From: Aurantiochytrium sp. KH105
Lineage: Eukaryota; Sar; Bigyra; Thraustochytrida; Thraustochytriidae
DNA: 64,000 nt
NCBI GenBank assembly: GCA_003116975.1
Contig: BGKB01000042.1
Coordinates: 124,001 to 188,000, forward strand
Reading direction: 5' to 3'
Part shown: piece after piece, positions 1 through 64,000 of the stretch
Layout of the letters: each line of letters begins with the position of its first letter
Numbering within the stretch: position 1 is the first letter of the stretch
Made by a program: the position numbers and the translations under genes
The notes under the pieces: generated by a model
What the model saw: the letters and a program-made list of their open reading frames with translations, nothing else
What the model was told of the DNA's origin: nothing
Database searches by the model: none

Positions 1-645
1 CAGCAGAACCAGCCGGGACCCCAGCTCAACTCGGACGTCGTCGCGGCCTCCTCCGCCATGGCTCTCGCCGCCGCGGAGACCGTCTGCGCCGACCGCGCAG
101 AGCAGGTCGTCTCCCCCGTCGGCGTCGAGCAGCTGGCCTTTGAGGAATCTTGCCGAGTTCCCCTTCAATTCGACAGAAGTGGGCGCAAAGCGCCCGGTCC
201 CATGCACCTTAACAGGGGCAGTGACCACAATTACGGCGACGACGGCGATGACGAAATGTACTCCTCATCGCACGCCTTCGACCACCGTTGCCATCATGAC
301 CCATCGCTCCCGGGCGGCTATCCTCCTCAACATTTAGAGGCCATGGACGCCGACGAGGACGAGGCCCCGCCCGGAGCTGTGGTGTTCATGGATCACGACC
401 TGATGCGGAGCAAATCAGACTCGGACGCTTTGCATGCGCTCGCGCGAAACTTTGATTTCTCCCATCCTGGCGATCTCGCCAGGTCCCAGCAAGCTTCCCC
501 TGTCCCTGCCGGTCTTTGCGGATCCGCAGGCGTACATCCCCTCTCGCACAGCGTCAGCCTCGACACGCAGGCTCACGGTGCTGCAGTCTCGCTGGATCTG
601 GACTTGCCCAACCGTCTGCAACGCAGCCGCTCGGCTACGAGGTGA
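1..645 (+). CDS. 3' end of an unknown gene (partial)
   Basis: The reading frame is open from the first base of the window to a TGA at 643-645, so this is the last 214 residues of a gene that begins upstream. A Met codon at 58 is in frame but need not be the start. The visible part is low in hydrophobic residues and rich in Ser, Asp, His and Gln, with an acidic stretch (DADEDE), and it ends in an Arg/Ser-rich tail (RSRSATR). No catalytic or structural motif is recognised. It looks like a disordered C-terminal tail. Function unknown; being coding is supported only by frame length and the T-rich non-coding sequence that follows. Confidence 0.5.
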   Translation, partial: QQNQPGPQLNSDVVAASSAMALAAAETVCADRAEQVVSPVGVEQLAFEESCRVPLQFDRSGRKAPGPMHLNRGSDHNYGDDGDDEMYSSSHAFDHRCHHDPSLPGGYPPQHLEAMDADEDEAPPGAVVFMDHDLMRSKSDSDALHALARNFDFSHPGDLARSQQASPVPAGLCGSAGVHPLSHSVSLDTQAHGAAVSLDLDLPNRLQRSRSATR

Positions 646-1224
646 TTGATACCTTTTGTTTTCTTTTCTTTTTTCTCGTTTGAAAACTTCACAAATGAGC
701 GACCTAGCGAGCAAGCCAATGGTTCATCCCTTGGCTTGTTGTGGACTTGGGCTGGCAGCGTTTATATTTCGACGCTTATCATGTTTACACATCTTTTTTG
801 CACATTTCTTTGCTTCCCTTGTTGTTGTTGTTTGTTGGGTCTTGTCTTCCCGTTGTCTACAGTTCTTCTACTTGCTTCAAGATATCGGCACAACTTCTAT
901 TCTTTTGCCAGCCATCAAGTCGCCCTCTCTGTCGTTCTTTATGCAGTACACAAGCGTCCGTGCTACGACAAGCTCGACTCGACTGAGCGTGGTTGCAATC
1001 GTGAGATCTTCTTTCTTTATTTTCCTTGACGAATGAATGAATGAATGAATCAATGTGTTTGGATGGATAATACAAGCAACTCCGTTCCGTTTGCTTGGTT
1101 TTGTTGTTGACGATGCTGCAAAAAAACCTGCTTCTAAGCTCACATACAAGTATCACGTTCTGTTTCCAAACTTGAATGGGTAATGGCGGAGAAGATGCTC
1201 GATAGGTAGAAAACAGTGTTATAT
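646..1224. other. intergenic, T-rich 3' region between convergent genes
   Basis: Lies between the stop of the first gene and the stop of the minus-strand GST gene. It is T-rich on the plus strand, and a (GAAT)n run at 1031-1050 is the only repeat seen. No gene is supported. Confidence 0.5.
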
Positions 1225-2245
1225 TTACAAGCCTTTAAGAGGGCTTGCAGACTCTTGCTGGCGCCAATGAGGTGGCCACGAATTCTGGACCGACTCGCGC
1301 TGGCACATTCGGGAATAGTAGTCGTTTAGTCGCGGAAACCTGAGACGCAAAAAACAAAAACACAAATAAAAACAAGAAAAAACAGCAAGCAACGATAGAA
1401 TCGAGTCAGTCTCTCTGCGCGTACCGATGCCTTGCTCCATTTCCAAATGTAGCAGTGATCGAACTCGTCCCTTGCTACCACGACAAAACTTACTTCGAAA
1501 GATCAAAACCGAGACGAACAGTGTACGCGATTGTTGGAAAAAAGCTGATGTCTGCAAGTGTCACCTCCTCGCCGGCCAGATAGTCGCTCGCATCGAGGTA
1601 GCCCTCCCACAAGGCAATTTCCTTGTAGAGAGCATCGCGCTTGACGCGCAAGTAGTCGGCGTTGATTTGGGTGGGGTCTGTTCTCCTCAAGTAATAGACG
1701 ACCTCGCCCACGACAGCGCTGACGTTGTTGGCCTCGTTCATGCGGATGAGAGCTCGCGCACGCAGTCTCTTACTCTTGGGCATTAAATTGCGTGGAGAGG
1801 TGATCTCGCTGTCAATGTATTGAATGATTCCCAGAGATTCGTAGAGAACCGTGCCGCCATCGACAAAGATCGGCACCATGCCGCGCGGATTGAGCGAGAG
1901 TACCTGTGGTGTCTTGTGCTGCTGCTTTTCGAAAGACAGCATCACGCTACGGTAATTCACTTGTTTCTCCTCCAAACAAAGACGCGCTCGCCATGCTGGC
2001 GGGCTGCCAGAGCCCCAGTACAGCACCAGGGGGCACGACGGGTCGCTCACCGCGAACCCAGCGACGACGGTCGTTCCCTCCCCGTCCGAGACTTCAGAGT
2101 CACTGTCTTCGTGTTCGTGCTGCATCTGCGAAGCCAGCTGCTGCTGCTGTTGCTGTTGTTGCACGCCCATGTCTGCCTGCTGGCCGCCCACGACGCTGTT
2201 TGTGTGCCCGTGCGAGCCGTGGCTGTGGTCGTGAAAGTCGCCCAT
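1225..2245 (-). CDS. glutathione S-transferase-like protein, two exons
   Basis: Predicted 288-residue soluble protein that would conjugate or use glutathione. Exon 1 is 2245-1494 and exon 2 is 1339-1225; the intron (1493-1340) has donor GTAAGT and acceptor CTCAG, splits a Lys codon and restores the frame. A His/Gln-rich, acidic N-terminal region of about 75 residues (HDHSHGSHGH, seven to eight Gln) precedes the thioredoxin-like half, which shows WGSGSPPAWRAR (candidate active-site Ser), NPRGMVPIF (cis-Pro motif) and LYESLGIIQYID (ES glutathione-binding pair). The helical half has DYLAGEEVTLADISFFP. The start is the ATG at 2245; an in-frame ATG 197 codons upstream would add Arg/Pro-rich sequence typical of a leader. 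The GST family is clear, the class is not. Confidence 0.85.
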
Positions 2246-2706
2246 CTTCTTCTTTTCCTTCTCCCTCTCCTCCTGCGCCTTCGTCCTCGCGCCGCAGCAG
2301 GGAGCGGCGCAAGGTCTGCTGCCCGCGCGCTTCTTCCCCGCTCGCGGGTGTCGCCGTGGCTCTGTCCCAGCTGCGCCGCGACGCCCCTTCCGCGCGAACG
2401 CCACGCCTCTGTTGGTTGGATTTGCCGCGTCAAATTGACCGAGGCGAAGCAGGCAGGCAGGCAGGCAAGCAAGCAAGGGTGACGTTTGCCGGGTCCGTGC
2501 GTCGGAGCCGGGATGGACGATACTAACGGGGAGAGTGGGCACGATTGCGAGGAAGAGCCACCGCAGGCAAGCACTCCAAGCTGCACTGGCCGCCACGTCG
2601 CGACTTGAGCGCGACGGATAACAAGCCACAGGTCCGGGGGGGAGGGGGGCTCTTGACGTCTGGCGAAGATGGTCCGTCAGCGATGGAAGATTTGGGCTTC
2701 GACGCT

Positions 2707-2773
2707 GACCATGCCAGAGAAGCAAGACGGTTCGCGTACTCGGTGTCAAGGAGAGAAATAAAGCGCACTCGCC
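2707..2773. repeat. short dispersed repeat, copy 1
   Basis: Shares about 70 bases of interrupted similarity with 17309-17388, including an identical core GCAAGACGGTTCGCGT and a following GGTGTCAAGGA.AGAAA block. Both copies are in intergenic DNA. Confidence 0.5.
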
Positions 2774-4346
2774 ATCAATGAATGCTCTCGAGAACGAACC
2801 AGGCAGAAAGTTTGCTGCCTTTGCCATCATGGCCAATGACTGCTGGCATGAAAAGGATCGATCTCTCGCGATGCTTTGGGAAACTTGTCAAGGCAACGGG
2901 CCTGCCAATGTGTGGCAGAGGGAGGGAGAGCGAAAAAACCTCTCTACGCTGGTCGACAATACCCAAGCATCAGCCTTGCCTTTGTGATAAGATGAATAAA
3001 CGAAACATTTCGCTAGCCTGCCGTGGTCGGTCGCAACGCCTGTGATGTGCCCACAATTCGTGGAAATCAACACCGTCAAGAGACGGAGTATAGTATGATC
3101 ATTCATTCTCAACGCTGGCAGCATAGGTTGATGTGAGGAAAAGTCCTCTACACCAAAGAGCATTTCGATCGTCACACACGTTGAGCGAGTATTCTATGTA
3201 TAGTGTGCACTCCGTCATTGCCAGCCACACCAAAGCAGCCAGGGCTGTTGGCATGCCGAATCAAGGCAAACATGTCGACGTTCGCCAGCCTCCATTTCTT
3301 CTCTTGTGAGCACGCAGACTGCCGCATGACGGCGACGACGACGATGACGACGCGGAGACAACTAGCCACCACTACCGCTCTTCTTTCCGCCATGGCCTGG
3401 CGCCGTTTGCTGCGGACAAGCAGGTCTAACACTGCAGCTGGCGAGGCTGCCTACGCGCCGTCCCTTCCAGCGAATCTCCTCAAGTTGCGCTGGGCATTTT
3501 GGGGCGCCAGCAGCCACCATGGCCAGCGCAGCACAGCCCGCGAGGACGGTGCGACGCGAGTCGCTGTCACTGTCGCTGTCGAGTCACGGTGGTAGGAGAT
3601 GAGAGGGAAAGGAATGGCAGCAGTGCGGGCCAGCCAGCGCAGAGCAATGCAGGTCCCGCGCGGTCATCGTCATCGTCGTCGTCGGCGGCGGCGGCGGCGC
3701 ACCAGCCCTCACCCCTGTTGGGCCAGAGCAGCAGCTTGCAGGCGCCTCGCCTCGGCTTTTGGCTTACGACTTGACTTGTCTTGCCTTGACTGTGATGGTG
3801 CGGAGGAGGCCGCGCACCAGCACCAGCGTGGGCTTATTGTGTGCGTTGTGCGCGTGTGTGCGCGCGTCCCTTGTGCACGTGCACGTGCGCAGAGAGCCGC
3901 CGCAAGTGCAGCAAGCAGCAGGCAGCTGCAGCAGCCTCCCGCCCTCTCCGCGTGGCCCGCCCTGCCGCCTGCAGCTCCTCGCGCCGCCCTCCTCCCCCTC
4001 CTCCCGTGCCGCGCGCCCGGTGCACGTCGCGCGGCTGCACAGCGCAGCGCAGCGCAGGCCGGGCCCGGGCCGGGCTCGGGCCTCCGACCGCGCTCGGTGC
4101 GGCGCGGCACGGACCGCGGGCCGCGACGCTAGATACTAGTGATAAGCGCGTACTTTCGCAGTACTGCCCTCCGCGTTAGGGCGACTTGCGCGCGGCCGAG
4201 GCGCACTTGCAGCGCGCGCCCTGCAAGTGCTTTATCCGCTTGTGCAGCGCCGGCGGCGCGCCTAGCGTTTCCCGTACCTCCGGCGCTAGCCCCGCGCTGC
4301 ACGTGCCGCCCCCTTTTCCCTCTTTCCCGCGCCGTGCCCTCGCGCG

Positions 4347-4420
4347 CTCGCCTCGCCTCGCCTCGCCTCGCCTCGCCTCGCCTCGCCTCGCCTCGCCTCG
4401 CCTGGCCTCGCCTCGCCCCG
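4347..4420. repeat. CGCCT pentanucleotide array
   Basis: Roughly fourteen tandem CGCCT units, with one variant unit near 4401, in the upstream region of the PKG-like kinase. A shorter array of the same unit occurs near 31338-31368. Confidence 0.9.
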
Positions 4421-4916
4421 CCGCGCCCCGCCCCGCCTCGCCTCGCGCCCCGCCCGCCGCGAGACGCCTCGCGTCGCCTCGCCGCCGGCCTGCCGCGCGG
4501 CGCGGCGAGGGAGGTCCAGGCAGGCGGGAGCGAGGGAGCGGCGGAATGGACGCGCGGCGCGGCGGCTGAAAAGAAGAGCAAGCAAGGCGCGCAAGCACTG
4601 CAGGGCGCGAAAGAGAGGGAGGCAGAAAGGCAACCGAGCTGCGCGCACACGCACGCAGGCAGGCACGCAGGCACGCAGGCAGGCACGCAGGCAGGGCCGC
4701 GCGAGGCGAGCGGGCGCGGCGCGAGGCGAGGCGCGAGAGCGAGGAGGCCCGCTCGCGCGGAAGCGTTCGCGCGGAGCTCGGTCCGCAGAAGGAGATTCGG
4801 ATTGAGCAGATTTTGAGCGGAGTGCACGAGAGGAGGCCGCGCGTGCCGCCGCGGAGACAGACAGACAGACAGACAAGACAGGCGCGCGGGCGCGGGGCTG
4901 CGAGCGAGCGCACGTG

Positions 4917-4968
4917 CTTGCTTGCTTGCTTGCTTGCTTGCGAGCGAGCGAGCGAGCGAGCGAGCGAG
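4917..4968. repeat. CTTG array followed by CGAG array in a 5' leader
   Basis: Six CTTG units (4917-4940) run directly into seven CGAG units (4941-4968), ending 43 bases before the kinase ATG. The same CGAG-type array sits just before two other start codons (36471-36495 and 59895-59921). Confidence 0.9.
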
Positions 4969-5011
4969 GCCGGGAAGGGCCGGCGGGAGGCCCGTCTGCA
5001 GCGCGGCGAAG

Positions 5012-7417
5012 ATGGGGTGCACCCAGTCGGCGCCGGAGGAGACGTCGTCGATCCAGGGGCGCAAGAAGAACACGACCAAGAGCCTGGCGTCCGCGCCCCT
5101 CATCGACGAGTCGTACGAAGGCGAGAGCGGAGACCAGGCGCCGGACACCCTGCGCGCAGACAGCAAGATCCACCTCGCTCTCAGCGCGAAGCGAAGGGGT
5201 GACATCTTTGACGAAAGCTTCCAGCCCGACTCCAAGGAGCTCAAGTCGTACAAAAACCCGCTCGTGGACAAGGACGAGGAGGTCGAAGAGCTCCTGAAAA
5301 ATGCACTGCAAAATAACATTCTCTTTCGCGACCTCTCCGACGGCCAGCTCACCTTTGTTCTCAATGCCCTCACCACCGAGACGGTAGAGGAAGGCACCGA
5401 GATCATCAAGGAGGGCGACACCGGTCATGTCTTCTTCATCGTCGAGGAGGGGTCCTTCGGCTTCGAAATCAACGGTGCCAACGTCGGATCGTGCGGCGCC
5501 GGCGACTCCTTTGGCGAACTCGCGCTCCTCTACAACTGCCCGCGCGCAGCCACCGTGCGCTGCCTCGAAGAAGCGCAGGTCTGGTGCCTCGAGCGCGCCA
5601 CCTACAGGCACATCATCGCCGGCAACGTCGCCAAAAAGCAGCAGGAAATCCGCAAGGCCTTGCGCCGCGTGTCCCTGCTCCAGCAGCTCTCCGAGGAGCA
5701 GGTGAACCGCGTCTCTGACGCGGTCGAGACCGTGCACTTCAAGGCCAGCGAGACCATCCTCCGCAAGGGTGACGAGGGCAGCGTTTTTTACATGATTCGG
5801 CGCGGCGAGGTCAAGTGCACGCGCGCCGGCTCGCGCGAGAGCTCGTACGACATCATCCTCGGCGAGGGCGAGTACTTTGGCGAACGCGCCCTGCTCATGG
5901 ACGAGCCGCGCGCAGCCAACGTGATCGCCCTCACGGACGTCGACTGCCTCGTGCTTGACCGCGAGGCCTTTCTCAGCATCCTCGGCCCGCTCCGCGAGGC
6001 CCTCGATTCTAACTTGGGCATGCGCGTCATTGGCACCATCCCCATGTTCTCGCAACTCTCCGAGCACGAGTTGCGCAAAATGATGCGCGCCTTGCGCGAG
6101 GAGCGCTTCAAGCGCGGCGACGTCGTCATCCGCCAGGACGACCCCGGCTCAAAGTTCTACCTCATCCGCGAGGGCACCGCCAAGGTCACCAAAACCGTCG
6201 AGGGCGTTCGCCGAGGGGCGCCGACCGATGTGGCCGAACTTTCTGCGGGCGAGTACTTTGGTGAGGGCGCCTTGCTCAAGGACGAGCCTCGCGCCGCCAA
6301 CGTTGTCGCCACCTCGGAAGAGCTCGTCTGCCTCACCATGGATCGCGACGCCTTTGAAAAGCTTCTCGGCCCGCTGCAAAAGATCATGAAGCGCGAGCTC
6401 GACCAGCGCGACGATGAGATCAACGAGGTCGTCAAGAAACAGGTCGCTCTTGTCGAAGAATCGCTCAAGCTTAGCGACCTGAAAATCCTTCAGACGCTCG
6501 GCACGGGCACCTTTGGCCGGGTCAAGCTTGTTTCCTGCGAAAAGCTTGGCCGCACGTATGCCCTGAAGATGCTGCAAAAGGCTCAAATTGTCGCCTACCG
6601 CCAGCAAAAGAATGTCATGAACGAAAAGAACATTCTCATGGAATGCGACCACCCTTTTATCCTCAAGCTGTACAAGACGTTCCGCGACAGACACTCGCTC
6701 TACTTTTTGCTCGAGGTTGTGCTCGGTGGCGAGCTCTTCACCCTCTTGCATATTCGTGGCGGTGCTCTTGGCAACGCCGACGCTCGTTTCTATGCTGCTT
6801 GCGTCCTCGATGCCATTGAATACCTGCACAGCCTCTCCATTGTCTATCGCGATCTCAAACCGGAGAACCTTATGATCAGCGCCGAGGGCTACATCAAGGT
6901 CGTTGACTTTGGCTTTGCGAAAAAGGTTGCCGACAAAACGTACACGCTCTGCGGCACGCCCGAGTATCTCGCCCCCGAGCTTGTGCTCGGTAAGGGCCAC
7001 AACAAGGCCGTCGATAATTGGGCCATCGGTATTCTCATTTTCGAAATGCTCACTGGCGCTTCACCTTTTGCCGACCCGCGCGGCGGAGACCACATGGTCA
7101 TTTGCAAGAACATCGTGCGGGGCAAGATCGACTTTCCGCGACGCTTTCCCGAAAAGGCGCGTGACCTCGTGCAGCAGCTTCTTGTCCGCGACGCGCACCA
7201 GCGCCTCGGCTCGCTTGTTGGCGGCACCGCTGAGATCAAGGAGCACCCCTGGTTCAAGTCGGTCGATTGGAACGAGCTTCGCAGGATGCGCCTCAAGGCG
7301 CCCTGGATCCCTCCCATCAGGGATGGTCTCGATACGTCCAACTTCGATCCCTATCCCGAAGACGACTACGTCGAGCCGTACAAGCCCACCGGGACCCAAT
7401 GGGATGCTGACTTTTAG
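5012..7417 (+). CDS. cyclic-nucleotide-dependent protein kinase, PKG architecture
   Basis: 801-residue Ser/Thr kinase with regulatory and catalytic parts in one chain. The ATG at 5012 gives MGCTQS, a textbook N-myristoylation plus palmitoylation signal, so membrane attachment is expected; an earlier open stretch is low-complexity leader. Three cyclic-nucleotide-binding domains follow (about residues 95-210, 215-335, 340-460), each with a phosphate-binding cassette: FGELALLYNCPRAATV, FGERALLMDEPRAANV, FGEGALLKDEPRAANV. The AGC kinase domain runs from GTGTFG (about 496) through YALK, YRDLKPEN (Asp about 613), DFG (about 632) and TLCGTPEYLAPE to HPWF (about 742), then an AGC tail with FDPYPEDD. 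All three cassettes have Arg-Ala-Ala, the PKA-type residue, where PKGs usually have Arg-Thr. No introns. The kinase call is firm; which nucleotide it senses is open. Confidence 0.93.
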   Translation: MGCTQSAPEETSSIQGRKKNTTKSLASAPLIDESYEGESGDQAPDTLRADSKIHLALSAKRRGDIFDESFQPDSKELKSYKNPLVDKDEEVEELLKNALQNNILFRDLSDGQLTFVLNALTTETVEEGTEIIKEGDTGHVFFIVEEGSFGFEINGANVGSCGAGDSFGELALLYNCPRAATVRCLEEAQVWCLERATYRHIIAGNVAKKQQEIRKALRRVSLLQQLSEEQVNRVSDAVETVHFKASETILRKGDEGSVFYMIRRGEVKCTRAGSRESSYDIILGEGEYFGERALLMDEPRAANVIALTDVDCLVLDREAFLSILGPLREALDSNLGMRVIGTIPMFSQLSEHELRKMMRALREERFKRGDVVIRQDDPGSKFYLIREGTAKVTKTVEGVRRGAPTDVAELSAGEYFGEGALLKDEPRAANVVATSEELVCLTMDRDAFEKLLGPLQKIMKRELDQRDDEINEVVKKQVALVEESLKLSDLKILQTLGTGTFGRVKLVSCEKLGRTYALKMLQKAQIVAYRQQKNVMNEKNILMECDHPFILKLYKTFRDRHSLYFLLEVVLGGELFTLLHIRGGALGNADARFYAACVLDAIEYLHSLSIVYRDLKPENLMISAEGYIKVVDFGFAKKVADKTYTLCGTPEYLAPELVLGKGHNKAVDNWAIGILIFEMLTGASPFADPRGGDHMVICKNIVRGKIDFPRRFPEKARDLVQQLLVRDAHQRLGSLVGGTAEIKEHPWFKSVDWNELRRMRLKAPWIPPIRDGLDTSNFDPYPEDDYVEPYKPTGTQWDADF

Positions 7418-8313
7418 CTGTTTTCGCGCGCGCTCATCGCTTCACGCTTTGCTCGTCTGCCTTGGTACGCGACGCATTGCCGGGCGCATTCTTTGCGATT
7501 CTCTCTTTCGTTTCTTTTTCCTCTTCCTTTCTCGATCACTCCTTCATCATGTAGGCTAGGCCTGTTGTCCGAACAAACATCCAAAAAAAAAAATGTGTGT
7601 TTCTTGTTGTTGTCTTCATCATCACTTTTATGAAAGTCTTTTGTATTTTTGCTCTTGCAAGGATGCGCCTTTATTCGGATCCTCGCTGTGAATGCTCATC
7701 CACATTCGCACAGTCCAGAATGAAATTCTCATGATGTCATGCTCTCTTTGCTCGGCAGCCTTGGTTGACTTTGATGGCTGCTGTGCTCTCGAATGTGCCG
7801 CTTGCCCGTGTCGTTTCTGCGCATGGTGCTTGCAGGATACAGATGATGACTCAGGTGCTTGTCATTAGCACGTTGCGAGGCGCGCGTCAAAGCCTGCTGT
7901 CGAAGATCGCTTTTATTGGTTGTTGTTTTTGGCAAAAGCACGTTGTGCAGTAAGCTTGGGCTCGGCTTTGAGCGCAGCGACTTCGTGAGAACACGGCAAA
8001 TTGTATTCGGAATGCAGAGGTGCGAGCCAACATTCAAACGAAGCTGCGTCCACTCCCCACGTCCGATATGAGGGGTTGGACGAAAATGACCAGGATGACG
8101 ACAAGAGAAAACAAATGTGTGGATTTGCATTCTTGAAGATGACAGTTAAAAATACAAAAAAAAAATGTGCCTTCTCCTTTTGCACGCGCATATCCAGAAG
8201 TCGCTTCTCTCGGTTAGAAAGCAATAACACTTCTCTTCACTTTTTGGAAAACGAATTTTTCTATCTTTTACAGCTTGCTCTACTCATCAGAACAGTACAA
8301 AGAAGGCCAAGAT
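7418..8313. other. convergent intergenic region
   Basis: Between the kinase stop and the stop of the carotenoid oxygenase gene. It has A- and T-runs (7582-7593, 8156-8165) consistent with 3' ends on both strands. No gene supported. Confidence 0.5.
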
Positions 8314-9960
8314 CTAGTTCGCGAAAATGCGCCCATCACGAGTCATGTCCTTGTACACGCCATGAACCTGAACAGGCAAGTCAATTGGAGCGTCATGGAT
8401 TGCGACGACCTCCATGGTCGCAGCATCCAAGGTCACAAGCTTGGTTACAGGCTTGGATTCGTGATACAACAAAAACATCACGACGCCGTCATCTTCGGCA
8501 GCTTCCTCGTCAGTCTCTGCAGAGACCGCGCTCGGAATCATGCGCGGCTCACCGACGACAAAGCCATCCGGCGCGTTCCATGCCGATACAAAGTCTGCGC
8601 TTGTCTCGTTCTCGCGCGAGCGAACACGTTGCAAATCAAACTTGGCGATTTGATTAATCCAGAGAGTGTGCTCGCGACCAGCTCCACTCCACACGTACCG
8701 GTGCCGTTGCATGCGGAACAACGGATTGATTGTTGCGAGCTCAAATGGGTAGCGGAAAAGGTTGGAACACGTGCACGTGGGAGCCGTATCTTCAGACGGT
8801 GTAAACAGTGCATCTTGTAAAGGGAGCCCGCGAAGAATGCACCGCTTATAAAAGTACGACACCGAGTCGGCGGGGACTTCTGCAGTCTTGTTCGGTCGCG
8901 CATGCTTGGGCTTGTAGCCCTCTGTGAAAACGTCTTGAGTCCGGTCATTCAGTAAGCTCGAGTCGGAAGCGACCGAATCGAGCACAATTTCCTGGCTCAG
9001 CGCTCTCGTGTAGGCATTGATGATGTGAAAGCTGCTGAATGCCTCATTGCACTCCATGGAAAAGACTCCCCCCTGCCGATTTCGGCTAGCTGCGATGACG
9101 CGTACATTCGCCTTTGCGTCGAACTTGAGAAAATTCGAAAGGGTTGACGTGTCCAGCGATGGTCTTGGTCTTTCGCTCATGACACGATACAGCACAAAGT
9201 CCTCCGTAAGGCTAACACTGTGCGCGATCCAAAGTGCCGGTGCCCAAACCTTACCGAGTGTGCTCCGAGAGAGAGAACCGTCTGCGGCGTGGAATTCCTG
9301 CACGAGGTGATATTCGGCAATCGGTTCCAATGTTTGCAAATCGAGGCGCAGTCGCGTTGGCCCAACATAGTTGAAGATTTCGCCTGTATGCGGGTCGACG
9401 GCTGGATGCGCAGCTCCCATGGGACCGATCTCGTCACGATTGTGAGCTGATATCGTGGCGAGCGTGCTGGGGTCCACGCCGTGGCGGTACGAAGAGTCCG
9501 ACGTTGCAAAGAGCCGACCATTATACGGATAGAGATTGATTGGCGTGTTGTCAACCAAAATGTCAAAGGGCCGCTGCAGCACCGAAGACCAGCTCATTGG
9601 CGTGCCAAAGGTCAGCGAGTCGTACTGGCCCATGTCGCGCAGGCGCGTGTAAGTTTCCGACTCAATGATGCGGGTTGTGAGTGTCACGCCGCCATTGCGC
9701 AGTTCAAAGGCCGCAACGCCACCCAGTCCATCGAAGAAATGACCCGTCACGAGATCAACGCCAAACTCGCTAAAGTTATGTATGGAAGGCCCGTTCAGGT
9801 AAAACACGCCGTCCACCCAAGAAGGCAGCCGTCCCTCAGTCGCCTGCATCTCCTCAGAGGAGATCTCTCTCATGTTGAGCTCGACACCAACGCAAGGAGT
9901 CACATGAGCGAAGAGTCCTACTGCGCTCACGAGGATGGTGTAAGCTGAAAGCGCTCTCAT
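8314..9960 (-). CDS. carotenoid cleavage oxygenase (RPE65/CCD family) with signal peptide
   Basis: 548-residue non-haem iron oxygenase expected to cleave a carotenoid or apocarotenoid double bond. The family beta-propeller signature is spread along the chain: N-terminal NGP and HFFDGLGGVAAFEL, and four candidate iron-binding His residues in family contexts, H185 (AAHPAVD), H247 (WIAHSVSLTEDFVLY), H312 (SSFHIINAY) and H533 (PVQVHGVYKD). The first ~25 residues (Leu/Val/Ala core ending near TPCVGVE) look like a secretory signal peptide, unusual for a family usually found in plastids or cytosol. The start is the ATG at 9960; no intron. It may act in the secretory system or at a membrane. The substrate cannot be told from sequence. 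Confidence 0.88.
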   Translation of the reverse strand: MRALSAYTILVSAVGLFAHVTPCVGVELNMREISSEEMQATEGRLPSWVDGVFYLNGPSIHNFSEFGVDLVTGHFFDGLGGVAAFELRNGGVTLTTRIIESETYTRLRDMGQYDSLTFGTPMSWSSVLQRPFDILVDNTPINLYPYNGRLFATSDSSYRHGVDPSTLATISAHNRDEIGPMGAAHPAVDPHTGEIFNYVGPTRLRLDLQTLEPIAEYHLVQEFHAADGSLSRSTLGKVWAPALWIAHSVSLTEDFVLYRVMSERPRPSLDTSTLSNFLKFDAKANVRVIAASRNRQGGVFSMECNEAFSSFHIINAYTRALSQEIVLDSVASDSSLLNDRTQDVFTEGYKPKHARPNKTAEVPADSVSYFYKRCILRGLPLQDALFTPSEDTAPTCTCSNLFRYPFELATINPLFRMQRHRYVWSGAGREHTLWINQIAKFDLQRVRSRENETSADFVSAWNAPDGFVVGEPRMIPSAVSAETDEEAAEDDGVVMFLLYHESKPVTKLVTLDAATMEVVAIHDAPIDLPVQVHGVYKDMTRDGRIFAN

Positions 9961-10782
9961 GATGCTGCTTGCTTAAGAAATCAGGCGCTGCCTTCTCGAC
10001 GGCAGATGCCGGCCGGCTCAGGGCAAGGAAAGGAATTAGGTGTTTGCCCCAAGCTGAGACTCGGAGATGCCTGGACACCTCCCTGCCCTGCAGCATTCGG
10101 CCTCTTTCGCTCCCAACCAAATGACGTCGCCACTCGGACAGCACGTCTTGCGCACTCTCTTTTATACAAAACCAACTTAGTAACCTCTTTTCTTCCTCTT
10201 GTACTTCTCTGCATCCTAATTTTTACGTATATGCGAAAGCTTTGACTCCACTGTCCATCACAGTTGAGCCGTTTGGTATCCGTTGGCCTGGTCTCTGCCT
10301 TGATTGTACCTAGACAAAACAACTACGGTAGCTAAGAATCGACCACCACTGTGTCACCGCACCCAGGGGATGTATAAGGAGGATGACATGAACACTTTTC
10401 GTCGACGGCCGTGACGCCAGCCACATCCGACCAAAGCGTCGGTGGTGTAACAGTAAGGGCCTGTTCCTGGAAATGGATTCCTGCCTTCTCTCTCAGCCAG
10501 AAAGCAGGAGGTGAAAGAGGAGGGGGAGCATGTATATATACCTACACGGTGAGAAGGCAAGGCACGCCACAGTACTCGGAGATAAAAATTGAAACGCCTC
10601 GATCACGCATGGCGTGGCGAAGAAGGGGGAAGAATAGGAAAGGAAAAAAAAAAAGGAAAAAAGGGCGGGAAATAAAGAAAAGGAAAGAACTCGCTTCAAA
10701 AGTAAAGAACTCGCTATTCGAGGCAGGGTCAGCGCTTCCTTTGTCCCGGCCAACTGATCAGACGCTCTCGATTGGGGTTAAG
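9961..10782. other. intergenic region with purine-rich tract
   Basis: Upstream of the carotenoid oxygenase and downstream of RPC4, both on the minus strand, so it holds a promoter and a 3' end. A purine-rich tract (10611-10700, with an A11 run) lies just past the RPC4 stop; read on the minus strand it is a pyrimidine tract. No gene supported. Confidence 0.5.
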
Positions 10783-12134
10783 TTACAGCATCTCCAAATT
10801 TGGCACAATCTTGATCCGTCCCTTGGTCCCGTTAAGCACAATCATCTCGTTGGCAGGATTACCAAGGTCAGCGCCATCATTCGCCGCTTCCTCAACATCA
10901 GAGTCATCCGCCATGTCAACAGAGTTAGATCGCGGGTTTTTGCCCTTGGCCTTTCGCTTTCTAGTGTCCTTTTTGTTTGACTGGCATCGGAGGAGAACCA
11001 AATCGTCCGCACATGAGACATTGAAACCAGGCACGACACGAAGCTCCGTCGCCGAAGCATCCTCGCCCACAATGTAAGCCTTTCCCGAGCGGCGGATACA
11101 AAGGGTGCCGAGCTTGCCGGACTTGACGTTGGTAAAGGGATTTCTGATCCCAGACTTGACACTCGAACCTGCACCGGGAGCCGACTCCTGGGAGGCGTTA
11201 GCCGCATCGGAACCGCGGCGCCGGCCTCCGCGGCCTGCGCCAGGTTCCTGCTTGACAGGAGGCACGGGCGCTTCATCATCACCGCCGGCACCGGAGGCGT
11301 TTCCATTGCCTTGCTGTTGGGAGCCCTCGTCTTCCTCTTCGTTGATACGCAATTCGGAGGGAATTGGCAAGAGATCGGGAAGCTGGACCAGCAGACAGAG
11401 CCGCGGTTCATCCACGGCTCGCAGACTGGCCGGAGTGGCCTTGAACTTCTCCTCAAGCTCAAAGTGCCGCAGAACGCCGGTGGTGTCCATGCGCTGGACG
11501 TCTGAGCGAACGTGCGGAAGCGTCACCACCGTTCTCCCGGGAATGTCACGGTATAACGAAGGAATCTCGTGCCATCCCTTCCATGCTCGGGCCGCGGGGT
11601 CGGCGCTTCCAACGGCGGCATCATCCTCGTCATCGAGAATGATCACTTCGCCTTCTTCGTCCTCGACGCTCATCATGCCCATGGCATTGCTCGTGGCGCC
11701 CACTTGACCTGCTGCAGCGCGCTGCTCTTGGAGCCGGCGCCGTCCCTCCGAGGAGAGGTTGCCGTCCTCGTCGAGCATGTCCGGATCCACAGCGCCGGCG
11801 AGGCCGCCCTCGAGAGCGCCCACCTGGACGAGGCTGCCGAGCTGCGCGGCACTGCGTCGCCCGTCCGCGGTCCCGCGGCGAGGGAGAGCGTTCGCCTCGA
11901 CTTCGGCGAGCTGCGTCGAGGGCATGAGCTGGCTGGGGATGTCGACCTGCGGCATGCGCCCGCGCCCTCCGCCGCCGCCGCCCCTGCCGCGCCCGCGGCC
12001 GCGGGCCCTGCCGCGGGCCCTGCCGCGCCCGCGCTCATGGTCGCCGCCGCGCGCCGCCTGCGCCGCCGATGCCGCCTGCGCGGGGGCGGCGAGCGGGCCG
12101 GGCGCGGCGGCGGCGGCGGCGCGCGCGGNTCCAT
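10783..12134 (-). CDS. POLR3D: RNA polymerase III subunit RPC4 (RPC53 homologue); start uncertain
   Basis: Subunit of nuclear RNA polymerase III that, with RPC5, works in initiation and termination on tRNA and 5S genes. C-terminal family signatures are clear: LCLLVQLPDLLPIP, then GKLGTLCIRRSGKAYIVGE (the conserved G-K-L-x-x-R-x-SGK block), and a terminal EMIVLNGTKGRIKIVPNLEML matching the usual end. The middle is acidic and Ser/Gln-rich. The first in-frame ATG is at 11955 (390 residues), but upstream in the same frame is an Arg-Gly-rich stretch (11956-12045), typical of RPC4 N-termini. An ATG at 12134 would include it if the ambiguous base at 12129 stands for one more base than shown. I give the span to 12134; the proven part is 10783-11955. 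Divergent from the gene at 12501. Confidence 0.85.
12129..12129. other. ambiguous base (n)
   Basis: The only N in the window, inside very GC-rich sequence next to a GGCC array (12143-12163). It sits five bases downstream (on the minus strand) of an ATG that could be the RPC4 start, so it affects that gene model. Confidence 0.95.
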
Positions 12135-12500
12135 GGCTGGACGGCCGGCCGGCCGGCCGGCCGGCTCGCTGGCTGCAGGCCGCGCCGCGCGGCTCGCGGT
12201 CGGTCCGCGCGCTCCGGTGGCGGCGCGCGCGCTCGCCGGCTCGGCCGCGGGCTCGGCGCGGGCTGTGCCGAGGGAGCGAGACTGCCCGCCCGCGCGGCCG
12301 GGCGGCGCCACCCACGGGTCTCCCGGAGCTCCGGGCGCCGGCGCGGAATTCCGGGCGCGGCGCGGGCCCGCCGGGTGGTCCCGGCGGCGCCGCGGACGCA
12401 GACAGGAGACAGACCTGCAGCGAGCTGCGCGCGGAGAAGGACGCGCGGAGCGGGAGGGACGCCGCTGCCGGAGGGCGCGAGGGGGGAGCGGGGAGCCAGG

Positions 12501-13217
12501 ATGTCGCGGAAGAACAACCTGAAGCGGCGCAAACAGACGGTGGAGTAAGTGGCGGATGGGAGCGGGGATCGAGGCTGGCGCGGCGATGGAGACCCCCGCG
12601 CACGCACGCGAAGCCACCGTGTGGTGGGTGTGCCTGGCGGCCTTGTCTGGCGGGGCCGCGCTGCGCGTCGGGAGAGAGTTACGAGCGCGAAGCATCTGAG
12701 GTTTGGGTGCATCACTTCGTGCGTCGATTCCATGAAGGGTGCTCCGGAAACACAGTGTTCGATGCGCCGCATCGCGAGCGACAGGAACCAAGGGACTAAC
12801 TAACTAACTAACTCACCAACTGCTGCGGTTCGATCGATCCTGAAAAACAACCCGCACAGGTACCAGCAACAGCGCGAACTGGAACTCGCCAAGAAGCGTC
12901 GGGAAAAACAAGAGCGCAAGCAACAAGTGCGTGAGAAGGCAGATCCGGCGAACGCATCGCGAAGTGGCGCTCTCAATGACGACGACGACGATATGGACAT
13001 GGTCGGCGTCGTCGGTGAGGACGTGCGTGAGAAACTGAGCGAGATTAAAAACCCCAAGACCCGCCGGCGCATGGAAAACGAGATTCGACGTTTGGCCTCC
13101 AAGGGAATTATTGTACGCCGCAAGGCAGGCAAGGTACGCACGGCTTCGAAGAAGACGAAATCAGCTTCAAAAGAAACAGAGGGTCAGTCCGAAGAAATGG
13201 AGAGCTCCAAGGAGTAA
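12501..13217 (+). CDS. small basic hypothetical protein, two exons
   Basis: Predicted 133-residue protein. Exon 1 (12501-12544) encodes MSRKNNLKRRKQTV plus a split Glu codon; the intron (12545-12859) starts GTAAGT and ends CACAG; exon 2 (12860-13217) continues in frame. The product is strongly basic and charged: an N-terminal KR-rich helix (RELELAKKRREKQERKQQ), an Asp run (five D) in the middle, and a C-terminal basic helix (KTRRRMENEIRRLASKGIIVRRK) before a Ser/Glu/Lys tail. This composition suits a nucleolar or RNA-associated protein, but no family is recognised. It shares a promoter with RPC4. The gene model is supported by the clean splice sites and the restored frame. Confidence 0.7.
12795..12813 (+). 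repeat. CTAA tandem repeat inside an intron (candidate branch points)
   Basis: Four overlapping CTAAC units lie 46-64 bases before the 3' splice site at 12859. Each contains the core of the classic ACTAAC branch sequence. Confidence 0.6.
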
Positions 13218-13579
13218 GGATTTCCATTCCATCACGTACCGTCTTGAACGGCGAAACGGACGCCTGGACGCAGACGCCAGCAACGATCTGTATTATCTTT
13301 GTTACAAAAACATTTGCTCGTGAACTTTTGTCTCGCTCGAATTCTCAATTTATGTTACAATCGCCACTATACATTCAACTCTAGAAATTCGTGCAAAATG
13401 CCTTCATCCTCCCAGCATTAAATACGGAAAAAGGGAAAAGGAGACCCGGTTTTGTCACGCTCCACTCATGGGGTTCAGATACGGAGATCATGACTTCAGT
13501 TTTCCTTCTTGTGTTGCTGGCAGTGATAGGGCCCATTTCGTCAAAAGGCAATGCAAATGAGTCAAAGCCAAGTATGTGT
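13218..13579. other. convergent 3' intergenic region
   Basis: Short region between the small basic protein gene and the minus-strand kinase gene. No feature seen beyond AT-richer sequence near 13320-13400. Confidence 0.4.
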
Positions 13580-16414
13580 TCAATCCTGCTGATCTGCATC
13601 CGTTCGATTTGCTTCATTGCAAGTTTTCGCCTCTGGCAACGTTATCTCAGAATGCTCGGAAGCATCGCGAGAAATGCAAGAAGCACTGTTCTTTGCGATT
13701 TCCTCCTTCTCTTGTTTCGCCTGTTCAGCTTTCGCCTGTTCCGCTTGCGCACTCTGAAGCGCATCCCGCACACCGGTGAGAAAAGAAGGCATCGAGTTGG
13801 TGTTACGATTCTTGTCAGTCGGCGCGCGCAGCTGAAAATGCGTGCCGGTTGGCGTCGACCCACTGGAACCAGATCGGCGCAGCTGCGGGCTTGAGACAGT
13901 CAACGTGTTCTCTCGCTTTAGCGTTCGCAGAGAGTTCTGCTTGTATTTGAGTGACATATTCTTGTAGTTTGTAAGCGACGAACGCTTCGACACGCCACGC
14001 TGCAGGACCCTGAGAGCTTCGCGGGTTCCTTCGTCAATCTTGACGAGCGACTGATCCGAGTTGGCCGTGGACGTCGAGAAACGTGCAGAGTTCTGTTTGG
14101 TGTCCCCGCCGTTCACGCGAGACATGATATTTTGTAGGTTCTCCACAATACGCTGCGTCACAAAGGCATGGACATCCTCATCGAGATGCTCGATAAAGGT
14201 CTCCCGGTCAAACTTGATCAGAGTGCTGTCTCCGCGCGACCGGCACGTTGCTGTTCGCTTTTGATTCACGAGCATGCCCATTTCGCCAAAGAAGTCGCCC
14301 TCCATTGCTACATAGACACACTTCCAGCCCTCTGGAAAGTTGTCCTGATTGGCCTCCGCGTCAAGAGGGGAGAAGATCTCCACTTCGCCACTGAGAACAA
14401 TGAAGCACGCATCACCCTCGTCGCCAGCCTTGATGATGACGTCGCCGTCTTGGAACTTTTCTCGCGTATAGCAACCGCTAAGAATAATCTGGTCCATAAG
14501 GATTTTATTCAGCTGGGCGTCCTCCTTGTTATCTTCTTCCTCGGAGATTTTCGTGAGATATCGCTGCAGACGGCGTCGAATAATCGTGAAGGGGGGACGT
14601 TGTTTTGGATTTTCGTGCCAGCAATCGGAGATGAGACTGCGAAGATCAGAGGGCAAGTCGGCGGGTAAGGGAAGGCGGTACTTTTCATGGGCAACTCGAT
14701 GCGGGAATTCCATCGCCTCCATCTGGCTCATGGTCTCGAAAGGGTTTAGCTGCGTGTGAATTTCCAAAAGGAGTAGAGCATATGAATACACATCCGCCTT
14801 GCGGTCGTACTTTTCAGCACGTATGACTTCAGGGGCCCTCCAGAAGGGCGTTCCGACCGGTGTCGAGCAGAATTCCTTGATTTGCTTGGAGGTTCCAAAG
14901 TCCGAGACCTTGCCCGTAAATGTGCTCGAGACAAGGATGTTATCGGTCTTGAGATCACGATGAATAAGACCTTGGCCATGCAGAAATGCCATTCCTTTGG
15001 CAATATCAATGGCCAGTTTTGCTTTTGGGTCTTCCCACGTGAGAAGCATGCGTCGGTCGCTCAAAACGGACCGCAAGGATCCCCGACTCATGAGCTCCAG
15101 CACCATGCCGACCATTTCTGACTCGCGCTCCCATGTGACCCCCATCAGTTGTACGATGTTTGGGTGTCGGAGGCCTTTGAGGATCTTCACCTCTGTAATG
15201 AATTGAATGCAGTTCTTCTTGTTCAGCATCGCTCCAGGAAGCATTTTGAAGGCTACAGGCGCCTCCAGATACATGGCCTCGAAGACCTCGCCCATCGCAC
15301 CTCGTCCAACAAAGTCGAGGACTTGGAGATTTTTCGGATCGATGCGAAGTCGTTGCATTGTAGCATTTCCTTCGAGCTGAGCAAAGAATTGGCGAGCGCT
15401 GTCTCCAGCAAATCGGTCATCACCGGTAAAGGACCTCTTTCGTGCTTGCGATGACAAGCTAGCGCCTTTGAGGGACGTGGACTTAAGCAGTCCAAGGTGC
15501 CATGCCATGACGAGTTTGCGGGCTTTAACGCTGGCTGGGGACGCGCCGACGAGCCAACGCCTGCGTTCCACGGCACCTCGGTGCACTGTGCTTGCCGCGA
15601 CGACGCACAGAAGGAAACTCGCGAGAACGCCATCGATGATTTCTCTCGAGGTCACCGAGGAGCCAGAGGTCTTTGCTGCAAGCGCAATGACCGCCGCGAG
15701 CTCTGCCTGGGCGCCAAGCGTTACGAAGAGTACGAGCCGCGATGATTTGGGGGCCAGTAAAACAATAAAGAGAGCGTGCATTACGGTGCCCATGCCTGCA
15801 GTACCGACGGCCTGCACGCGAGCGGCAGTCTGGCAGAGATAGAGCGGCTCACATGAAGAATCGTAGAGAGCCGTGAGAAATGGAAAGGCCCCGATGCACG
15901 TCATGGAGGCGACCAAGCCATCTTGAGCCGTGAGCGTCTTTTCACGGAGTGTGTCGACCGAGCGCACCGCGAACCACCTTACAAAGGCGACCGTCGTAAT
16001 CGCGCTCATCACAAAGACGGGAAGACCGCCAAATAAATAGACGCCACCAGTCTCTAATGACACCACGGCAGCCGCGGCCATGAGAAGAGCGAGGCCGATG
16101 ATGACAAGGTTTTCAACGCGAAGACGCATACTGAGCAATCTCGCATCCTCGGTCTCGCGCTTTGTTTTGATAAAGAACTTTTCCAAAGCATAGAGACGGA
16201 AAGAACCGAGCCATGATGAAACGCAGCGGTCAAGTACGTCTCGCATCTGGGACATTTGCTCGATCTCATTGGGTGCGACGCTGTTGGATTGAATTGTTGT
16301 CATTAGGGGGCCGCCACCGCCGCCGCCACCGCCACCGCCATGGCCGCCATCACCCGGGAAATGAGTGCTCGGAAATTCGCTACCAAAGTCGTTCCATGGT
16401 CGCACAGACGCCAT
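13580..16414 (-). CDS. membrane TKL-type protein kinase with C-terminal cyclic-nucleotide-binding domain
   Basis: 944 residues. After a Gly-rich N-terminus there are about six hydrophobic segments (roughly residues 103-119, 125-147, 167-184, 200-221, 226-247, 259-276), so the protein should sit in a membrane. A complete tyrosine-kinase-like Ser/Thr kinase domain follows: GRGAMGEVF (370-378), Lys390, Glu408, HRDLKTDN (Asp487, Asn492), DFG (Asp505), GTPFWRAPEV and a C-lobe ending near 620. About residues 655-770 form a cyclic-nucleotide-binding fold: FQDGDVIIKAGDEGDACFIVLSGEVEIF is split by sequence from FFGEMGMLVNQKRTATCRS, which has the FGE and R-T-A of a phosphate-binding cassette. The tail is charged, Ala/Lys/Glu-rich coiled coil. 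Unlike PKG, the sensor lies after the kinase. All catalytic residues are present. Nucleotide specificity is not known, though R-T-A leans to cGMP. Confidence 0.88.
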   Translation of the reverse strand: MASVRPWNDFGSEFPSTHFPGDGGHGGGGGGGGGGPLMTTIQSNSVAPNEIEQMSQMRDVLDRCVSSWLGSFRLYALEKFFIKTKRETEDARLLSMRLRVENLVIIGLALLMAAAAVVSLETGGVYLFGGLPVFVMSAITTVAFVRWFAVRSVDTLREKTLTAQDGLVASMTCIGAFPFLTALYDSSCEPLYLCQTAARVQAVGTAGMGTVMHALFIVLLAPKSSRLVLFVTLGAQAELAAVIALAAKTSGSSVTSREIIDGVLASFLLCVVAASTVHRGAVERRRWLVGASPASVKARKLVMAWHLGLLKSTSLKGASLSSQARKRSFTGDDRFAGDSARQFFAQLEGNATMQRLRIDPKNLQVLDFVGRGAMGEVFEAMYLEAPVAFKMLPGAMLNKKNCIQFITEVKILKGLRHPNIVQLMGVTWERESEMVGMVLELMSRGSLRSVLSDRRMLLTWEDPKAKLAIDIAKGMAFLHGQGLIHRDLKTDNILVSSTFTGKVSDFGTSKQIKEFCSTPVGTPFWRAPEVIRAEKYDRKADVYSYALLLLEIHTQLNPFETMSQMEAMEFPHRVAHEKYRLPLPADLPSDLRSLISDCWHENPKQRPPFTIIRRRLQRYLTKISEEEDNKEDAQLNKILMDQIILSGCYTREKFQDGDVIIKAGDEGDACFIVLSGEVEIFSPLDAEANQDNFPEGWKCVYVAMEGDFFGEMGMLVNQKRTATCRSRGDSTLIKFDRETFIEHLDEDVHAFVTQRIVENLQNIMSRVNGGDTKQNSARFSTSTANSDQSLVKIDEGTREALRVLQRGVSKRSSLTNYKNMSLKYKQNSLRTLKRENTLTVSSPQLRRSGSSGSTPTGTHFQLRAPTDKNRNTNSMPSFLTGVRDALQSAQAEQAKAEQAKQEKEEIAKNSASCISRDASEHSEITLPEAKTCNEANRTDADQQD

Positions 16415-17976
16415 TTGCGAGACGTGCGCCTGCTAGCCGAGCCTGCCAAAGTAAGGCACGCTCGTGTGAAGATGGAGCAAGTCCCGCGCGCCCGTGACCA
16501 CTGCCACAGGCCGCCTTTCTTGCGCCCCGTGGCCACGCGTGGCGACGGTGATTGCTATGTTCTATTGCTCCCTCCTTCCTTGCGCCTAAAGGCCGAGCAA
16601 AATTCAAAAAACGACTCCGATACTTTGGAGTGAAAAACACATTTTGTGCGCGCGCACCTTGGGTCCGGTGTGGACGAGAACGCTAGGTGATTAGCTGAAA
16701 CCGGAGACCGAAAAACCAGCGCTCGGCCTACACAGTGGCGGAGAAAGAAAAAACACTTTTACGCGGATTGGCTTGCTTGGTTGCTTAGTTGCTTGGTTGC
16801 TTGACAGTATTTGCCTCTCAGAAAGCTCAAAAGGCTTGCGATCTGCACGGCAATGGACGTTCGACATGCGAAAGCTTCAATTCGCTGCAAGGAGAGAGTG
16901 ATCAGGACATAAAATGTTGAATTTCCTTTTCTCTCTACTACCGTGCGAGTGATCTCGTTCTCGGCCCCTCTTTCAAGCGTCGGTCAGACTGCGTCGCGAG
17001 TGGCGGCAGAAGTCGACTCATCGGAAGGAAAAGGAGACCAAAACCTTGTTGTTGGCCTGCCCGTTTAACTCTTGACGCCTTCGTCTCTTGCAACGTAAAA
17101 TAGTGGAACATGAACAAAAGGAAATCCCTCCAATAGCCCTACTTTGGTCGCTGACCATCATGATGAAGCCTGATATGGAGATGAATTCATTCAAGTTCAA
17201 GAGTTCAAGTTCAAGTTCAACGGAAACATCAACGGACAAATGCTTTTGGAAGGCAAGGCGAACTCATTCCGAAGAAGCATTGAGAGCAAGAGAGAGAGAG
17301 AGAGAGATGGCCAATGCCAAATGAGCAAGACGGTTCGCGTCTTCACTCATGTGACAGGTGTCAAGGAAAGAAAGAAAACGTACTTGCCTCCATAGGCCGG
17401 AGCAAGCGCGCATTCGAGGGGTTGCCCTGAAAAAACAAGACAAAACACACATAAAGAAGGTATACATCGCTCGCGTGGTTCCAAATATCTCGGTACGATA
17501 CGCCTGCGCCGCAACGCCAACCCTTTCTCCTTTCCTACTCTCATAACCCCCCCCCCCCTGCCCCCCCCCCTCTTTCTCCCTACTCCCTTTTACCTTGTCG
17601 GGAAACGCCTCTACGGGAAAAGAGTCGAGGGAGGGGGCAGCGGGCACAATTTTGATTGAGGCGGGACCTCGCTCAAGGAAAGCAAAACATTCGTTTCTCT
17701 AACCAGTAGCCTGCCTGCGTGCCTGCAGACCTGGGTAGTCCTGATTGTCATTTCATTTCGAGCACGCAACTAACTGGCCGCGCAAGCGGCGCGAACGGAG
17801 CTGCTTTGTGCAGCCGAGGGGTACTTGGACCGAACCTGCGCACTTGCGCAAGAGAGCGTTCTTGCGAAACGCAAGGCAAGACGCGAGGGTCGCGACCTTC
17901 GCTTGGCAATTGCTCGGTAGATCGCTCACCCAACATCTGGATTCCAAAGGCTTCTCTGTTGACTTAGCCTGCCACG
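16415..17976. promoter_or_regulatory. divergent intergenic region between membrane kinase (-) and RGS protein (+)
   Basis: 1.56 kb. Contains TTGCTTGG repeats (16768-16803), TTCAAG repeats (17189-17220), an AG run (17288-17307), a dispersed repeat (17309-17388) and two adjacent C runs (C12 at 17547-17558 and C10 at 17561-17570). No gene supported on either strand. Confidence 0.5.
17309..17388. repeat. short dispersed repeat, copy 2
   Basis: Partner of 2707-2773; identical at GCAAGACGGTTCGCGT and similar on both sides, with a 10-12 base length difference in the middle. Confidence 0.5.
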
Positions 17977-19674
17977 ATGGGCGCCTGCTTGAGCAAGGGC
18001 AAGGCCAGCTCGGCAGGGAATAAAATCCTCCCCACGGGCGTCAATGGCTCGCTTGAGCTGACACAGACTGACAAAGACTTTCGCACAATGGTTTACCGAA
18101 AGCGACGGCTTTCAGACACCACGCTGACGAAAATCGTGGATGACCCCATCGTTTCGCACACATTTCGGCAATTCCTCGCCGGAGAGCTTGGAGAGCAAAA
18201 GCTCGAGTTCTTTCTGGCCACCGAGAAGTATCGGATGCTTCCCTCAGAGACATCGCTTAGCTCGTTACAGGCAGAGGCGGAGACCATGGTGAACAATTTT
18301 GTGGGCGAGGACGGCAACCTGCGCACTGAGCTTGGCATCGACACAGTCACTTGCGATCAGCTCCTGCAAGATTTGCAGGCACGGCAAGTCGCAACGACTT
18401 CGCATAGCAGCAGCTTTGCAGCCAAGGACGGGAAGCGACTACGCTACGAGGTGACATGCACGAATCCAGACGTCCTACGCCGCGCCTTTCTCTTGGCCGC
18501 CATGAAGACGTTCCAACAGCTCAAATTCGAGTATCTTCCTGCATTCATGACGAGCAAAGCATTCTCGGATCTGCGTGGAGAGGAAGGATTTTTCGCCGAC
18601 GAGCAAGACGCCATTGAAAAGGCAGGTAAACTTTTGGAGGACATGGACATTACATACATGATCAGCAATCCGATTGGGCACCACTACTTGTGTCAATACG
18701 CAGAAAAGGTATCGGCCTTTGATGGCCTTGGTCTTGAGGTTCTTGACCTGTACGAGCAGCTCACAACCTATTCGCACCTTTACGACGTGAATGCACGGGC
18801 CAAAAGACTTTTTCGCCTCATCAGACGGCATGCAGACCTCGCGAGCAAATTTCCAGCCATGCAACGTCTCCTCGACGATCGGGACGAGAACCCTCAAAAG
18901 TATGACAAGCCCAGTGCTGCGGTGCTCAAGGAGCTTGAGGACGAGGTGTTGATGCTTCTACGGACAATTGAAGCAGACTTCCGCGCAAGCGAAGTCTTCA
19001 AGTCGATGACCAAGCAGATCGCCACAAGCTCGCTCGCGGACATTGACAAGATCAATACCCTCAACGTACGCCGATCAACGCGCAAGACGATCGCAGACCT
19101 GGAGAACTTTGCGGAGCAGCGAAACCTCAAGGCGATCGAGGAAGCAAACGTTACGCTCGAGACGGTGCTTATGAACTCCCAGGGACTCGTCTTTTTCCGG
19201 AAATTTGCCATTCAAAACTTTATGGAGGACAGCATTCTTTTTTGGATTGCCGTTGAAAGGTACAAGGACGCGCTCACCGAGATGGGCTCGGCGCGCAACT
19301 TCGAATTTATGCAATCCGCGGGAAATGGCCTTGCACGGGATTTCCTGCAGGACGACTCGCCCATGCAAATTAATGTAAGTGCGGAACTTCGCGAAAATAC
19401 TCTGGGTGCTTTCCGGAACGAGGCCACCTGCAGCCTCGCTGTCTTTGACAAGGCCCAGGAAGAGGTCTTCAAGCTCTTGCATCACAATTTGTGGCGTAAG
19501 TTTCGGGAGACTCCGCGCTTCAAGTACCTCATTAAGCGCTTCAAGGAGCGTGAGTTTATTCGTGAAACCCAAGGACATGTCGGCCAGGCTGCACTCGACC
19601 AGCGGAGGTCGTCCCTGCGTCTGCCCATCTTCAATGATGATGATGTGCAAACAGTCGACCAGAACAAGGCTTAG
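17977..19674 (+). CDS. RGS-domain protein with three RGS-like modules and an acylated N-terminus
   Basis: 565 residues. RGS domains bind G-alpha subunits and speed GTP hydrolysis. Starting MGACLSKGK, the protein carries a myristoylation/palmitoylation signal like the PKG-like kinase at 5012. Three RGS-type cores can be read: about residues 48-130 (SHTFRQFLAGELGEQKLEFF then LATEKYR), about 229-330 (HHYLCQYAEKVSAFDGLGLE then VLDLYEQL) and about 395-530 (GLVFFRKFAIQNFMEDSILF then WIAVERYKD). The third is most canonical. The second is the most diverged. The ends of the modules contain the expected later helices (for example LARDFLQDDSPMQINVS near residue 445). Single exon. I am sure of the family, less so that all three modules are active. 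Confidence 0.88.
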   Translation: MGACLSKGKASSAGNKILPTGVNGSLELTQTDKDFRTMVYRKRRLSDTTLTKIVDDPIVSHTFRQFLAGELGEQKLEFFLATEKYRMLPSETSLSSLQAEAETMVNNFVGEDGNLRTELGIDTVTCDQLLQDLQARQVATTSHSSSFAAKDGKRLRYEVTCTNPDVLRRAFLLAAMKTFQQLKFEYLPAFMTSKAFSDLRGEEGFFADEQDAIEKAGKLLEDMDITYMISNPIGHHYLCQYAEKVSAFDGLGLEVLDLYEQLTTYSHLYDVNARAKRLFRLIRRHADLASKFPAMQRLLDDRDENPQKYDKPSAAVLKELEDEVLMLLRTIEADFRASEVFKSMTKQIATSSLADIDKINTLNVRRSTRKTIADLENFAEQRNLKAIEEANVTLETVLMNSQGLVFFRKFAIQNFMEDSILFWIAVERYKDALTEMGSARNFEFMQSAGNGLARDFLQDDSPMQINVSAELRENTLGAFRNEATCSLAVFDKAQEEVFKLLHHNLWRKFRETPRFKYLIKRFKEREFIRETQGHVGQAALDQRRSSLRLPIFNDDDVQTVDQNKA

Positions 19675-20435
19675 CGGGAGAACTCAAGATGACCTTTTGT
19701 TTTTGTTGTTTTTTTGTTTCTTTCGCTTCTTTCTTTTCTTTTCTTTTCTTTTCTTTTCTTTTCTTTTCTTTTCTTTTCTTTTCTTTTCTTTTCTTTTCTT
19801 TTCTTTTGTTGCCTGGTGAAATTTGCAATGATGCTTTTGGACCGAATGTATGCGTTCAATCCTTGGGCTTCAAGATGCCTGCTCGCGACGGTGACCCTCA
19901 AGGGGTGCTAAGACCAAGGGTTTGGTCCATGAAAAGCAAGCGAGAGTGCGCACAGTTCACAAGAGATGCCGCAAGGATGCGACACGTTGTACGCACAACG
20001 TACGAGCCAGTTTTTTTACCTTTTCTATTTTCGAATCCGTTTGACTTGACAAATGTTCGCGCGTCCCTATTGTTTTTGATCGTTTCCTTGGCGAGAATGA
20101 CTTATGTTTTTCTGCCTTTTCTTGACATGTTCGATTATATCCGATCCATTCAAAGATACTGCAGCTGTTTCTGATTGTTTCCTTGGCAAGAATAACTTCA
20201 CTGTTTTTACTGGTTCTTGACCTGAACATCTTTATCCGAGTCAGCTGTAGTTGCGACGGGAGCGCTTCCCGTTCGAGCTCATGTCTCGTCAATTTGCCTT
20301 GGAGAATGGAAAGAAAAATGGTCATGTTGTTGCAGCCAAGAACGACAAGGAAAACAGCGCGGAGTGGAGCCTAAACAGAATTACGCTGGAGGGACACACA
20401 CGCAACAATGATAAAGATTACCACTCGTCGTATCG
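19675..20435. other. convergent intergenic region with TTTTC array
   Basis: Between the RGS gene and the lipoate-ligase-like gene. Beyond the microsatellite at 19731-19808 it is AT-richer and gene-free as far as I can see. A near-duplicate TTTCCTTGG.AAGAAT phrase occurs at 20085-20099 and 20177-20192. Confidence 0.5.
19731..19808. repeat. TTTTC pentanucleotide array
   Basis: About fifteen tandem TTTTC units, 57 bases after the RGS gene stop codon, probably in or just after its 3' untranslated region. Confidence 0.95.
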
Positions 20436-21275
20436 TCAGGCTTGTACTGGCTCCTCATAACGAGTGACTTCCCTGCGACCAGGATTGGCTTCCAGAATAG
20501 CTTCGAGCTGCGCCACGGTTGCGTGCTCAACGCGCACACCTTGGGGCTCAAAGTGCGCCACAAGTTCAGCTTCCACAGCATCGAGAAAAGCAGCTGGTCC
20601 TGCCGATGGGTCCTGCGCCAAAGGTCCAGGGACAACTTGCTTCATGCGGCGAAGGAAACTGTCGTGATCGCGATTCGCACGGTACTCGGGTTGTTTCTCG
20701 GGCAAGGAGAGCACTTGCATTCTTTCCGACGAGTAATCCCAGAGGAAGGAGGTGTGGTGAACCCATCGCTTGCCGCTGATGGCTTGCGCGTTGCCCGCGA
20801 TCTTGACGTCGTCGACCACGTAGTCATCTGCACGCAGACTGAACCCAGAGACGCCGAGGCGGTCGCGAAGTACGCGAGCATAAAATTCCCCGGACCAGGC
20901 CATGATGGGGCGCGGGAAGGCATCGACATCAGGAACGAGGTCCTTGCCCAGAAGCAAAGAGACGAACACGGTGTCGCGGTCGACAATGACGGTCCCACCG
21001 CCGGTGAATCTCCGGATCATGGGCACATTTTGCCTTGCGCGCTCGCTTTCATTGACGAGCTTGGGGATCTTCCCGGAGAAGCCAAGGACAATCGACGGAT
21101 CTTGCTCCGCCTGCGGATGGTTGAGCACGCACCACCCGGTCCCCGACCCGGGCACGCCGTCGCGCGCAGACCCGTTCTTGGACCTGTGCACGCCCTCCTC
21201 GAGCCGCAGCTGCCTGAAGATGTCCACCTTGTCGCGCGGTCCAAGCCGCACGATCTTCAGCACCCGCTGCGCCAT
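20436..21275 (-). CDS. lipoate-protein ligase / lipoyltransferase-like protein (BPL-LplA family)
   Basis: 279 residues. This family attaches lipoate (or transfers it) to E2 subunits of 2-oxoacid dehydrogenases or GcvH, usually in mitochondria or plastids. Family motifs: RRFTGGGTVIVD (the R-R-x-x-G-G-G loop that binds the acyl-adenylate), DVKIAGNAQAISGKRWVHH (conserved K-x-x-G-x-A and the following H), and SFLWDYS. The first ATG in frame is at 21275 (MAQRVLKIVRLGPRDK); upstream in-frame sequence has no ATG and is Gly/Ala-rich leader. No obvious transit peptide. A C-terminal helical extension ends in EEPVQA. Divergent from the CCCH/ankyrin gene. Ligase versus transferase cannot be separated by motifs alone. 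Confidence 0.82.
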   Translation of the reverse strand: MAQRVLKIVRLGPRDKVDIFRQLRLEEGVHRSKNGSARDGVPGSGTGWCVLNHPQAEQDPSIVLGFSGKIPKLVNESERARQNVPMIRRFTGGGTVIVDRDTVFVSLLLGKDLVPDVDAFPRPIMAWSGEFYARVLRDRLGVSGFSLRADDYVVDDVKIAGNAQAISGKRWVHHTSFLWDYSSERMQVLSLPEKQPEYRANRDHDSFLRRMKQVVPGPLAQDPSAGPAAFLDAVEAELVAHFEPQGVRVEHATVAQLEAILEANPGRREVTRYEEPVQA

Positions 21276-21798
21276 TCCGCTCCGCCCGCCCGACCAGCCT
21301 AGCCCCCGGCCAGCGCCAGCCCCAGCCCCGCCAACCTGTCCTGCCAATGCCCGCTCTCGCCGCCGCTCTCGCCGCCGCTCTCGCGCTCGCTCTCGCCCCC
21401 CGCGACGTCCAGTGCACTAGTTCCGCACTAGTTCCGCGGCGGGGCCGCACTGGGTCCGCACTAGTTCCGGAGCTGTGCGGCGCGGGCCGGCCGTGGCCCA
21501 GGGAGCGCAGCCGCCAATTTCTGGCGGGAGCGGCGCGCGGGCGGAGCGGCAGAACGGAGTCGCGCGGAGCTGCTGCGCGCGCGGGCGGCGCGAGGGCGCG
21601 GCGGGCGGCGCGGAGGGCGCGTGCGCGCGCGCGGAGCGGAGCCTCCCGGGCGGCGGCTTCCGGCCCCGCGGCGAGAGCGGGGTAGGCCGCGGCGAGAGCG
21701 AGGCAGCGATCGCGATTGGCGAGCGGCGTCTGCCTGCCTGCCTGCCAGCGAGGTAACGAACGGACGACCGCGGCTGCGGCGAGGGCCGCGCCGCGAGG
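21276..21798. promoter_or_regulatory. divergent promoter with three CACTAGTTCCG repeats
   Basis: About 520 bases between the lipoate-ligase-like gene (-) and the CCCH/ankyrin gene (+). An 11-base motif CACTAGTTCCG occurs at 21415-21425, 21426-21436 and 21459-21469, all on the plus strand; the first two abut. The rest is GC-rich leader. Confidence 0.6.
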
Positions 21799-24586
21799 AT
21801 GACGGACTTCGTGCGCGTGCAGCGGCGCGGCGCGAAGAAGAGGCAGGCGGCCAAGCCCCAGGGGCTCTCGGAGAATGAGCTCAAGGGGCTGTATCTGAAG
21901 ATGGTGAACGACTACAAGACGCAACTGTGCAAGGAAGGCAGCTGCAAGGAGAAAAAGTGCTTCGACGCCCACACCGAGCAGGAGCTGCGGCGGCCGCTCT
22001 ACGACGCAGACGGGAAGGCCGCGTACTCCCGCGAAATGTGTCCACACAAGTTCCCGCACGACAGAAACTGCCCCGAGGGCCGCAAATGCAAATTCTCACA
22101 CAATAATCATGAGACCATGTATCACCCGCGCACTTACAAGACGAGGCCTTGCAAACATCGTACAAAGTGCGACCGCGGTAAATTCTGTGCCTTTATGCAT
22201 GACGAAGATATTCTTACGCCCAAGCTGCGACATGAGCTGTTCTTTCGCTCCGAGGCGATGGAACCCTTTGTGCCAGAGGTTCGCCCCAAGTCAAAGGTTG
22301 CCCAAGCCAACGAAGCCGCCTGGGCTGCGCAAAATGCGGAGGTGGCCGAGAAATTTTCGGCTCCTCCGGACTCTTCCTCGGTCCAGCAGCCTTCGGCGGC
22401 AACGTCCGCCCTCGCGTCAGCATCTTCCTCCTTCCGGGATAAGGCGCTGGCGAATGCGGGTGGCTTTGCCGCAGCAACCTCAGCTGATGCTCCTTCATCT
22501 TCTCTATTGGCACCTACCTTGTCTTCATCTTCGTCTTCTTCGTCGTCGTCATCGTCATCATCATCTTCCTCAATGTCATCTTCAGTGCTGGTGGCGCCTA
22601 CCTTTTCGTCTTCTTCCTCTACAGCTGTGCCTGGGGATAGGGACAATGTGATGAAGAGTTTTGCAGCGGTTCCGTCATCAGGCTCGTTCGGTATGCCTCC
22701 TATGAGCGCGTCCGCGGCTACGCCGGGGGAAGATAACTGGTCATCGCTGGCTCCCGAAGGCATGGTTGCAACGCCGCAGAATGTTGCGGCAGATGCAAGC
22801 AGGGGCGAGGATTCATCCACGGGGGATAAATCTTTTGCAGCCAAAGGGGCCAAGTCTCTTAGCATATTAACTACTGGGGCGGACGACACGATGCAAGGCT
22901 TTGAGTATCCAGGCCAAAGCTTTGCCTCACCTGATTCGCCTACGGCGCTGTTTGCATCGACAAAGAAGTATCCGAAGCAGTTCTCCAAGGAGCAAGAGCT
23001 TGAAGACAAGAATAATCTTCCTTTTGAAATCGCCGAGAAGATGACACTTTCCACCGACGCGCCCCATGCCTTGCCTCGTGCACCTGAGAGCCCTCCTCCT
23101 CCGTTGCCGCCGCCGCAGCAGCAACAGCAGCAGGAGCAGCAGAGCGCCGAGGAAGAGCAGGTACAAGATAATGAGCAAGCGCAAGTGCAAGAGCAAGAAG
23201 TAATTCAAAAATCGGAACAGAGTCAAGGGGAGGAGCTGGAACAGGAGCAAGAGAAAGTCAGAGCAAAAGGTACACCTCCTCCGGGCTTACCTCCTGCTCC
23301 CACGGATGAGGTCTCTTCCGTGGCGCCTTCTGAATCGTCCACGCAGCCGCCGACGCAAGCACCATCCCCAGCGTTGACGCCGTCGCCGCATATGGACCCA
23401 TCGCCGCTCATCCAGCCACACCTTTTCTCGCAACGTGGAAGTCTGATGTCGGCAGATCCCTTTGGCAATGGCCTTCGCGCGGGGGGCTTTTCCACGACCC
23501 CTACCTCGGGGCTACCATCAGCGTCATCTTTGACAGGCACAAGTGTCGATCCTGCGCGTGTGCAGTTTTCGACTACGCGCGTGCTGCAGCTCATGTCACC
23601 GACGCAAGGGCTTGATGAGTCAATGAGGGCCGCAATTCTGGACGTGCTTGCTTCCAGCAATATGGGAGCGCAAGTCACTGACGCGGAGGGGAATTCGGCG
23701 CTCTCGTACGCGATCGAAATGGGTATGGTGGACCTGATACCCGCTTTGGCCAGCGTTCAGACTGTGAACCTGAGGAATCTGGCGGGTCAAACCCCGCTGC
23801 TGCTTGCGCTGCGTGGAGACAATCTCCACGCGCTCAAGGCTCTATTGCAGGCAGGTGCCTCTGTGAATGAAGGCACCGGTTTGTTGCACAAAGCTATTCA
23901 GTTCAAAGCGATGCAATGCTCATCGTATTTGGCAAGTCAGCCGGTGGTGAATCGCAGCCTTGTTGACGAGAGAGGAAATACCGTATTAGCTGCCGCCGCG
24001 GAGCGTGGCTTTGATAGGCTTGTTCGCGAGCTTCTGGTCCAAGAGACGCGCGTAAATGCTCGTAATGCCAACGGAGAGACGCCACTGTCATTAGCGGCGA
24101 AGTTTGGTCATCTCGGGGTTCTCTTGGCGCTTTTGGAGACGCCAAAACCTGCTGTCAATCTTGCTGACAATCTGGGCCGGACCCCGCTGCTGCACGCACT
24201 AGTGAGTGCGCCGTCCCCGGACTGCGCAGACGCCTTATTGAGTTACGTCGGACCTCAAGAGATTGACTTGAATGCTGCTGATGCTTCTGGATTTACTCCG
24301 TTGCTCGTGGCGCGCCAGCGTGGTTGGCACATAACCGCGCGGACGATTGAAGGCATGCTCAACGGAGAGGCACCTCCGTCGACTTCCACGTCTCCTTTGG
24401 GGCGTGAGGGTGGTCCCCCAGGCTTTGGCCTTTCCTTGCCATCGGTGTCTTCGTCATCGAACGACCTGGCTAGCGGCCCTGATTCGCCACCTCCTCCTGG
24501 TTTTGCTCAGCCCCTAGGCAGTTCGTTGCTCCCCGGTTCGCAGTTCTCGTATTCCAGGCTCCAACAGCCAGAACAGCCGCAGGGGA

Positions 24587-24617
<31 letters not shown>

Positions 24618-24714
24618 GCAACAGCAACAACAATATTATCAGCACGCGTATGGGCAGCAATTCGCCGCGGGTCAAGAGTCTGCGTCATCTCTTGCTTATG
24701 CACAACGTGGCTAG
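21799..24714 (+). CDS. CCCH zinc-finger and ankyrin-repeat protein
   Basis: 971 residues, single exon. Three CCCH zinc fingers lie near the N-terminus: about residues 38-58 (YKTQLCKEGSCKEKKCFDAH), 78-98 (MCPHKFPHDRNCPEGRKCKF then SH) and 112-132 (YKTRPCKHRTKCDRGKFCAF then MH). This spacing resembles Unkempt-type and plant TZF/ankyrin RNA-binding proteins. A long disordered middle follows, with a Ser run (about 241-257), Pro/Gln-rich and Glu/Gln-rich parts. Ankyrin repeats fill about residues 600-850 (for example GQTPLLLALRGDNLHALKAL, NGETPLSLAAKFGHLGVLLA). The end is Ser/Pro-rich with a poly-Gln run (about 927-945) before the stop. Probable cytoplasmic mRNA regulator. Its 3' end is duplicated downstream in decayed form (24765-24975 and 26824-27000). 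Confidence 0.88.
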
Positions 24715-25204
24715 GATTCTGACCAGCGCTCAAAAGTTTTAAGGAAAAGATATTTTCGACAGGCGCTTGAGAGCGCCCCGACTCCGGACTTTGCAAATTC
24801 ATGCCTTGCTGGGCCTCCAGGGATGGATTGACTTGAACGCTGCAGCTGCAGCTGCCGACGCATCTGAATTCACCCCATTGCTCGTGACGCACCAGCGTGG
24901 TCGGCACATGGCCGCGCGGACGGCTGAAAGAAAGCATGCTCAACGCCTCCGTTAACTTCTACGCCTCCTTTGGGGAGCCGAGGCTTGCTCCGATGCCCTC
25001 GCTCCCTCTCTCGGCCAGGGAGCAGCCGACCAACTTGCGCGCTCTTCCCAAGCGCGGGGCGACGCACGCGAGCGTGGTCGGTCCTCGAGGGCTGGCGCGC
25101 GCGCGCGCGTCGTCGTCCGACGCAAGCCCTGACGCAGGCGTCCGGGAAAGGAAGGCCGAGCTTCGCGCGGCGCTCTCGACTCGCATAGTAGGCCTAGTCG
25201 AGGA

Positions 25205-25275
25205 AACGAGAGCGGCACTCTCGAAAGCGCCCAGCGCTCTCGAGAGCGCTCTCGAAAGCGCTCACTCGCTCTCCC
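25205..25275. repeat. palindromic GCGCTCTCGA cluster
   Basis: Several overlapping copies and inversions of CTCTCGAAAGCGC / GCGCTCTCGAGAGCGC, able to fold into hairpins, near the left end of the candidate insertion. Confidence 0.7.
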
Positions 25276-25453
25276 GGGGCCTAACAACGAGGCGTCCGGC
25301 GAACGCGAGACGAAGTGTGGAGACTGGAGAGAGCATGGCCGGAGCGACGAGCAGAACCTTTCACCAAACCCGCAACCTGACCTGAGCCAAAGCTTGTTTA
25401 CTCGCCAAGGCGACAAGAGACCGAGACAGCGAAGACGACGAAGTACTTGCATC

Positions 25454-26596
25454 ATGACGCAGTGGTCGAGCAATGAAGGTATCGTGCCAGTGGTGCATGG
25501 CGGCGCCCAACGCCATGCGCAGTTCCGAGTCCCGCGCGAGGACAGCACAAGAGGACGGCTGTATGTCAGCTCGGAGGACGGCGAGCTGTCCGATGATGAC
25601 AGCCAATATCAGCATGGCGGCGCCCGTAACCGAGAGAACAGCGGCCGTGGTAACATTGACTATGGCGACGATGATCGTAACAATTGCTTTCAAGGCAACA
25701 ACAACAACAACAACGATTCCGAAGAAGGAGGTCGCATGGCTAGACTCGGTGCGAGTGAGCCAGTCACTGATGACGGGAGACGGCACCGCAGAGCCAGAGG
25801 TATCGGCGAAGAGCGTCGTCGTGAAAGCCAACAAGACCAAGTTGTGGAGATGAGTGCCCACGAGCAAGGAGATGGGCTACTGCGGCAGAACCTTTCGAAT
25901 ACCGACGAGACGCTGGAGCAGATTGTCGCTGGACATACCAAGGGTCTTGTGAGAATCGCTGAAAGCAAGAATTCCGAAATTCGCGACATTGAAGCGATTC
26001 TCTTTCACTACAGGGGGCCGAATTACAGCATGCTGGTTCAGTCCGGGTCAAGCAGCAAGGAAAAGATTCATATCCCCAAGCGTTCGCACTCGAGGTTCAA
26101 GCTGGCCCTCGAAGAGCTTTGCAAGAACTTTGAGGCGGCGCGTACAGACCTTCCGGACTGCAAAGTGTTTCAGAAAGTCTGGAACCGCGCGCTGAAAGCA
26201 GAAAACAGCGAGCTCAGAGTGCAAGTACAGGATGCTGTATCGAAGCCGTTAAAAAGCTTCTGCATCAATTTCAAGGTCATCGTACCGTCGCAGAACCCGA
26301 GCTCGAGCTCAGGCAACAGTCCAGCACCGCAGGTTCGGTCCAGCATCGATCGAGCGGCCACGATCTCGTTTTCCTCTACTACTCCGACTCGCCGGGAGTC
26401 GGGCCGAGATGATCCTTCTCCCTCCAACGAGGCTCTCAAGGACCAAATCAAAGAGCTCAAGCGCAAACTTGAGCGAGAGGAAGACGCTCACACTGCAACA
26501 AAGAAACGCCTTCAAGAGGTGAGCCATGAGCTCAGAATGCAAAATCTCGATCACGAGGATGAAGTTCGTCACCTCCAACGTCAAAACGAAAATTAG
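25454..26596 (+). CDS. hypothetical protein inside the candidate insertion, possibly truncated
   Basis: 380 residues from the first ATG. The N-terminal ~130 residues are hydrophilic, with an Asn run and many Arg/Glu/Asp; a more ordered stretch follows (about 155-270; DIEAILFHYRGPNYSMLV, RFKLALEELCKNFEAAR), then a Ser/Pro linker and a C-terminal coiled coil (ALKDQIKELKRKLEREEDAH). It ends at a TAG (26594-26596), but the same frame stays open for about 57 more codons and keeps charged helical character (EEHNIRERVRAELI), so the TAG may be a recent nonsense change. No family recognised. Its location inside a split duplicate and its odd stop suggest it is a decaying or mobile-element passenger gene. 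Confidence 0.5.
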   Translation: MTQWSSNEGIVPVVHGGAQRHAQFRVPREDSTRGRLYVSSEDGELSDDDSQYQHGGARNRENSGRGNIDYGDDDRNNCFQGNNNNNNDSEEGGRMARLGASEPVTDDGRRHRRARGIGEERRRESQQDQVVEMSAHEQGDGLLRQNLSNTDETLEQIVAGHTKGLVRIAESKNSEIRDIEAILFHYRGPNYSMLVQSGSSSKEKIHIPKRSHSRFKLALEELCKNFEAARTDLPDCKVFQKVWNRALKAENSELRVQVQDAVSKPLKSFCINFKVIVPSQNPSSSSGNSPAPQVRSSIDRAATISFSSTTPTRRESGRDDPSPSNEALKDQIKELKRKLEREEDAHTATKKRLQEVSHELRMQNLDHEDEVRHLQRQNEN

Positions 26597-27269
26597 GCCC
26601 CACGAATTGCCACGTTGTCGGCACATCTTCACAATGAAGAGCACAATATTCGTGAGAGAGTCAGAGCCGAGCTCATTAACAGTCAGCCTCCAAATCGGGT
26701 AATAGTCTGCAGCTCAAGACATACGCCAAGTTTACTCGATCTGCCAGGTAAGCCAATCATCTTTTTTGTTTGAAGCCCCTTTTGCACTCTAACATCTCCT
26801 TGCACCCCTTGTCTAGTTAGCCCGGATCCCTCCCTAGCTTTAGCATTTCGTTGCCGACTGTGCCTTCGTCATCAAACGCGCCCTGGCTAGTGGCCCTGAC
26901 TCGTCGCCTTGCTCACAGTCACTCCTTCAGCGCTAGCCTCTTCTCGGAACGGTCTCAATTCGTGCCTTCAAGTTGTGCATACTCGCGCTGGTCGGAACCC
27001 TTTAGCAAGCACGTGCCGTGCACGCGCCAGGTGTGCTCTAGATTTTCGCGTATGTGCAGCCTAGGTCCAGAAATCGACGTGAAAAGAGAAGCAAGTTCAA
27101 GGTACTAGCTGTAGAGGCCTATACTAGGCCTGAGCCTGCTCGACCATCCAGCAGTACCCAAACAGACGCAGCGACGTGTGCGCGCGAAGGCGTCTGAGCG
27201 GGCGCGGAAGGCTGCGCGCGCAGCCGCGCTTCGCTACGTCGCGCCCGCGCGGAGAGGAGCCCGGGGAAG

Positions 27270-30209
27270 ATGAAGAGCTACACCGGGTACTCGAAGGGGT
27301 TTGACGATGAGGAGGAAGATCCAGGTTTGCCGCCCAAGATGGCCAGCGCGCCAGCGACGTACGGCGCGAAGAAGAAGGCGACGCGGAAGAAGCCTGTTCA
27401 GCAGCAGGCGGCGAGCAAGATGTCCAAGGCGCCCGTGTTCAAGGCTCAGGTCATGAAGAAGATGGCGTACGACTCGGACGGGTCGAACGGATCCATCGAG
27501 GATGATGAGGATCACGACGACGTCGAAGATAACGAGGAAGGTAGCTTTGTTGCTGCCAAGTCCACCATGCAGGCCAAGTCGGCGGATTTGTTCCAAGCAC
27601 AGCGCACGAAGATGGCGCAAAAGGCCGCGCAACCGAGGCCCGATACGGAAGGTCTCATTGACTCACTGGTCTTTCGGCGGGCGTACCAGCAGGCTGTGGA
27701 GAATGGAGACCCGCAACCTTGGGGCTGGTCCAAGCTCATGATCATTGGCCAGGGCGCCGCGGGAAAAACCTCGACGGTACGATCGCTGCTTGGACTTGAT
27801 CCTGTCGAAACGTGGGAAAGCACCGTCGGTGTGGATCTCAAGGTCACCTCTGCGGACGACTGGAAGCAACGTGATCATGCCGAGACCGACTTCAACTTGA
27901 TGCTGCACAAAGCAGCTGCCCAAATCGTCAAAGAAGGCGAGCATCCTCGGCAAGCAGGCGCGAAAAGCAAGGGCCCCGCGCCTGAGCGCACGTCGCGACG
28001 CTTCTCCAAGACCGTTTTGGGCTTTTTCGGTCTCAGAAGATCCTCGGCCAAGTCTGCTAAAACCGGCGACGCTGCGCCTGCCAGCGAGATGGAGGAGGAG
28101 GTCGACCACGACGGCGCGGCGCAAAACGCTGCTGCCCCACCGGCTTCGCTTATGGAGCAGGAAGAGGTGGCGCGCGCTATCAATCTCGACTGGGCGCGCA
28201 AGCTCACGAACTCGGAGGACACGCCACTCCGCTTCGCCATCTGGGACTACGGTGGCCAAGACGTCTTTTATGCGCTGCACCACGTCTTCTTGACCAAATA
28301 TGGTGTTTACGTGCTTGTCTTCGACATGCGGCAAATCCTCGCCGACCAAGAGTCCGTCATTGAGTATCTGCGCTTTTGGCTGAACTCGGTCAAGCTGCAC
28401 GCCCCGAACGCGCCCATCGTCATGGTCGGCACCTACGCCGATGAAGTGACCACTGATGACGAGTACCAGCGCATCGAGGGCATTCTGCGCCGCGACGTCG
28501 GCGCCAAGCTTCTTGTGCAGGTTATCAAGGACTCGGAGGCGCGGCGCTCGTTCTTTCCCATGAACAACGCAAGCGCAAGCCCGACGCGCGGCGAGAAACT
28601 GCGCCAAATCATTGAGAACTGTGCTGCCGATCAGGACTACGTCAAGCAAAAGGTCTCGCTCCGGTGGATCAGAATTCTCACTGATCTCGTTGAAGACAGC
28701 GCGCAGCAGTACGTGTCGATGGCCCACGTGCGCAGCCTCGGCAGCTCGTATGGCGTCACGGGCGAGGAACTGAGCCACATGCTTCGGTTCTTCAACGAGA
28801 TTGGCGCGCTCGTGCATCTCGACGCGAACGAAACGCTCAGCAAGAACGTGGTCACGCAGCCACAATGGCTTCTCAACAAGCTCAGTCGTGTCATTGCCGA
28901 CGAGATGCACATTGAAAGCCTCTACTACGATCCCGAGCTGCAGCGCCTCGGTCTTGCCGAGGACTTTGAGCGCATGCGCAAGATGGGCGTCGCGAGCTAT
29001 GAGCTCCTCGACTTCCTCTGGGACGGCGACGAGGTCGATTTTCTAATCGAGTTCATGAACAGTGCCATGCTGCTCAGCCCGTGGCCCTTCAACGACAAGC
29101 GCGAGTATCTGGTGACGAGCCTCTTGCGCGACGATTCGGACACTCTTGCGGCGGAGCAAGGCGACGGCGCACAAGCAATCGACCCGAGCGAGTTTGAGGG
29201 CGGCGCCGCGTGCGCTCTGGACTTTTCAGAGTTCTACCTCCCCGATGGCGTCTTCCAGCGTCTTGTGCCGATCTGCGCAGAGTACTCTGCCCGAGACGAA
29301 GACTCGTCGCTGCCGCGGCTTTCGCGCCAGAGCGCCCAGATTGCCTTTGGATGGAACGAGTTCCTCCTCGAGGCAGATCACGGCCAAGACATCATTCGCA
29401 TTACCTTTAAGCCTGACGCTGAAGACGTCGGAGAAAACGTCAAGGTGATTGTCTCCATGTTTCGCGCCTTGAAAGACAACGTTATGCAAAATCTCAAGTG
29501 GAAGCTCGTCCTCTTTTCGCAGAAGAATCCTGCTCAAGGTGTCGACTACGAAGATCTCGTCGGCGCACGCGCGCGCAAGGCGAGCAAGGTGCGGGATACG
29601 CAGGGCCGAGCGGCAAAGGTGTCCGAGTTTGGCATCTTCTTCCAGAGCGAGGAAACTCTCGGCTCGCTTGTGAGCGACGAGTCGGGTGGAGAATCTTCGA
29701 CGAGCACCGCGCCTGCGGACCTCACGCAGGATGCCGCAGCGGCAACATCCGAGGGCTTTGACGTTTTCATCAGTCACAAGCAGAGTTCCGGTGGCGACCA
29801 GGTGGCCATACTTTACGAGAAGCTCCAGCAGCATGGTCTGCGCGTGTGGTTTGATGAGCGCATGCCCGTCATCACCAAGCCTGCCATGGAAGAAGGTGTC
29901 AAGCACTCGTCGGCCTTTTTGCTGTTTCTTTCCCGCGGTGTCTTTAGCTCTGGATACGTCAAGTTTGAGCTCCAGACCGCCCTCGAGGCTGGCAAGCCCA
30001 TCATTCTGGTCCACGAGAGCGACACGCAGCGCCTCGCCTATTCGGACTTTGGCGAGTACATTCAGACTGCGCCTGTCTTTGCGCAAGAGGCGCGCCTTTT
30101 TGAGCTCGTCGAGTCGATTCCGTTCCAGCGACGCTACTACCTCGAGAAGCCCTTTGTGGACGAGCTCTCAAAACGCATCAGAGCCGCGACCGCGGCACAC
30201 TCCCACTAG
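27270..30209 (+). CDS. Roco-family GTPase with C-terminal TIR domain (ROC-COR-TIR)
   Basis: 979 residues, single exon. A charged, disordered N-terminus (acidic run near 74-90) leads to a ROC GTPase: P-loop GQGAAGKTS (160-168), WDYGGQ (Asp326, Gly328-Gln330) and TYAD (388-391, the NKxD-equivalent position). About 110 residues rich in Lys/Ala/Glu are inserted between the P-loop region and WDYGGQ. A COR-like region follows to about 740 (for example VTQPQWLLNKLSRVIADEMH). Residues 830-960 form a TIR domain: FDVFISHKQSSGGDQVAILY, GLRVWFDERM, SAFLLFLSRGVFSSGYVKFE, with Glu900 at the position of the catalytic Glu of NAD-cleaving TIRs. No leucine-rich repeats are present. Likely a GTP-controlled signalling or immune-type sensor; ligand and output are inference. 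Confidence 0.9.
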   Translation: MKSYTGYSKGFDDEEEDPGLPPKMASAPATYGAKKKATRKKPVQQQAASKMSKAPVFKAQVMKKMAYDSDGSNGSIEDDEDHDDVEDNEEGSFVAAKSTMQAKSADLFQAQRTKMAQKAAQPRPDTEGLIDSLVFRRAYQQAVENGDPQPWGWSKLMIIGQGAAGKTSTVRSLLGLDPVETWESTVGVDLKVTSADDWKQRDHAETDFNLMLHKAAAQIVKEGEHPRQAGAKSKGPAPERTSRRFSKTVLGFFGLRRSSAKSAKTGDAAPASEMEEEVDHDGAAQNAAAPPASLMEQEEVARAINLDWARKLTNSEDTPLRFAIWDYGGQDVFYALHHVFLTKYGVYVLVFDMRQILADQESVIEYLRFWLNSVKLHAPNAPIVMVGTYADEVTTDDEYQRIEGILRRDVGAKLLVQVIKDSEARRSFFPMNNASASPTRGEKLRQIIENCAADQDYVKQKVSLRWIRILTDLVEDSAQQYVSMAHVRSLGSSYGVTGEELSHMLRFFNEIGALVHLDANETLSKNVVTQPQWLLNKLSRVIADEMHIESLYYDPELQRLGLAEDFERMRKMGVASYELLDFLWDGDEVDFLIEFMNSAMLLSPWPFNDKREYLVTSLLRDDSDTLAAEQGDGAQAIDPSEFEGGAACALDFSEFYLPDGVFQRLVPICAEYSARDEDSSLPRLSRQSAQIAFGWNEFLLEADHGQDIIRITFKPDAEDVGENVKVIVSMFRALKDNVMQNLKWKLVLFSQKNPAQGVDYEDLVGARARKASKVRDTQGRAAKVSEFGIFFQSEETLGSLVSDESGGESSTSTAPADLTQDAAAATSEGFDVFISHKQSSGGDQVAILYEKLQQHGLRVWFDERMPVITKPAMEEGVKHSSAFLLFLSRGVFSSGYVKFELQTALEAGKPIILVHESDTQRLAYSDFGEYIQTAPVFAQEARLFELVESIPFQRRYYLEKPFVDELSKRIRAATAAHSH

Positions 30210-30428
30210 CCTAGTGCCGAAAATTTTATATGTTCTTTTGTTGTTGGCATAGGCCTACTTGATCGCTTGCTACTTAAGGGGTAAACGGCAGAAGAGAATC
30301 ATCGCGAGCAAAGACGGATCACTGCACGCAAAGACGAAATTGAACTTTTACCTAACAACTAGTTTATGCGCACGCGCACATGTGGAATGACGTAGTAGTG
30401 CTCCCTTTGCAGATGGATTTGAAAGTCT

Positions 30429-31232
30429 TCATCGCGCATTCTCAGGCAAATTGGCATGGACCTTGCGAAGATGATCATCGACAATATCGTGGTGTTCTGG
30501 GAACTCCTTTTGTACAAGACATAAGGCCTCATACATGCGCAAAAAGTATTCCAAGTTGTGGCCCGACTCTCCCTCGCTCGAGGCAATGTGTTTGGCAATG
30601 GCTTCCTCGGGGCGTGGACCAAAAAAGTGCTCGTTATCGGGTGTTGCACGGAACACGAGCGCCGTGCGCACGACTCCGGCGGGGTCGGTAGTCTGTACAT
30701 ATTCCTTGGCATAGCCTGCCTTTTCGCGGTGCTCCAGCGCGGCCATCGTGGCGCGCATAATGTGGCCCTTGACACGAAAGATGCGACCCCACACACGGTT
30801 ATCCGGGGTATCGCGCTGACCTTTTTCAACATTGTGGTCATCTTGTACCTTCTGATGCTCTTCAGGCGTTAGCAGCGTCACCACGAGACCTGGGGCTTCT
30901 TCGGTACCGCGATGCTCGGGGCTACCCTGCCAGAACCTCCGCGAGTACCCACTTGCGTAAACATCTACTTGCTCTTCGTATTCAATGTCCGGCTTCCAAA
31001 TCAACGAGCCGTACCCAAAGAGCCAAACATCATCATCAGCATCATCGTGATTGTCGCCGCCACCCTGATTTTCGTCGTTCTGTTCATTTGGGGCGCTTTT
31101 GGATCCTTCCACATCACCGTGAGCGGCTGCTTTGGCATTTTCTTGCTCATGCTCATGCTCTTGCACGACCTCAACTTGGTGTATGATTTCTGCGTCAGGG
31201 TCGACCTCGACGTCGGCACTGTGGCTAGTCAT
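30429..31232 (-). CDS. ChaC-like gamma-glutamylcyclotransferase
   Basis: 267 residues; expected to cleave glutathione to 5-oxoproline and Cys-Gly in the cytosol. The family fold is marked by WLFGYGSLIWKP (substrate loop), YSRRFWQGSPEHRGT, PGLVVTLL and ALEHREKAGYAKEYV, whose Glu in HREK is the likely acid/base residue. The first ATG is at 31232; the ~65 residues before the fold are very acidic and Asn/Gln/His-rich and look disordered. The final region (PEEAIAKHIASSEG, FLRMYEALCLVQKEF) matches the family's C-terminal helices. Length is longer than a typical ChaC2 (about 180) only through the N-terminal extension. Divergent from the gene at 32084. Confidence 0.88.
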   Translation of the reverse strand: MTSHSADVEVDPDAEIIHQVEVVQEHEHEQENAKAAAHGDVEGSKSAPNEQNDENQGGGDNHDDADDDVWLFGYGSLIWKPDIEYEEQVDVYASGYSRRFWQGSPEHRGTEEAPGLVVTLLTPEEHQKVQDDHNVEKGQRDTPDNRVWGRIFRVKGHIMRATMAALEHREKAGYAKEYVQTTDPAGVVRTALVFRATPDNEHFFGPRPEEAIAKHIASSEGESGHNLEYFLRMYEALCLVQKEFPEHHDIVDDHLRKVHANLPENAR

Positions 31233-32083
31233 AGTTTTGGTTTGTTTGTCTAAATTCTTTGCCAGAAACACGCGAGCGCACGTGAAGTATCAGCAAGCGT
31301 CCTCGTCCTCGTCCTCGTCGCGTCCTCTTTGCCCGCCTCGCTTCGCCTCGCCTCGCCTCGCCTCGCCTATGGAGAGCTAGCTGCACAGCCTGCACTGCCT
31401 GCCTGCCTGCCTGTCCTAGAGCGAGGTCAGATTGATCTCACGCGCTCGCCCTGACGCTCCTCTCCACGCTCTTCTTCGCGCTGCGCTGCACCCAGCTCTA
31501 CTCGCGCACTGCTGCGCTTCGCAGCGACGCAGGCAGCCGGGAGCGGCGTGGGCGGTGCGTCCGTCGGCCCCAGGCGCGGCGGCGAAGCGGACTTGGCCTT
31601 CCGCGCGTCGCCCTCCACGCCCTTGAGGCCCGCGAGGGTCAGGCCTGACGCCCGCGGAGGACGCCCCGTCAGGCCTGACACTCGCGGAGGGACCCCCCCC
31701 CCCCTCTTTCTCCCCCTCTCCCGCCCCTCTTTGCGGGCGCCTTCGAAGCTGCAGCTGCAGACTGCAGACTGCAAGCACGCACGCAAACGCTCGCGCGCAA
31801 GAAGTTGCGTCGCCGCGCAGGCCGCGTTGTGTCGCCTACGACGCCGGGCCACGTGGCCGGCTGCAGTTCTCCGTGTCCACGTGGACCCGAGCGCCCCCTT
31901 GTTGGGGCAGGAAAAGTCGCGTGGCCGAGACTTGAGACTTGGGAGGCGTCATTTACAGCTAGCTCATAAGTTACAGTTAGGTTAGGCCAAGGCTTGGAGT
32001 GAGCACGATCTTTTTTCGATGGTGTGGCGGCGGCGGGCAAAAGCGAAAGCGAGAGCGAAAGCAAAAGCGCATCGGGAGGGAGC
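31233..32083. promoter_or_regulatory. divergent promoter region with a duplicated 12-base palindrome
   Basis: 850 bases between the ChaC-like gene (-) and the ZNRD2-repeat gene (+). Holds CGCCT repeats (31338-31368), CTGC repeats, two perfect palindromes GTCAGGCCTGAC at 31638-31649 and 31668-31679, and a C12 run at 31693-31704. Confidence 0.6.
31638..31679. promoter_or_regulatory. two copies of palindrome GTCAGGCCTGAC, 30 bases apart
   Basis: Both copies are perfect 12-base palindromes, and CGCGGAGG follows each at a similar distance. The 30-base centre-to-centre spacing is close to three helical turns, which would put two bound dimers on one face. Candidate transcription-factor sites; the factor is unknown. 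Confidence 0.5.
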
Positions 32084-33790
32084 ATGCAGCCGGCACGCGG
32101 GCCGACGAGCGAGGAGGTGGCGCAGCGGCGCGCGGAGAGCCACGGCGTGCAGCTGCTGCCGCTGGCCGAGGCGCAGCGGGAGACGAACGAGAAGCTGCTG
32201 GGCGGATGGGTCATGCTCAACGAGACGTGCCCGATCTCGAACTATCCCCTGCTCAAGGACCCGCGCTCGGGCAAGGTGTGGTCTGTGCGCTGCCAGATGG
32301 AGGTCAGCGCCGAGGCGCCGTCCAAGCAGCGCGCGCCGAGCAGCAGCGGCTGCAGCAGCAGCGGTAGCGAGGGCGAGAATGCGGGAATGAGCTCGGACAA
32401 TGTACCTTCGAACAAGGATTTCAGGGGCAAGGGACTCTTGGGCGGAGGCCAGGCCCAGAATGGGGAAACCTTTGCAGACTCGACGCTACAGACGGAGCGC
32501 ATCGCGGAGCGGCTCGTGCAAGGCTGGACTCTAACGAGCGAGATTTGCCCCATCTCGAATCGTTGTCCCGTGCTTATCGATCCCGCGTCCAAGCGCAAGT
32601 GGTCTCCCGCCACAGGACGCTACCTTGACGAGGCCGCCTCACCAGCGAAGAGCATCTCCGCGTCTGCTGACTCTGCAGCGCCAGCTACCGCTGTTGCTGC
32701 TAGCGCAACAGCTGGTGCTGGTGCTGTTGCGGCTTTAAGTGGAACACCTGCATCGGCATCCTCGCAAGCGGCCCCTTCCAAAGGGAACGCGAAACCGGAG
32801 ATCCCTCCCATGGACGTCATGACCAAGAGAATTAATGAGCGGCTTCTTAAACGCTGGACTATGCTTGCGGACGAATGTCCCGTGACTTTCGCGTGTCCGC
32901 TTCTGCAGGATCCTGAAACGAAACGCAAGTATTCGCCAGCTCTGGATGCCTTTGTGGACGAAGACCCAACGCCACAGGCGCAAGAGACACCCGAAGTCAA
33001 AGCTGAGACCACGACCACGACCACGACCACGACAACAACTATGCGCGCAAGCGAACTGAATCCTCTGTTTGGTGGGGACGATGACGACGAGGATTCGTCT
33101 CTTCAAGCGAAGCGGCTCTCGCAGCGACTCGTTCAAGGGTGGGTTATGCTCGATGAGGAATGCCCCATCACAGGCAAGTGTCCGCTCATGGAAGAACCCA
33201 ACACCGGTCGCAAATACTCTGCAGCACTTGACAAATTCATCGACGAGGTTGAAGCCCAGGAGGAGAGCAACGCGCAAGAAACTTCTGCGCCAAAGCCTTC
33301 CGAATCAGGATCTTCATCTAGCGCGCCAGGCGTCGATGACGATGACTCAGTGTCAAACATGGCTAAATTTCACATGGGAAGCTGGACCGAAGGCGCAATG
33401 TCTGAACTCGACGACGACTTGGATGGCTTGGACGATGTTAACTACAGCGCGCCGTCGGTTCCGCAAAAGCGAAAGGCAGGCGGCGCCACACCACGTGTCC
33501 GCTTCAGCGAGGACCTTGTGCAGACCCACGAGCCAGAAGAATTCGATGAGGAGGACAATTTGTCGACCAAAAGCGTGGAGTCAGGCGTGTCCTTGAACGG
33601 CGAGACAAAGGACGAGCTTCGGCGCGCAGAAGCAGTGGTGCGCTCGAAGCTACGTGAGGCCCGGGATGCGCTCGCTCGGATTGAAATCACCCCCAACGCT
33701 AGCTTTACAACGATGCAAACGTGTGATCACCTCGTGCGCCTTGTTGGCACCTGTGTCTCTACGCTGCGAGATGTCTCGCAGGATAAATAA
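32084..33790 (+). CDS. protein with four ZNRD2/SSSCA1-like repeats
   Basis: 568 residues from the ATG at 32084. Four copies of a roughly 40-residue unit occur at about residues 36-75, 139-180, 252-292 and 344-386, each reading like LLxGWxMLxExCPIxxxxPLLxDPxxGRKYS. This resembles the zinc-binding module of the Sjogren/scleroderma autoantigen 1 (ZNRD2) family, but the second Cys of the usual CPxC and most later Cys are missing, so metal binding is doubtful. Linkers are Ala/Ser/Thr-rich and low complexity. A C-terminal helix pair (about 500-568) contains LRRAEAVVRSKLREARDALA. Cytosolic or nuclear location is a guess. The repeat count is directly visible; the function is not known. Confidence 0.75.
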   Translation: MQPARGPTSEEVAQRRAESHGVQLLPLAEAQRETNEKLLGGWVMLNETCPISNYPLLKDPRSGKVWSVRCQMEVSAEAPSKQRAPSSSGCSSSGSEGENAGMSSDNVPSNKDFRGKGLLGGGQAQNGETFADSTLQTERIAERLVQGWTLTSEICPISNRCPVLIDPASKRKWSPATGRYLDEAASPAKSISASADSAAPATAVAASATAGAGAVAALSGTPASASSQAAPSKGNAKPEIPPMDVMTKRINERLLKRWTMLADECPVTFACPLLQDPETKRKYSPALDAFVDEDPTPQAQETPEVKAETTTTTTTTTTTMRASELNPLFGGDDDDEDSSLQAKRLSQRLVQGWVMLDEECPITGKCPLMEEPNTGRKYSAALDKFIDEVEAQEESNAQETSAPKPSESGSSSSAPGVDDDDSVSNMAKFHMGSWTEGAMSELDDDLDGLDDVNYSAPSVPQKRKAGGATPRVRFSEDLVQTHEPEEFDEEDNLSTKSVESGVSLNGETKDELRRAEAVVRSKLREARDALARIEITPNASFTTMQTCDHLVRLVGTCVSTLRDVSQDK

Positions 33791-34702
33791 GCAAAAGTAA
33801 TCAATCACCAGTACACTGACATAGGATGCGCATTGCGATCTCGAAGACAACACTTGTTTGCACTTGCCGAAAATATCGAGAATCTCGTCAAGATTCATGG
33901 CTCGTACGTTTGAAAAGACGCTTGCTCCTTGCTTCTTGTCATTCCGGTCACCAACTTGCTGACATGAAAGTCGCGCTTCTCGCGTAAGGCTACGTTGGGC
34001 CAAAATAAAGCCTTCAAGCTTGGAACCTTACTTTTTAGATCGCAGAAATAATGTGACGACCTCTGCGGTATAATTCTCCAGGTGATGATTTCAGCCTCGT
34101 GGGAGCGAAGCCTGCAAGGTGAACGATGCCGTTATCCTGGTCGACTAGGCCCTTCCCAAGACGTACTCAAGACGTCGTCAAGGCTACAGGCAAGAAGCTC
34201 GATCCCGGCCAAAATAATAGAGATGACCGTGTGGGAACCAATCTTCACACCTCGGAGGACCACCCAAAACGTAACAACCGATACTGTCTCTTCAGATGAA
34301 GACCGTCTTGGTCAAGTATGGCTTCGTATCGGGCAACAAAATCTGTCCTGGGTTTTGGAAAAAGGAAGAATCTTTGGCTGGCTTTAAGAAGACTTGGATC
34401 CGCTTTCTAGGTTGAAGACTCTGACTTGGAATTATGCTTCGCATAAGCCTTGGCCTGGAGTTGTCAAGCAAATCAGAAATCTTATAACAAAGCATGAGCT
34501 TGCTTTCGCATTTGGTACTGCACCTGGTTTTAGAATTAATTCCATTTTTCAGGGAAAGTCTGTGGACAAGCATTGTAAAAGATATCTTGCGCCCGGCCGC
34601 GCTATGTCTGGCGACAACAGCAGTAGAATGAAAAGCAGAAACAGCATGAAGCAGGATTTTAAAAATCGAATAACAAAAGTGGGGATCAGAGGACATATTT
34701 CA
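33791..34702. other. AT-richer intergenic region
   Basis: 912 bases between convergent genes, clearly less GC-rich than the surroundings. Frames on both strands lack conserved motifs; nothing supportable found. Confidence 0.5.
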
Positions 34703-35770
34703 CTACACTTGGTCGTCAATCCAGAACGTGGGCGGGCCTTTCTGACAAAAGAGGCGGCGCTTATTCCTCGCGTGACGCTGAAGCCTGCGCAAATGTCTGG
34801 TATGCGCAGTGACTACGTATCGCTCTCCAGTGCGGGAATCCCGATGCAGCACCTTTGCATCAGCAATAGCATTAAGATGGGGCGAAAAGTGGTATTGAGG
34901 CGTGTATGAAGGCAAAACAGAGAGATCGACGAATTCAAGCCAAGCAAAGAGCCTGTGCTCAGCGGCCATGGTGAAGAGCTTGCACAAAAAGACATCCAGA
35001 CCAAGTCGTCGGAAAGCGTCTCTGTGTCTAGCCACGACGACACTGACGGCTTCAAGGTCATAGTGACCAAACCTCTTTTTGGGCAGGCTGACCACCTCGG
35101 CGGCGAAGCGTTCGTACTGTGCGGTTGCCATCTTGAGACTCAACAAGGAACGGACGCGGCTCGGAATGGTGAGCACAATATCGGAGGACGGAAAGCGCTC
35201 CGGCAGGAGTTTGACCACCGAGACGCTGGGAAGAACGACGCGCAGGAGATCTGCGGTCCCAAAGCATATGCAAATAGGCATGAAAAATGTGGAGGCCACG
35301 GACCATTGACTCTTGTAGTCACGTGGCGCGTAGGACTTGTCAACGAACTCGATCCACTGCTCCATGAGAGGCTGATGCGATTCGGGCGCGAGACGCGATC
35401 GGTGGCATACGGAAATGCTCAGCCCCGCGCTTTCAAATTCGATAAAGAAGTCCATTGTGATGGTGAAGACCTCCATCGTGGACGCGTACATGTCGAGCTC
35501 CTTGGAGTTGCGCATGTAGTTTTTCCAAAAGAGCTCCTTTTGCGCGCGTTTGCGCTCCTTCGTCTGGCCGCTCGCCGACAGCATCTCCTCGATCCTCTCG
35601 ACGAGCAGCTTGTACTCGGCGACGACGCCGTGCTTGTGAAAGAGCCCGAGGGGAAAGCGATCACACAGCTTCAGGCCGGACTCTCGCGACTTGTCCTCCA
35701 GCAGCGGCTGCGTCACCACGCCCGCCGGCAGCTCCACCTCGCCGCCGCATATCCGCGTCGCGCGCAGCAT
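34703..35770 (-). CDS. hypothetical protein
   Basis: 355 residues from the ATG at 35770, the first ATG in a frame that is open further upstream (to 36028) but only through Arg-rich leader-like sequence. The protein mixes helical and beta-like stretches: LVERIEEMLSASGQTKERKR, TMEVFTITMDFFIEFESAGL, WSVASTFFMPICICFGTADL, and a basic C-terminus (RHLRRLQRHARNKRRLFCQK). The hydrophobic stretch around residues 195-215 could be buried or membrane-touching, but no clear multi-pass pattern is present. I do not recognise a family. Support comes from length, codon composition similar to neighbours and the absence of a better frame on the other strand. Confidence 0.6.
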   Translation of the reverse strand: MLRATRICGGEVELPAGVVTQPLLEDKSRESGLKLCDRFPLGLFHKHGVVAEYKLLVERIEEMLSASGQTKERKRAQKELFWKNYMRNSKELDMYASTMEVFTITMDFFIEFESAGLSISVCHRSRLAPESHQPLMEQWIEFVDKSYAPRDYKSQWSVASTFFMPICICFGTADLLRVVLPSVSVVKLLPERFPSSDIVLTIPSRVRSLLSLKMATAQYERFAAEVVSLPKKRFGHYDLEAVSVVVARHRDAFRRLGLDVFLCKLFTMAAEHRLFAWLEFVDLSVLPSYTPQYHFSPHLNAIADAKVLHRDSRTGERYVVTAHTRHLRRLQRHARNKRRLFCQKGPPTFWIDDQV

Positions 35771-36577
35771 CTTCCGCCCGGGCGGGGAGTCTTTCCGCGC
35801 GCGGGGCCCTCGCCGCCGCCGCCATCGAGCTCTGCCGCGGCAGGGAGGGGGCCGTCGCGTCGCGAGACCAGGCCGCGCCTCCCCGGTATACGTATCTCTA
35901 GTAAGCCGAAAACGGCCCTCGAAAAACGCCGTTTCGCGCCGGTGCGCGTAACCGCGTCTCCAACGTTCCTGCCTTTCCTGCCTGCCTTCTTGGGACTCTT
36001 CCTTTCCTTTCCCTTCCCGCTCCCCCAATCCGAGTCCGGACCCGCGTCCGCGTCCGCGTCGGCGGCCTTCTCCGGGCCACCTCCGGCTCGCGAGGACGGC
36101 GACGCGCCGGGCGAGAGGGCCCCGGGTCCGGAGCGGCTGGATCCGCCGGGCCGTCGCAGCGACATAGCGCGGCGCGGCTCGTGCTGCGCATGTCGGCGAT
36201 GACCATCGCGAGTTGCATCTCTTTTCTCCTCCCTCCTCCTCGCATGTCGCCGGGCCTGGCGAATGGTCCTACCCGCCCGCGCGTGCACGCGAGGACGCAT
36301 GCGCGCGTGCACGCTGCGTCGCGACTCGGCCGCCGCGACTCGGCCGCTGCCGCGCGGCGTGGCGGCGGAGGACGGAGCGGGGCTCGCGGCGCGGGCGATG
36401 GCGCGGTCGCCATGCCAGCGGGCGGACGGAAGGTGGCGGACCTGGCGAGCGGCGGACCCGGCGCGGCGGCGAGCGAGCGAGCGAGCGAGCGAGCGCGACG
36501 GCGCGGCAGACCTCGAACGCCAGGGGAGGGGGGAAGCTTGAGAGCGTCGAGCAGTACAGGCGAGGAGGGAGGCCAAG
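35771..36577. promoter_or_regulatory. divergent GC-rich promoter/leader region
   Basis: Between the hypothetical gene (-) and acyl-CoA oxidase (+). Very GC-rich, with CCGCGT units (36041-36061) and a GAGC array (36471-36495) 80 bases before the oxidase ATG. No gene supported. Confidence 0.5.
36471..36495. repeat. GAGC array in a 5' leader
   Basis: Six GAGC units, the same unit (shifted phase) as the arrays before the start codons at 5012 and 59939. Confidence 0.9.
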
Positions 36578-38725
36578 ATGAGCTCCGAAGATCTGCAGGC
36601 GGAGCGCGCCAAGGCGACCTTTGACGTCGAGCAAATGACGCACGTGCTGAACGGAGGCGCCGCCGAGACCATCAAACGCCGGTGGATCATGGACGCGCAT
36701 GCGGATGCAGCGACGTTTGTCCACGCAGAACACGACCGCGAAGAGCAGATTGGTCACGCGGTCTCTCACTTTATGGAGGTGCACAAGCCGCACTTTGACC
36801 GAGGGTACATTCCGCGGGGAATGGACATGCAGCACATGAGCGATGCGCGCATGACGTCCAGCGCGCTCACCATCAACTTTGGCGTCTTTTCATCGTGTCT
36901 GCGTTCGAACTGCAGTGATGACCAGAAAGCGTGGTGGCTTGAAAAGGCACAGGTCGGCAAAATTATCGGTGCCTACGCGCAAACCGAACTCGCCCATGGA
37001 ACCTTTGTGCGCGGCCTGCTCCCACGAGCAACCTACCTTCCCGAGTCGCAGGAGTGGGAGATTCACACCCCGAGCGTCGATGGCATCAAGTGGTGGATCA
37101 CGGGTCTCCCCCTCGCTACGCATGCGGTTGTCTTTGCTGACACCTACGTGGCTGGCAAGAGCGTAGGCCAGCAGTGGTTCATGGTCCAGCTGCGTGGCGC
37201 TGGAGAAGACAAACTCGAACTCCTTCCCGGCATCGAGGTTGGCGACGTTGGTGAGACGCTCGGCGAGAGAGATGCTACCATCGGGTATCTTCGACTCGAC
37301 AAGGTTCGGATTCCTCGCCGTCACCTCTTGGAAAAGCGAGCTCACGTCACCCCTCAAGGCGAATGGGTGTCGGGCCCAGAACCCGGGTCCATGGATCCTA
37401 CCAAGGCGAAAAAGCCCAAGGCTGGCAAGAGCGCCGAGCCAGTGACGCCAAAGATGCAGCAGGCTCTCAAATACGTGACCATGATGGGAACTCGTATTGC
37501 GCTCGCGTCGACGGCCGCAGGTGCCCTCGCAAAGGCCTGCGTCATTGCCACACGGTACTCGAGTGTGCGTCGCCAGGGATACGCGCAAGATGAGCGCGTC
37601 GGGCCAGAGACGCAGATCATCGACTTTTCCGTGCAGCGCTTCCGTCTGCTCAAGTGGATCAGCACCGCGTATGCGTTTAAAGCAGCCACACAATGGATGG
37701 TGCGCCGCCGTCGTGAGGTCACTGCTGGAGGCGAGGTCAATCTTGATGACCTTCCCGAAACGCACGCAACGGGCGCGGGACTCAAGGCGCTCACCACGAC
37801 GCTTGCTGCAGATGGCATTGAGGACCTGCGCCGTTGCTGCGGTGGTCACGGCTTTCTTATGAGCAGTGGTATCGCTCCTCTCGAGGCGGACTTCAAGGGG
37901 CCCAACACCACCGCCGAGGGCGACGCCGTCGTCTTGTCCCTTCAGACCGCACGTTTTCTCATCAAAAGCTACGAGGCCGCAAAGCGTGGCGAAGTTCTCA
38001 GTGGCCTCACTGCGTGTCTCGCCCCTCTTGGAGAGCCCGAATTTGACCCTGTCCAGGACGGCCGCAAACGCCTTGGACTCGACAACCGTGTGCTGACGGC
38101 CTCGTCCTTGCAAGACCCGTCGGTGATTCTCGCGCTTTTTGAGTGGCGCTCTCTCGTTGTCATTTCACGCGCAGGAGCCCACCTCGAGGCAGCTCGCAAG
38201 GCCATGGGCCCTGGTCGCGCTGGCGAAGCCTGGAACCAGACCGCCCGCATCCTCTATGCTGCAACGCGCTGCCACGTGCGTTACTTTATCCTTGTTCGCT
38301 TTCAAGAAGTCATTGCCGGCGTTGAAGACGCAGCGTGTCGTAAGGCGCTTGAGCGGATGTTTGCGCTCGTGGGTGTGATTGATCTTCTCGAGGGTGAGCA
38401 ATGGCTTGGTCTGGTCGATGCTGATGCCCTCGATGCGGCTGAGCAGGCGTCGCAAGCGCTTTGCGAGGCATTGCGTCCTGACGCCGTTGCTCTCGTCGAT
38501 GCATGGGACTACCCTGATCGGGTCCTGAACTCGACCCTCGGACGTTTTGACGGAAATGCCTACGAGGCACTCTATGAGGAGGCAAAGCGCTCGCGCATTA
38601 ATCGCAATGCCGTGCGGACTGTCCCGTCGTTTCTCAAACGCCTCGAAAAGTACATTGACAAGGATGCGCTCGAACCTTGCAACAAGCACGTTCCTGTCTC
38701 TGCTGTCACTTCAGCCAAACTTTGA
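36578..38725 (+). CDS. peroxisomal acyl-CoA oxidase
   Basis: 715-residue FAD flavoenzyme that catalyses the first, H2O2-forming step of peroxisomal fatty-acyl-CoA beta-oxidation. Family blocks: AYAQTELAHGTFVRGL (FAD/substrate loop), TGLPLATHAVVFADTYVAG, the helical core with RYSSVRRQG and DEIQTQ-like VGPETQIIDFSVQRFRLL, RCCGGHGFLMSSG, and AEGDAVVLSLQTARFLIKSY, where Glu447 aligns with the catalytic base of rat ACO (TYEGENTV). The protein ends in SAKL; the terminal AKL is a PTS1 variant, so import to peroxisomes is expected. Length is normal for ACOX (about 660-720). The short Lys/Ala-rich loop near residue 275 (TKAKKPKAGK) is an insertion. Single exon. Confidence 0.93.
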   Translation: MSSEDLQAERAKATFDVEQMTHVLNGGAAETIKRRWIMDAHADAATFVHAEHDREEQIGHAVSHFMEVHKPHFDRGYIPRGMDMQHMSDARMTSSALTINFGVFSSCLRSNCSDDQKAWWLEKAQVGKIIGAYAQTELAHGTFVRGLLPRATYLPESQEWEIHTPSVDGIKWWITGLPLATHAVVFADTYVAGKSVGQQWFMVQLRGAGEDKLELLPGIEVGDVGETLGERDATIGYLRLDKVRIPRRHLLEKRAHVTPQGEWVSGPEPGSMDPTKAKKPKAGKSAEPVTPKMQQALKYVTMMGTRIALASTAAGALAKACVIATRYSSVRRQGYAQDERVGPETQIIDFSVQRFRLLKWISTAYAFKAATQWMVRRRREVTAGGEVNLDDLPETHATGAGLKALTTTLAADGIEDLRRCCGGHGFLMSSGIAPLEADFKGPNTTAEGDAVVLSLQTARFLIKSYEAAKRGEVLSGLTACLAPLGEPEFDPVQDGRKRLGLDNRVLTASSLQDPSVILALFEWRSLVVISRAGAHLEAARKAMGPGRAGEAWNQTARILYAATRCHVRYFILVRFQEVIAGVEDAACRKALERMFALVGVIDLLEGEQWLGLVDADALDAAEQASQALCEALRPDAVALVDAWDYPDRVLNSTLGRFDGNAYEALYEEAKRSRINRNAVRTVPSFLKRLEKYIDKDALEPCNKHVPVSAVTSAKL

Positions 38726-39122
38726 GCGCGGCTTGAAGAGCGATAAATGCAATAAGGCGTCTTTTTCATGTTTTATCTCCACGTTCTTCCTCACTTGAAG
38801 TTGTTTTTCGCTTGCAAAAGCGTGAAATCCTAGTTTTCGTAAGGAATCCTCTGCGCAGGTCAAGCTTGAAGGATCGATCTTTCGCATTGGCCAAACTTTG
38901 ACAGGGCGTCCGCACAGCAAAGCCGCAGCCCTCGAGGGCACGCGGCGCAAAAGGGAGAGAAGCCCCCGCTGCTCCTGCTGCTGCTTCTGCTTCTGCTGCT
39001 GCAGGCGCCACGACGACCGCCCTCACCTCTCGCTGCTGATACTTCGGCGCGACGGCGGCAGCGTTGGTCGTGACGTTCGTTGGCAACATCGACGTCAATT
39101 CTTCACAGCAAGAGAGAGAGAG
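38726..39122 (+). other. intergenic region and 5' leader of the kaptin homologue
   Basis: About 400 bases with the 3' end of the oxidase gene and CTGCTG/TTCTGC repeats (38969-39003) and a GAGA run just before the ATG at 39123. The frame is open upstream but has no ATG. Confidence 0.5.
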
Positions 39123-41684
39123 ATGAAAGAGGTGCAGTACTTTGAACTCAGCTCGGTGAGCAGCAACGTGTTCAACACGTGCAGCTTTGAGCAGAGCGGT
39201 GCCCCGCGGCTTTTGGTGGCAAGCAGACACCAGCTGCTCTCGCTTGAGGCCGAAAGGGGGAGGTTTTCTTTGCAGACCCTCTCGCTGCACAATGTCCCCG
39301 AGGATGCAGAAATCGTTTCCCTCACAGGCTTTTCTACAAAGCCATTCTTGCAAGGGGTCTCGCGCTTTCACAAGCCTGCTGCTGAACGCACTGTTGTTGC
39401 TCTAGCCTACACACGGGACCCTCTAAGCTCGCGACCTGCAGACACGACGGAAGTTTCGGCCGCAGGTGGTGGGGCTTCTGCGCAGGGAGACGACGTTGTC
39501 TTTACCTTTGCCATGCCCGAAGGTGCCGCGAGCACCAAGTCTCCAGGCACATTGGAGCGTGAACTTCGAGCGCAACCATCAGGTCAACGCGCTATGTCAC
39601 AAGTGCGCCGCTTTAACTCTTCAAGCTCAACAGCAACTTCGCTGAGCAGAGATAGCGCTCCAATCCACTCGCAACATGCACGGCATACACCTTCCGCCTT
39701 GCCATCGCCAGTAGCTCAGGACGCCCCACGGTACTTTATGAACGTGTATATTGACGAGAGCATGCACGTCAGCGCAGCCGGCTTGCTTCCAATTCTCCGG
39801 GGAGTGCCGCAACGCTGTGAACTTCCCTATGCTCCTCTCCGACTCGCGAATTGTATTGTGCCGCGACCATTTCGAGAGGAAAGCGACGAGATGCTAGTGG
39901 TTGCAGGCGGTGACCGGCGCTTACACTTTTTTCAGCTTCAACAAAGTCAACAGCAGTCACATCATCATCATCACCAGCAGCAATGGGGTCCACACGGCCG
40001 CGTGTCACCAGGCCAATCCGATTTTCACCGTAGATCGCCTCGGCATGGTAACTTTCGGACATGGCGAAGCGCATCTGGGCATATACGAAGGCCAAGCGCC
40101 GAAATGCGTCGCCACATGACCGACGGGACCTACGGCGTGGAAACTCGCACGGATTCTCCAGATGCAGATTTGACAGACGCACGAGGGGCTCAAAGCGATA
40201 ATTCTGAGACCAATCGAAAAGGGAGGGCAGCATGGAAGGGGTTTCGCGACAATGATGTCAATGATGCGGGCAATGACGACGAAGACGGTGGCGTCGATGA
40301 GGAAGATGCGGAAGACGAAGAGCTCGAAGGCATCGACTTTGAAGATGCCTCGGGCATGAACAGTGACGATCGCTCGTTCATTGAAGAGGGCGATGATGAG
40401 GACGATGACGATGAAGACGATGACGACGACGACGAGGATGACGATGACGAGGAAGTTGACGAGGATGGGGAACCTTATGCTTATTCTGATGAAGGCCTCG
40501 ACCTCGACGACGACTCGAGCGAAGGCCTGGATGTCGATGACGACGACGACGACGACGATGATGATGATGATGACGACGATGACGACGGTAGCGACGAAGA
40601 TGAAGATGAGAATGATGAGGACGACCAAGACAAGTCCAGGGAAGATAGCGAACTTGAGTCCGAGAGCACGGCGACCCGTGGTCAGCGTGGATACTCGCAT
40701 TCTGAGGATGGCATTCGAAGCAACCAAGGCTCGCGCCCGCACTCACGCTCGCGTCGCCGGCGAAGCGCAGGCCGTCTCCGGAGACGGAGGACATCGTCAA
40801 GCTCGCAGACTTCGCGGAGGTTGCTGTCACTAGTTTCAAGCTCGCACTCGAGTCCAATGGGCATCCGTTCGGACGAGACAATGACTGGCCCGCGCTACTT
40901 TGCGAGCATGGACAGTGCGGCGAATCCTCCTGTGAGTGGATTCAAGAAATGTAAAAGCCCGGTTCTGAGCTTTGCCTCGCAGGAACTTCAGCGGAGCGCC
41001 TCGAAACAGGTTTTTGCAGCTGGTTGCGACGATGGCGATCTTTGCGTCGTCGTCAAGCACTTGGACAACAACAATGTCAACGATACGCATGGCATCATGC
41101 GTCTCAATGGTCCTCTTCCTTGCGTCGAGATTATCCCGAGCGCACGAGGTAACGAGTGCTGGGACATCGTCGCAGGAGGGAGTTTTGGATTTGGCGCATT
41201 GGTCAAGGCGAGTTTGCAAAGCGGCGAAGTTAGCCTCGCAGAACCAACGCTCTTGCCCAAGTCCGCAGATTACGATAGTGTGCTGTGTTCCGAAGTGGCT
41301 GATATTGACTGGGACGGGGAGCCTGAGATCCTCCTCGGAACGCACGGACGTCGCCTCCTTGCCTACCGACGCGTGAACGAAGGCGAAGGATTGAGTGAGG
41401 ATATGAGCAGTGCCCCGGAGAATCGCGCCTCGCAGTATGTGCCCTCGTGGGATCGCGGTTTTGCTTACCCGCTCTTTGCCATCGAGTCGGGAGACTTCAA
41501 CATGGACGGTGCGGACGAGGTGGTGGTGAGTACCTTTGGTGGTGTACATATCTTGCAGCCTGATCTTGAGGCTGCGGCGGACAAGCTTGTGTTGGCTGCC
41601 GAGCGTCTTGCTGAGCTACAGGCTGCGGCATCGGCCTCGACAGCGAGCGCGTTTGCTGCGGAGTTCGCTGTCGCCGACGCATAG
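39123..41684 (+). CDS. KPTN: kaptin (KPTN) homologue with a large acidic insertion
   Basis: 853 residues. In animals KPTN is a beta-propeller subunit of KICSTOR, which brings GATOR1 to lysosomes to restrain mTORC1. The match covers both ends: near the start, VPEDAEIVSL lines up with VDAEIVSI; near the end, DYDSVLCSEVADIDWDGEPE with the following ILLGTHGRRLLAYR, and SGDFNMDGADEVVVSTFGGV followed by HILQPDLEAAADKLVL, line up with human KPTN in order and spacing. The D-x-D-x-D-G units are FG-GAP-like calcium loops. Between them sits an acidic, Asp/Glu-rich low-complexity region (about residues 370-515) plus an Arg/Ser-rich part, making it about twice the human length. The start is the first ATG in frame. 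Homology is fairly sure; KICSTOR role is by analogy. Confidence 0.82.
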   Translation: MKEVQYFELSSVSSNVFNTCSFEQSGAPRLLVASRHQLLSLEAERGRFSLQTLSLHNVPEDAEIVSLTGFSTKPFLQGVSRFHKPAAERTVVALAYTRDPLSSRPADTTEVSAAGGGASAQGDDVVFTFAMPEGAASTKSPGTLERELRAQPSGQRAMSQVRRFNSSSSTATSLSRDSAPIHSQHARHTPSALPSPVAQDAPRYFMNVYIDESMHVSAAGLLPILRGVPQRCELPYAPLRLANCIVPRPFREESDEMLVVAGGDRRLHFFQLQQSQQQSHHHHHQQQWGPHGRVSPGQSDFHRRSPRHGNFRTWRSASGHIRRPSAEMRRHMTDGTYGVETRTDSPDADLTDARGAQSDNSETNRKGRAAWKGFRDNDVNDAGNDDEDGGVDEEDAEDEELEGIDFEDASGMNSDDRSFIEEGDDEDDDDEDDDDDDEDDDDEEVDEDGEPYAYSDEGLDLDDDSSEGLDVDDDDDDDDDDDDDDDDDGSDEDEDENDEDDQDKSREDSELESESTATRGQRGYSHSEDGIRSNQGSRPHSRSRRRRSAGRLRRRRTSSSSQTSRRLLSLVSSSHSSPMGIRSDETMTGPRYFASMDSAANPPVSGFKKCKSPVLSFASQELQRSASKQVFAAGCDDGDLCVVVKHLDNNNVNDTHGIMRLNGPLPCVEIIPSARGNECWDIVAGGSFGFGALVKASLQSGEVSLAEPTLLPKSADYDSVLCSEVADIDWDGEPEILLGTHGRRLLAYRRVNEGEGLSEDMSSAPENRASQYVPSWDRGFAYPLFAIESGDFNMDGADEVVVSTFGGVHILQPDLEAAADKLVLAAERLAELQAAASASTASAFAAEFAVADA
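40395..40635 (+). repeat. GAT/GAC-rich coding repeat (poly-Asp/Glu)
   Basis: Imperfect GAT/GAC/GAG runs inside the kaptin homologue encode an Asp/Glu tract, with the longest pure Asp run near 40534-40584. Confidence 0.85.
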
Positions 41685-42100
41685 TTGAGTTTTTTTGTTT
41701 GTTTAATTGGTAGCACGGCAATAAAAGCAAGCCAAGCCAAGGCGTCCGTGACTTGCACTTGAAATAAACACACACATACACACAAAAACGCAACTCATAC
41801 TCCCATGATTGACTGGCGATAGCAACAAGATGTCTCCCGAAATAACCCGCAATCAAATCAACAAAAGTTCTTCCAAAAGCATCCCATATCGAGTCCGCCG
41901 CGCAAGGGCCGCCGAATTCACGCTCTCAACGCATACGAAATTTGACAATGAAAGATTAGTTTTTAATGAATTTAGTACTGACAAGTAGTGTTGTGACTCA
42001 CTTGCAAAGGGGAGTCATGGGAAGAGAGCGGTGGCGATCGTCGTGGCGCAACCATAGTCCATCCACGCCATAGCCTGGAAAAAGGAGAATCCTCGATGTT
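41685..42100. other. convergent 3' intergenic region
   Basis: About 415 bases between the kaptin homologue and the reductase gene; AATAAA-like words at 41720 and 41763 suit plus-strand polyadenylation. No gene supported. Confidence 0.5.
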
Positions 42101-43243
42101 TTACTTGCTGGGGTCAACAACAATGCGACCAATGGTCTCGCCCTTGAGCATGGCGGAACTGATGTCTCCAAGCTCCTCAAGACTGATAGTTTGGAACTTG
42201 TCAAAGTACTGGGGCGGGAAGTCAGTCTCGAGACGAGCCCAAACTTCCTTGCGGTTTTCCATGTCGAGCTGGACGCTGTCAATGCCAAGGAGCGAGATGC
42301 CGCGGAGAATAAAGGGAAAGACAGTGGCGTCGAACTTGGGACCAGCAGCCACGCCACTGAGCGCAACAGCGCCACCATAGCGCATACGCGGAAGAATAGC
42401 GCCCGTAGTCGCTCCACCGACACAGTCAATGGCACCGGCGTAGAGCTCTTTGTCGAGCGGTTTGGCAGGTTCAAGGCGAGGGATCACTTCGGCGGCGCCG
42501 AGGGACTTGAGCCAAGATTCGTTCTCCTCGGCGTGGCCCGTGCTGGCGGTCACCTGGGTGTAGCCAAGCTTTCCAAGAATGGCGACAGCGGTGGAACCGA
42601 CGCCTCCGGTCGCGCCAGCGACGAGAATGGGAACATCCTTGGAGGGCAGGCATCCCTTGCGCTCGAGCGCAATGATGCTCTGCATGGCCGTGAAGCCGGC
42701 AGTGCCAATGATCATGGCCTGCTCGGGGGAAAAGGACTTGGGAAGCGGCACGAGCCACTCCGAGGGCACCCGCGCGTACTCGGCGTAGCCGCCGTTCATG
42801 TGCTGGCCAGCGTAGTGGCCTGTGAGCACGACCTGGTCGCCCTTGTTGAAGCTGCCGGAGTCGTCGCTCTCGATCTCGCCGGCAAAGTCGATGCCCGGCA
42901 CGATCGGAAAGCCCGTGGCGACGCCGGGGAGTCCCTGGCAGACCATGGCATCCTTGTAGTTGATTGTGCTCTTGGCGACCTTGACAATGGCCTTGGGCAT
43001 GTCTCCGTACTTGTTCTCCACCTGGGGCAGGTCGTCCAGCGAAGCGTCGGAGCGCAGCTCCAGCCGCGCCGGGTCCTTCTTGCCGTCCTTGCACGCCACC
43101 ACGGCCCTAAAGCCGCGCACCCCCTGCATCTTGCTGCGCTTCGCCGACGTCGCCGCTGCCTCGACGCCCTCGCGACCCAGACCTTCGGCTCCGAGGCGCG
43201 CACGGACCATGCCACGTCTGCCTGCGCTCGCGAGCGATTGCAT
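42101..43243 (-). CDS. AcuI/YhdH-type acrylyl-CoA reductase (MDR family)
   Basis: 380-residue medium-chain dehydrogenase/reductase of the zinc-free quinone-oxidoreductase branch. AcuI enzymes reduce acryloyl-CoA to propionyl-CoA with NADPH. Signature parts: STINYKDAMVCQGLPGVATG (the NYKDA motif), PIVPGIDFAGEIE, DQVVLTGHYAGQHMNGGYAE, the Rossmann turn VAGATGGVGSTAVAILGKLG, and IDCVGGATTGAILPRMRYGG followed by AVALSGVA, with a C-terminal LLGIDSVQ typical of the YhdH/AcuI group. The ATG at 43243 adds about 50 residues rich in Arg, Ala and Gly and poor in acid (MQSLASAGRRGMVRARLGAE), which looks like a mitochondrial transit peptide. Group assignment is good; substrate in this organism is inference. 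Confidence 0.85.
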   Translation of the reverse strand: MQSLASAGRRGMVRARLGAEGLGREGVEAAATSAKRSKMQGVRGFRAVVACKDGKKDPARLELRSDASLDDLPQVENKYGDMPKAIVKVAKSTINYKDAMVCQGLPGVATGFPIVPGIDFAGEIESDDSGSFNKGDQVVLTGHYAGQHMNGGYAEYARVPSEWLVPLPKSFSPEQAMIIGTAGFTAMQSIIALERKGCLPSKDVPILVAGATGGVGSTAVAILGKLGYTQVTASTGHAEENESWLKSLGAAEVIPRLEPAKPLDKELYAGAIDCVGGATTGAILPRMRYGGAVALSGVAAGPKFDATVFPFILRGISLLGIDSVQLDMENRKEVWARLETDFPPQYFDKFQTISLEELGDISSAMLKGETIGRIVVDPSK

Positions 43244-44461
43244 TTTGCTTCTGCTGCTCTTCTGCTCTTCTGCTTTGCTTCTGCTTCTGCTGCTGCTGCT
43301 GCTTGCGAAGGCGAAGCGGAGCTCGACCGCGCAAGGTCTATCTGCGACGAAGACCCGACTCCTCCACCTCTGCAGGCCTGCCAAACCCGCGCAATCCCGG
43401 CGCGGAGCAGCTGCAGCGCAGAGCGGCGCAGCAAGGTCGCGCAGACCGGCGGCGCGGCCCCGTCGACGTCGCGGTCGCGGTCCTCCGAGCTGGATGGATA
43501 GCGAGATCGAGAGCCGCGATGATAGGGATGAGGGAGCTGCGTCAGTCCGCCGCAGTCGCTGTATACGTATATGCGATCTGCCGCCGCAAAAAGCGCTCCG
43601 TCCAAAGGGAGCGGCCGTCGGCGGCATCTCGGGCAGCGTGGCGGGCGACACAGGCAGCAGGTGGAAGCGAACGCCTTCCCACGGATGCACGGGCTCGGCT
43701 TGCTGCACTGCTGCTGCTGGCGGCCGATGATCGAGGATGGACGCAGCGGCTGCGGCGGCAAGCCGTCTGGAGCGGGAGCGACGCCTTGGGAAACTGAGGC
43801 GGGCTGGATGCGGGATGATGCAGCCAGATGCTGGTGCTGCCGTCCGTGCCTGATGGTGGACGGGTGCAGGGAGGGATGGAAAACGAGCTTGGAGAAGGGA
43901 CGCGGAGCGGCGGCTACGGACGGTCGCAATCATTCAATTCAGCGAAAGCAAGACATTGTAGCCAATCCGAGAAAACGCAGCTGTGCTGTGCTGCTCGCAG
44001 ACAGTTCATAATTAGTTTGTACTAGTAAGTAGTTCGATGCCTTGCACCATCTATGCCTGCACAGTGCCGGGACAAGCGGCCTGCCCTTGCCCTGCGTGGA
44101 CTTGCGTACATCACTGCGAATACCATAGTCCGTTATTACAAACACATTAGTTCGTATAGTATGGTCTCGTGATGCCGCAGAAAATCGTGTCACAGATGCC
44201 AGCCAACCAAGCACACACCGTGCGCGACCTAAACCTAACCTTATAGGAGGAATCGAACCTAACCACGCATAGGCAGCTTTCACTATCAATCCCAGCGTCG
44301 AGCAAAAACCGGGCAGGTCAGCAGAACCCGATCGAGCGAGGGAAAGCGTGTCGGTGCGCAAGTGACAACGCACCGGGCGGGAGGAGTGGTGCTACAGCGA
44401 ACCAAGCGTTGTGCGGGGACGGACGCGCGCCTGCAGCCGCACTACCACGACGTGATACACT
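43244..44461. promoter_or_regulatory. divergent intergenic region
   Basis: 1.2 kb between the reductase (-) and the nuclease-kinase gene (+). CTGCTG repeats near the reductase leader; GC content drops visibly after about 43930, and CCTAAC-type words appear at 44229-44262. No gene supported. Confidence 0.5.
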
Positions 44462-46585
44462 ATGCTCGATTTGGAGGATGAACAAGATGCCTTCGTGCAA
44501 AATGTCACTTTTGCACAAATCAAGAAATGGAAAAATAATCCCTCGGATCATCATCTCATCACAAAAGCGTACGATCAACTGGAGTCGCTTCTCAGGAGGA
44601 GCGACGGGGACACATCATGGATCCCAGATCATTTAGCCGATTACCTGGATGCTGAGGCGGGACGAATAAAGGAGCGCGAAGAACAAGAAGCTGCTGAAGC
44701 TAGACGCCGCGAAGAAGTGCGCGGCTTGAAGCGCAAATTCGAGACGCGCGAGATGGACTTCAAGAAGGAATTGGATGATGCCCTTGCGGGAAATCAGGCG
44801 CTTGCTCAAGAAAACGCGGAACTTCGAGCGAGACAGGAGGCGGTGGTATCTGTATGGAGCAACCTTATGGCACACGACCCTCCGTTTATCATAAATGCGA
44901 GCAGTACAAGCACTGCGAGCATTCCACATTTCTACAGCCCCGACATCGCTGTTCCATGGGATTTTGCCAGTTTCAATGAATGTGCATATTCTTCCAGCGA
45001 TCTGCAAGATTTTGTCGGCAAGCTTGTTGCCTTTCAAGAAAAACGTAGTGCTTTCCCTGAGTCAATTGTGTACCTTCGCGATTACGATCCAGGTTCTTCT
45101 GAGCAATGCGTCGTCAACATCATGAAGAAGTTGTACGAAGCTGTGAAGCATATCTTGAAAACAACCAACGAACCGAACCGCGACCAACTCAGTTATAAGA
45201 GCGGTCGTCTCTATGGTGTCTTTGATTTCGTCTCAAGAACACTACGCCAACCGGACGGCATAATTAACTTGGAGTCGTTCCCCGTTTGCATGATCGAATA
45301 CAAAACAGACAAGACCTTAAGCAAAACCACGCTCGAAGAATACGATAAAAGTGACATGAAACCGTTTGAGGAAAGCAGTGGCCCCCGAACAAAAAAGTAC
45401 GAATCCGTGAAACATCCTGTGACCCAAGTGTGCAGCTACATGATGCTGACTGGATGCCGCTATGGCATCTTATCGAATTGGGAGTCCACCTACTTTTTGA
45501 AACTCGATATCGACGAAAGCGGCCAGACGACGCTGCACCATTCCGAGAGATTTGCGCCATGGACAGCTACCATGGCGCAACGCGCGAACGTACCAGGCGC
45601 GGGACCTGGCAATATTACCATGGGCAATATCTTTGCAGAAGCGCCAGTTTCGCTCCTGCAAGCGATGACCGTATTCGTCCATCTTGTGATGAAGGACGAG
45701 ACCTTGATCCCGTCCGGACTTGACTCGGATGCCTACAATAAGGCGATCCGGAACAGGATCAAACGCAGCAAAGATCAATTTCCCGGCATTGGTCCCAACA
45801 TGAGCAGGTTTGTATCCAACATCGCATCCTCAACTCAGGCACAAACGACATTCCGGCAGGCAGGCAGCGGCGATGATAATTCCGAAAGGGACGATTTGCT
45901 GGCTGTGTTGACCGCCTGTACATCCATAGGAAGCGTAGTCCCACTTCATGGTGCATACGGCGTTGGCTTTTCGGACAGCACTCTCGAAATCGCAGGTATA
46001 ACTTTCAACGACTGCTTCGCCAAGGCGTCACTCTATCTAAACGACGAGACTTCGTATGACACCGGCTACAATCTCAATAACGAGCAGGCCACCGAATTTA
46101 TGGGCATGTTAGTGGAGGAAGCCCGTCTCTACGATGGTGCAGCTCGCGCACTTCAAGGCAGCGTGCTCCCTGTTGTCCATTACAGTGGAGAGTTCCCCAT
46201 TGGCGGGGGCTTTTACTTCATGATTGTGATGTCCAATACTGGACACTCTCTTAGATCGGAAGTCGGTCAGCAAACGGCGAGGTCAGTCGGGCTCAATGCT
46301 GTGCACTCTCGAGTCCACGCACTTCTGGACAAGCTGCACGGATCTGGCATCACTCATGGCGACATGGGACTACGCAATGTTACTATCCAAGAAAACGGAA
46401 CGGTAAGACTTGTTGATCTTGGAATGGCGAGTCTTGACTTGCGTCACTGCCGCCAGGATTATGAGTCTTTTGATGCCGAGTGGACTCGAGCTTTCGGCCG
46501 CATCGTCGTCGGGAAGTCCATGCTCAGGCGCTTCTCTCCAACACAATTTCTCAAGTCCTTGCGCAATGGTTCTGACCAATTGTAA
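44462..46585 (+). CDS. PD-(D/E)XK nuclease fused to a protein-kinase-like domain (CR-effector/transposon-type)
   Basis: 707 residues, single exon. An N-terminal helical region has a coiled coil (about 65-130). Residues about 180-330 carry a restriction-endonuclease-like core: Asp255 in YGVFDFVSRT and Glu279-x-Lys281 in MIEYKTDKT, spaced as in PD-(D/E)XK enzymes. The C-terminal ~230 residues look like a protein kinase: FAKASLY (candidate beta-3 Lys), VEEARLYDGAARALQGSVLP (candidate helix-C Glu), GITHGDMGLRNVTI (catalytic Asp634, Asn639) and RLVDLGMA (Asp652 as DFG Asp). This nuclease-kinase pairing is known in the Crinkler/CR effectors and related transposon-derived eukaryotic proteins. The gene is less GC-rich than its neighbours, which with nearby broken genes suggests an accessory or mobile origin. 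Biological target unknown. Confidence 0.75.
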   Translation: MLDLEDEQDAFVQNVTFAQIKKWKNNPSDHHLITKAYDQLESLLRRSDGDTSWIPDHLADYLDAEAGRIKEREEQEAAEARRREEVRGLKRKFETREMDFKKELDDALAGNQALAQENAELRARQEAVVSVWSNLMAHDPPFIINASSTSTASIPHFYSPDIAVPWDFASFNECAYSSSDLQDFVGKLVAFQEKRSAFPESIVYLRDYDPGSSEQCVVNIMKKLYEAVKHILKTTNEPNRDQLSYKSGRLYGVFDFVSRTLRQPDGIINLESFPVCMIEYKTDKTLSKTTLEEYDKSDMKPFEESSGPRTKKYESVKHPVTQVCSYMMLTGCRYGILSNWESTYFLKLDIDESGQTTLHHSERFAPWTATMAQRANVPGAGPGNITMGNIFAEAPVSLLQAMTVFVHLVMKDETLIPSGLDSDAYNKAIRNRIKRSKDQFPGIGPNMSRFVSNIASSTQAQTTFRQAGSGDDNSERDDLLAVLTACTSIGSVVPLHGAYGVGFSDSTLEIAGITFNDCFAKASLYLNDETSYDTGYNLNNEQATEFMGMLVEEARLYDGAARALQGSVLPVVHYSGEFPIGGGFYFMIVMSNTGHSLRSEVGQQTARSVGLNAVHSRVHALLDKLHGSGITHGDMGLRNVTIQENGTVRLVDLGMASLDLRHCRQDYESFDAEWTRAFGRIVVGKSMLRRFSPTQFLKSLRNGSDQL

Positions 46586-46702
46586 ATAAAAGTCAATCTC
46601 AGATCATCCGACAACGCCTTCTGTATTCCACGCTCCGGGGCCCGCTCGGCTGCAACTAAGCAATCGCCCAGTCACCCAACGCGCGACGGTTTTTGTGGTT
46701 CC

Positions 46703-46746
<44 letters not shown>

Positions 46747-46885
46747 CTGGCAGCCGAAGTGTCGATTCCCCCTTTTCTTCTTTCCACCAACGTCCGTGCG
46801 CCAACGAGTACAACTTTGCGAGCCCAACCAGACCGAAAATCACAAAACGGCGGATTTACGCAGAACCAGAACGAAAGAAGACATC
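46586..46885. other. intergenic region with GGCT array
   Basis: Holds a tandem CTGG/GGCT array (46705-46745, about ten units). No gene seen. Confidence 0.6.
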
Positions 46886-47658
46886 ATGGGCGTGGACACG
46901 CTGCCGTAGGGCGTGCCGAGGGAGATATTTGTGTACGCTGGACCATGGGCGATGTTACAGGTCCGTCGCACAAGCAAATCGTTGCTTGAAAGCGTCGATG
47001 CGACTCCGGCGGCGTCCCTCTGGACTACCTTTGCGAAGGACGCTTTGCGAGTACAAGAACACGTCAACTACAAGTACTATTCTTTCACTCCTAAGCCGTA
47101 CATCAGCGCGGCCGTCGCCGAGTGCATCGTGCGCAACACGTGTCGCTGCCGAAATTGGATGAAGCGACCTTGGTCTCATCGGTCATCTTTGAGAAAATGA
47201 ACCCAAACACACAGTTGGGAAATGCCGTCCTGTGGGCCAGTAAGTTGACAACGGTCAGCGATGCCATTCCTCTTAGCTGTACAGCGGACTTTCTTCACTG
47301 GCACTACTTTGCGAGGGAGCGGCTCAAATTTGATCGTGCTTTCTGATGCCCGCGCATTAATGCTGCGAAACCGTGCATTCAAAGGGAACGCATCAAAGTC
47401 GTACGCCGAGAGTATAATATTCTCTGTCGTGTGATCAAGTCCATTGCAGAAGATATGGTGGAACAAAACATCAAGCGTTTTCGTTTTGATGCGAAGCAAA
47501 AGGCTTGGGCGAGCTTGTTCAGACCATGGTACTGGCGTTCCTGCGTTTCGTCCTATTGTGATGTCTGCAATAACCGTATGCCATTAGCCAAATTGCCTCT
47601 GTCAAGAAGACTACTATGCACTTCTCGCTCATTCTCTTTACGAAATCCCACTAGATAA
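46886..47658 (+). pseudogene. broken gene with F-box-like N-terminus
   Basis: An ATG at 46886 opens MGVDTLP and then meets TAG; the same frame continues VPREIFVYAGPWAMLQVRRT and SLWTTFAKDALR, which resembles an F-box (Leu-Pro start, hydrophobic core, VRRTSKSL). The reading then shifts frame around 47120 (LPKLDEATLVSSVIFEKMNP), is cut by TGA at 47344, and carries on in that frame to 47658 with RFRFDAKQKAWASLF and SYCDVCNNR. At least two stops and one frameshift in coding-like sequence point to a decayed gene rather than a spliced one, but splicing cannot be excluded. F-box identity is tentative. Confidence 0.45.
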
Positions 47659-47965
47659 ACCTCGACGCGGCGGACGATCGAATGGATGCAATTTGCGAAT
47701 CAATTGAAGAGGATGCGCGCGGGACTCGTTCCAATACCTATCCGCACCCTTAATTGCCTGCGATGAAATCGCATCTTTCGCGGCACCTCGATGCCATGAG
47801 CGATTCTGCGCTGCAGCCTGCGTTGGGCAATTCTAACGTCGACAAGCCCGTCTCCGTTAAGCGCAGACGGGTAATGTAATGTAACCGTTCAAAAAGCAAT
47901 TATTCGTTCGAGATTGGCTCTCATCCTCCTCTCATTCGTCGTCGTCGGCGGCGTCGACCACCTCC

Positions 47966-48462
47966 ATGGCTGAAGTGCCAGAAGACATGTTGACGAACGT
48001 ACTAGACTTGTCCTTCTCGACGGCCAGTCGCAGAAAGCCGAGCGGGAATGTACTGACTGATCTTGAGAATTATGGTCACATCGTTCACAATAAACCCGAG
48101 AATGTACTGCTCAATGAGCGCCATACCCATTCTGCAGCCAAATTGGTTCAAGGTTTACCTCTTCTTACCCCGGACGCGGCGCCTGCACTCACACAAGGCG
48201 CGCATGCATGCATTCCCGACTCAGTGACAAAATTTCAGCCCGTCCGTGCCGCTACTTCCACGTGCGCCTATCGGATCAGAATGAAGCAACGTGGAAGGAT
48301 AAAGGTGAGGTCGGATTTAATCGCCCGCTGCATATTTTCGATGCATTTGTGGAGGATGTCAAAAGACCCTCATTGGAGACTCTTGAGGAGTATTTATTGC
48401 CCACGCATCAATCGCGGACCTCACGGTCAGTCCTCGGGTCAGCGTTGTCGATGACGATTTGA
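47966..48462 (+). pseudogene. possible broken coding fragment
   Basis: An ATG at 47966 starts MAEVPEDMLTNVLDLSF, open for 162 codons. Part-way (about 48225) the coding character seems to move to another frame, which reads YFHVRLSDQNEATWKDKGEV and LETLEEYLL before its own stop at 48462. Two half-credible frames in sequence suggest a frameshifted remnant; no family is recognised. The region 47659-47965 before it shows nothing. Confidence 0.3.
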
Positions 48463-48721
48463 CCTAGGTTCTGGCCAACTTCTTTTGTTCTACAGTGACG
48501 TTGTCTTCGCCCTCCTCCTCCTTCTCCTCGTCATTGTCATTATTGTTGTTCATGTTGCTCCACTCATCTCGCCATCCCCCTCGCCCATGGTGTCAACCTT
48601 TTCATCGCCGACGCCGTCGCCATGCAAGCAGATCCAGGATGACATGACATGACGGCATCGGCAGAGGTCGAGCGAGTCATCCTTTCCCGCAGACAAGAGA
48701 CACGCACGAGGGGCGCGGACG

Positions 48722-49321
48722 ATGGCGTCCAAGGCCGAGCAGACGAAGAAGACGACGGAGACCCCGGAGACTCCGGAGAGCGCGGAGAGCGCGACGACGA
48801 CGCCGATGGCGGCGATGGCGCGGGAACAGCAGACGATGGCATCGGTCATGTGCGTGGTCGTGGACCGCGAGCCCGAGTGCTGCGGCGTGGTGGCTCGCGG
48901 GGGCCTGCTGGGCGACGCCAAGTTCGGGCGCCGCAAACGCGGAGACCGCGAGCTGCTCGCAACGAGCGTGCCCTCCGGAGACGACGAGGCGACGGCCTCC
49001 TGGGAGCCTGGTCAGGCAAACGAGCAGCTCGTGCTCGACGGGGTCGACCTCGCAAGTCTCAAGCCCGGAGACCGCGTGAGGATTTGCCCGGGGGACCAGC
49101 ACGATACGAGTCGCAAGGTTGTCAGCGCGGTAGAGGCGCGCTGCGACGCCATTGCGAGAAAACTTTGGCCGCCTGAGCGGGGGCCACGCAAGGGCTGCGT
49201 CGAGCTCGAGTTTCATGCTGCGCGAGACTGCGGATCTGGGGGCGCCTTCTTTTCCACTTCCACGGCCGGTCTCGTTTGCGCTGGAGACAAAGTCGATGTT
49301 GTGAAACAAGACAGGGCTTGA
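48722..49321 (+). CDS. hypothetical protein
   Basis: 199 residues. N-terminal Thr/Glu/Lys-rich stretch (TPETPESAESATTTP) then a compact-looking part: VMCVVVDREPECCGVVARGG, NEQLVLDGVDLASLKPGDRV and CVELEFHAARDCGSGGAFFS. The phrase LKPGDRVRI followed later by AGDKVDVV hints at a small beta-barrel, but no family is assigned. The minus strand is also open across most of this span (48677-49348) with Arg/His-rich sequence; I prefer the plus strand because its composition is balanced and it has an ATG in fair context. Moderate to low certainty. Confidence 0.5.
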   Translation: MASKAEQTKKTTETPETPESAESATTTPMAAMAREQQTMASVMCVVVDREPECCGVVARGGLLGDAKFGRRKRGDRELLATSVPSGDDEATASWEPGQANEQLVLDGVDLASLKPGDRVRICPGDQHDTSRKVVSAVEARCDAIARKLWPPERGPRKGCVELEFHAARDCGSGGAFFSTSTAGLVCAGDKVDVVKQDRA

Positions 49322-49611
49322 AGGAAGGCTCTTGTTTCCATAGCACATCGTTTTCCGTCTCGAAAAGAGAGCAAAAGGAGAGAGTGTGTCTTGTGTTCAA
49401 GAACGCAAACAAAAATGATAGATAACCAAAGTAGTAGAAAAAAGCTAGATGCTGTGAGCCTTCCCTGTCCCTCCCTCCCTGCCTGCATCAGCTTCATTAT
49501 GCATTGGAAAGAAAAAGGAAAGGAGAAGAAAAGAAAAGGAAAGAAAAAAGAACTGGAGAAAAGTAGAAAGCACCGGTGAATCAGGCATTCGGAAACCAAC
49601 CCAAAATGTGC

Positions 49612-50535
49612 TCATTCCTCGATCTCCTCAAGCTTTTCGAGCTCAGCAATCATGGTCGTTTCGAGCTGATTACCTGCAAGTGTAAAGCGCCGCAGATTGC
49701 TTGCGCTGGAAACGATTTCTTTCGGTAATGCCACAAGGCAGTTCTGTGCGAGCAAGAGATGCTTTAGCTTGGGTAATGCGGCAATGCGCTTGGCAACCCC
49801 GGAGAGCTTGTTATTCTCTACGTTGATGACCTGGATTTCCTGACAGCGTCCGAGGCAGGCGTGCAGCTTAACAAGCTTGTTTTCTTGCAAGTAAACACGC
49901 TTGAGAGCAAGGCAGCCGCCCATGCTTTTAGGAAGCTTCTCAAGCTCGTTCCCCTCTGCATGAAGGATTTCGAGCTTGATGAGCTGTCCAAAAGATTTGG
50001 GCAACGATGTGATTTTGTTGCGCGCCAAACCAAGCTGACGGAGATTGACCAGCTTACCGAAGTCCTCTGGGATCTCCGTGACAGCATTATCATCAATGTA
50101 CAGCTCTTCCAGTGAGGTGAGCGTGTACAAGCACGCTGGGAGCGCTGTGAGCTTATTCCGATGCAAGGGGAGCCCCTTCAATGCGGACAAGCTACCAAAA
50201 CTGGCCGGGAAACCCGCTTCCGTCATTTCGTTGTCCTCGAGGTAAATGGTGTCGAGCTCCTTGAGCTGGCCAATGTCTTCCGGCAGCGCGGAGACCTTGT
50301 TTTTGCGCAGATACAGCTCTGTGAGCTTGACGAGCTTGCCGATCCCGTCGACTTTGGTGAGTTGATTGTTCTCGAGAAAGAGACCTTCGAGATCGGTGCA
50401 TTTGTCAAAGATGAGCGCCGGCACCTCCGTGAGCTCCTTCTCCGACATGTCCAGCTCCGTGAGCTCGTCCTCATCTTCGTCAACATCGAGCTCCAGCTCT
50501 TCCACGAGCTTGGCAAGTTCCTCGTCGAGGCCCAT
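49612..50535 (-). CDS. leucine-rich-repeat protein (SHOC2/RSU1-like short LRR)
   Basis: 307 residues, nearly all leucine-rich repeats. After an acidic N-terminus (ELELDVDEDEDE) about ten to eleven repeats of 23 residues run to the end, with the pattern LxxLxLxxNxLTxLPxxIGxL; examples are LTELYLRKNKVSALPEDIG and LRQLGLARNKITSLPKSFG. No kinase, TIR or membrane part is attached, so it is probably an adaptor or scaffold. One repeat is longer (DNEMTEAGFPASFGSLSALK). The stop (TGA/TAG region at 49612) follows an EKLEEIEE tail. Divergent from the coiled-coil gene at 51154. Confidence 0.88.
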   Translation of the reverse strand: MGLDEELAKLVEELELDVDEDEDELTELDMSEKELTEVPALIFDKCTDLEGLFLENNQLTKVDGIGKLVKLTELYLRKNKVSALPEDIGQLKELDTIYLEDNEMTEAGFPASFGSLSALKGLPLHRNKLTALPACLYTLTSLEELYIDDNAVTEIPEDFGKLVNLRQLGLARNKITSLPKSFGQLIKLEILHAEGNELEKLPKSMGGCLALKRVYLQENKLVKLHACLGRCQEIQVINVENNKLSGVAKRIAALPKLKHLLLAQNCLVALPKEIVSSASNLRRFTLAGNQLETTMIAELEKLEEIEE

Positions 50536-51153
50536 CGTGCGTGCGCCGCCTTTTTCCCCGGCGCGCGGCGCCTCGACGTTGGCCGCGTGCCTGCGTGCCT
50601 GCGTGCCTGCCTAGCTGCCCGCCTGGCCGGGCGAGACTTCCCTTCCCGTCCCGCGTTTGTTCGCTTTTCGGTCACAACCGCTCGCAGGCTCTCACACGAG
50701 ACTGCAAGCCACCCTCCTAGTCGCTGGCGGGTGTCAAGCGGGCTAGGTAACCGTTGGGGAAAGCTCGCGCCGGCACTGGCACTGCACGGACGGTGGAAGT
50801 CACATGGGGGACAAGGGGGGGGGGGGGGGGTGCGCGCGCGTCCCATTTTGGGGTGTGTACCGGGCGCGGGACCTCGCGGGGACCCCGAGTCCCGCGCTGC
50901 AGCGGCCAGCGCGGGACCCAGTTCTACTCCGGCGCGGGACTCGCGCGCGAGAGAGCAAGAGATGGACATAGGCGAGGCGATGGATTGCAGGAAAGACGGA
51001 GCCTTCCGCGCGCTCGAGCTGGCGCCAGAGCGCCAGACTTGGAGCGTGTCGGAGGTGTGCGTGCCGTCGATGAGCAAAAGTGCGAGCAAAGTGCGAGCAG
51101 GAGTTGCAGGAGCAGGAGCAGCAGCAGCAGCAGCAGCGTGAAGAAAAGCGAAG
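50536..51153. promoter_or_regulatory. divergent promoter region with a G16 run
   Basis: Between the LRR gene (-) and the coiled-coil gene (+). Holds TGCC repeats, a G16 run at 50815-50830 followed by CGCG repeats, and AGC repeats (51112-51137) in the leader of the plus-strand gene. Confidence 0.6.
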
Positions 51154-52671
51154 ATGGCGACGAGCTCGCGGAGAGACGCACTTCGACGAGCTCGCTTGCA
51201 AGAACGAGCGAGTCTCGAGGCGCGAGAGGCACTTGACAGGGAAGGCTTGCTGGAAAAGGTGCGAGACAGGATCGAAGAATGGGTGAACCGCGCCATCGCA
51301 GAGAATGGCGTCCACGACACAAGGCACATCACCGAGCAAGTCTGCGCTGACGCAAGGTACCACGTGCAAAGCGCGCAGCTGCCTGCCGTGCTGAGCGAGG
51401 ACCTCTGTCAATTTTGTAAATCGCGCATCCATGAATGCGGGTGTGATGGTGGAAGCGGCCGCCGTCTGGAGGCTCAACTCCCGCAACATCTCATTGACGA
51501 CGAGTACGCCCTTTTGGCTCTCGCCCGAGCCGACGAAGCAAAAGATCAACAGCGCAAGGACAAGCTTGCCTTGCTTGCGCGACGCAAGGGATATGCTTCA
51601 GATCTGAACGACCTCATGGCAGAGCAAGAGCGCGCACGTCAAGCCGCAGCCTCCGAGAAGCAGCGCGAAGCTGCACGCATTGCTGCAGAGGCCGAGGCAT
51701 TTCGTCGCGAGCAGGCAGCTCGCGCAGCTGCACTCCAGCAAAGGCAAGCAAAGTGCACCGACGAGCTTGATCAGTTTTGTGCGGCGCAACGCTTGCACCA
51801 GCGGCAGCTCCAAGAGGAGGAACGTGCAGAGGAAACGAGACTCTTGGAGCAGGCCAGGCGCAAAGAGGCACAGGAACAAGAACGCCTTGCACGATTCCGC
51901 GCTCAGCAACATGACGAACTCGTAAGGGACCAGCAAATGTACGCTGATGCGCTCCAACAGCGCAAACTCGAAGAAGAAGCAGAGCGCCTCCGTGATCGCG
52001 AATTTGCACGGCAGGCAGAGGAGCGCGAACTCGAACGAGAAGCGCAGCGTCGGCGTGAGAAGGAAGCTATTCTTGCCAAGCAACACGAAATCTATTCGAC
52101 TGTGGGTACTGAGCTCGGACGTGTCGAGCGGGAGCGCCGCGAAGCGCTCGAGCAAGCGTTTGTGCGATGGGAGAAGGAGAGTCAACAGCGCGAGGCGGCC
52201 AAGCATGCCCAACAGGAACGCCAGCGACAGCTCGCATTGCAAGAACTTCAGCGTACGCGCGCTCAGCAGGTCATGGAGCGACGATTTTCGCAGGAACGCT
52301 CAGCCGCCGAGCAGGCAGCCTATGCGCGCGAATTGCAGTTCCGGGCTCGCGTTCAGGCAGAGCAAGATAAACATGAGCGTCGTCGTATTGCTGAGCAACG
52401 CCATGAGTATCAAGAAAGTCTCAAGTTTCAAATGGCCGAGGAACAGCGCACGCGCAAGGAGCGACTTCGCATTGGAATGAACGATGTGGAGCGAAAAATG
52501 AACGCACCATTGTTGCGAAGCTACAACCTCGTAGACATGAATGGCAACACCAACACGTGCTGGACGGGTCGCTGCAGTGGAGTATGCACGTGTCCACGTG
52601 CGCTTCGCGAGCAGCGATACCATCATGGTGGGACGGGTCAAGCGTCCCTTCACAACAATCATCACCACTAA
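51154..52671 (+). CDS. long coiled-coil protein, trichoplein/CFAP-like
   Basis: 505 residues. From about residue 120 to 440 the sequence is an almost unbroken Glu/Arg/Gln/Ala-rich coiled coil (for example REQAARAAALQQRQAKCTDE and ERELEREAQRRREKEAILAK). The N-terminal 110 residues contain a small Cys pair region (LCQFCKSRIHECGC), which could bind a metal. After the coil comes MNDVERKMNAPLL, then Cys/Gly-rich sequence (CWTGRCSGVCTC) and a His-rich tail. Coiled coils of this type are common in ciliary, basal-body and centrosomal proteins, and the organism would have flagellate cells if it is a thraustochytrid. Coiled-coil nature is certain; a flagellar role is inference. Confidence 0.7.
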   Translation: MATSSRRDALRRARLQERASLEAREALDREGLLEKVRDRIEEWVNRAIAENGVHDTRHITEQVCADARYHVQSAQLPAVLSEDLCQFCKSRIHECGCDGGSGRRLEAQLPQHLIDDEYALLALARADEAKDQQRKDKLALLARRKGYASDLNDLMAEQERARQAAASEKQREAARIAAEAEAFRREQAARAAALQQRQAKCTDELDQFCAAQRLHQRQLQEEERAEETRLLEQARRKEAQEQERLARFRAQQHDELVRDQQMYADALQQRKLEEEAERLRDREFARQAEERELEREAQRRREKEAILAKQHEIYSTVGTELGRVERERREALEQAFVRWEKESQQREAAKHAQQERQRQLALQELQRTRAQQVMERRFSQERSAAEQAAYARELQFRARVQAEQDKHERRRIAEQRHEYQESLKFQMAEEQRTRKERLRIGMNDVERKMNAPLLRSYNLVDMNGNTNTCWTGRCSGVCTCPRALREQRYHHGGTGQASLHNNHHH

Positions 52672-53109
52672 CGAGGTCCAGCTATTCCCAACAGAGGCAG
52701 TGGGGCAAGCAAAAGACGATGGTTTTCATACCAATTATACACACTTGTCTTGTCAAGGAAGAAGGGAAGGAGTTCAGAGGTGACTTCTTCACTATTATTA
52801 TGCTCTGTCCTCCCAAAAGTAAAATGAAAAAATCTACATGTCGCAATTGATCCTGTTCTTGTCGCCTTTGATCACGTGGAAAAGGGTAATTTCTTAGAGT
52901 AAAGAGGGCTACCTTTCATTCCAGCGCGTCATTCGTATTGACTCCATCAAAGGGATACATACAAGAACCCTACCGAATTTTCCTGCAACAAGCACACACT
53001 CAAACAGGGAGAGGGTGAGTAGGCCTAGGCCTAGTCTAAGAAAATACATGCTTGTTTCGTTATGAAAGTCTCAAATTTCGTCTACGCGCAGCCTTTCTTT
53101 CCTCTCGCG
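52672..53109. other. convergent intergenic region
   Basis: About 440 bases between two stop codons; contains overlapping TAGGCCTA palindromes at 53020-53033. No gene supported. Confidence 0.5.
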
Positions 53110-55260
53110 TCATCGCAAAAGCGGCACGTAGTAGAGCAGAATGCTTGGGTCAAAGGCATCCACGTAGAGTCGCTTGCGGATGCGCTCAAGAACATATTCA
53201 GAGTCCTCATGCTCCGGATTCGTGAGAACAGATGTGTCCTGGAGGTCAAAGTCGTTGGCGAGCTGTTCACAGGAAAAGGTGGCACATGCTTCGGTGTTGG
53301 TAGCGTCATTGATGACGGTAAGCTCGACGTCATCATCGACTGGTCGAACGCCAACAATCTTGAGCTGACCCTTTTTGCTGACAAATGCGCTGTACGCCCT
53401 CTCGCGCTCTCGCTCGGCCTGCATGAGCTGCGCAACATGCGAGTCAGCAAGTAAAACTTTGACGGCAGTGAGACGCGCCTCGGGCGCACAGAGAGCCACG
53501 AGGTCGGCAATTTGTTGGGGTGCGGCTTGCGGGTCCGTCTCGACGTGTTGCTGCATGGCAATGGGGCACATGTCGGAAGGCAGAAGGGCTTTCAAGTCAA
53601 GGTCGCTACGCGCGCGCATTTCCGTAGCTTCCTCCAGTGAGGCAGGGTTGCCACCGAGACTGCAGAGCGCCTCAGCCATTGCACAGGCGGCCTCGGCGAT
53701 GTCGTGACGGTCAAAGACGAGACGGCTCAGAGCGCGCACAGCCGTAATTCTACTATGCACAAGCGTCGCAAGTCGCGGTTTGAGAAGAGCCTGCATTAGA
53801 ATCTCGTCGGAGACAAAGAGATCGCCGCCATCCTTTTCTTCCCCATCGAGCTTGAGGAGAGCCGAGAGAACAGCCTTTTCGACGCGTGCAACACCACTTG
53901 GCCCCGAAGAGTAGCACATGTAGACGTGTCTTGCAAAAGCAAGGCGCACAGTGCGAATCTGCTCTGCAAGTTCCTCGCTCGTTGGCACTTTGACAAGCTC
54001 AGCATCTTCCTCGTGCGATTGCTGGAGCGCCATAAGTGTGTTAATCTCAGACGCGCGAAGGCCGACAGCATTGTGACCAAGAATAGCACGCAATGCCCCA
54101 CGCGTCATGAAGTCGACATCGTTTTGTGCATCTCCCGCGCCCGCGTCCGCATCAGAATTTTTGCTTTCTTCTGCAACCTTTGACTCTGCGCTCGTCGAGG
54201 TTTCCTTGCCCTTTTTCGTTGCGTCGGGCGCCGAAGCAGCGGCGTTACCATCTGCATCTTCTGCGTCGGTGTTCTCGTCGGCGTCCTCAACATCGGACGC
54301 CTTACGCTTTTCGAGGGCTTCGCAGGCCTTGGCAATGGAGAAAGCAAGGTCTGGGCTATAAGCATCGAGGATTGACTCTGGCCAGGCTTGAGCACTCGAG
54401 GTCTGAAACTCTGATGTGAGCCGCCGCTTGAGAATATTCTTCACGGCCTTGGCAACTACCTGCAGGCTGCTGGCCGGGTCCACACACGAATAGAGAAGCA
54501 TGAAATCATCTGCCGAGGCATCAAACTCGCGACCCACTTCTTGTACAAGCTCGAGTCCTGCAAAATACCGATTCACATCGTCCGCTGCATCGTTGTCAGA
54601 TGTTGTAAAGAAAATTTCAGCGACCTTGTTTTCGATTTCCTCGCGTCGCGTCACGACGTCCGAGCTCACATTGCCAAAATCAAAGTCTTCATCTTCAGAA
54701 TCCTCGTCGGTAGGACCAAGGAGGTCTTCGTCGGGGAGGAAGTCGTCTTCTGAGTCGTCTTCGTAGACTGGTTTCCGCGCGGCGTCGGCGATTTTCATTT
54801 CTTCACCAATTTCAGCGTCAAAGGCAATTTGTCCTCGAGTGGACCCAAAGTCGTCACGAACAATATCGAGGTGTCTTTCGCGCACGCTGATCTTGTCAGA
54901 GAGCATGCGATCGACGAGCGACTCGGAAAACTTGTCGATGTTCCGCCAGTACAAGACATTTTCGAGCCTGTAGCGGATGACCTTGGGTCCCTGCTGCGCT
55001 TCCTCTGCGGTGCACGATTTGGATTCTGCGATTTTACGAGCGCTCGGTTGGTCGTCATCATCTTCGACTTCAAACGTGACGTTCACGACGGTGCTCGGGA
55101 TGGGCATGAGCTTTGTGGGGCGGCTGAGCACGCCATCGATTCTCCAGCTGACTGTTTGGCGCACTATGCGGGTGAGGTGCAGCTTGAACGACGTCTTCCA
55201 TGATTCTTCGACGGCTTTAAGGATACTGACTTGCGCGTCAGAGGCCGACATGGGCGCCAT
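53110..55260 (-). CDS. large acidic hypothetical protein
   Basis: 716 residues, single exon. N-terminal ~120 residues look ordered (WKTSFKLHLTRIVRQTVSWR; KVIRYRLENVLYWRNIDKF). An acidic stretch (YEDDSEDDFLPDEDLLGPTD, EDSEDEDFDFG) follows, then helical segments, a second low-complexity part rich in Ala/Asp/Glu/Ser (about 330-385), and a long helical C-terminal half (ALSRLVFDRHDIAEAACAMA, HVAQLMQAERERERAYSAFV) ending in LLYYVPLLR. No catalytic motif or membrane segment is seen. I do not recognise the family. The consistent codon character and length make it a credible gene. It is divergent from the FKBP gene. Confidence 0.72.
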   Translation of the reverse strand: MAPMSASDAQVSILKAVEESWKTSFKLHLTRIVRQTVSWRIDGVLSRPTKLMPIPSTVVNVTFEVEDDDDQPSARKIAESKSCTAEEAQQGPKVIRYRLENVLYWRNIDKFSESLVDRMLSDKISVRERHLDIVRDDFGSTRGQIAFDAEIGEEMKIADAARKPVYEDDSEDDFLPDEDLLGPTDEDSEDEDFDFGNVSSDVVTRREEIENKVAEIFFTTSDNDAADDVNRYFAGLELVQEVGREFDASADDFMLLYSCVDPASSLQVVAKAVKNILKRRLTSEFQTSSAQAWPESILDAYSPDLAFSIAKACEALEKRKASDVEDADENTDAEDADGNAAASAPDATKKGKETSTSAESKVAEESKNSDADAGAGDAQNDVDFMTRGALRAILGHNAVGLRASEINTLMALQQSHEEDAELVKVPTSEELAEQIRTVRLAFARHVYMCYSSGPSGVARVEKAVLSALLKLDGEEKDGGDLFVSDEILMQALLKPRLATLVHSRITAVRALSRLVFDRHDIAEAACAMAEALCSLGGNPASLEEATEMRARSDLDLKALLPSDMCPIAMQQHVETDPQAAPQQIADLVALCAPEARLTAVKVLLADSHVAQLMQAERERERAYSAFVSKKGQLKIVGVRPVDDDVELTVINDATNTEACATFSCEQLANDFDLQDTSVLTNPEHEDSEYVLERIRKRLYVDAFDPSILLYYVPLLR

Positions 55261-55901
55261 CGTGATAGTGCCCTCGCTGGCTTTGTCGAATCAGCGTGAT
55301 GATGATTTTTTACACCTCTTGCTGCTCACTGCCGAGGCCTCTTCTCCGCCCTACGAGACACAAAGCACGTGCGCAAAGCTGAGGCGTCGCTCTGCCTTTC
55401 GTTGACAGCGCCGCAGCCGCTTTGTTTGCGAGCGGTCCGCTCGCTCTCTTGCTCTTATTACACCCTTTTTGCTCTCACTCACTTGCTAGGGTCCTTTTTA
55501 CCCATGGAGACAGCAATTGTATGGGGGCCAAAAATCTATCAGGGTGTGCACGGATGTACGTGTGCGCACGTACATACATATAAATGGAGTATTTCTCTCA
55601 TGCTGCAAGCTGCCTGCCAGGAAAACTCGAACTTGGAGCCAACTTGAAAGCGTCCTCGCATAACGGATAAGTAGGTGTGCGCGCGCACACCCTTCTTACG
55701 GGGACACTTGGTGGACCACCGATTTCGTGCAGACACAATCCTGTTGGAGACGCATGCAGAGACTGATTGACTGGGAAAGGGGAGGGTCATCGAGGAGGGC
55801 CGAGACGGCCACGGGAAGTGAATCGGGTGCTCCCTTTCGACCCGCAGAAAAGGATCCTGCGCTTGATCAGTTCGTCGTGAAGTAGCAAACTAGAAAGAAA
55901 G
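55261..55901. promoter_or_regulatory. divergent promoter region
   Basis: 640 bases between the acidic hypothetical gene (-) and FKBP (+). ACGT/GCGC alternating stretches (55552-55576, 55676-55690) such as GTGTGCGCGCGCAC are the only notable elements. No gene supported. Confidence 0.5.
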
Positions 55902-56465
55902 ATGGCGGCAGCGGCCTTGGCAAGCAAGAGCTTGTCGGTAACTCTTCTCGAGCCCGGCGACGAGAAGACCTTTCCACGCGAGGGCGATGTCGTCGAGGCG
56001 TTCTACACTGGCACGCTTGCCGCTTCTGGCGCGCAATTTGATTCCAATGTAGACAAGGAGCCTCTGCGATTCACCGTTGGCGACGGTTCCATGATCGAAG
56101 GCTGGGATACGGCAATTCGCGACGTGAGCTTAGGCGGCAAGGCACGCGTGTTTGTGCCTGCAAAGCGAGCATACGCCGAGCACGGTTATCCCAGTCCGGA
56201 TGGCGAGGGCTATGCCATTCCTCCTGACTCTGATCTCGTGTATGATCTGCAAGTCGTCAAAGTTGAAAAGCCCAAGTCTCAGGGAGATGCGCAAGCGCCC
56301 AAGAAGCTCACGCGAGAGGAGCAAGAGGCTGCTGAAAAGGAGCAGCTTCGTCTCTGGATGGAGCAGGCGGCTGCAAAATCGAGCACCTCGGCCACCAACG
56401 GTGGCGCAGGCAAAGGAAAAACCAACAAGAAGAAGAAAACCAACAAGAAGAAGGGCAAGAAGTAA
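55902..56465 (+). CDS. FKBP-type peptidyl-prolyl isomerase
   Basis: 187 residues: one FKBP domain (about 12-122) and a Lys-rich tail. FKBPs catalyse cis-trans proline isomerisation. Active-site landmarks align with FKBP12: FYTGTL (Tyr26 position), QFDSN (Phe36-Asp37), FTVGDGSMIEGWD (Val55-Ile56-Trp59 block, here Met-Ile and Trp) and RAYAEHGYP, with a longer loop before IPPDSDLVYDLQVV. The tail (about 135-187) has a Glu-rich helix and then a run of Lys with Asn/Gly (KTNKKKKTNKKKGKK), which could be a nuclear or nucleolar signal or bind RNA. No signal peptide. Family certain; location inferred. Confidence 0.92.
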   Translation: MAAAALASKSLSVTLLEPGDEKTFPREGDVVEAFYTGTLAASGAQFDSNVDKEPLRFTVGDGSMIEGWDTAIRDVSLGGKARVFVPAKRAYAEHGYPSPDGEGYAIPPDSDLVYDLQVVKVEKPKSQGDAQAPKKLTREEQEAAEKEQLRLWMEQAAAKSSTSATNGGAGKGKTNKKKKTNKKKGKK

Positions 56466-56842
56466 AGATTCACGAGGCGCGGAGGCCCGAATGGGTGAGA
56501 AGCGCAAAAGATTATAATAACAATGAGAAGCAGAAGCTCGTGCCCCACATCCATGAACACGAGGGCGCAAGATTTTCGCTATTGTAGAATAAATAAGAGT
56601 AATAAAGGAAAAGTTATTAAAATAAAGTGACTGACTGCAACCCTCTTCAGACAAGACTTTCTTTCTCAATACATGTCATTGATGTTGACGTTGCTTGGCA
56701 AGAGGAAGTCCTCTGTCTGTATTGCCAGAAAATGAATAACCTACGTTCCGGGTATGGAAAGGATTCGATGTCGTGTGAACAAGAAAGTGATGAACCCATT
56801 ATAAGTTTTTCTTTTGTGATGTGTGATGTGATTTTCTCTTCT
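56466..56842. other. convergent 3' intergenic region
   Basis: AT-rich, with AATAAA-type words (56587-56630) that fit polyadenylation on the plus strand. No gene supported. Confidence 0.5.
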
Positions 56843-57883
56843 TCAGATACCCTCTTCGAGCGAGTGCAGGAACTCGGTATAGTTTATTTTCTCAGGGTGG
56901 CGGGCTGGAAAAGCATCATGAAGTACATCGATCGCGTCTTCGACCCCGTTTTTAGGAAGGAGGCCGGTCGTTTTGAGCACGCTCATGAATTGCGTGCGAG
57001 TCACTGACTTGATATTGTGGCGGTCAAATTTGTCAAACGCGCCTCCGAGATGAAGCCTCCGAATGCGGCAGATCTGACGCATGGGATGCAAGACCTCCTC
57101 CAGAGCCTCTGTATCGAAGCGACGGGGTTCCCGCGTTCCCTTGGCAGCGAGACGGTTGTCTTGCTTCATGTGCGCTGGGTCAACAAAGCTGAGACAGCTG
57201 AGATAATCGACAAAGAGGGCGTCATTTGGCGACTGAAAACGCTGTGCCACAAGATCAATCTTGGCTCCATGAATGCAGGTAATTCCAGCCATGTGCAAAG
57301 CACTCTTGAATTTGCTTGCGGGAATTTTGCCCTTGCGCAGCGGGTCGTACGGGGCGAAAAAATCCCAGAGACGGATGCGCTTGGTCGCGCATTCTTCGCG
57401 CAAAAGCTCAACGAGGCCATCAACGGTGGCCTGCATATTGTCATATTTGGATTCATCATCGTTGCGCCGACCATAGCCCGCCATGGCAGCCTCGCGACGC
57501 AGATTTCCCTGGAGTTCCATTTCCGCTACGGTTTCTGGTGAAAGTCCCGGAGGCACGGATCCAGGAGAGGCATCCGCAAACTTGATGAATTCACGATAAT
57601 TGATGATGAGGTCTAGTTCGCCGTCCTCGTGCTTGAAAAGTTGGCACATGGCCTGGAGCACGGGCTCGCGTGCCTTTTGCACGGAGCGAAGCTGAAGCGT
57701 GTTGAGTGCGCGTCGAAAACGCGAGCACGAGAGCTTGCCTGACCTGGTGGTGTCGAATGCGACAAAGGCCGGCGGCAAGAGGACACGACTCGTGCGAACT
57801 TCCTCTCTGATGCGATCGACGAGCGCTCTTGCTTCGTCGAGCGTCTCCTCGCTGACAGCCTCGTAGTCCCAGAAGACGTCCAT
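56843..57883 (-). CDS. EF-hand-like domain protein
   Basis: 346 residues from the ATG at 57883 (GCCAAAATGG context, A at -3 and G at +4); an in-frame ATG at 57958 would add 25 residues. Three repeated EF-hand-type blocks: FVAFDTTRSGKLSCSRFRRA, FFAPYDPLRKGKIPASKFKS and AFDKFDRHNIKSVTRTQFMS, each followed by a second half-site (NYREFIKFA, VDYLSCLSF, NYTEFLHSL). The loops keep the general D-x-x-x-x-G/S-K shape but lack several calcium ligands, so binding is doubtful in most. Such degenerate EF-hand arrays occur in axonemal and cytoskeletal proteins. The family is clear; the function is not. Confidence 0.8.
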   Translation of the reverse strand: MDVFWDYEAVSEETLDEARALVDRIREEVRTSRVLLPPAFVAFDTTRSGKLSCSRFRRALNTLQLRSVQKAREPVLQAMCQLFKHEDGELDLIINYREFIKFADASPGSVPPGLSPETVAEMELQGNLRREAAMAGYGRRNDDESKYDNMQATVDGLVELLREECATKRIRLWDFFAPYDPLRKGKIPASKFKSALHMAGITCIHGAKIDLVAQRFQSPNDALFVDYLSCLSFVDPAHMKQDNRLAAKGTREPRRFDTEALEEVLHPMRQICRIRRLHLGGAFDKFDRHNIKSVTRTQFMSVLKTTGLLPKNGVEDAIDVLHDAFPARHPEKINYTEFLHSLEEGI

Positions 57884-58205
57884 TTTGGCGGCAAACCTAG
57901 GCTTTATGCTTGTGCAGGTTTGCTCTGATTCTCTTTTTCGAGTTTGCACGATCTTCATCGCGCACGCGAGAGAAGGAAACGAAATATATCGTTTTGTAAA
58001 CTATCCGTTGAAACATTTATTTTTTTTACCCCGCTTGAAAGGAGAGGAAAGAGACAGCGAGCGTGGGCTCGCACGGCGTACATTCAGCAAGATGACCGCA
58101 ATGTGATGTAAAGTGATGATCAGATTTTTGCACAACGTCCGTGGCGAGGATTAAAGCTCTAGCTAAGAGGGAGGAAAAGGGGAATTTCATGACAGGAGAA
58201 CGATG

Positions 58206-58294
58206 ATTCAATTCAATTCAACTCAAATCAATTCAATTCGAATCGAATCGAATCGATTCGGTTCGGTTCGGTTCGATTTGATTTAATTTGATTC
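58206..58294. repeat. graded pentanucleotide block (ATTCA, AATCG, GGTTC, TTTGA)
   Basis: Successive pentamers change step by step from CAATT/CAAAT through CGAAT to CGGTT and then TTTGA, giving a near-palindromic, self-complementary stretch. Confidence 0.8.
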
Positions 58295-58362
58295 CTTCGT
58301 TCAAGGAGTACGTTGACAATAGAGAGCGCTCGTCCACAGGGAGCGTGGCAAAACTGGCTGGC

Positions 58363-58417
58363 TGATTGACTGACTGACAGCGACTGACAGACTGACTGAC
58401 CGACTGACTGACTGACA
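58363..58417. repeat. GACT tetranucleotide array
   Basis: Imperfect (GACT)n run, about 55 bases, just 3' of the PAM18 homologue. Confidence 0.85.
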
Positions 58418-58495
58418 GGACCACAGTGGCGTGAAAGATTGCACAAATGGTAGGAAAGGGCCAAGGCTACTTGGCACCGAGAAGTTTGGCTGCTT

Positions 58496-59122
58496 TTATT
58501 TGGCACCAAGAAGCTTGTCCTTGGCCTCGTTGATCTTGGTCGCCACGTACGTGGAACCACCAGTATCAGGGTGGTTGAGCATGGCAAGGCGGCGGTGGGC
58601 TTCACGAACCTTTTCGCGAGTAGCGCTCTCGCGAATACCAAGAATGAGAGCTGCCTCACGCTTGGTCATTTCCTCCTCAAAGCCGCCCTCGTAAAAGTTC
58701 TTGCCGAGCATAAAGCTGAGCCAGCTGAGCCAGCCACTTTCCTTCTTTTCGGTTTCACCGCCGCCCTGGGCAGCTTCTTCTTTGGCAGCGGCAGCGGCAG
58801 CCTCTTGCCTGGCCTGGCGACGGTCGATGGCCTCGAGCACGAGCTTGCCCGAGTAGGCGACGACAGCCACTCCACCACCAACAATGAGCGGTGACAGCGA
58901 CTCTTGCGGGACGGTGGCCCGGAACCCACGGGACTGGAGGGCAAAGCGCTTGTCGCGCATGTCCTTTTGCTCGGCGTCCTCCTCGCGGCGGGCGTCCAAG
59001 AAGGTGCCTGCGGCCTGGCGGAGAGTCCTCCGCGCGGTGTGGGCCCCATGGTCGGCGCCATGGCCCAATGCCACGCCTTGGCGCGCGGCCACGGCGCCCA
59101 TTCGTCGCGCGCCGAGCATCAT
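58496..59122 (-). CDS. PAM18: PAM18/TIM14-type J-domain protein of the mitochondrial import motor
   Basis: 208 residues. PAM18 stimulates mitochondrial Hsp70 at the TIM23 channel. The C-terminal J domain has the family layout: FYEGGFEEEMTKREAALILG, then IRESATREKVREAHRRLAML, the HPD triad in NHPDTGGS, and a last helix KINEAKDKLLG ending at the C-terminus. Before it is one hydrophobic segment (PLIVGGGVAVVAYSGKLVLE) as the inner-membrane anchor, then an Ala/Glu-rich spacer. The first ATG (59122, MMLGARRMGAVAARQG) gives an Arg/Ala-rich, acid-free N-terminus suitable for mitochondrial targeting; upstream in-frame sequence has no ATG. Slightly longer than animal and yeast PAM18 because of the N-terminal part and spacer. 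Confidence 0.9.
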   Translation of the reverse strand: MMLGARRMGAVAARQGVALGHGADHGAHTARRTLRQAAGTFLDARREEDAEQKDMRDKRFALQSRGFRATVPQESLSPLIVGGGVAVVAYSGKLVLEAIDRRQARQEAAAAAAKEEAAQGGGETEKKESGWLSWLSFMLGKNFYEGGFEEEMTKREAALILGIRESATREKVREAHRRLAMLNHPDTGGSTYVATKINEAKDKLLGAK

Positions 59123-59938
59123 CTTGCCCGCACCGCCCCCCCGGCCTCTGCTGCCCGCTGCTGCCGCTGGCGCCGCCTTTGCGAGGACCTCTCGGCGCTT
59201 TTCTTCTGGATCAACTTGTGCGACTGCACGCTCCGTGCGGACCGCCACCCCCTGCGCGCGACCCTTGCAAGGGTCAGTCAGCAGGTCCTTCTTTCGCGAC
59301 CCTTGTACGGGTCTCCTACCAAAGCTCGCCGTGTGATGTGGTCACGGCTCCGCGCGGCGGCTCGGTTGGAGACGGCAGGGCGTCTTGCTGGGTGGTTGTT
59401 TTTGGGATGATGTGGCTGGAGAGGGATGCGAGGACGCTGCAGGGAGATGTTGAGGACTTTGTCTGGGCCGAGAAATCGTTGAGAGAGCGCAATTTTGCGA
59501 TGAGATTGGCCTTTGTCATCTCAGTAAAACTTGACGACATTGACACTGCCAGCATTGAAGTTATGCGGTATGCTGTGCCTGGGCCTAGACTAACGCAAGT
59601 GAATGTCCATTTCCCACACCAATCCACCCTCGTGAGATGCTCGCATGGGTTCGAATCCAAAGCGATGCCAGATTTTTTCCGGCTCGCAAAGTGAATGCCG
59701 GCAAGAGAACAACGTCGCTCGAGGTTGACACACGTCGCTCCTCCTCTCCGCCCCAGCCCGCTGTTTTTCTGACGCACCGCGGCCGCCGCGAAGGCGTCTG
59801 CATTCTTCTCGGAAACTGCTCAAGATTGCCCGCAGAATCGGACTTTTGAGCACCTCAGCACCTGGCAGCTGCAGAATCGAAATCTTCGCGCGTGCGAGCG
59901 AGCGAGCGAGCGAGCGAGCGAAGGGGCCGGTTGCGTGT
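59123..59938. promoter_or_regulatory. divergent intergenic region and 5' leader
   Basis: Between PAM18 (-) and the acyl-protein thioesterase (+). Two near-identical CGCGACCCTTG.A.GGGT phrases lie at 59257-59273 and 59294-59310, and a GCGA array at 59895-59921 ends 17 bases before the thioesterase ATG. No gene supported. Confidence 0.5.
59895..59921. repeat. GCGA array in a 5' leader
   Basis: About six and a half GCGA/CGAG units, 17 bases upstream of the ATG at 59939; same repeat unit as at 4941-4968 and 36471-36495. Confidence 0.9.
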
Positions 59939-60925
59939 ATGCTGAGCGTTGCGCGGCGCGCGTGGCCCGGACCCGTGGGCCCTGCGCTCGGGAGAAGAAG
60001 GCCAGGCCTGAAGCTGCTGGCAGTGACGACGGTGGCGAGCCTGTTTAGCGCGATGGCGACGAGCAAGATGGGCAAGATGTCGCGCGAGGGCACGACGATC
60101 TTGATCGAACCGCCCGAGACGGCTGACTCCGTGGTGGTGATCATGCACGGCCTCGGAGACACCGCGAACGGGTTTGCAGATGTGGCCCAAATGTTCTCGG
60201 CGCGCATGCCGACGACAAAGTTTATCCTGCCCACGGCGCCCACGCAGCCCGTGACCCTGAACAGGGGGATGCGTATGCCTTCCTGGTACGATATCGTGAG
60301 TCTGGGCGGCGGTCCGAGCGAGACGTTTGAAGGGATTGAGGACAGCGCGCAAAGGATTCGCGGTATCCTGGAACAGGAACACGAAAAGGGTATGCCGTAC
60401 AACCGCATGGTGCTTGCTGGATTCAGTCAGGGCGCTGCGATGAGTCTTTTTACGGGCCTGCAGCTTCCCGCGGAAAAGAAGCTGGCTGGTCTCCTGGTCA
60501 TGAGTGGTTACCTTGCCGGCTACAACAAATTCAAGCTGACGCCCGGTCTCGAGGACACGCCAGTGCTGCACCAGCACGGAACCTCTGACCAGGTGGTTTC
60601 CTTTGATATGGGCGATCGTACACAAAAACGAGTGCAAGAGCTTGGAGCGACAGACTACACGCTTGAGCCGTACAAGGGCATGAGTCACTCGGTGTCTCCC
60701 GAAGAGCTTGGTTCCGGACTTGCTTTTCTGCAAAAGGTCCTTGCGCCTGCAAAAGATGCTGCGACGGAGAGCGGAGCTGGCACCAAGACGGTCGATGACA
60801 TGTCTGTCACGGAGCTCAAGGCTGCGATCGAGCAAGGTGGTCTCGGGACCAAGGCTGTGGGCCTTGTCGAAAAGGAAGATCTCGTCAAGCTCCTCAAGGA
60901 GAGTCAGGCGACGAAAGAGCTCTAA
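59939..60925 (+). CDS. acyl-protein thioesterase / lysophospholipase with C-terminal SAP-like helix pair
   Basis: 328 residues. The alpha/beta-hydrolase core matches acyl-protein thioesterases, which remove palmitate from proteins: VVIMHGLGDTANGF, PTAPTQPVTLNRGMRMPSWY, then the triad Ser163 (GFSQG), Asp217 (HGTSDQVV) and His250 (GMSHSV). The first ATG is 59939; the ~45 residues before the core (MLSVARRAWPGPVGPALGRR and a Leu/Val/Ala stretch) could be a mitochondrial or secretory signal, though a start at the later MATSKMGKM would give a normal cytosolic enzyme. The last ~45 residues (MSVTELKAAIEQGGLGTKAV then LVEKEDLVKLLKES) look like a SAP/ARMET-type helix pair, not part of standard thioesterases. 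Confidence 0.88.
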   Translation: MLSVARRAWPGPVGPALGRRRPGLKLLAVTTVASLFSAMATSKMGKMSREGTTILIEPPETADSVVVIMHGLGDTANGFADVAQMFSARMPTTKFILPTAPTQPVTLNRGMRMPSWYDIVSLGGGPSETFEGIEDSAQRIRGILEQEHEKGMPYNRMVLAGFSQGAAMSLFTGLQLPAEKKLAGLLVMSGYLAGYNKFKLTPGLEDTPVLHQHGTSDQVVSFDMGDRTQKRVQELGATDYTLEPYKGMSHSVSPEELGSGLAFLQKVLAPAKDAATESGAGTKTVDDMSVTELKAAIEQGGLGTKAVGLVEKEDLVKLLKESQATKEL

Positions 60926-61226
60926 GCACTCCATGATTTTTTGGAAAGAAAAAAATTGCAGAAAATCACATCTCCGTTTCTTTTGTTGTCTCCTCAAGTC
61001 GAAGATGTTCGTCACGATGAGCTACCCATCACCTTGACACCAGGTGGTAAATTGCTGTTGCATCCACGCACAGCGTAAAGTGCACAAGATGTTATCTCTG
61101 TTGTTTGGCCTCTCCTGATGGCGATGGGACACAGAACTAGACTTTTATTGTTTGCGCGCCAATCGATCGATGCAGAAGGTTCGTTTTCATATTTGTGTTC
61201 ACAATGACTTTGTTTGTTCATTAAGA
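60926..61226. other. convergent 3' intergenic region
   Basis: 300 bases between two stop codons; AT-rich, no further feature. Confidence 0.4.
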
Positions 61227-62672
61227 TTACATGGCTGTGACTCGCTCGACAAAGCGCATGGCATGTTCATATAAATCTCTCGACTGCTCACAACCGGATT
61301 CCCACTGAAGTTGAAAGCTGTGGACCTTGTCGGGATAGGCGAAGAAAGAGATGTCGGCGTCGGGAGAATTGTGCGCCTTTGCTTTGGCATAAAAGTCTTC
61401 GATATGCGGCATAAAGATCTCGGCATCCCCAGCCGTGAGCATGAGAGGCGGCATATTGTGAAGCTTTGAGAGAATTGGCGAGGCCAGCGGATTGGACGCG
61501 GCCACGTGCGCCAGAGGGACATATGTTCTTGCCGCGCCATTGACGATGCCGGCCGTGAGGACATCTCGGTTGGCGCGCTTAGCACAATATAGTGCATCGT
61601 GACGCAAATCAAGAAGCGGGCTCATGATGATGGCACCTGCGGGCATGGGAAGCTTTGCATTGGCAAGAACACCTGCGACATGCTTGGGGCACACCTTGGC
61701 GGTTGCCGCGCCCGTGTTGGCAAGGTTGTTGGATTGCAGAGAGTTCCCTTGTCGATTGATATCGTCGTTGGTGATGTAGGTGTTCAAGCCGTCCCGGAGA
61801 GCAAGAAGCGTTGCAGCGACAAGACCACCTCCGGCGCTCTCGCCGGCAAGAACAACTTGGGAGGCTTGCATGCGTCCTGGCGCAACGTGCCAGGCAAAGG
61901 CCCGCACGGCGTCAATGACAGCGGCTGGAAAACGCGCTTCAGGGGCAAGAGCGTAGTCAGGGAGGACAACAACCATGTTGAGCGGCGAGGGGCGGTCGAG
62001 AGCGTGTTCGCCGTAGTGCCAGCCAACGGCCTGTGAGGCAAGCATTGTGCCACTGACGTATCCGCCGCCGTGAAAGTGGAGAAGCCACTTTAAAGGTTTT
62101 TCGCGCGTTTGATGGGCGTGTGGCGTACGTTCGTGCCACATTCGGGCCTCATTGCGTTCTTCGGAGGAGACGGCGAGTCCGAGGTGTTTCTTGGCGTCGG
62201 GGACAAGGCGTTTGGGGCAGACTGCCCGGCATGGTACGCCGTCTGCGACATAGTCAAAGGTTGTATATCCTGCCTTTTCCATGGCTTTGGCACTCGAGTA
62301 GGCGACGAGCTCAAAGCCTCGGCGCATGTAGCGATAGTTTGTTTCGTCATGTTCGGCTGCGATTTGCAAGAACTCTGCAGCGCTCCGCACGCCGCTGTTG
62401 ATGACTTCGGTAGCCCAAGGCATGCCCATATGCTCGGGCTCTCCACCGCGACGAACGCGCGCGATTGTGGCTGCTGCCGTGCCCCATGCAAAGTCTCTCG
62501 CGGCGCCTGCAAAGAGCCACGTGCACGCCTCTGCGGAGGTCTGAACTCCGGCAAGCCTTCTCGCCGTGAACACCGCGACCATTGCGAGCGCCAAGCACGC
62601 CATCTGCGCCATTCGCCCGCTCGCCGCGAGGGTCTCCATGACCGTCGCCGCTGCCGCCGTCGCCGCGCCCAT
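61227..62672 (-). CDS. alpha/beta-hydrolase of the hormone-sensitive lipase type, membrane-anchored
   Basis: 481 residues. HSL-family esterase/lipase motifs: HFHGGGYVSG (oxyanion HGGG), VVVLPDYALAPEARFPAAVI, GESAGGG (nucleophile Ser), AGDAEIF (acid Asp) and DKVHSF (His). An N-terminal hydrophobic segment (MACLALAMVAVFTARR) near residues 20-40 looks like a signal anchor, so the catalytic part may face the ER lumen or the cytosolic side of a membrane. A ~35-residue Asn/Gln-rich loop (DDINRQGNSLQSNNLANTGA) is inserted after the nucleophile region. The ATG at 62672 is chosen; upstream in-frame Met codons lie in GC-rich repeat sequence. Likely acts on acylglycerol or steryl esters; substrate unknown. 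Confidence 0.87.
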   Translation of the reverse strand: MGAATAAAATVMETLAASGRMAQMACLALAMVAVFTARRLAGVQTSAEACTWLFAGAARDFAWGTAAATIARVRRGGEPEHMGMPWATEVINSGVRSAAEFLQIAAEHDETNYRYMRRGFELVAYSSAKAMEKAGYTTFDYVADGVPCRAVCPKRLVPDAKKHLGLAVSSEERNEARMWHERTPHAHQTREKPLKWLLHFHGGGYVSGTMLASQAVGWHYGEHALDRPSPLNMVVVLPDYALAPEARFPAAVIDAVRAFAWHVAPGRMQASQVVLAGESAGGGLVAATLLALRDGLNTYITNDDINRQGNSLQSNNLANTGAATAKVCPKHVAGVLANAKLPMPAGAIIMSPLLDLRHDALYCAKRANRDVLTAGIVNGAARTYVPLAHVAASNPLASPILSKLHNMPPLMLTAGDAEIFMPHIEDFYAKAKAHNSPDADISFFAYPDKVHSFQLQWESGCEQSRDLYEHAMRFVERVTAM

Positions 62673-64000
62673 ATGGGGCCGCGCGGGTCCGTACCGGTGT
62701 CTGTCTCTCCGCCGCGAGGGCCTTTGCGCGCGGGCACGACCGCCTCTCTTTGCTTTTCCGACCGCGCGCCGTCGCACGAAGCGGGTTTGCTGCTCGCCCG
62801 CGACACGGCGAGGCGTGGCGAGGCACGCACGGCTCGCACGGCCCGATTCTGGCTTGGCTTGGGCCTGGCACGACGCGGCGCGCGAGCTCGATGAGCGCCG
62901 CGCGCTCCAAGTACCGCGGAGTCGTGACCACGGCAGGCTGCTCTGCCGCGCGTGCAGGCTGCCCACAGTTGCCGGTCGCTGTACCCCCTGGTAACGGTTG
63001 ACCGGCGCACGGCCCGGCCCGGCCCGGCCCGGCATGCCACGCCACGCCACGCCACGCCACGCCGCGCCGCGCCATGCCATCGCAGGCGCTGCAGCTCGCG
63101 TCGTGCAGAAGCGGCAGCCCGCGCGCTCGACTGGCGTGTGCTTGAAGACCGCGCGGACTGCGAGTCTGCCGGGGGCGGTGGAGGCAAGCCAGCGATTGCG
63201 CGATGACGTTTCGAGCACGGTAGTACTACTTATACTACCGTTTGAGAGGGTCCAGCCGGGGAGAGGCTGCTTGCTTGTTTGCTTGCCGACCGAGCTTTTT
63301 TCCCTGTTTCCTTCCATTCTTCATGCGTCGATGTGTCTTGGTTGCTCGAGCGACCAAGCGGTCGCTGTCGGTCGGTGCGGCTACGGCCCGTCGTCGGTCG
63401 ATCGGTCGCCGCTGCGACCCTCGATGGCGATGATCGTTCAGTCGGTCGTCGAGCTGGAAAATAACGCCAGGCTGCTCAGCTTGATTTGCCCTTCCCTACC
63501 CTGCGTTGTGTAGTACTCCTCGCTAGCCGTGCATGTGTATGCCACAGGTGGCAACTTGTGCGCGCGCCCGTCGCTCCGCTGCCACGTCTCCTTTGCGCGG
63601 GCCGCACCGCGCCTCCGTCCCGAGGTCTTTGGGCATCGAAAATCACGACGACGGACGCCCTGATCACCGAGATTCACTCATACATCCACCACCCACCCAC
63701 CCATTCATCCCTTTGCTCGCTTGGCCTCGGCATCGCCCCTCGCCGTCGCGCCGTGCCTCCGACCATTCCGGGGAAGGTAAAAGCAGCCTCGGACGGCTCG
63801 CCGGAGCGAAGGTCATGACGGTCGCCGTCGGAGGTGTGCTGGTTATGCACGGATGGGAGGAGATGGTCGAAGCAGCGAGGCGGAGCAGCCTGGGCGACCT
63901 TGCTGCAGCCAGCGCAGCAGCCTGGGCAGCAGCCTGCGGGTGGGGCGAAGGAAGACTGCGAGCTCGGAACAAGTGGAGAGAGCTTGTCTGCAAGCTGCAG
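62673..64000. other. GC-rich terminal region without supportable gene
   Basis: 1.3 kb upstream of the HSL-type gene to the window edge. Contains GGCCC (63015-63035) and CACGC (63037-63064) repeats, CGGTCGGT-type repeats (63358-63412) and CCACCCACC (63687-63702). Open frames on both strands are short and of low-complexity composition. A gene starting beyond the edge cannot be excluded. Confidence 0.5.

Follow-up and report, generated by a model that had tools for sequence, protein, structure and literature searches.

Bacterial LRR-AP-GTPase(Roc)-COR proteins carry a C-terminal TIR, caspase or other domain and have been described as counter-invader systems (Kaur et al. 2021, PMC8195603). Among eukaryotes, brown-algal LRR-ROCOs have been proposed to be immune receptors that diversified by exon shuffling. 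The same account mentions a TPR-ROCO-TIR protein of the red alga Chondrus, puts the number of ROCOs in unicellular SAR relatives at no more than four and links large ROCO sets to multicellularity (PMC11378527). TIR-ROCO proteins also exist in Aplysia (PMC9334734). Given the bacterial, Chondrus and Aplysia precedents, the combination of Roc, COR and TIR is itself not new. A second point of reference is the HNWD/NWD multigene family of Podospora anserina, in which exchange between loci and concerted evolution of repeats within genes are described (PMC1805685, PMC2873952). NWD codons 7, 9, 25 and 27 are reported to be under diversifying selection; they flank the conserved codons 8 and 26 and lie at the propeller top (PMC1805685). 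Our literature search found no description of a hypervariable WD40-Roc-COR-TIR set, or of its size, in a unicellular stramenopile, and no account of a TIR domain in Hondaea or thraustochytrids.

Here, we describe a Roc-COR-TIR gene of Aurantiochytrium sp. KH105 that lies in the window, the whole 64,000-nucleotide stretch of DNA that was analysed. We consider it fairly probable that this gene encodes a Roco-switched TIR effector, with Roc-COR gating a SARM1-like TIR domain, within an NLR-like receptor repertoire.

Domains and alleles of the window gene

A sequence-only reading of the window had proposed a Roc-COR GTPase with a C-terminal TIR domain and no LRRs. This description stands. Roc (66.1 bits, cut-off 27, E 4.4e-18), COR-A (47.6 bits, cut-off 35.3), TIR_2 (48.5 bits, cut-off 28) and Ras (40.2 bits, cut-off 21.6) all score over their Pfam cut-offs, so the Roc and COR hits on which that reading had staked itself were found. 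The motifs it had picked out, GQGAAGKTS, WDYGGQ and TYAD, are all present. A 65-residue insert in Roc, a domain-free N-terminus of 130 residues and a family that extends outside the window are additions to that reading. The features are as follows.

27270..30209, + strand: Roc-COR-TIR gene, 979 aa, ATG start, single uninterrupted frame
27270..27659, + strand: N-terminal region, residues 1-130, Lys/Ala-rich, then acidic
27717..28469, + strand: Roc GTPase domain, about residues 150-400, limits approximate (Pfam, PDB sequence search, structure match)
27747..27773, + strand: P-loop GQGAAGKTS, residues 160-168 (motif, alignment)
27942..28136, + strand: low-confidence Roc insert after switch I, residues 225-289, 65 residues (pLDDT < 50)
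28242..28259, + strand: WDYGGQ (G3/switch II), residues 325-330 (motif, alignment)
28431..28442, + strand: TYAD (G4), residues 388-391 (motif, alignment)
28662..29126, + strand: COR-A, residues 465-619 (Pfam)
29127..29651, + strand: COR-B-like part, about residues 620-794 (structure alignment)
29757..30206, + strand: SARM1-like TIR domain, residues 830-979 (Pfam, fold and sequence matches)
29955..29957, + strand: Tyr896, four residues before Glu900 (alignment)
29967..29969, + strand: Glu900 (GAG), candidate catalytic glutamate, within YVKFEL (alignments)

The G4 motif reads TYAD, not NKxD. In a PDB sequence search, the protein matched the LRRK2 Roc domain (1.3e-12), C. tepidum Roco (3dpu, 4.6e-12) and AbTIR (5e-4). 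COR follows directly after Roc with both halves present, and COR-A and the COR-B-like part align to the C. tepidum COR structure 3dpt (model 333-664). Residues 1-130, which the structure model leaves out, yielded no Pfam domain and no WD40, and are probably disordered, judging from composition. WD40 was also looked for in the gene plus 2.5 kb upstream, and none was found; by the Pfam scan and the WD40 search, the chain has no recognised repeat sensor. At E <= 1, the Pfam scan lists Roc, Ras, Gtr1_RagA and a weak AAA_22 (E 0.069), with NACHT and NB-ARC absent. PADLOC and NCBIfam scans gave weak TIR or GTPase matches and nothing stronger.

Three other open reading frames of the window were also noted. 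One, at 13580-16414 (-), encodes 944 aa with a protein kinase followed by a cyclic-nucleotide-binding domain. Another, at 32024-33790 (+), encodes 588 aa, four stretches of which match the Auto_anti-p27 family. The third, at 44462-46585 (+), encodes 707 aa and matches HSDR_N_2 and protein kinase weakly, with scores below the cut-off.

P0001, from the thraustochytrid stramenopile Hondaea fermentalgiana, has the same length (979 aa) and is 99.4% identical to the window protein. Its database name is 'Leucine-rich repeat serine/threonine-protein kinase 2', yet the Pfam scan finds neither LRR nor kinase in the window protein. In the assembly (G000; 76.0 Mb, 367 contigs), the gene occurs on contig C42, which contains the window, and again on contig C66, where the copy is open along its entire length. 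This open copy, and the equal length and identity of P0001, make chance or misassembly very unlikely. Aligned to each other, the two stretches share 95.6% identity across 4,565 bp, and another 1,259 bp align at 93.3%. Because this identity extends into the flanks, we read the copies as two haplotypes. Their coding sequences differ at 44 synonymous and 18 non-synonymous sites (pS 0.066, pN 0.008); for Roc with its insert, the counts are 13 and 1. The excess of pS over pN indicates, at the sequence level, that the window protein is under purifying selection.

The TIR domain and its candidate catalytic glutamate

The TIR fold is confirmed by Pfam and by structural match, and the best matches in both structure and sequence are NADase TIRs. 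Glu900, put forward earlier as a candidate NADase glutamate, indeed lies in the column of the SARM1/AbTir catalytic Glu, both by fold match and in five of five HMMER alignments (to AbTir, SARM1 and TIR-1). Position 900 is Glu in 23/23 aligned rows of alignment A1, which include the window protein and its allele (1 gap). In alignment A3 it is Glu in 24/25 aligned rows, with 1 Gln and 5 gaps, or in 23/24 when P0029, which has no TIR, is left aside. The Gln belongs to P0018, so not every family member need be an NADase.

In NADase TIRs, the Trp four residues before the catalytic Glu of SARM1 and AbTir has a role. Tyr896 occupies the position of SARM1 Trp638 and AbTir Trp204. The matching residue is Ser in P0002, Ala in P0004 and others in relatives, with Ala in 15 of the 19 rows of alignment A4. 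Given Tyr, Ser and Ala at this place, NADase activity of the window TIR is plausible, short of established.

The TIR could also be a scaffold. Roc-COR-TIR would then be a GTP-regulated adaptor that recruits TIR proteins, in a MyD88-like manner, for ordinary signalling. An adaptor would not need the glutamate, whereas Glu900 is nearly invariant and the best matches are NADase TIRs. We regard the adaptor as rather unlikely, and retain the effector reading.

A paralogue family with variable WD40 propellers

The assembly contains 124 COR-A matches (all 124 candidates scored), of which 116 are above cut-off, and at least 150 TIR_2 matches (150 scored among 258 candidates); these counts take in both haplotypes. 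A scored TIR match follows 91 of the 124 COR-A matches on the same strand, no more than 2.5 kb downstream and at a median spacing of 1,065 bp. NB-ARC has 2 matches and NACHT 17, 14 of which are paired by like score and frame. When the window protein was the query, the best 47 of 244 candidates comprised the query, its allele and 45 paralogues that are 41-45% identical to it. All 45 of these best-scoring paralogues have WD40 homology upstream of Roc, full length in most; it is split over two frames in L025 and partial in L028, L040, L049 and L059. Fifteen further COR loci were probed, and WD40 homology was found in 14 (several partial) and not in L066. With a WD40 paralogue of 1103 residues as the query, the best 42 of 629 candidates all span at least residues 129-1099, and 39 of these 42 scored matches are free of internal stops. 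Roc was matched in 24/24 family members scanned by Pfam, and NACHT is not among the 25 of 46 families listed for them. Among the best 120 of 151 matches listed, the named proteins whose domains, as far as listed, combine WD40, Roc, COR-A and TIR_2 are all from Hondaea. Scans with two short patterns gave one 19-residue match in prokaryotes, on a Flavobacteriales contig, and no match in viruses.

Upstream of a WD40 member, both L011 (158-2179) and L016 (6242-8830) hold a Roc-COR(-TIR) gene of a second type, which lacks WD40 and runs in the same direction. In L011, its frame stops before the TIR, and the TIR_2 match then lies in another frame (C36:346818).

Near-identical pairs number four among 45 full-length WD40 regions (L009-L068, an incomplete sample). 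Since such pairs are few although NACHT matches are mostly paired, many WD40 members may occur in one haplotype only. One region of each pair was set aside, leaving 41 for comparison. Of their 279 WD40 columns, 34 have an entropy of >= 2 bits. These form a mask of xVx and xDx, or equivalent places, across seven blades. The commonest residues at the variable sites are Asn, Tyr, Arg, Gly and Ser, with Trp at 6%. All 34 columns lie <=3 residues from 14 blade centres (two per blade), which cover 98/279 columns; as the centres were placed by visual inspection of the alignment and the WD40 columns for pN were picked by entropy, neither the value of 4e-18 nor the high pN is an independent test. What escapes this circularity is the low pS of the framework, together with the likeness in form to the published Podospora sites. 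The centres of a variable pair are 16 apart, compared with 18 in Podospora, in a repeat of ~40 residues. The paralogues thus show HNWD-like variable pairs around conserved positions, two sites per repeat; the window gene does not. The likeness to STAND/NLR logic claimed for the window protein by the sequence-only reading therefore holds more for the family, whose paralogues have the variable WD40, than for the window protein, which lacks a recognised sensor.

Divergence was compared along the gene in 17 paralogues. Mean pS rises from 0.076 in the WD40 framework to 0.284 in Roc, 0.611 in COR and 0.656 in TIR, and pN/pS is 0.33 in COR and 0.25 in TIR. Variable WD40 codons have a pS of 0.298 and a pN of 0.587. 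Columns with an entropy of >= 1.8 bits number 6 in Roc, 58 in COR, 19 in TIR and 29 in WD40. Across the 820 pairs of the 41 regions, variable-site pN exceeds framework pN in all 820 and variable-site pS in 783. For 34 pairs, the framework has a pS of < 0.02, lower than between the window gene alleles (0.066), yet these pairs differ at an average of 76-79% of their variable residues and never at fewer than 62%. Where framework pS is 0.02-0.10, there are a few pairs with differences at just 9-12% of variable residues. Codon constraint was rejected as a cause of the low framework divergence, as framework pS is >= 0.2 in 117 of the 820 pairs.

The four near-identical pairs, which we take for alleles (flanks were compared, and are alike, for L011/L016), differ at 0/33, 0/34, 0/34 and 2/34 variable residues at a framework pS of 0.042-0.079. 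Nine matches of >= 93% identity to five published Hondaea proteins, picked for likeness, differ at 0-3 variable sites; L018 and P0030 differ at 3/28 variable and 2/217 framework sites. L022 and P0010, 89% identical overall, differ at 26/30 variable and 23/246 framework sites, and may represent one locus or two. As allele-like pairs and Hondaea matches keep their variable residues, specificities look stable per locus; near-identical frameworks with differing variable residues suggest that frameworks are exchanged or homogenised between loci. Instead of pathogens, the family might recognise non-self cells of its own species, in the manner of fungal het genes. Its variable sites match the form of those in Podospora allorecognition genes, but allorecognition loci are expected to be polymorphic and the four allele-like pairs are nearly unchanged at these residues, which makes this role unlikely.

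Several sources of the variation were considered. Uniform hypermutation, or an adenine-only diversity-generating retroelement, is not favoured: third bases mostly keep the genome bias (C+G 82% at variable WD40 codons, 90% in the framework), variation affects each of the three codon positions, and allele pairs are alike. Exchange of whole blades is not favoured either, since almost every blade string is distinct (15 to 17 of 17). Codon sharing is higher at short range (mean r 0.075 within 3 residues, 0.017-0.037 further apart, shuffled control ~0), and several half-blade codon sets are common to more genes than shuffles give, so short-tract exchange among WD40 codons is possible. Synonymous diversity beside variable codons is slightly, not significantly, higher (p 0.11; p 0.06). 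A bolder reading is that a dedicated or templated process rewrites the ~34 WD40 codons, with the rest of the propeller uniform between genes. The result would be an NLR-like repertoire on a GTPase switch, convergent with fungal HNWD, in which the window gene would be the common sensor-less TIR helper or executor. We hold this to be improbable as a whole.

A FastTree of 33 Roc-COR(-TIR) proteins joins the window protein to P0002 (support 1.0) and P0004 (0.943), and the WD40 clade (support 1.0) lies apart from it. Together with the absence of WD40, this placement makes the window gene a separate, sensor-less lineage, which is moreover conserved. P0002 is 49% identical to the window protein over 97%. 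P0004 has further TIR-like sequence N-terminal of Roc. P0029 has Roc-COR, EF-hands, a caspase-like domain and WD40, with TIR absent from its listed domains; its effector may have been swapped. The window gene could be a housekeeping Roco for cytoskeleton, growth or development, without a defence role, leaving recognition to the WD40 paralogues alone. Same-lineage relatives in other sources (P0002, P0004), low pN/pS between alleles and the lack of a sensor domain fit such a role. The full switch-TIR module, Glu included, is however common to the window gene and the hypervariable family, and we find the housekeeping role rather unlikely.

Proposed working and comparison with known systems

The working that we propose for the Roco-switched TIR effector draws on general knowledge of Roco proteins and TIR NADases. 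A trigger would alter the nucleotide state of Roc, and the COR-mediated dimer would rearrange. Either GTP loading or the altered dimer would bring TIR domains together. Clustered TIR domains would cleave NAD+ or a related nucleotide, with Glu900 serving cleavage, and this would start cell death or an alarm signal in an immune or self/non-self response. In the paralogues, the WD40 propellers would be the sensors, and the trigger a ligand on their top face. The window protein could be triggered by a sensor paralogue or through modification of its N-terminus; most likely, it is either an executor that is triggered directly or a partner that the sensors share.

With the highly variable propellers of many of its members, the family resembles the immune-receptor sets of plants and fungi. 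The 124 COR-A matches (both haplotypes), with TIR and a hypervariable propeller, in a unicellular thraustochytrid would contradict the link between ROCOs and multicellularity as drawn in PMC11378527. The family would offer a culturable system for NLR-like recognition on a GTPase switch, not on NACHT/NB-ARC. The window gene is a handy entry point, being a single gene with two alleles and a complete switch-TIR module.

Like LRRK2, LRRK1 and the C. tepidum and M. barkeri Roco proteins, the window protein has a Roc-COR architecture; unlike them, it has a TIR after COR, a low-confidence Roc insert and no kinase or LRR that was found. With SARM1, TIR-1 and AbTir it shares the TIR fold and the catalytic-Glu column. 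The SARM1 TIR is joined to ARM-SAM. The window TIR differs from these NADases in being joined to Roc-COR and in having Tyr at the Trp place. The switch is NACHT in Podospora HNWD/NWD and Roc-COR in the thraustochytrid family. WD40 is C-terminal in the Podospora proteins and, in contrast, N-terminal in the thraustochytrid paralogues. Both have paired variable WD40 sites around conserved residues in a multigene family, as described for Podospora (PMC1805685, PMC2873952), but the thraustochytrid blades keep different frameworks, unlike the concertedly evolving repeats reported there. TIR and Roc-COR also share one chain in the TIR-ROCO proteins of Aplysia, an animal, where they are described in combination with LRR, Death-like, EF-hand or Mbt domains (PMC9334734). 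The ROCO-TIR architecture recurs in the Chondrus TPR-ROCO-TIR, and the brown-algal set likewise consists of Roco proteins that are candidate immune receptors in stramenopiles, described as LRR-ROCOs where the thraustochytrid paralogues have WD40 (PMC11378527). As in the bacterial LRR-AP-GTPase-COR systems, there is a Roc-COR switch, a C-terminal effector slot and several paralogues per genome. The bacterial proteins, as described, have an N-terminal LRR (PMC8195603), whereas the paralogues carry WD40 and the window gene is without a repeat sensor. The thraustochytrid set is also eukaryotic and has many more members.
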